IMG/VR virus record: IMGVR_UViG_3300047333_000067
Location: 1 to 21,231 of that record
Length of the DNA: 21,231 nt
Direction: 5' to 3' (one strand)
Source: a virus
Shown here: piece by piece, positions 1 through 21,231 of the stretch
How positions within the stretch are numbered: position 1 is the first letter of the stretch
How the letters are laid out: each line of letters begins with the position of its first letter
Translations under genes and position numbers: made by a program
The notes under the pieces: generated by a model
Seen by the model: the letters and a program-made list of their open reading frames with translations, nothing else
Databases searched by the model: none
What the model was told of the DNA's origin: nothing

Positions 1-2
1 AC

Positions 3-170
3 ACGACCCTCGGGTCGCCTTCCACCGCGACCGGCAGCGTGCTCATCGGCGGCGTGAACGCGGCCATCGGCACAGGAAGCACGGGCCACGGCACGTGCTG
101 GAAAAGCGCCATCCGGATCGGATACTGCTCAACCGCGGTGGACTCCTCGGGCAACTGTACATGCAACTAA
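3..170 (+). CDS. C-terminal end of a Gly/Ser/Cys-rich protein (5' truncated)
   Basis: An open frame enters from the left edge and stops at TAA 168-170, leaving 55 residues. The segment is rich in Gly, Ser and Thr (GSPSTATGSVLIGG near its start) and ends with five cysteines in the last 25 residues (CWKSAIRIGYC, then CTCN at the terminus). This looks like the exposed tail of a fibre- or adhesin-like virion protein rather than a small terminase, the gene expected upstream of the large terminase in P22-like phages. Its low-complexity style resembles the protein that begins at 20715. No family was recognised. That it is coding rests on the uninterrupted frame and the tight junction with the next reading frame. 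Confidence 0.55.
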   Translation, partial: TTLGSPSTATGSVLIGGVNAAIGTGSTGHGTCWKSAIRIGYCSTAVDSSGNCTCN

Positions 171-262
171 TTTCCTTCATCGGCGCGTGCGTGAAGTTCG
201 CTTGCGTTTGGGCCTGGCGCGCGGCCACCGGACGCCACCCCGACCTGCCCGGGCAGGGCTAG
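161..262 (+). CDS. Possible 33-residue membrane micropeptide
   Basis: ATG at 161 lies inside the last codons of the upstream gene (ATGCAACTAA junction), and the frame stops at TAG 260-262, seven bases before the terminase GTG. The product starts MQLISFIGACVKFACVWAW, a hydrophobic stretch that could span a membrane once, followed by a short polar tail. There is no convincing ribosome-binding site. It shares its frame with the terminase, so its stop proves that the terminase cannot start further upstream. It may be only translational filler between two genes; no function is assigned. Confidence 0.25.
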   Translation: MQLISFIGACVKFACVWAWRAATGRHPDLPGQG

Positions 263-268
263 GCCGGC

Positions 269-1618
269 GTGATCACTCGCATAGAGCTGATCGACAAGCT
301 CCGGTTTCTGTTTGAGCCCCACGACAACAAAGTCATCTGGGGCGGCCGCGATGGCATCAAGTCGTGGACCGTGGCGCAGACGCTTCTCATCATCGCGGCG
401 CAGGGCAAGCTCCGCTGGCTGTGCGGCCGCGAGACGCAGCAGTCGATCGACGAGAGCGTCCACCAGCTCCTGGAAGAGCAGATCCGGCGGCTGCACCTCG
501 ATGAGTACTTCCGCGTCGAGAGAAAACGCATCGTCGGCACTGTGCTGCAAACCACCGGAATGTACGGCGAGCCGCTGGCCACCCCTGGCTATAGCGAGTT
601 CGTGTTTGCCGGCCTCCGTCACAACGTCAACCAGTTGAAGAGCTACGAGGCGTTCGACGGCGTATGGGTCGAGGAAGCGGTTAATGTTTCGAAGGACTCA
701 TGGGAGAAAGTAATCCCCACGCTGCGCAAGGAAGGCAGCGAGGTGTGGGTCACATTCAACCCCGAGCTGACCACAGACGAGACGTATAAGCGCTGGGTCT
801 TGAACCCGCCGCCGCGCACCGTCGTGGTCAAGACGAGCTACCTCGATAACCGCTGGCTCAGCGAGACATCGCTCCGGAAGATCCAGTTCTTGTACGAGAC
901 GGATCCGGAGGCGGCCGCCAACGTTTACGGCGGCGAATGCAAGTCGGCCGTCGAGGGCGCCATCTTCGGCCTCGAAATGAAAGCGGCGCAAGCGGCCGGC
1001 CGAATCGGCATGGTCCCGTACCATCCGGCGCACCCGGTGGACACCATCTGGGATCTGGGCTTCGGCGACCCGTGCTCGATCTGGTTTGTGCAGTGTTACG
1101 ACGGCTGGTTCCACTTCATCGACTATTTCGAGTCGAACCACCTGGTGATCGCCGATTACATGGTGGAGCTCCAGCGGCGCAAGTATCTCTACGGCCGGTA
1201 CTGGCTGCCGCACGACGGCATCGATACGATCATCCACCAGAAGCTCTCCGGCTCGGCCGACCGTTCGATGTCGATCCTGGAGCTGGTGCGCGGCGCCGTC
1301 GCCGACAAGAAGCAGGTGGACATCATCCGCAAGATGCTGGTCACCGACCAGATCAACGCGGCGCGCATGATCTTTCCGCTGTGCCGCTTCGACGAAAAGA
1401 AGTGCGCCGATGGCATCCAGGCGCTGCGCCACTACCAGTGGCCGCCGCCGAATCAGAACATCGCGCCGAACAGGCGCGTCGCACAGACGAAGCCGCTGCA
1501 TAACTGGGCGTCGCACGCGTCGAGCGCGTTCATGGGCGCGGCCGTGGCGCTGCGCCAGCCGAAGGCGCCCACGCCGGACCGCGAGCGCCAGCGCGTGCCC
1601 GCGTCGCCGTGGAGTTGA
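269..1618 (+). CDS. Terminase large subunit (DNA-packaging ATPase/nuclease)
   Basis: The 449-residue product is the motor that pumps phage DNA through the portal and cuts it. The N-terminal ATPase domain shows a Walker A-like GGRDGIKS (25-32, Lys31), a Walker B-like FDGVWVEEA (129-137) and the coupling motif TFNPE (163-167). The C-terminal RNase H-like nuclease has DLGFGDP (262-268), LPHDG (313-317) and a final HNWASHASSAF (411-421). In relatives the last motif usually reads HDWxSHxADAF, so two usual aspartates are Asn412 and Ser419 here. The start is GTG 269, because an in-frame TAG lies at 260-262. It is followed at once by small genes and then the portal. The family call is secure; the nuclease metal site may be altered. 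Confidence 0.93.
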   Translation: MITRIELIDKLRFLFEPHDNKVIWGGRDGIKSWTVAQTLLIIAAQGKLRWLCGRETQQSIDESVHQLLEEQIRRLHLDEYFRVERKRIVGTVLQTTGMYGEPLATPGYSEFVFAGLRHNVNQLKSYEAFDGVWVEEAVNVSKDSWEKVIPTLRKEGSEVWVTFNPELTTDETYKRWVLNPPPRTVVVKTSYLDNRWLSETSLRKIQFLYETDPEAAANVYGGECKSAVEGAIFGLEMKAAQAAGRIGMVPYHPAHPVDTIWDLGFGDPCSIWFVQCYDGWFHFIDYFESNHLVIADYMVELQRRKYLYGRYWLPHDGIDTIIHQKLSGSADRSMSILELVRGAVADKKQVDIIRKMLVTDQINAARMIFPLCRFDEKKCADGIQALRHYQWPPPNQNIAPNRRVAQTKPLHNWASHASSAFMGAAVALRQPKAPTPDRERQRVPASPWS

Positions 1619-1620
1619 TT

Positions 1621-1827
1621 ATGAGAGACAGACTACGAGAGATCGCCAACACCGCGCGCCACATCCGCGACCTTTGCGTGATTGCAGAGACGCAAACGGC
1701 GGCAGCTACATGTTCCCCCGATCTGGCCGATGAAATCCGCCGCAACGCGCAATATATCCACGATCTTGCGGCGCGACTCGCAGTCACCGCAGTGGGACTG
1801 GCGCCCGCTCCAAAGGCGGCCGAATGA
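1621..1827 (+). CDS. Small hypothetical protein, 68 residues
   Basis: ATG 1621 is preceded by GGAG at 1611-1614 with six bases of spacing, which favours it over the in-frame GTG at 1609 that would overlap the terminase. The product is mostly helical (MRDRLREIANTARHIRDL and DLADEIRRNAQYIHDLAARL), with an Ala/Pro-rich end. It resembles the short helical proteins found next to terminase and portal genes in many phages, but no family was recognised. Its TGA overlaps the next ATG as ATGA, so the pair is probably translationally coupled. Confidence 0.6.
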   Translation: MRDRLREIANTARHIRDLCVIAETQTAAATCSPDLADEIRRNAQYIHDLAARLAVTAVGLAPAPKAAE

Positions 1828-2024
1828 AGCTGAAAGCGAAGACCCGTAACGCGCTGCCGGCGTCGGCGTTCGCACTGCCGGCACAGCGCAAGTACCCGGT
1901 CGAAGATCCCGCGCACGCCGCGAACGCGAAGGCGCGCGCCACGCAGCAAGTGAAGGCTGGACGGCTCTCGCCGGCGAGCGCCGCGAAGATCCGGCAGCGC
2001 GCCAACGTTGTGCTTGGAAAGTAG
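1824..2024 (+). CDS. Small basic phage protein (DUF6582-like)
   Basis: The 66-residue basic protein starts at the ATGA overlap with the preceding gene. Its pattern RNALPASAFALP, KYPVEDPAHAANAKARA, then a helical end AAKIRQRANVVLGK, matches the short phage/bacterial family in which a 'LP.s.FA.P..R.YPi.D..HA.nA.aR' motif is followed by a charged helix (DUF6582-like, recalled from memory). The biochemical function of that family is unknown, although members often sit near head genes. The location between terminase and portal fits a head-assembly or DNA-binding accessory role, which is inference. Confidence 0.65.
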   Translation: MKLKAKTRNALPASAFALPAQRKYPVEDPAHAANAKARATQQVKAGRLSPASAAKIRQRANVVLGK

Positions 2025-2032
2025 GAGACAAG

Positions 2033-2221
2033 ATGCAAAAGACACTGCACGAAAAAGCCGCCCTCGTCCTGCAGGCCGTGGCGATTGAAGCCGACCATCA
2101 GGGCCTTGCGTTTGTCAACGGTCCTAGCAACCAGGCCGCCGCCATCGGCCCGGTGCCATCCATTTATCCCACCCAAGGCGTGGACCGCGCCACCATCCTG
2201 TTCGGTCTGATCGAGGCGTAA
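2033..2221 (+). CDS. Small hypothetical protein, 62 residues
   Basis: ATG 2033 has a strong ribosome-binding site, AGGAG at 2023-2027, spaced five bases and formed partly by the stop codon of the preceding gene. The product starts with a helix (KTLHEKAALVLQAVAIEA) followed by a Gly/Pro-rich, mildly hydrophobic half. No motif or family was recognised. The TAA overlaps the next start by one base (TAATG), suggesting coupled translation. Confidence 0.55.
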   Translation: MQKTLHEKAALVLQAVAIEADHQGLAFVNGPSNQAAAIGPVPSIYPTQGVDRATILFGLIEA

Positions 2222-2475
2222 TGAAGAAACTTGAATCGATGAGCATCAAGCCGGCCCAGAATGGTGGGCATACCATTACGCACGAATTTGCCCGCGAGGT
2301 GGCCAGCAAGAAGATGGGCGATATGTACATGGAGCGCCCGAAGGAAGAGCAAAACGTCTTCGGTCCCGGCGACGGCGCCGCCGCGCTCGCGCACGTCGCG
2401 CAGCACACCGGCATGAAGGCCGGCAAGATGCCGAAGGGCACAGACTGCCCCTGCTGCGGGACGGCGGGCATCTAG
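2221..2475 (+). CDS. Small protein with C-terminal CPCC motif, 84 residues
   Basis: The start ATG shares its first base with the stop codon of the gene before it. The N-terminal half is basic and polar, the middle has a helix (GAAALAHVAQHTGMKAG), and the end carries DCPCCGTAGI (Cys76, Cys78, Cys79). Three closely spaced cysteines could bind metal with a partner or in a dimer. It is one of four Cys-rich small proteins in the window (also 2476, 3073 and 11196). No function can be assigned; coding status is supported by the tight packing. Confidence 0.55.
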   Translation: MKKLESMSIKPAQNGGHTITHEFAREVASKKMGDMYMERPKEEQNVFGPGDGAAALAHVAQHTGMKAGKMPKGTDCPCCGTAGI

Positions 2476-3054
2476 GTGTACCAGACACGCCAGCAGCGCA
2501 AGCGCATCGATGGGCTGCTCTCGTCGCTGGGCCTGGGCGCGCTCGACCAGCCTATGCGGCTGTGCGGCGAGCTCGCCGCGTATGTGCGCGATCATGACCA
2601 CTTTCGCTTGCTGCTGATGGCCTGCGAGCCGCAAGAGCGCGCCAACATGTTCGATGCGATGCGCGGCAACCTGCGCTTCCGGCCGCGCACGCTCGACGCA
2701 TACATTGCGGAGGCCGGCGCAATTGCGGAGGCCAAGCAGTTGCCCCTGCAGGACGCGGACGGGAATCTGCACCCGTTCATGCCGCCCGTGATCGAAAGCC
2801 AAGCGCAGCGCGATTCGCGCGCCTTCATCGACGCGCAGAACGAACTGGACCAGGCCGACCTCGCCAACGCCACCGCCGCAGTGAACGAGGCGCGCGCGAA
2901 CGCGCGACTGCTGCTGACCTGCCGCAAATGCACGCGCCAGGAAGTGTTTGCGTCCGACACGAAAGCGAACGCCGTGTTCGCCGCGCGCGAGGCGGGGTGG
3001 ACCTACGATGAACTGAACGGGACCGGCGCGGAGATCTGCCCGTCGTGCCCCTAG
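2476..3054 (+). CDS. Hypothetical protein with C-terminal zinc ribbon, 192 residues
   Basis: The GTG start directly abuts the preceding TAG with no spacer. The first 145 residues are mostly helical, with a long charged stretch (ESQAQRDSRAFIDAQNEL then ANATAAVNEARANARLLL). The last 44 residues form a probable zinc ribbon: CRKC (149-152), then REAGW, then CPSC (188-191). This Cys-x2-Cys, GW, Cys-x2-Cys layout recurs in the 79-residue protein at 11196. The position between terminase and portal suggests head assembly or a packaging accessory, but no characterised family was recognised. The start is uncertain because GTG lacks a clear ribosome-binding site. Confidence 0.65.
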   Translation: MYQTRQQRKRIDGLLSSLGLGALDQPMRLCGELAAYVRDHDHFRLLLMACEPQERANMFDAMRGNLRFRPRTLDAYIAEAGAIAEAKQLPLQDADGNLHPFMPPVIESQAQRDSRAFIDAQNELDQADLANATAAVNEARANARLLLTCRKCTRQEVFASDTKANAVFAAREAGWTYDELNGTGAEICPSCP

Positions 3055-3072
3055 CCCCCGGCCCCCGTTCTT

Positions 3073-3213
3073 ATGCCGTGCTGCGGTAAATCCGAAACGC
3101 CGCGCCCCTGCTGGCGATGCGGCAGGCCCGCGCAACTGACCGCGCGCCATCCGATCAGCGGAAACATGAGGCCTATCTGTGCCGCTTGCGCCAAAGGCAC
3201 TGCTGCCACCTAA
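3073..3213 (+). CDS. 46-residue cysteine-rich zinc-ribbon peptide
   Basis: This frame runs from ATG 3073 to TAA 3211-3213. It holds six cysteines in 46 residues: CC (3-4), CWRC (13-16) and CAAC (36-39). The two Cys-x2-Cys knuckles separated by a basic loop (RPAQLTARHP) are a compact zinc-ribbon arrangement. The 3' end overlaps the next small gene in another frame by 35 bases, which is longer than the other junctions and lowers certainty slightly. Cysteine spacing this regular is unlikely by chance. Confidence 0.5.
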   Translation: MPCCGKSETPRPCWRCGRPAQLTARHPISGNMRPICAACAKGTAAT

Positions 3214-3355
3214 TGCGGACCTTCCGGACATCCTGCGCGAGCAGCTCGACTATTTGATCGAGATTAATTCCGAACCCGCATCGAAGGCCGACGAGGCGCG
3301 GCTCTTCCGCGTCATGGCGCTCCTCCTGGAACCGTTCAAATTAGTCGCTCATTAA
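3179..3355 (+). CDS. Small acidic/hydrophobic protein before the portal, 58 residues
   Basis: GTG 3179 is preceded by GAGG at 3168-3171 with a seven-base spacer, and the frame ends at TAA 3353-3355, six bases before the portal ATG. The product has a Pro-rich start (PLAPKALLPPNADLPDILR), an acidic amphipathic helix (EQLDYLIEI) and a second helix (DEARLFRVMALLLEPF). It fills what would otherwise be an unexplained gap before the portal. No family was recognised. It could be a small helical head factor, which is inference only. Confidence 0.5.
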   Translation: MPLAPKALLPPNADLPDILREQLDYLIEINSEPASKADEARLFRVMALLLEPFKLVAH

Positions 3356-3361
3356 AATCAC

Positions 3362-5617
3362 ATGCCCGCCACCTGGGACGAAAACGCGTACGACGAAGCG
3401 GAGAACCCGCCGCTCGCCGAAGTCACTCCCAGCGATGAAGAGCTGCTGAAGGAGATCCGCGACACGTACACGGATTTCAACACGCGCTGGCAGGACTCAC
3501 GCGACGAGCACAATCTGGACTTGCGCTACATCTGCGGCGACCCGTGGGATCCGGCCGACAAGCGCGCGCGCGAACAGGCCGGGCGGCCGTGCATCAGTTG
3601 GGACGAGCTGGGCCAGTACGTGAACCACTGCGTCAATAACGTCCGCAACAATAAGCGGGGCGTGAAGGTTGAGCCGCGGGGCGGCGGCACTGCCACCAAT
3701 AAGACCGCGGAACTGGACCAGAATCTCATCCGCGGCATCGAATATCGAAACCAGGGGCCATCTGTCTACCTGACCGCATTCCAGCAGATGACAGAGGGCA
3801 GCTACGGCTATTTCCGCATCGGACGGCGCTACGTCTCCGACGATCTCGATTCGCTCGACCCGACGATCTTCAACCAGGAGATCACCATCAGTTCCATCCC
3901 TAATCCGAACAGCGTACTGTTCGATCCTTTCTGCAAAAAGCCGGATTGGAGCGATGCGAAGCGCGTGTTCGTTTTGGATCCAATTCCGCGCGACGAGTTC
4001 AAGCGGCGTTGGCCGCGCGCGCAGATCACGGACTTCACCCCCGAGCACACGGTCATAGCGAAGGACTGGATCCAGGACAAACAAATCCTGACCGCGGAAT
4101 ACTGGCGCGTGGTGGTCAGCACGCGCAAGAAGTACGAGCTGGACACCGAGATGCGGCAGGTCGTGGACCGCGTCCCCCGTGGCGTGAAGGTCCGCCGCAC
4201 GCGCAGCGTGGAGAAGCGCAACGTCTGGCAGTATTTCACCAACGGCGTCGAAATCATCGAGCGCGAAGAGCAGCCCGGCCCTTACATCCCGATCATTCCG
4301 ATGATCGGGCTGGAGCGCTACGTCGACGAGGGCGGCGTCGCGGTCCGCAAGATTTTCTCGCTGGTGCGCCTGGGGCGCGACCCGCAGATGTCCCTCGCCT
4401 ATCTTGTCAGCGGCGAAATGGAGGAGGCCGGCCTGACGCCGAAGACGCCGTACAAAGGCTTCGTCGGCCAGTTCGAGACGGATCGCGACGCCATCGAGCA
4501 GTCGACGAAGATTCCGCGCGCGTTCCTCCAATTCGATCCTATACCGGACGGCTCCGGCGCAGTGCTCCCCCTGCCGGCGCGCGAGTCGTTCACCCCGAAT
4601 TTTCAGGCGTACGAGGTAGCCAAGGATAGCTGCCGCCGCGCGATTCAGGCGGCCATGGGTATCTCGCCCCTCCCGACCGCGGCGCAGCGCGACAACCAAA
4701 AATCCGGCGTGGCCATCGAGCGCATGGATCAGCAGCAAGAGATCGGCAGTTTTCACTTCGTGGACGGCTATGATCGCGCGGTGTCGCTCGGCGGACGCGT
4801 GATAGAGAGCTACCTCCCCGTCGTCAATGACACAGAGCGGGAAGAGTCAATTCGAAAGCCGGACGACTCGCACGCCATCGTGCGCCTGAACACAGAGCAG
4901 CCTTACCAGGATCCCTCCACTGGTGAGATGGTCCAGTACACGATGGATCCGGACGCCAAGCACGACGTGAGTGTGTCCACCGGGCCGAGCGCCGCGTCCC
5001 AGCAGGAAGCCGTAGGCAAATTCCTCGACTTACTCCTCACCGAGCTGCCCACGCTGCCGCTCGCGCCGCCGCAAGCGCAGAAGATTTTAGCGCTGGCCAT
5101 CCAGATGAAAAACCTGGGGCCCAAGGGCGATGAGATCGCCGACATTATTTCGCCTCCGGATAACGGCCAGGGCGCGCAGCAGGCGCAGCAGATGCAGCAG
5201 CAGATGGCGCTGCAAGGCCAGGCGCTCCAGGCCATGCAGGCCGAGTTGCAAAAACTTCAACTCGAACGCGCGGGCAAGGTGATCGATAACCAGGCTAAAG
5301 CGCAGATCGAGCAGATGAAGATCGAGGCGCAAGTCACCGCCGCCGAAATTCAGACCAAGGCGCAAAGCACATCAGAACGGCTGGCCTTTGTTGAGGACAT
5401 GATGCATAAAATGCTGGACAGCGGACATGACCTCGGGATGTTGGCAGCGCAGCAGGCGCATGAAAAGCAGCAGTCAGATGCCGCCGCCGCGCAACAACGG
5501 CAGGCAGCTACTCAGGATCAGGCTCACCAGCAGGGCATGGCGGCGCAGTCACAGGGCGCAGCCGCTCAGCAAGCGGAGCTGGCACGCCAGGCGCAGCCGG
5601 CGGAGCCCGCGGATTAG
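3362..5617 (+). CDS. Portal protein, P22 gp1-like
   Basis: The 751-residue product forms the dodecameric channel at one capsid vertex through which DNA is packaged and ejected. Features typical of the P22-like portal family include an N-terminal stem region (DTYTDFNTRWQDSRDEHNLDLRY, here 37-59), YGYFRIGRRY, LFDPFCKKPDWSDAKRVF and YIPIIPMIGLERYVD, and a length close to P22 gp1. From about residue 600 the chain becomes Gln/Ala-rich and helical (repeated QQ, QMQ, QAL) to the end at 751, matching the long C-terminal barrel helices of P22 portal. The ATG at 3362 lacks a strong ribosome-binding site but has no better in-frame alternative. Small genes lie upstream and the scaffold gene directly downstream. 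Confidence 0.93.
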   Translation: MPATWDENAYDEAENPPLAEVTPSDEELLKEIRDTYTDFNTRWQDSRDEHNLDLRYICGDPWDPADKRAREQAGRPCISWDELGQYVNHCVNNVRNNKRGVKVEPRGGGTATNKTAELDQNLIRGIEYRNQGPSVYLTAFQQMTEGSYGYFRIGRRYVSDDLDSLDPTIFNQEITISSIPNPNSVLFDPFCKKPDWSDAKRVFVLDPIPRDEFKRRWPRAQITDFTPEHTVIAKDWIQDKQILTAEYWRVVVSTRKKYELDTEMRQVVDRVPRGVKVRRTRSVEKRNVWQYFTNGVEIIEREEQPGPYIPIIPMIGLERYVDEGGVAVRKIFSLVRLGRDPQMSLAYLVSGEMEEAGLTPKTPYKGFVGQFETDRDAIEQSTKIPRAFLQFDPIPDGSGAVLPLPARESFTPNFQAYEVAKDSCRRAIQAAMGISPLPTAAQRDNQKSGVAIERMDQQQEIGSFHFVDGYDRAVSLGGRVIESYLPVVNDTEREESIRKPDDSHAIVRLNTEQPYQDPSTGEMVQYTMDPDAKHDVSVSTGPSAASQQEAVGKFLDLLLTELPTLPLAPPQAQKILALAIQMKNLGPKGDEIADIISPPDNGQGAQQAQQMQQQMALQGQALQAMQAELQKLQLERAGKVIDNQAKAQIEQMKIEAQVTAAEIQTKAQSTSERLAFVEDMMHKMLDSGHDLGMLAAQQAHEKQQSDAAAAQQRQAATQDQAHQQGMAAQSQGAAAQQAELARQAQPAEPAD

Positions 5618-5630
5618 CAACAACCCACAA

Positions 5631-5676
5631 TTTTATGCCAGAAACAGTCGAAACCGCAGCCCCGACAACTGCACCC
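5631..5676 (+). repeat. 46-bp direct repeat, copy 1
   Basis: This copy is identical, base for base, to 5706-5751. It begins with TTTT just before ATG 5635 and encodes the first 14 residues of the scaffold gene (MPETVETAAPTTAP). The last two bases (CC) also belong to the inverted coat-derived segment that follows, a 2-bp microhomology at the junction. Confidence 0.97.
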
Positions 5677-6843
5677 ACCAGCTTATTCAGCAGGATGCGC
5701 AGGATTTTTATGCCAGAAACAGTCGAAACCGCAGCCCCGACAACTGCACCCGCAGTAGATGCAGCACCGATCATTCCGCGCGATCCCCAAGGCTACGCCA
5801 GATGGCGCAACGGGGAAACGCCGGAGCCGAAAACTGACGCCCCGGCAGCGTCGTCCGCGTCCGGCGATGAGCCGGGCGATAAAACCGCCCCCGCCTCGGA
5901 AGCGGGTAAACCCAAGCAGGCAGAAACACGCCCGCCAGCAGCGCGCGGCAAAGCGGAAACGCGTCTCGCCGAGCTGCTCGCGGATATCAAAGGCACGGGC
6001 TATACGCCCGCCGAGCTAAAGACCCTCCGTAAGGAAGCCGCCGCCGCTCCCCCCGCGAAAACAGACGCACCACCGGCCTCGTCCGCCGCGCCAAAGGAGC
6101 AGCCCAAAGAGCAGCCGAAAGCGATCACCGCGCCCACAAAGCCCGACTTCAAAAATTGGACGGGAACGTGGGATGAGCGCGAGGCCGCCATCGAGAAGTG
6201 GAACGACGAAAACGCGGCATACCAGGCCGCCAAAGCCGTTCAGGATTATCGCATCTCGGAGGCGCGCGCGGCGATGGAGAAATCCACCGCGGCTAAAGTG
6301 GGCGAAGCGCAGACGCGCTACGGCCAGCACGCCGGCGCGACCATCGTGGAGACGGCGCGCGCGCTCGGTTTCGGCACGCCAGAGATGGCCGCCGCTGCGC
6401 AGATCCCCGGCCCCATCCAGGCAATCATCGACCAGTCATCCGTGATGGTCGATCTGCTGTATGTGCTGGGCGAGAAGCCGGACGAGTTGACGGCGTTTAT
6501 CGCGCTCGCCAAGTCGGACCCCGGCGCAGCCATCCGCAAGCTCGTATTCCTCGAAAGCGGTGTGATCGCGGAGCTGGCGAAAGGCGCGAAGTCGCCGGCT
6601 GCCGGCGAACCCGCGGCGCCCGCGGCAGAGCGTGCTTCAGACGGAAAGTTTCTACCTGCTAAACCCAAGGCATCGCAGGCGCCCGCGCCGGCCATCGAGG
6701 TCGGAGGCCATGGAGCCCCGCCGCTCGATCCGGTCGAGGCGACCTCGCGATCGGCAAGCGCCCCCGGCGCGCAGCCGAAAGAAGTCACTGCCTTTTTCCG
6801 CGCGGCAAACGCGCGCGATCTGGCGCGGCGACAAGGACGATAA
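5635..6843 (+). CDS. Scaffolding protein (P22 gp8-position), with duplicated N-terminus
   Basis: The 402-residue Ala/Pro/Glu/Lys-rich, low-complexity protein lies between portal and coat, where P22-like phages encode the scaffold that templates the procapsid and leaves before DNA entry. Residues 1-14 (MPETVETAAPTTAP) recur exactly at 26-39, because the 5' end carries a 75-bp in-frame insertion. Residues 40-170 look disordered. Helical stretches follow (WDEREAAIEKWNDENAAYQA, IVETARALGF, DLLYVLGEKPDELTAFIALA). A basic end (EVTAFFRAANARDLARRQGR) could contact coat, as the basic C-terminus of P22 scaffold does. Two identical ATG contexts exist. ATG 5635 lacks a ribosome-binding site, while ATG 5710 has AGGA at 5701-5704, so a 377-residue product from 5710 is equally plausible. 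Function is assigned from position and composition. Confidence 0.75.
   Translation: MPETVETAAPTTAPTSLFSRMRRIFMPETVETAAPTTAPAVDAAPIIPRDPQGYARWRNGETPEPKTDAPAASSASGDEPGDKTAPASEAGKPKQAETRPPAARGKAETRLAELLADIKGTGYTPAELKTLRKEAAAAPPAKTDAPPASSAAPKEQPKEQPKAITAPTKPDFKNWTGTWDEREAAIEKWNDENAAYQAAKAVQDYRISEARAAMEKSTAAKVGEAQTRYGQHAGATIVETARALGFGTPEMAAAAQIPGPIQAIIDQSSVMVDLLYVLGEKPDELTAFIALAKSDPGAAIRKLVFLESGVIAELAKGAKSPAAGEPAAPAAERASDGKFLPAKPKASQAPAPAIEVGGHGAPPLDPVEATSRSASAPGAQPKEVTAFFRAANARDLARRQGR
5675..5705 (-). repeat. 31-bp inverted copy of the 5' part of the coat gene
   Basis: The reverse complement of these 31 bases equals 6896-6926 in the coat gene, where it encodes ILRILLNKLV (residues 15-24). Here, in the scaffold frame, it is read on the opposite strand as TSLFSRMRRI. 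It sits exactly between the two 46-bp direct repeats and is the only unexplained sequence between them. The codon boundaries of the two readings coincide. Confidence 0.97.
5701..5704 (+). promoter_or_regulatory. Ribosome-binding site candidate supplied by the inserted segment
   Basis: AGGA is followed by five T residues and then ATG 5710, an acceptable Shine-Dalgarno spacing. The bases come from the inverted coat-derived insert. The equivalent position before ATG 5635 (CAACCCACAATTTT) has no purine-rich site, so the insert may have moved or strengthened the scaffold start. This bears directly on which ATG is used. Confidence 0.4.
5706..5751 (+). repeat. 46-bp direct repeat, copy 2
   Basis: Second perfect copy of 5631-5676, offset by 75 bases (25 codons), so the frame is kept. 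Sequence after 5751 continues the ordinary scaffold gene (AVDAAPIIPRD). The simplest reading is that copy 2 is the original gene start, and that copy 1 together with the inverted insert arose by one event. Confidence 0.97.
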
Positions 6844-6853
6844 CGCAACGTAA

Positions 6854-8086
6854 ATGGCTAATCAATTTCTCAACACCAACTGGGTGTCGATGGAGATCCT
6901 GCGCATCCTGCTGAATAAGCTGGTGGTCGCGGAGTACTTCAATCGCTCCTGGGAGAAGGACTTCGAAAAAGAGTTCGCCCCCGGCAGCAACGTAACGGTC
7001 AAATTCCCCTGGCGCCCGTTCGTCACGGACGGCATGGGCTACAACCCGCAAGGGATCGCCCGCATCTCGACCACTGTGTCACTCGACCAGTGGCTGCAAA
7101 TCGCGTTCGAGTGGGACGACTACGAGAAGGCCGTCAAGGTCGAGCGTAGCGAAGAAGAGCTGCGCGAGAACTATTGGGACCCCTGCGCCGCAGCGTTCGC
7201 CCAAGAGATCGATTCGCGCTGCGCCAATTTCGCTTACACGAACGCATCCAACCTGGTGGGCGTGCTCGGCACCGACCCGACCAGCGTCTCGACTTACTAC
7301 GGCGCGCGCCGCATCCTGATGCAGGAAGCCTGCCCGCCCGGCAAGAAGTGCGCGCTCATCTCCAGCTCGATGATGTCCTCGCTGGGATCGAACATCACCA
7401 CGGTGTTTCACCCCGACGATGAGATCACGCGCATGTGGAAGGAAGGCTCGATCGGCAAGCTGGCCGGGTTCAGCTTTTTCGAGTCGCAGTCTCTCTACTC
7501 GCAGACCGCTGGCACCTGGGCGTCGACCGTCACGGTCACCGGCGCCAACCAATCCGGCGCGTCGATCATCATCACCGGCACCAACGGCGACACCATCAAC
7601 GCCGGCGACAAGTACTCCATCGCCAACGTCAACGCTGTCAACCCGCAGACCCGCCGCTCGGCCGGCCCGCTGACCGCGCGGCCGTTCACTGTCGTGCAGA
7701 ATTACACGCTCGACGGCAACCCCGACACCATCTCGTTCCTGCCGCCCATCTACGGGCCTGGCTCGCCCTACCAGAACGTCGACGCGCTACCCGTCAATGG
7801 CGCCGCGCTCACGCTCTGGCCCGGTACCGCCAGCCCCAACGGCAAGACCGGCACTGTCGGCCTGGCCCTGTCCAAGTATGCGTTCTCGCTGATCGGCGGC
7901 AAGCTGTACGTGCCGAAATCGGTGGAGAGCGCCGGCCAGGCGCAGGACCCCGACTCCGGCATCGCCATCCGCAAGGTGGAGGCGTGGGACCCGGTGCGCT
8001 CGATGGAAGTCAAGCGCATGGACGGACTACTGGGCTTCGGCAATCTCTACCAGGCGAACGGCGCCTGCTGCATCGTCGGCCAGTAA
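6854..8086 (+). CDS. Major capsid (coat) protein, P22 gp5-like
   Basis: The 410-residue product follows the scaffold gene and has the P22-coat family pattern: a helical N-arm (SMEILRILLNKLVVAEYFNR), NVTVKFPWRPFVTDG, a segment DQWLQIAFEWDDYEKAVKVE, and SSSMMSSLGSNITTVF before a beta-rich region. Residues of about 224-325 form a Thr/Gly/Asn-rich beta insertion at the place where P22 coat carries its I-domain (about 223-345 there). The C-terminal part (GGKLYVPKSVESAGQAQDPD) returns to the HK97-like core. Length is near the 430 of P22. ATG 6854 lies 10 bases after the scaffold stop with only a weak upstream GGACGA. Codons 15-24 match the inverted insert in the scaffold gene. Confidence 0.9.
   Translation: MANQFLNTNWVSMEILRILLNKLVVAEYFNRSWEKDFEKEFAPGSNVTVKFPWRPFVTDGMGYNPQGIARISTTVSLDQWLQIAFEWDDYEKAVKVERSEEELRENYWDPCAAAFAQEIDSRCANFAYTNASNLVGVLGTDPTSVSTYYGARRILMQEACPPGKKCALISSSMMSSLGSNITTVFHPDDEITRMWKEGSIGKLAGFSFFESQSLYSQTAGTWASTVTVTGANQSGASIIITGTNGDTINAGDKYSIANVNAVNPQTRRSAGPLTARPFTVVQNYTLDGNPDTISFLPPIYGPGSPYQNVDALPVNGAALTLWPGTASPNGKTGTVGLALSKYAFSLIGGKLYVPKSVESAGQAQDPDSGIAIRKVEAWDPVRSMEVKRMDGLLGFGNLYQANGACCIVGQ
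6896..6926 (+). repeat. Source copy of the 31-bp segment found inverted at 5675-5705
   Basis: This lies inside the coat gene (residues 15-24, ILRILLNKLV). Because the residues fit a helical N-arm typical of the coat family, this is probably the original and 5675-5705 the derived copy. The two copies form an inverted repeat pair enclosing about 1.2 kb that includes nearly the whole scaffold gene and the coat start. Confidence 0.95.
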
Positions 8087-8088
8087 AC

Positions 8089-8135
8089 AGCGATCGGCTT
8101 TCAGCGGTCAGCTTTCAGCTCCGGGGCTGATCGCT
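8089..8135 (+). promoter_or_regulatory. Intergenic hairpin and short tandem repeat after the coat gene
   Basis: The 73-base gap after the coat stop contains AGCGATC (8089-8095), which pairs with GATCGCT (8129-8135). An inner TCAGC/GCTGA hairpin (8115-8119 with 8126-8130) competes for two of those bases. A 12-base unit TCRGCTTTCAGC occurs twice with 14-base periodicity (8094-8105, 8108-8119). No T-tract follows, so this is not a classic terminator. It could be an mRNA-stability or processing element setting coat apart from the next gene. Confidence 0.35.
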
Positions 8136-8159
8136 CGAAAGCGCCAAAGGAAAACTCAC

Positions 8160-9149
8160 ATGAAAAAACTCATCGTCTCTCTCGCCGGCATCTTCGCGAT
8201 GGCCGCGCAACTCGCTTTCTCGCAGACCATCCTGACGCCCACCACGCTGTCGAGCGCCGTCACTGGCACGAAGGCCAACACCGTCATCGTGGCCAGCGCG
8301 ACGGGCATCACCGCCCCGACCCTGGGCAGCTCCAATCCGACCACGTCCCTCTACATCGACAAGGAACTGATGTCGGTAGAGGCCGTCTCGGGAACGACCA
8401 TCACCGTCGCGCGCGGCCAGGGCGGTACCGCCTCGACGCTGCACGCGTCCGGCGCCTATGTGTTCTATGCCAACCCGAACTACTTTTTCGTCGGCTCGGC
8501 CGATGTCGCGGGTATCGGCGGAGGCCTGCCGATCCAGGCCGGCGGCGCATGTACCCGCTCCAAGCTTCTCGTCCTGCCATCGATTAACGTCGAGACGGGC
8601 GTGATCTCCGATTGCGTCGGCGGTGCGTGGGTCAACGGCGTGCGCACCACGAACGGCGACGACCAATTCCGCATCAACTTCCCAGTGATCGGATCGGTCG
8701 CTTACACCGGGCTCAATACCAACGGCACGGCAGTGGGCGCGACCACGCTCTACTGCACCGAGGCCAACCTGCCCTATAACAAGCTCCTGACGGGGTTTGG
8801 AATGCTGAACGGCACGACGGTGACCGCCAATGCGCGGTATGTGGTGCTCTACGATTCCACCGGGGTGGCCATCGCTAATAGCGCGCTCGCCGGACAGGCC
8901 AGCGTGACCGCCAGCGTCTTTGAAAACTACCCCTTCACCGCGAAGTATTACGCGGTGGGGCCGGCGCAGTATTACGCCTGCCTGCAGGACAACGCGACTG
9001 GCTCGACCACCGTCCGGATGATGGTTACCGGTATCAACGACAACATCCTGACCAAGGGTCAGACCGGAGCGACGTTCGGCACAGTACCCGTCCTGACCGT
9101 CCCCACGGCGTTCAACAGCGCGGTGGGCTGGTACGGCTACTTCTACTAA
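8160..9149 (+). CDS. Beta-rich accessory protein with Sec-type signal peptide
   Basis: The 329-residue product begins MKKLIVSLAGIFAMAAQLAF followed by SQ, a textbook signal peptide: two lysines, a hydrophobic core and a likely cleavage near residues 20-22. Residues 23-105 resemble a small beta domain common in phage and environmental virion proteins (TTLSSAV, then IDKELMSVEAVSGTTITVAR, then GQGGTAS and HASGAYV), in which a turn 'D.E.M.V..VSGTTITV.RGQGGT' recurs. The remainder is a Ser/Thr/Gly-rich beta sheet protein with paired cysteines. The start is supported by AAAGGA at 8146-8151, eight bases before ATG. It lies between coat and gp4-like genes, where a head decoration protein would be expected, but export through Sec would be unusual for one. 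The function is unknown. Confidence 0.7.
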   Translation: MKKLIVSLAGIFAMAAQLAFSQTILTPTTLSSAVTGTKANTVIVASATGITAPTLGSSNPTTSLYIDKELMSVEAVSGTTITVARGQGGTASTLHASGAYVFYANPNYFFVGSADVAGIGGGLPIQAGGACTRSKLLVLPSINVETGVISDCVGGAWVNGVRTTNGDDQFRINFPVIGSVAYTGLNTNGTAVGATTLYCTEANLPYNKLLTGFGMLNGTTVTANARYVVLYDSTGVAIANSALAGQASVTASVFENYPFTAKYYAVGPAQYYACLQDNATGSTTVRMMVTGINDNILTKGQTGATFGTVPVLTVPTAFNSAVGWYGYFY

Positions 9150-9163
9150 ACCGCTTCTTCCCT

Positions 9164-9190
9164 GAGGCGCGCCCGGCGCGCCTCCGTTTT
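9164..9190 (+). terminator. Rho-independent terminator candidate
   Basis: GAGGCGCGC (9164-9172), a CCG loop and GCGCGCCTC (9176-9184) form a perfect 9-bp GC-rich stem. It is followed by CG and TTTT (9187-9190). It sits in the 43-base gap between the secreted beta protein and the next gene, right after the stop at 9149. The short T-tract makes it a moderate terminator or a partial attenuator within the late operon. Confidence 0.55.
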
Positions 9191-9192
9191 CC

Positions 9193-9630
9193 ATGCCCAT
9201 GAACGAATCGCGCGGCGTCCGGCCGCGCGGAAACCTCACTTCACAACAAAAACGCGAGGCCGAGATAGCCATCTACGGCTCGCTGGAGACACCTATGCCC
9301 GAAATCGCACCGAGTCCCGCAGAACTGCAACAGATGCGCCTCCTGCTCGCGAAATACAGCTCGCAGCCAGGCAGCATTAAAGAATTCGATCTGAACAAGC
9401 CGCCCCAGGAGCCATACCGGCACCAGGAATTTCCGAAGATGATGTATCACGCCACCAAGAAGCACGTCGCGGCGATAGATGCAGCCCACCAGGAAGCCCT
9501 GGAAGCGGACGGCCACCAGACCACGCCCGTGGGCGTGGAGGAAGTGCCGTCGCAGCCCGCGCTCAGCGCCGCCGACGCGGCCGAGGCCGCCGGCATCGAC
9601 GCCAAGCTGGTCAAAAAGCCCAAGAAGTAA
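9193..9630 (+). CDS. Small head-region protein with FPKMMYH motif, 145 residues
   Basis: The polar 145-residue product has a central FPKMMYHATKKHVAAIDAA. This resembles the 'FPkMlYH' segment seen in many short phage head-region proteins of unknown function. The Ala/Glu-rich end (LSAADAAEAAGIDAKLVKKPKK) is probably helical and basic at the terminus. The start is ambiguous: ATG 9193 or 9199 lies just after the terminator hairpin with no ribosome-binding site. The in-frame ATG 9295 has GGAG at 9285-9288 with six-base spacing and would give 111 residues starting MPEIAPSPAELQQ. The upstream frame is open and is kept here. Confidence 0.65.
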   Translation: MPMNESRGVRPRGNLTSQQKREAEIAIYGSLETPMPEIAPSPAELQQMRLLLAKYSSQPGSIKEFDLNKPPQEPYRHQEFPKMMYHATKKHVAAIDAAHQEALEADGHQTTPVGVEEVPSQPALSAADAAEAAGIDAKLVKKPKK

Positions 9631-9641
9631 AGTAGACGCCC

Positions 9642-10331
9642 ATGCTGGTCAGCGATATCTGCAACTACGCGCTCGAACACATCAACGCGTATGAACCCGG
9701 CGAGACGCCCAACACGAACGATCAGACGCTCGCGTTGTTCTGGGCGAATCTGACGCTCGACTCGCTGAGCGCCAAGAAGCTGTCACCGCTCGGCCTGCTG
9801 ACTGCCACGTACGCGCTCACGGGCGCGGCCAGCTACACGTACGGCACGGGCGAGACGTGGAACGGCGCGCGGCCGATGAAAATCAAGAGCGCGTCTGTCA
9901 CCGCGGCGAACGGCACCCAGAAGGAAGTCAAGATCTCGTCGGCCGAAGAGTTCCGCGGCATCGCGGATCTGACGCGGACCGGGATCTTCGTCGAGAATTT
10001 GTTCTGGGACATGGGCTATCCCACGGGCGTGATCTACGTGACGCCCATGCCGAGCGCCGGCAACATGCTGCTGCAGACCTATCAGCAGATTCTCAACTTT
10101 GTGAACCTCACGGACACGGTGAACCTCGCGCCCGGCTTCCCGGAGTGCGTGATCGTGATCCTGGCGCGCAAGCTATGCAGGCCGTTCGGCCGCCCCGTAC
10201 CGGACGGACTCGACGAAGATGTGGTGGACGCGCTCTCGACCATTGCAGACCTGCAGGCGTCCTGTCTTGGCTCGTCGATGCCCGTGGGGCCGCAGGCCGC
10301 GCCGGCGCCGCCGGCACCGAAGGAAGATTAA
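9642..10331 (+). CDS. Head completion / tail accessory factor, P22 gp4-like (copy 1)
   Basis: The 229-residue product begins LVSDICNYALEHINAYEPGE, then LDSLSAKKL, the helical start typical of the gp4 family that docks under the portal after packaging. Further features are RPMKIKSASV, VENLFWDMGYPTGVIYVTP and LAPGFPECVIVILARKLCRP, matching the later part of the same family. The last 25 residues are Pro/Ala-rich. In P22, gp4 joins the portal to the tail and needle. The next gene is a second member of the family, so the phage appears to use two connector-like proteins. Assignment rests on residue pattern and on its place after coat. Confidence 0.75.
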   Translation: MLVSDICNYALEHINAYEPGETPNTNDQTLALFWANLTLDSLSAKKLSPLGLLTATYALTGAASYTYGTGETWNGARPMKIKSASVTAANGTQKEVKISSAEEFRGIADLTRTGIFVENLFWDMGYPTGVIYVTPMPSAGNMLLQTYQQILNFVNLTDTVNLAPGFPECVIVILARKLCRPFGRPVPDGLDEDVVDALSTIADLQASCLGSSMPVGPQAAPAPPAPKED

Positions 10332-11192
10332 GTGGCACCCACGCTGCCCCTCCCCTTCACCGGCTCGTGGCTCGTCTCCGACCTCGTGTACCGCGCGCTG
10401 CGCGCATCGAACGTCGTCAAACGCGCGCAGGGCGTCCCCAGCAGCTCGCAATACCAGGAGGGGCTGACATTTCTCAACCAGATCGTGGACGAGCTGACCG
10501 CGCGCCGCCCGTTCGCGTGGGCCACCACGTTCACGCTCTACACGCTCACGCCCAACCACCAGCCACACTTGCTGGGCCCGGGACTGAACGCGCCCGACTT
10601 CGGCACGCCCGTCGTGAACGGCGTTTACCAGCCGCGCCCCATGCACATCGAAAGCGCGGAGCTGGTGCTCACTGGCTTTGGCGCGCCGCAACCCGCGCCG
10701 GTACCGCCGGCGACGCCGGCCGGCGCGGTGAACACGAACGTCGATCTGCAGCTCAACATCCGCGATAGCGCCTGGTGGGCGGCGAACAGCGTGAAGGGCA
10801 TTTCTACCAACGTGCCCACCGATCTCTACCCCGAGTACGACTGGGATTCGCTGGCGCTGTGGCTGTGGTGCATCCCGAGCTATCCGTATGGGCTGCGCCT
10901 CGAAACGTGGGCGGGACTGACTCAGTTCCAGTCGATCAGGGTCAAATTTTCCGCGCCCCCAGGCTATTTCAATTACCTCGCGTTCAAGCTCGCGCTGGCG
11001 CTCAACGATGCATACCCGGAGGTCCCCATGCCGGAAGGCCTGGGCGGCCTATTTCGCGCGGCGGAAAAGGCGGTCCTGACGCCCAACTTCAAGTCGCCGC
11101 GTTGCTCGTCGGCCGACTGGGGCACGCGCGGGCAGTCGCCGCGCGCGGACTTCAATTACATGACCGGCACTCTCCCCAACTACCGCGGCTAA
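10332..11192 (+). CDS. Head completion / tail accessory factor, gp4-like (copy 2)
   Basis: The start is GTG 10332, preceded by AGGA at 10321-10324 and abutting the TAA of copy 1. The 286-residue product begins with an N-terminal block parallel to copy 1 (LVSDLVYRALRASNVV, then LNQIVDELTARRPF). It also shares RPMHIESAEL with RPMKIKSASV, and PPGYFNYLAFKLALALNDAYP with the late helix of copy 1. An 85-residue insertion with Pro/Ala-rich linkers separates the blocks. It looks like a divergent tandem duplicate forming a second connector or stopper ring. Which copy is the functional equivalent of P22 gp4 cannot be told from sequence. Confidence 0.65.
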   Translation: MAPTLPLPFTGSWLVSDLVYRALRASNVVKRAQGVPSSSQYQEGLTFLNQIVDELTARRPFAWATTFTLYTLTPNHQPHLLGPGLNAPDFGTPVVNGVYQPRPMHIESAELVLTGFGAPQPAPVPPATPAGAVNTNVDLQLNIRDSAWWAANSVKGISTNVPTDLYPEYDWDSLALWLWCIPSYPYGLRLETWAGLTQFQSIRVKFSAPPGYFNYLAFKLALALNDAYPEVPMPEGLGGLFRAAEKAVLTPNFKSPRCSSADWGTRGQSPRADFNYMTGTLPNYRG

Positions 11193-11195
11193 ACC

Positions 11196-11435
11196 ATGAC
11201 GGAACTTCGCCTGGAGTGCGCCGACTGCCATTGCAAGATTGTGATTCACGAGCGCCCATCCGGCTACAAGGGCAGCAGCCGCTTTCCCGGCCGCCAGGGC
11301 GTCCACGATCCGCGCAACGAGGCGGACCGGCGCGGCTGGAAGCACCAGGGGCGCCAGCAGTGCGGCGCGTGCGGCGCGAAAGAGCGCGCGGCCGCGCAGC
11401 CCGCGCGCCCGCCCGTGCCCGCGGGGCATAGATGA
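11196..11435 (+). CDS. Zinc-ribbon protein, 79 residues
   Basis: Cysteines 8 and 11 (CADC, with Cys13) and 56 and 59 (CGAC) bracket a basic loop containing RRGWKHQ. This is the same Cys-x2-Cys, GW, Cys-x2-Cys layout as the C-terminus of the 192-residue protein at 2476. The tail is Ala/Arg/Pro-rich. Its TGA overlaps the next ATG as ATGA. A zinc-binding role is likely; whether it binds nucleic acid or a virion protein cannot be decided. Confidence 0.6.
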   Translation: MTELRLECADCHCKIVIHERPSGYKGSSRFPGRQGVHDPRNEADRRGWKHQGRQQCGACGAKERAAAQPARPPVPAGHR

Positions 11436-13153
11436 GATTCGACGCGTTCACGGCCGGCGCCAGCTTCACGTTGGCGTCCATCGCCGCGGCGAGCGAGCTG
11501 GGCATGAACTGGTACACCGACCCCATCGCGGGCGTGGCCAGCCCCGAGAAGGGACCCATGGCGCAGGTGCGCACGCCCGGCATCAAGCTACAGGCGACCG
11601 CGCCGCAAGGGCCTGGGCGCGGCTTGTGGCCCGGGGAAAATAGGCTGTTTTTGGCGAGTGGGACGCACGCGTATGAGCTGCTCGCGTCCAACGCGTTCAC
11701 CGATTACGGCTACATCGGCAACGACGGCCGGCCGGCGCAATTTTTCCCCAACGGCGCGCAGCTCTATTGCGTAAGCGCGGGCCTGGCTTGGATTTCGACC
11801 GGCGGCAACTTCGCGCCGATCTATTTTTCGATTCAGCTTTTCGACCTGGCCATCGACGCCGGCACGGGCGGGTTGACCGGACCCACGGGCGGCATCTTCG
11901 ACGCGACTGATGTCGGCGAGACGGTTCAGATCCTCTACGGCACCGGCTTCACCATCCAGAGCCAGGTCATTACCAGCGTCGTGGACGGCCAGGCCTTCGG
12001 CGCCACATCGTGGGGCACGGGCGGGTCCACCGCCGGCGAGGGCATCGAATGGCTGTACACCGAGGGCCAGCTCACCGCGTCCTCCGGCGCGTTCCTGGAC
12101 GGCTACTATTTCGCGGCGACGCCCGACAACAAGACCATCTATTTCAGCGCCATCAACGACGGCACGATGTGGAACCCGCTTGACTATTTCGTCAAGCAGA
12201 GCTATCCCGACAACACGGCTTTCATCCAGGCGGACCATGAGGAGCTGTACGCCTTTGGCGACGAGCAGTCGACCGAGGTGTTCCAGGACACCGGCAACGC
12301 GCTGACACCGTTCCAGCCCGATCCCGGCGCGATCATGCACTACGGTTGCATCGCGCCGTTCTCCGTTGCGCGTCTCGACCAGGGACTCGCTTGGCTCGCC
12401 GGCGACGAGCAGCGCGGCGATCGCGTGGCCTTCTTGGCAGTCGGTTTCCAGCCGAAAAAGATTTCGACGGCCGCCGAGGAGCTGGTCTGGCGCGGCTACA
12501 CGACCGTCGACGACGCGGTGGCTTACACCGAGATCTATAACGGCCACCAGAAGTATGTGGTCCATTTCCCATCCGGAACGACGGTGATCGCCGGCGCGGC
12601 GCAGGCGACGCCCAGCGTGGGGGCCACGTGGGAATACGATCTCATCACCGGCATGTGGGCCCAGCGCGGCTGGTGGAACGGCACATTCGACGCTAACGGG
12701 TTTCCGGTGTTCGGGCGCCAGCGCCAGGCATTTTCGGCGGTCGTGTCACTCTTGGCCGGCCAGGCCGAGTCTCAATACGTGCAAGACTGGCAGAACGGCA
12801 ATATCTACATCCAGTCGCCGGCCAACCTCGACGACAACGGCACGGCCATCTATCGCATGCGGATGGCTCCGCATTTAACGCTCGAGAACAAACGGAGGTT
12901 TTACTCCCGGTTCGAGGTCGACTGCGATGTGACCGGCCTGCAGCGGGTGTTCTGGAATCGCCAGGGCTACGGCCGCGACCGCATCTGGTGTCTGGTCACT
13001 CACCAGACCGCCACCACCGGAGTCACTCTTCAACTTTTCTGGAGCGACACGCGCGGCCAAAGTTGGCCCAGCGCGCTCGCGCAGACGCTCGCGGTGGGCG
13101 TGGATGTGACACTCGCGAACGCGTATCTCCTGTGGACGGACGGTTATGCCTGA
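11432..13153 (+). CDS. Packaged-DNA stabilisation protein, P22 gp10-like
   Basis: The 573-residue, beta-rich product sits directly after the gp4-like genes, as gp10 does in P22, where it forms a hexameric plug in the tail. Family-like segments include ENRLFLASGTHAYEL, YYFAATPDNKTIYFSAINDG, WNPLDYF, DHEELYAFGDEQSTEVF and a late LFWSDTRGQSWPSA at about residue 534, resembling the 'SDDGG.tW' turn common in this family. It is about 100 residues longer than P22 gp10; part of the excess is the Gly/Thr-rich stretch near residues 145-165. The start uses the ATGA overlap and the stop overlaps the next start as TGATG. Confidence 0.82.
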   Translation: MRFDAFTAGASFTLASIAAASELGMNWYTDPIAGVASPEKGPMAQVRTPGIKLQATAPQGPGRGLWPGENRLFLASGTHAYELLASNAFTDYGYIGNDGRPAQFFPNGAQLYCVSAGLAWISTGGNFAPIYFSIQLFDLAIDAGTGGLTGPTGGIFDATDVGETVQILYGTGFTIQSQVITSVVDGQAFGATSWGTGGSTAGEGIEWLYTEGQLTASSGAFLDGYYFAATPDNKTIYFSAINDGTMWNPLDYFVKQSYPDNTAFIQADHEELYAFGDEQSTEVFQDTGNALTPFQPDPGAIMHYGCIAPFSVARLDQGLAWLAGDEQRGDRVAFLAVGFQPKKISTAAEELVWRGYTTVDDAVAYTEIYNGHQKYVVHFPSGTTVIAGAAQATPSVGATWEYDLITGMWAQRGWWNGTFDANGFPVFGRQRQAFSAVVSLLAGQAESQYVQDWQNGNIYIQSPANLDDNGTAIYRMRMAPHLTLENKRRFYSRFEVDCDVTGLQRVFWNRQGYGRDRIWCLVTHQTATTGVTLQLFWSDTRGQSWPSALAQTLAVGVDVTLANAYLLWTDGYA

Positions 13154-13704
13154 TGGCATCCAATCAGTCGGGTAAGACCAAAACCAACTATTCCAACGCC
13201 GCCGCCAGCAGCATCACTTTCGTTCCGCAGCTCAGTGACTTCTTTGGAACATGGCCGACGGCGAACGGCCCAGACGGCAAGCCGTGGAACGGGAAGCTCA
13301 CAAGAACCTGGATTCTTTTCTTCCAATCGCTTATTTCGCAGGCCACCGCCGCCCCGCCGATCGTCGGCTGGTGGATGCCAGGGGTGGCCCCTGCCACGGC
13401 GAACCTGCCGGCGCTCGCCAGCGGCCGCGGGGGCGACACGTCCCAAGTAGTCGTGGTGATCGTCGCGTCCGACGCGCTGGTCAATCTGTCGTTCGACATC
13501 CTGCAGAACGGTGCGAGCATCTTCGAGACGCCCCCGGTAATCGCGGCGGCGACGGCAGCCGGCGAGCTGCCGCCCATCACCAACCTCGTCTCGACGCCGC
13601 TGACGGTGGAGCAGGACGATGTTTTCACGTTCAACATGATCGCGGGGAGCACGTCCTGGTTTTTTTCCGCGCAGCTTGAAAACGCGATTTTGCCGAGTCA
13701 GTAG
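13153..13704 (+). CDS. Beta-sandwich virion protein in the tail-needle position, 183 residues
   Basis: The start ATG 13153 overlaps the stop of the gp10-like gene (TGATG); longer upstream readings overlap that gene and are unlikely. The first 60 residues are polar and aromatic (VPQLSDFFGTW, then WNGKLTRTWILFFQSLI). From about residue 95 the chain alternates hydrophobic and polar residues (TSQVVVVIVASDALVNLSFD, later SWFFSAQLE), typical of a beta-sandwich domain of phage tail or fibre proteins. In P22 the needle gene lies here, but needle proteins are long coiled coils, and no such coil is visible. It is probably a tail-tip or fibre component. Confidence 0.55.
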   Translation: MASNQSGKTKTNYSNAAASSITFVPQLSDFFGTWPTANGPDGKPWNGKLTRTWILFFQSLISQATAAPPIVGWWMPGVAPATANLPALASGRGGDTSQVVVVIVASDALVNLSFDILQNGASIFETPPVIAAATAAGELPPITNLVSTPLTVEQDDVFTFNMIAGSTSWFFSAQLENAILPSQ

Positions 13705-14430
13705 ATGCCGGGAGTCACCGTCGTCCAGTACGCCTATGGCACCTACGGGGCGCTCGGCGCGCTCGACAAGCTGCCCGTGCCGTTCGCCTCAAACAACGGC
13801 ATCGGAAATATCGGCCTGGCCTGGGTCTCGTCGAACGAAGCCGGCGGCATCACCGGCGGCATTACCGATTCGAACAGCAACACGTGGGAGCCGTTTCCGG
13901 GCATCAACCTGGAGGACGAGTTCTCGCAGTTCTGGATCTGCTCGAATCTGAATTCCGGCGCAAACACCGTCACTGCCAACGGCTGCATTCCCAGCAGCAC
14001 TGGCGCGCCCAACTTGGTGATCCTCGAGATTCAGCCGCCGCCCTGCCCGATCGGCTCGACGGCCATCCAGGGTTTCGAGGGCGACCACCAGAACGATTAC
14101 CTCGCGCCGCAGATTGAGATCGAGACCAATTACAGCCGGAGCCAGGGGCCGTTTTTCCATTCGCTGGTCGTAGCGATCTACAACAATACGAACAGCGCGT
14201 CGAACACCGCGCGCACGTGGAGCATGACCGCGTATGTCGAGGCGATCGCCGGCGGGATCGTGGTCCAGTTCCAGGAGTACTCCGGCAACAATACCTGCGC
14301 GATCGGCATCGCGACCGTGCCCTACCCGTACAGCCAGAACTCGATCACGTATGAGTACGCGCCCACGACGCCGACCATGCAAAATCAGGAGAACCTCATC
14401 ATCGGCGCGCTGTTCGGGACGCAGGCATGA
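13705..14430 (+). CDS. Beta-rich fibre-like protein, paralogue A (241 residues)
   Basis: ATG 13705 follows immediately after the TAG of the preceding gene. The N-terminal part carries a pattern shared with the next gene: FASNNGIGNIGLAWVSS, then ITDSNSNTWEPF, then FWICSNLNSG, then PNLVILEI, parallel to FAANVSYGNIILAAWGN, VTDSLGNTYVLWG, LWIAQGTSG and PSLIVAELEV. Proteins with a 'GN.i...w....V.DS.GNtw' start are common in environmental bacteria and phages and look Ig-like. The second half is Asn/Thr-rich beta sheet. It is probably a surface or receptor-contact protein; this rests on composition and neighbours. Confidence 0.55.
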   Translation: MPGVTVVQYAYGTYGALGALDKLPVPFASNNGIGNIGLAWVSSNEAGGITGGITDSNSNTWEPFPGINLEDEFSQFWICSNLNSGANTVTANGCIPSSTGAPNLVILEIQPPPCPIGSTAIQGFEGDHQNDYLAPQIEIETNYSRSQGPFFHSLVVAIYNNTNSASNTARTWSMTAYVEAIAGGIVVQFQEYSGNNTCAIGIATVPYPYSQNSITYEYAPTTPTMQNQENLIIGALFGTQA

Positions 14431-15512
14431 GCAGCAGCTTCGCGGTGGTGCAGGCGGCCACGGCGGTGGGCGCCTATGCTGGAACACCCAAGGTCGCGTT
14501 CGCCGCGAATGTCTCGTACGGCAACATCATCCTGGCAGCCTGGGGCAACACCAGCGTCAACTTTGGCGACAATCCGCCCACTAGCGTCACGGACTCGCTG
14601 GGCAACACCTATGTGCTGTGGGGCCAGTCCAACTGGACCAGCGCCAACGAGCCGCAGGTAACGCAGCTCTGGATCGCGCAGGGGACCAGCGGCGCGCCGT
14701 TCGGCGGGATCAAGGGCGGCGCATGCACTGTGACATTCACCGGCGCGGTGGGCGGCGACTCGGGCGGCCCGTCGCTGATCGTCGCCGAGCTTGAGGTACC
14801 GGATTTTTACGAGATCTTCGCGCAGTTCAACGTCGACAATCACAATCCGCAGACGCGCTTCCGCGCCATGGCGAACAATGGCGCGCCAGGCGGTGCAGCG
14901 TCCTCGGACACTGGCCAGGACGGCATCACATGCACGCCCAATGGCTCGGTTGAGGAATTCACGAATGACAACGTGTGCTCCGCGCTGCTGATGGACCAGT
15001 TTTTCGATGCCTACCAGGTGATGGTCAATTTCAACGACTATTACCCCCTGCTGGCGGGGCCGTGGACGTGCTCCGGGACGATCATCGGCGAGACCCTGCA
15101 GCCGCCCCTCACGGAAGAGAGCGGCACGGCGGCCAACGCGTCCATGATCCTGGCCGGCCAGGATTTCCCATATCTGAACGGGCCGCTGATCGCGAACTGC
15201 GGCGACGATCCCAACGGCACCGTGGGCGTGGCGTACGGCCCGATGGGCGACGGCTCGTACCTGATCGCCAGCGGCGGCATGTCGCCGTATACGTGGGCGA
15301 TTGTAGGCGGCTCGCTGCCGCCAGGGCTCAGCCTCACGGCCTCCGGAGCGGACGCGGGACTCATCAGCGGCACGCCGACCGCGGCGGGGCGGTTCCAGTT
15401 CACGGCGCAGGCCACCGATGCGGATGGATCGACCGCGACCATCACGTGCGTGATTTCGATTTGTCCTGCCGGCGGCGGCGCCGGCAGCAACCCGTTTGGA
15501 TGGACCGGATGA
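14427..15512 (+). CDS. Fibre-like protein, paralogue B, with C-terminal Ig-like (He_PIG-type) domain
   Basis: The start overlaps the stop of paralogue A as ATGA. Residues 1-120 repeat the layout of paralogue A. Residues of about 256-346 form a putative Ig domain with the hallmark series GVAYGPM, SGGMSPYTWAIVGGSLPPGL, SLTASGADAGLISGTPTAAG and FTAQATDADGSTATI, which is typical of the He_PIG family (PF05345) abundant in Acidobacteria and other soil bacteria. Such Ig domains on phage virions are known to bind surface glycans weakly and aid adhesion; that role is inferred here. The protein ends with a Gly-rich tail (GGGAGSNPFGWTG). Confidence 0.72.
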   Translation: MSSSFAVVQAATAVGAYAGTPKVAFAANVSYGNIILAAWGNTSVNFGDNPPTSVTDSLGNTYVLWGQSNWTSANEPQVTQLWIAQGTSGAPFGGIKGGACTVTFTGAVGGDSGGPSLIVAELEVPDFYEIFAQFNVDNHNPQTRFRAMANNGAPGGAASSDTGQDGITCTPNGSVEEFTNDNVCSALLMDQFFDAYQVMVNFNDYYPLLAGPWTCSGTIIGETLQPPLTEESGTAANASMILAGQDFPYLNGPLIANCGDDPNGTVGVAYGPMGDGSYLIASGGMSPYTWAIVGGSLPPGLSLTASGADAGLISGTPTAAGRFQFTAQATDADGSTATITCVISICPAGGGAGSNPFGWTG

Positions 15513-16000
15513 GCGACGGGGCGATCACGTTCGAGCGAACGCGGGCATACGGCGTGGTGCGGAGCATCCTCACAGACCCCGGCACCTATGCGCGCATGAC
15601 CGACGACTTCGCGCCGGTGGCCGCGGATTTCGCCGTCAACGAGCATCCGCTCGCATGGTATGTGCTGGTAATCGTCGCGGGCCAGGTGGACGGCTTGTTC
15701 TGTTTCTATCCGGAGAATGCGATCTGCTGGGCTGCGCACGTCGCGTTCCTCCGCGGCGTTCCCCCGCGGGTGACGCACCAGGCGGGCCGCGAAATCGTGC
15801 CGTGGCTTTTCGCGCACACGCCGTGCCTGCGGCTCATCGCGAGCGTGCCGGCATGCAATCGCGCGGCGGTCCGCTTCGGCCTGCGCGCCATGGGGCTGCG
15901 CGCGTATGGGCGCAACACAAATTCATTTCTTAAGGGCGGCAAACTCGTGGATCAAATTTTGATGGGACGGTCGAAACCTGACGCGCAAGGTTTGAGCTAG
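15509..16000 (+). CDS. GNAT-fold protein in the P22 gp14 position
   Basis: The chosen start is ATG 15509, overlapping the TGA of the preceding gene (ATGA). The 163-residue product has the core of GNAT-like phage proteins (DUF2824-like, recalled from memory), a family that includes P22 gp14: PLAWYVLVIVAGQVDGLFCF as a beta hairpin, and LRLIASVPACNRAAVRFGL with RAMGLRAYG at residues 107-136, equivalent to the acetyl-CoA-binding helix and following strand. In P22, gp14 lies between the needle and gp7 genes and affects head assembly or ejection. No enzymatic activity can be read from the sequence, since the usual acetyl-CoA loop motif is not clear. Confidence 0.65.
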   Translation: MSDGAITFERTRAYGVVRSILTDPGTYARMTDDFAPVAADFAVNEHPLAWYVLVIVAGQVDGLFCFYPENAICWAAHVAFLRGVPPRVTHQAGREIVPWLFAHTPCLRLIASVPACNRAAVRFGLRAMGLRAYGRNTNSFLKGGKLVDQILMGRSKPDAQGLS

Positions 16001-16902
16001 TGCCTTCGATCATAACCTCGATTATCGGCGGTATCCAGGGCGCGGGCGCCAGCCACAACGCAGCCAATGCCATCGCGGGCGGCTACAACTCCGCCGGCTC
16101 GACCGTTACGAACGCCGCCAACACGCAAGACCCCCTGATCACAGGCACAGCGGCCACGCAGGCAGGCAACGTCGCCGGCGCCGGCCAGGCTGTAGTAGGC
16201 ACCGCGGCCACCGGCGCGATGGGGGTAAACAACACCGCCGGCAACGCGGTCGCGTCGCTCAATCCATACACATCGGCGGGCGGCACGGCGGCCGGCCAAC
16301 TGCCCGGCGCGGCGAACTATACGCCATTCAACGCGTCGATGATGGAGAGCCAGGACCCTGGCTACGAGTTCACCCAACAGCAGGGCCAGCAGGCGCTGCA
16401 GCGCGCGCAGGCGGCGTCCGGAGTAACCGGCAGCGGGGGCGCGGCGAAGGCGCTCGACCAGTATTCGCAGCAGCTCGGCACGCAGCAGTACCAGCAGGCG
16501 TTCAATAACTACACGACGCAGAATCAGAACCTCTTCCAGAATCTCTCGACCGTCGCCGGCATGGGCCAACAGGCGAGTGAGTTCGGCGGGCAGCTCGGCA
16601 CGCAGGCGGGTGAGTTCGGCGCGAATCTCAACACGCAGGCGGCGAACACGAATCTGGGTGCGACTGAGTGGGGCGGCCAGGCGCAGATCGGCGCTCAGGA
16701 CCTCAGCTCATCGAACGCACTTAGCGCGGCCAACTATCTCGGCAACACCCAGATCGGCGCGGGTAAAGCGATCGGCGCCGGCGACCTGGGCGCGGCGAGC
16801 GCATGGAACGGAATGCTTGCCGGTATCGGCCAGGGCGCGAACTCAATAGCCATGATGGGCATGGGCGGGTATCTGCCGGGTCAGTCCAACAGTCAGTGGT
16901 AA
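16000..16902 (+). CDS. Ejection (DNA transfer) protein, P22 gp7-like
   Basis: GTG 16000 overlaps the preceding TAG (TAGTG), and no nearby ATG is available. The 300-residue protein is Ala/Gly/Gln/Asn-rich. Residues 119-190 carry the well-known block of podoviral gp7-type proteins: DPGYEFTQQQGQQALQRAQ, then SGVTGSGGAAKALDQYSQQL, then QQYQQAFNNYTTQNQNLFQ and LSTVAGMGQQA. The N-terminus has a short glycine-rich hydrophobic stretch (IITSIIGGIQGAG). In P22, gp7 is packaged in the head and exported into the host envelope ahead of DNA. The downstream order gp20-like then gp16-like supports the same role here. Confidence 0.8.
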   Translation: MPSIITSIIGGIQGAGASHNAANAIAGGYNSAGSTVTNAANTQDPLITGTAATQAGNVAGAGQAVVGTAATGAMGVNNTAGNAVASLNPYTSAGGTAAGQLPGAANYTPFNASMMESQDPGYEFTQQQGQQALQRAQAASGVTGSGGAAKALDQYSQQLGTQQYQQAFNNYTTQNQNLFQNLSTVAGMGQQASEFGGQLGTQAGEFGANLNTQAANTNLGATEWGGQAQIGAQDLSSSNALSAANYLGNTQIGAGKAIGAGDLGAASAWNGMLAGIGQGANSIAMMGMGGYLPGQSNSQW

Positions 16903-16910
16903 GGAGTCAT

Positions 16911-17339
16911 ATGAGCACTTTCAAACGCATCGCGTGCGGCCTGATGTTGATGGCCGTGGCGCTTACAGCCGCGCAGCCCGTGCAGCTTACGGCTATTCTG
17001 ACGCTCTCCGCGACGGGCATCACCACCGGACTGAGCGTCCCCGGCCTCTACGTGGCGCAGTCGGGCACGCGCTACCTGCAGGGCGTGCAAACGTTCCCCA
17101 TCACATCCGGCGGAACGGCCCTCAACGTGACGGGCCTCGCGAACATCGGCTACTGCCAGTTCGTCAATCTGGATGTCACCAACTACGTGCAGCTCATGAC
17201 CGCTGTCTCGGGCACCGTCGTGTTGCGCATGGTCGCCGGCGACGCGCAGCTTTTCCGCTTCGATCCGAGCATCACGGCTCCGGCTTTCATCGCGCACACC
17301 GCATCGGTCTCGATCCAATATTTGTGTCTTGAAAATTAG
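16911..17339 (+). CDS. Small secreted-looking beta protein inserted among ejection genes, 142 residues
   Basis: ATG 16911 has a very good ribosome-binding site, AAGGAG at 16901-16906, spaced four bases and overlapping the previous stop. The N-terminus MSTFKRIACGLMLMAVALTA with AQP after it is a signal-peptide shape: a basic start, a hydrophobic core and small residues before a likely cleavage. The mature part is beta-rich (TLSATGITTGLSVPGLYVAQ, NIGYCQFVNLDVTNYVQLM, SVSIQYLCLEN). P22 has no counterpart between gp7 and gp20. It may act in the periplasm or be a virion protein with a processed leader. The function is unknown. Confidence 0.6.
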   Translation: MSTFKRIACGLMLMAVALTAAQPVQLTAILTLSATGITTGLSVPGLYVAQSGTRYLQGVQTFPITSGGTALNVTGLANIGYCQFVNLDVTNYVQLMTAVSGTVVLRMVAGDAQLFRFDPSITAPAFIAHTASVSIQYLCLEN

Positions 17340-17345
17340 GCGCTC

Positions 17346-18854
17346 ATGCCCATCGACATGTCTCCGAACAGCGTCAACGCCGACGTTGCGCCGTATAGCG
17401 TTCCCCCGCCGCAGTATGGCGACCCCACGCAGGTAGCGCGCGCGCTGTCGGACATGCGGCTGCAGCAGCAGCAGACGCAGGGCGTGCAGATCGAGAACCA
17501 GCAAAAGACCTTGCAGATGCAGAGCCAGGCCGCGCTCCAGGACGCCTGGAGGCAAGCTGGCGGCGACCCACAGAAAACCATGCAGATCGCCACGCAAGGC
17601 GGGCGCGTGCTGCCGCAGGATGTGATGGCGTTCCAGCAGCATTCGCTCCAGCAACAGCAAGGCTTGTTGACGCTCAGCGCCGACCAGCGCGCGGCGCAGG
17701 CGGCGAAAAACGATCTCATCAAGCCGGCCATCGACTCTATCCTGCAGGAGACCGACGACACGAAGCTGCCGGGGCTGTGGGCGCAGAAAGAACAAGCGCT
17801 CATCGACAACGGCACGCTGAAGCCGGGCGAGGCGATACCGTTCCCCGGCTCGCGCCAGGGCGTGCAGGATTACGACACCAGCCTGCAGGCGCACTCGGTG
17901 GCGATCAAGGACGCGGAGACGCAATCCACCACCGCCAAAAACGCGGCCGATGCCGGCCTGGCCACCGCGAACGCCAAGAAGGCCGCGGCCGAGACCGCGC
18001 TGCAGCAGGCGAAAATCGATCACTTCAAGACGCTCACCGCAACGCCCGAGGCGCTCGCGCAGCGCGTCGCCGGCAGCATCGACCCGACGAAGTACCCCGA
18101 CGAATACAAGCGAACTCTGAACGAAGCGCAGGGCGCCGCCGATCTCGACGGCATCAACGCGGCGATCGCCAAGGGCGCGGCCAACGTGAGCGAGTTCGAG
18201 AAGTCGAAAGCACTCGCCACCGATCCCCAGATGCAGGCCAGCGCCGTGGACCAGGCGGGCAAGGAAGCTATGGCGCGCCTGCCCGCTGAGCGCAGCCTCC
18301 AGGCGTCCGGCGCGGCCACGCAGAACGCGTTCGAGCAGCAGCGCACGGTGCGCGGCGAGGACTACAAGGCAGGCCAGGATTACGGCGAAACCAATAGCCT
18401 GGTGGGCACGGCGCTGCAAGCCGTGGAGCAGGCGCGCGCCGGCGGCGGCGTGCAAGGCGAAGCCGTCAAGGCACTGACTCCCGCAGCTACGCTGGCTCTC
18501 GCTAACATCAAACGGCTGTCGGGCGCCATGGGCGAGATGGGCACCGGCGGCATGCAAGACCGCGCGCTGAGCACGCTCACCAACGCATTCCAAAATCGCC
18601 CCGTCGATAAGAACGCGCTCAACGAAACGCAGCAGTGGCTCAAGACGCTGGGCAACGCCGCGGCTGACCGCAAGAACGCCGCGGCCGCCGCGCTCGAACA
18701 GGCGTACCCCGGCCAGAAGGCCACGCGCGTCGCGCGGCCGTATCCGGAAGCTATGAGCTATAAAATGACGGCCACCGGCGCCGGCGGCCACAAGATCGGA
18801 TCGAACGATGGCACGACTTGGTTCGATGCGACCACGGGCGCGAAAATCCAATGA
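17346..18854 (+). CDS. Ejection protein, P22 gp20-position, Gln/Ala-rich helical
   Basis: The 502-residue product follows the gp7-like gene and is predominantly helical and Gln/Ala-rich (RLQQQQTQGVQIENQQKT, SLQQQQGLLTLSADQRAAQ, DAGLATANAKKAAAETALQQ). Such long coiled helices, and a size near the roughly 470 residues of P22 gp20, fit an internal ejection protein that assembles a conduit across the cell envelope. There is no catalytic motif. The C-terminal 60 residues (ARPYPEAMSYKMTATGAGGH, then GTTWFDATTGAKIQ) form a small beta module. The assignment is by order and composition, because these proteins diverge fast. The TGA overlaps the next ATG (ATGA). Confidence 0.65.
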   Translation: MPIDMSPNSVNADVAPYSVPPPQYGDPTQVARALSDMRLQQQQTQGVQIENQQKTLQMQSQAALQDAWRQAGGDPQKTMQIATQGGRVLPQDVMAFQQHSLQQQQGLLTLSADQRAAQAAKNDLIKPAIDSILQETDDTKLPGLWAQKEQALIDNGTLKPGEAIPFPGSRQGVQDYDTSLQAHSVAIKDAETQSTTAKNAADAGLATANAKKAAAETALQQAKIDHFKTLTATPEALAQRVAGSIDPTKYPDEYKRTLNEAQGAADLDGINAAIAKGAANVSEFEKSKALATDPQMQASAVDQAGKEAMARLPAERSLQASGAATQNAFEQQRTVRGEDYKAGQDYGETNSLVGTALQAVEQARAGGGVQGEAVKALTPAATLALANIKRLSGAMGEMGTGGMQDRALSTLTNAFQNRPVDKNALNETQQWLKTLGNAAADRKNAAAAALEQAYPGQKATRVARPYPEAMSYKMTATGAGGHKIGSNDGTTWFDATTGAKIQ

Positions 18855-20347
18855 CGCCCAGCCTGCCGCCAGGCTACAAGCTCGATGCGGCGAGCAGCAT
18901 GCCGCCGCGGGCCTCGGTCGCGGACGTGGGCGTGTCGCCGCCGGCCGGATATAAGCTCGATAGCGCCCCGGCGATCTCTGGCGATCAACCGTCCGCGATC
19001 GCGCGCGCGGCATCCTCGTTCTGGGACGGCATCGGCGGACCCGCTGTGGTCAACGTGGTGCGCGCGCTGGGCGGCGACCAGGGCGCGGCCGACCAGACGA
19101 TGAAGAGCGTAAAAAGCACCATCGAGGGACTGGCGGGCGAGCCCGCCCGTGTGTGGTCCGAGATGAGCGACACAGGCAAGGCGATGGTCGCCGGGCACAT
19201 CGGCGACGCGGCCTATCACCTGGCCGGCTCGGTCCCACTGATCGGCTCCGGCGCGCAGCGCGTCGGCATGGAAGCGGACCAGGGCAAATATGCCGATGCC
19301 GTCGGCCATGCGGCCGCGCTGATCCTACCTTTCGCTCTCGGAGGAGCCGGCAACGCCGGCGCCGCGGCCGGCGCCGTGGCCGATACAGCCGGCACTGTGG
19401 CGGATGTGGCTAAGGCCGGCGCCGCCGGCGTCAAGGCGGCCGCGCCAGGCGTCGCCAAGGGCGCGGGTATGGCCGTAGCGGGCGAGGGCCTGGCGCATAT
19501 GGGCGGCGGCTGGCTGCCGCGCATCATGCTTACGTATCCGGGCTTCCGGGCAGCGTTTAGAGGCGTGAAGGCCGGCGTGGAAGCCGCGCGCGACACTTAC
19601 GCGGAAGGGTCGGACCTCACCGGCAAGAATGTCGATTATGCGGGCGAAACCGCGCCCGCGCCGACTACTAAGCCGGGACCGGCGCCGGTGTACGCGAATG
19701 GGCCGGCGAGCACGCCGCTGCCCCCGCAACCGGCCGCCGCGTCTTCGCCAGCAGCAGCGCCGGCAGGCCCGGTACCGCTGAACCGCCCGCTCGCCGCGAG
19801 CGGCACGGCCGGCACGCCAACGCCGCCCGCGCCCGCGGCTCCGCCGCCACCTGGACGCATCGCTCTCGGCTATAGCGCGCCCCAGGGCACGCCATCCGCC
19901 GCCGAACAGTTAGGCGCCGAAATGCGCGCGCCGCCGGGCGCCGACATGCAACTACTCGACGACATCGCAAAAGGCATGGGAGGCACCAGCTTTGCGAAGC
20001 TCACCCCGCAGCGCCAGGCGGCCGTGCGCAATATCGCCGCGCGCATGGATCCCACACCTGCGCCTCCCTCAGGCGTCTCGCGCACGATAGATCCGTCCGG
20101 CGCGCCGCGCGCGCCCGCCACCCCCGCCGCGCCCGAAAACGCGCCACCGGCCAGCCAGACGCCGGCGGCGGCTCCAGCGGAAGGGCCGAAAGTCATTTCC
20201 ATCAAAAATCTGAAGCAGGAAGCCGCCGACTCGGGCCGCCCCATGGGCGAAGTCATCCAGCAATACCGCCAGGACGGCTGGCGCATCGAGTACGACCCGT
20301 TTTACGACACGCTCCGCAACCGGCGCGGCAAGCTCGTCGCGCAATAG
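18851..20347 (+). CDS. Ejection protein, P22 gp16-position
   Basis: ATG 18851 in an ATGA overlap is preferred to a longer in-frame reading that would overlap the previous gene. The 498-residue protein begins with a tandem motif, PPGYKLDAAS (residues 6-15) and PPAGYKLDSA (about 30-39). Residues of about 155-217 are Ala/Gly/Val-rich and hydrophobic (ALILPFALGGAGNAGAAAGA onward), suited to membrane insertion. A Pro/Ala-rich, presumably disordered linker follows (about 255-340), with helical and polar segments to the end (VISIKNLKQEAADSGRP, EVIQQYRQDGWRIEYDPFY). P22 gp16 is the third ejected protein and helps DNA cross the membrane. Here the role is inferred from gene order and the amphipathic core; no lysozyme motif is seen. 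Confidence 0.6.
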   Translation: MTPSLPPGYKLDAASSMPPRASVADVGVSPPAGYKLDSAPAISGDQPSAIARAASSFWDGIGGPAVVNVVRALGGDQGAADQTMKSVKSTIEGLAGEPARVWSEMSDTGKAMVAGHIGDAAYHLAGSVPLIGSGAQRVGMEADQGKYADAVGHAAALILPFALGGAGNAGAAAGAVADTAGTVADVAKAGAAGVKAAAPGVAKGAGMAVAGEGLAHMGGGWLPRIMLTYPGFRAAFRGVKAGVEAARDTYAEGSDLTGKNVDYAGETAPAPTTKPGPAPVYANGPASTPLPPQPAAASSPAAAPAGPVPLNRPLAASGTAGTPTPPAPAAPPPPGRIALGYSAPQGTPSAAEQLGAEMRAPPGADMQLLDDIAKGMGGTSFAKLTPQRQAAVRNIAARMDPTPAPPSGVSRTIDPSGAPRAPATPAAPENAPPASQTPAAAPAEGPKVISIKNLKQEAADSGRPMGEVIQQYRQDGWRIEYDPFYDTLRNRRGKLVAQ

Positions 20348-20355
20348 GAAAACAA

Positions 20356-20691
20356 ATGATCCAACAGAAGGCCCAGACCATCACCGTGACCACGGCGGGC
20401 ACACCCGTGCCTGCGTACACGACACCTACGTATTGCTGCGCCATCTTCGTGCAGGCCTATCCGGGCAACACATCCAGCGTGCTGGTAAAAAATCTGCAAG
20501 GGCAGATCATCGCGTGGCTCGCGCCGGGCGGCGGCAACGATGCGGCGTCGAACCCGCTTCCGGGCGGCCAGTACAGTTTTCCGCCATTCGCGGGAAGCTC
20601 GCTCGGCAACCCCATCGACGCGGCGCAGTACGAATTCGACGTGGAGGTGTCCGGCGAAAAATGCCAGGTCACCATCGCCGTCGCAATCTGA
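20356..20691 (+). CDS. Small beta-rich protein after the ejection genes, 111 residues
   Basis: ATG 20356 has AGGAA at 20346-20350 with a five-base spacer. The 111-residue product is beta-rich without charged helices: QTITVTTAGTPVPAYTTPTY, CCAIFVQAYPGNTSSVLVKN, QIIAWLAPGGG, and EFDVEVSGEKCQVTIAVAI at the end. No signal peptide is present, unlike the next gene. It could be a small tail or fibre-anchoring protein. No family was recognised. Confidence 0.55.
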   Translation: MIQQKAQTITVTTAGTPVPAYTTPTYCCAIFVQAYPGNTSSVLVKNLQGQIIAWLAPGGGNDAASNPLPGGQYSFPPFAGSSLGNPIDAAQYEFDVEVSGEKCQVTIAVAI

Positions 20692-20694
20692 CGG

Positions 20695-20724
20695 TTGACA
20701 CCCCAGTGATCGACATGCTAAATT
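20695..20724 (+). promoter_or_regulatory. Sigma70-like promoter match at the last gene's start
   Basis: TTGACA (20695-20700) is a perfect -35 hexamer. TAAATT (20719-20724) is 18 bases away, preceded by TGC, which forms an extended -10. Transcription would begin near 20731, inside the coding start at 20715, so either the match is chance or translation starts elsewhere. It stands out in GC-rich sequence. Low confidence. Confidence 0.25.
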
Positions 20725-21231
20725 TCATCCGTCCTCTTTTCCGCGCGCGGCGAGCGACCTGGATTTCGTACGTATTCCTTGTCTTCGCTTTTCTTTCGCC
20801 TCAGCGATCGGTCGCCCAAACCGTCATCAACCCCGCGCCACCTGCTACTCCCACGGGCGCGACCAGCGTCACTGGCACGGCCGGCCAGATCACTTGCACC
20901 CCCACTACAGGCAGCGTCGTGTGCGGCTTCCCCAGCGCGTCGACGTTCACGGTAAACGGCGCGACTGTGCCCGCGAGCGCGGCATACGTAGGCACCAATA
21001 GCTCGCGCCAGATCGTCGCCGCGAGCACACCCGGACCGACGACCAACCAGAACATCCGCAGCATCGTCGCCGACTTCGGCGACTTCACATCCACGGCGTC
21101 CGCACTCACCGCGTCCGCGCAGGCCTGCGGCCTGGTCCAGTTCGCGGGCACCATCCAGCGCGTCGTCCTCACCGGCACGCCGTCCGGATCTGTGACCGTC
21201 GACGTGCGGACCGTGGCACTCGCGTCGTGGA
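20715..21231 (+). CDS. Start of a secreted-looking fibre/spike-like protein (3' truncated)
   Basis: The frame is open from ATG 20715 (an in-frame GTG at 20706 is an alternative) to the right edge. Its first 35 residues (MLNFIRPLFRARRATWISYV, then FLVFAFLSPQRSVAQ) form an Arg-rich start plus a hydrophobic core ending at a VAQ cleavage-like site. The following 137 residues are Thr/Ser/Ala/Gly-rich and beta-like (TSVTGTAGQITCTPTTGSVV, STFTVNGATVPASAAYVGTN), a style common at the front of tail-fibre or adhesin proteins. P22 encodes its tailspike downstream of gp16, so a receptor-binding role fits the place. The true function lies beyond the window. No clear ribosome-binding site precedes either start. 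Confidence 0.55.
   Translation, partial: MLNFIRPLFRARRATWISYVFLVFAFLSPQRSVAQTVINPAPPATPTGATSVTGTAGQITCTPTTGSVVCGFPSASTFTVNGATVPASAAYVGTNSSRQIVAASTPGPTTNQNIRSIVADFGDFTSTASALTASAQACGLVQFAGTIQRVVLTGTPSGSVTVDVRTVALASW

Follow-up and report, generated by a model that had tools for sequence, protein, structure and literature searches.

The scaffold gene in this virus fragment opens with a 75-bp insertion built entirely from the phage's own sequence, in which two perfect direct repeats bracket an inverted piece of the nearby coat gene. We regard a natural paired template-switch mutation, arising during phage genome replication or fork repair, as its probable origin, and a natural event overall, counting also a break with filler capture, as somewhat likelier again. 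Both the occurrence of the event in vivo and its replication route are what we infer.

Layout and genome setting of the insertion

The window (the whole stretch of DNA analyzed, 21,231 bp) is a linear, incomplete IMG/VR virus fragment from a metagenome assembly. A base-by-base check bears out the layout described in the initial annotation (Table 1). The two copies of the direct repeat are identical at 46/46 bp, and the stretch 5675-5705 is the exact reverse complement of coat gene sequence at 31/31 bp, with the bases CC common to the end of the first repeat and to the inverted match. The net insert of 75 bp consists of 29 coat-templated and 46 re-copied bases, which leaves 0 untemplated bases. 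The overlap at the junctions is 2 bp (CC) and 0 bp, and 1190 nt separate the inverted arms. As had also been claimed, and correctly to the base, the insert preserves the frame and adds 25 residues, 14 of them repeated (MPETVETAAPTTAP) and the others reading TSLFSRMRRIF, with no stop codon.

Table 1. Coordinates of the insertion, its source, and the genes concerned
Feature	Position	Strand	Remarks
First copy of the 46-bp repeat	5631..5676	+	Preceded by the native leader; contains ATG1 (5635)
29-bp filler	5677..5705	+	Reverse complement of coat 6896-6924; match is 31 bp including CC at 5675-5676
Second, re-copied 46-bp repeat	5706..5751	+	Contains ATG2 (5710), the position of the relatives' start codon
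Source of the inverted filler	6896..6926	-	Within the intact coat gene
Complete ancestral scaffold ORF	5710..6843	+	377 aa from ATG2; 402 aa from ATG1 (5635)
Coat gene	6854-8086		PF11651

The repeat and the inverted match are far beyond chance. Apart from the 46-bp pair, no direct repeat in the window reaches 30 bp, and apart from the 31-bp pair, no inverted repeat reaches 20 bp. Once the 75 bp are removed, the longest exact matches in the window fall to 16 bp (direct) and 18 bp (inverted), and the maxima in 100 order-3 Markov sequences were 20 and 24 bp.

The gene set comprises a terminase (PF04466), a P22-like portal (PF16510), the scaffold, a P22-type coat, and connector genes, with the portal (E = 3.7e-107) preceding the scaffold and the coat (E = 2.2e-24) coming after it. 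The scaffold protein itself matched no family in protein-family searches, and a sequence-profile search of solved structures returned chance-level matches only. Six of 16 aligned homologues matched phrog_8865 ("head scaffolding protein"). A first Foldseek search with the scaffold model found nothing significant; a second look after it ranked four P22 scaffold entries at the top for the predicted fold, the best having a Z score of 8.4 and an rmsd of 3.0 over 85 residues (model residues 211-312), values that are middling for a helical protein. By its position between portal and coat and its P22 gp8-like predicted fold, the insert-bearing gene appears to encode a P22-type head scaffolding protein. 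No known RNA family was matched in the window. Farther downstream, the adjacent genes at 9642-10331 and 10332-11192 both match phrog_12985 (E = 8e-22 and 1.5e-9), the former also weakly matching PF24175, and, judging from these matches, the pair probably arose by tandem duplication of a gene for an adaptor-like protein.

Relatives and the state of the scaffold gene

Relatives were recovered by coat and portal queries, while scaffold-based searches of viral contigs and of the phage collection, like a coat-based search of prokaryote genomes, returned none. The coat search gave 38 viral loci; a scaffold start could be read in 32 of the related loci, representing 21 distinct N-termini, and the insert is absent from every one of these 32 viral contigs, in keeping with the recent origin proposed in the initial annotation. 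In these relatives, 24 to 41 residues (27 to 29 in the ten nearest) lie between the start and a conserved YAxWR-like motif (in the most distant members, its counterpart); the corresponding distance in the window is 28 residues from ATG2 and 53 from ATG1. The relatives' profile aligns end to end from ATG2, ATG1 fitting only a 2.6-bit fragment, and in the multiple alignment the extra residues are confined to the window sequence. The leader of the first copy is native (5625-5650 is matched at 88% by locus L006), so that the ancestral order was native leader, one copy, and native downstream sequence. These comparisons indicate that the relatives' scaffold start corresponds to the second ATG of the window and that the insert is derived. 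We rejected a reading in which the second copy holds the ancestral leader, which had been prompted by the occurrence of GATTTTT-ATG in L007 and L008 as well, because the first copy's leader resembles those of L006 and L010 and because the GAT comes from the coat piece.

No similar scar was found in 43 related loci. Scanning IMG/VR for exact DNA matches to the repeat, the empty-site junction, and the occupied junction yielded nothing, a result that does not in itself demonstrate absence. The repeat and inverted copies show 0 differences in 77 comparable bases, corresponding to a divergence below about 3.8% (95%); the coat DNA of the nearest relatives differs by 21 to 23%, and by 36 to 43% at third positions. 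On these sequence comparisons, the event would be young or would have taken place in vitro.

The spacer between portal and scaffold ranges from 10 nt to more than 2 kb in the relatives (L003 to L040) and occupies 5618-5634 in the window, suggesting that this boundary naturally tolerates insertions. As a separate observation, some of these spacers are long enough for extra genes, and the boundary looks like an insertion hot spot in the phage group. Another observation concerns L010, which carries three copies of an intergenic element of about 110 bp (384-497, 6334-6448, and 6450-6563) that begins with GTTTCAATCCACGCCACATTTGCATGTGGCGA and continues with a conserved GCGCGGTGTAATCCGGGCCGCAAGGCCTAGA. 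The site L025:2089-2104 was grouped with those of this element. The GTTTCAATCCACGCCACATTTGCATGTGGCGA start presumably resembles a type I-C CRISPR repeat, and there was no Rfam match in L010.

The initial annotation had seen in the insertion either a structural mutation in an essential gene or a defect in the sequence, yet the gene is undamaged. Since the start codon lies within the 46 bp that were copied again, the whole ancestral ORF survives from 5710 with its own ATG, whatever the frame of the insert. The frame is indeed kept, as had been claimed, but keeping it was not needed, and random 29-mers are stop-free in 85% of cases. Being in frame and free of stops, the insert does open a 402-aa version from ATG1. 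In the predicted structure of this version, residues 11-44 have a pLDDT below 50, and a confidently predicted fold is reached only much farther along the chain, near residue 170, so that the 25 extra residues, if translated, would fall in a predicted disordered tail. The N-terminal 57 residues of the P22 scaffold make up an N-loop that lies apart from its base and column domains (PMC12005531).

The insert has also created an AGGA 5 nt before ATG2 (AGGA-TTTTT-ATG), and no Shine-Dalgarno-like site was found at ATG1 or at the native scaffold starts of the closest relatives. Within the window, such sites are present at several other gene starts (2033, 8160, 10332, and 20356), and none that is convincing occurs at those of the portal (3362), the native scaffold (5635), or the coat (6854). 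A fuller scenario, in which a natural inter-strand switch over about 1.2 kb with return was fixed in a phage lineage and the doubled start possibly yields scaffolds of 402 and 377 aa, the shorter via the Shine-Dalgarno-like AGGA from antisense coat sequence, seems to us doubtful.

A probable paired template switch and competing explanations

In the mechanism that we favor, rightward synthesis would have copied the scaffold start up to 5676, where the nascent 3' end left its template. The 2-bp CC would then have primed on the opposite strand at 6926 in the coat gene, some 1.2 kb ahead, and 29 bases would have been copied backwards to 6896 before synthesis resumed on the original template at 5631, a position 46 bases short of the exit. 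Copying these 46 bases again would give the repeat, the inverted filler, and the repeat in the order seen. The mirror course is equally compatible: leftward synthesis would exit at 5631, copy the coat gene from 6896 to 6926, and return at 5676. In four-point notation, the rightward order is 4-1-3-2 (4 = 5631, 1 = 5676, 3 = 6896, and 2 = 6926), and since point 2 lies ahead of point 1, an inter-strand switch is needed by the logic of PMC7954356; the leftward order (3-2-4-1) could instead be intra-strand. Because the first jump would be primed by 2 bp and the return by 0, rightward synthesis starts more easily, which is weak evidence for that direction. The scar would have survived because the re-copied stretch holds the start codon and a complete scaffold gene remains.

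The template-switch layout proposed in the initial annotation gains support from the complete templating and from the absence of the insert in relatives. An approximate gene list puts at only about 7% the share of positions where such an insert would leave every ORF complete, and the observed site is among them; this ORF-sparing placement is more in line with an event that passed selection than with a random one in vitro. The tolerance of the portal-scaffold boundary for insertions points the same way. Single-stranded DNA structure at the switch points gave z scores of 0.16 and -0.40 at the scaffold start and -2.22 at the coat source, and there was no clear signal of hairpins there. Counting against a natural switch are the lack of microhomology at the return junction, the linear and incomplete state of the contig, and the fact that the insert was found in no second, independent record.

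This last point, as far as the exact scans of IMG/VR go, would equally be expected of an in vitro chimera in which a strand-displacing or PCR polymerase made both jumps during whole-genome or library amplification and the product came to dominate local coverage. Amplification chimeras too favor nearby inverted joins: in multiple displacement amplification (MDA), 85% of them are inverted, most join sites less than 10 kb apart, and priming involves a few complementary bases (PMC1855051), so that the inverted source at 1.2 kb and the CC priming fit, as does the zero divergence between copies. However, the reported MDA chimeras join two segments once (PMC1855051), and those of T7 strand displacement almost always comprise exactly two alignments (PMC9484634), whereas here two jumps occurred within 31 bases and led back to the starting locus. 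The short reads of the MDA study (PMC1855051) had little power for three-part chimeras, and hence the argument from single joins is not decisive. In place of one inverted join with deletion of the intervening sequence, the window has two joins that lead back to the starting locus and leave a duplication, which lowers membership in the typical class while staying compatible with an unusual chimera. The ORF-sparing placement and the lack of any other chimeric sign in the contig also speak against an amplification product, which we consider unlikely but still the strongest competitor of a natural switch. An artefact of assembly alone, in which unrelated pieces were joined and no such molecule existed, could be suspected from the metagenomic source and from the capacity of repeats to mislead assemblers. 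It is nonetheless very unlikely, as is the assembly chimera envisaged in the initial annotation when taken as the sole cause: there are no N gaps, and the novel junctions share 2 and 0 bases, far below the usual k-mer overlap, so that reads containing them must have existed.

The initial annotation named the template switch among its origins but overlooked a natural staggered double-strand break, which gives the same layout. Filling in of 46-nt 5' overhangs on both sides, with capture of a 29-base coat fragment, predicts exactly a repeat, a filler, and a repeat with little junction homology (2 and 0 bp here) and leaves the orientation of the filler free. It requires an end-joining route of host or phage, however, and has to assume, ad hoc in each case, a stagger of 46 nt and a loose 29-nt fragment originating 1.2 kb away, which makes it improbable in our view. 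Least credible of all is a selected functional element, the antisense coat piece being kept for the AGGA, which would alter scaffold expression. The site does stand at ATG2 and is missing from ATG1 and from the closest relatives' native starts, but a random 29-mer of the contig gives an equally good one 15.5% of the time, and portal and coat also do without, so none is required. A mobile element was rejected, the filler being a plain piece of the coat gene with no ends of its own.

Comparison with known template-switch systems

The insertion clearly exemplifies a type of mutation that is already known and does not represent a new system. In the four-point model of Löytynoja and Goldman (PMC7954356), the segments L to 1, inverted 2 to 3, and 4 to R account for the whole change, as they do here. 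The middle fragment matches nearby sequence of the same genome in reverse complement over 31/31 bp, the flanks connect back to the original locus and leave no base unaccounted for (75 = 29 + 46), and the direction is given by 32 relatives with 21 distinct N-termini, none with the insert. Because point 4 comes before point 1, the stretch between them is present twice, and a point 2 located beyond point 1 implies an inter-strand switch; great-ape switches with point 4 before point 1 have been reported, in which the new duplex must be reopened (PMC7954356). That model differs in concerning short-range events in great-ape genomes, while the template here lies about 1.2 kb away in a phage.

Pairs of inverted switches have been inferred in Escherichia coli, where a lone inverted switch would be inviable and one fork is proposed to have exposed 1 to 2 kb of single-stranded DNA (PMC3161906). 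The window is alike in its two inverted switches and short junction homology and in the need of the second switch for viability, and by the same reasoning only a molecule that returned could presumably have been propagated; the E. coli events are large amplifications or inversions, whereas here the copied stretch measures 29 bases. Small inverted triplications in yeast and human (PMC13334657) share the direct-inverted-direct order and a switch followed by a re-copying return. In them the inverted part is copied from the very segment that is duplicated (mean lengths 148/160/148 bp), while that of the window is derived from another gene. Chimeras from MDA (PMC1855051) are likewise inverted, nearby, and primed by a few bases but are single two-segment joins with no return to the original site.

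If the event took place in vitro, it would be a warning that chimeras of three parts can find their way into reference viral contigs and give false protein extensions on translation. If it is natural, as we think probable, it would constitute a fully readable phage scar of a paired inter-strand switch, with all four points placed to within one or two bases, an intact source gene, and the direction of change fixed by relatives. It would also show a route by which such an error survives, in that the re-copied stretch carries the start codon.
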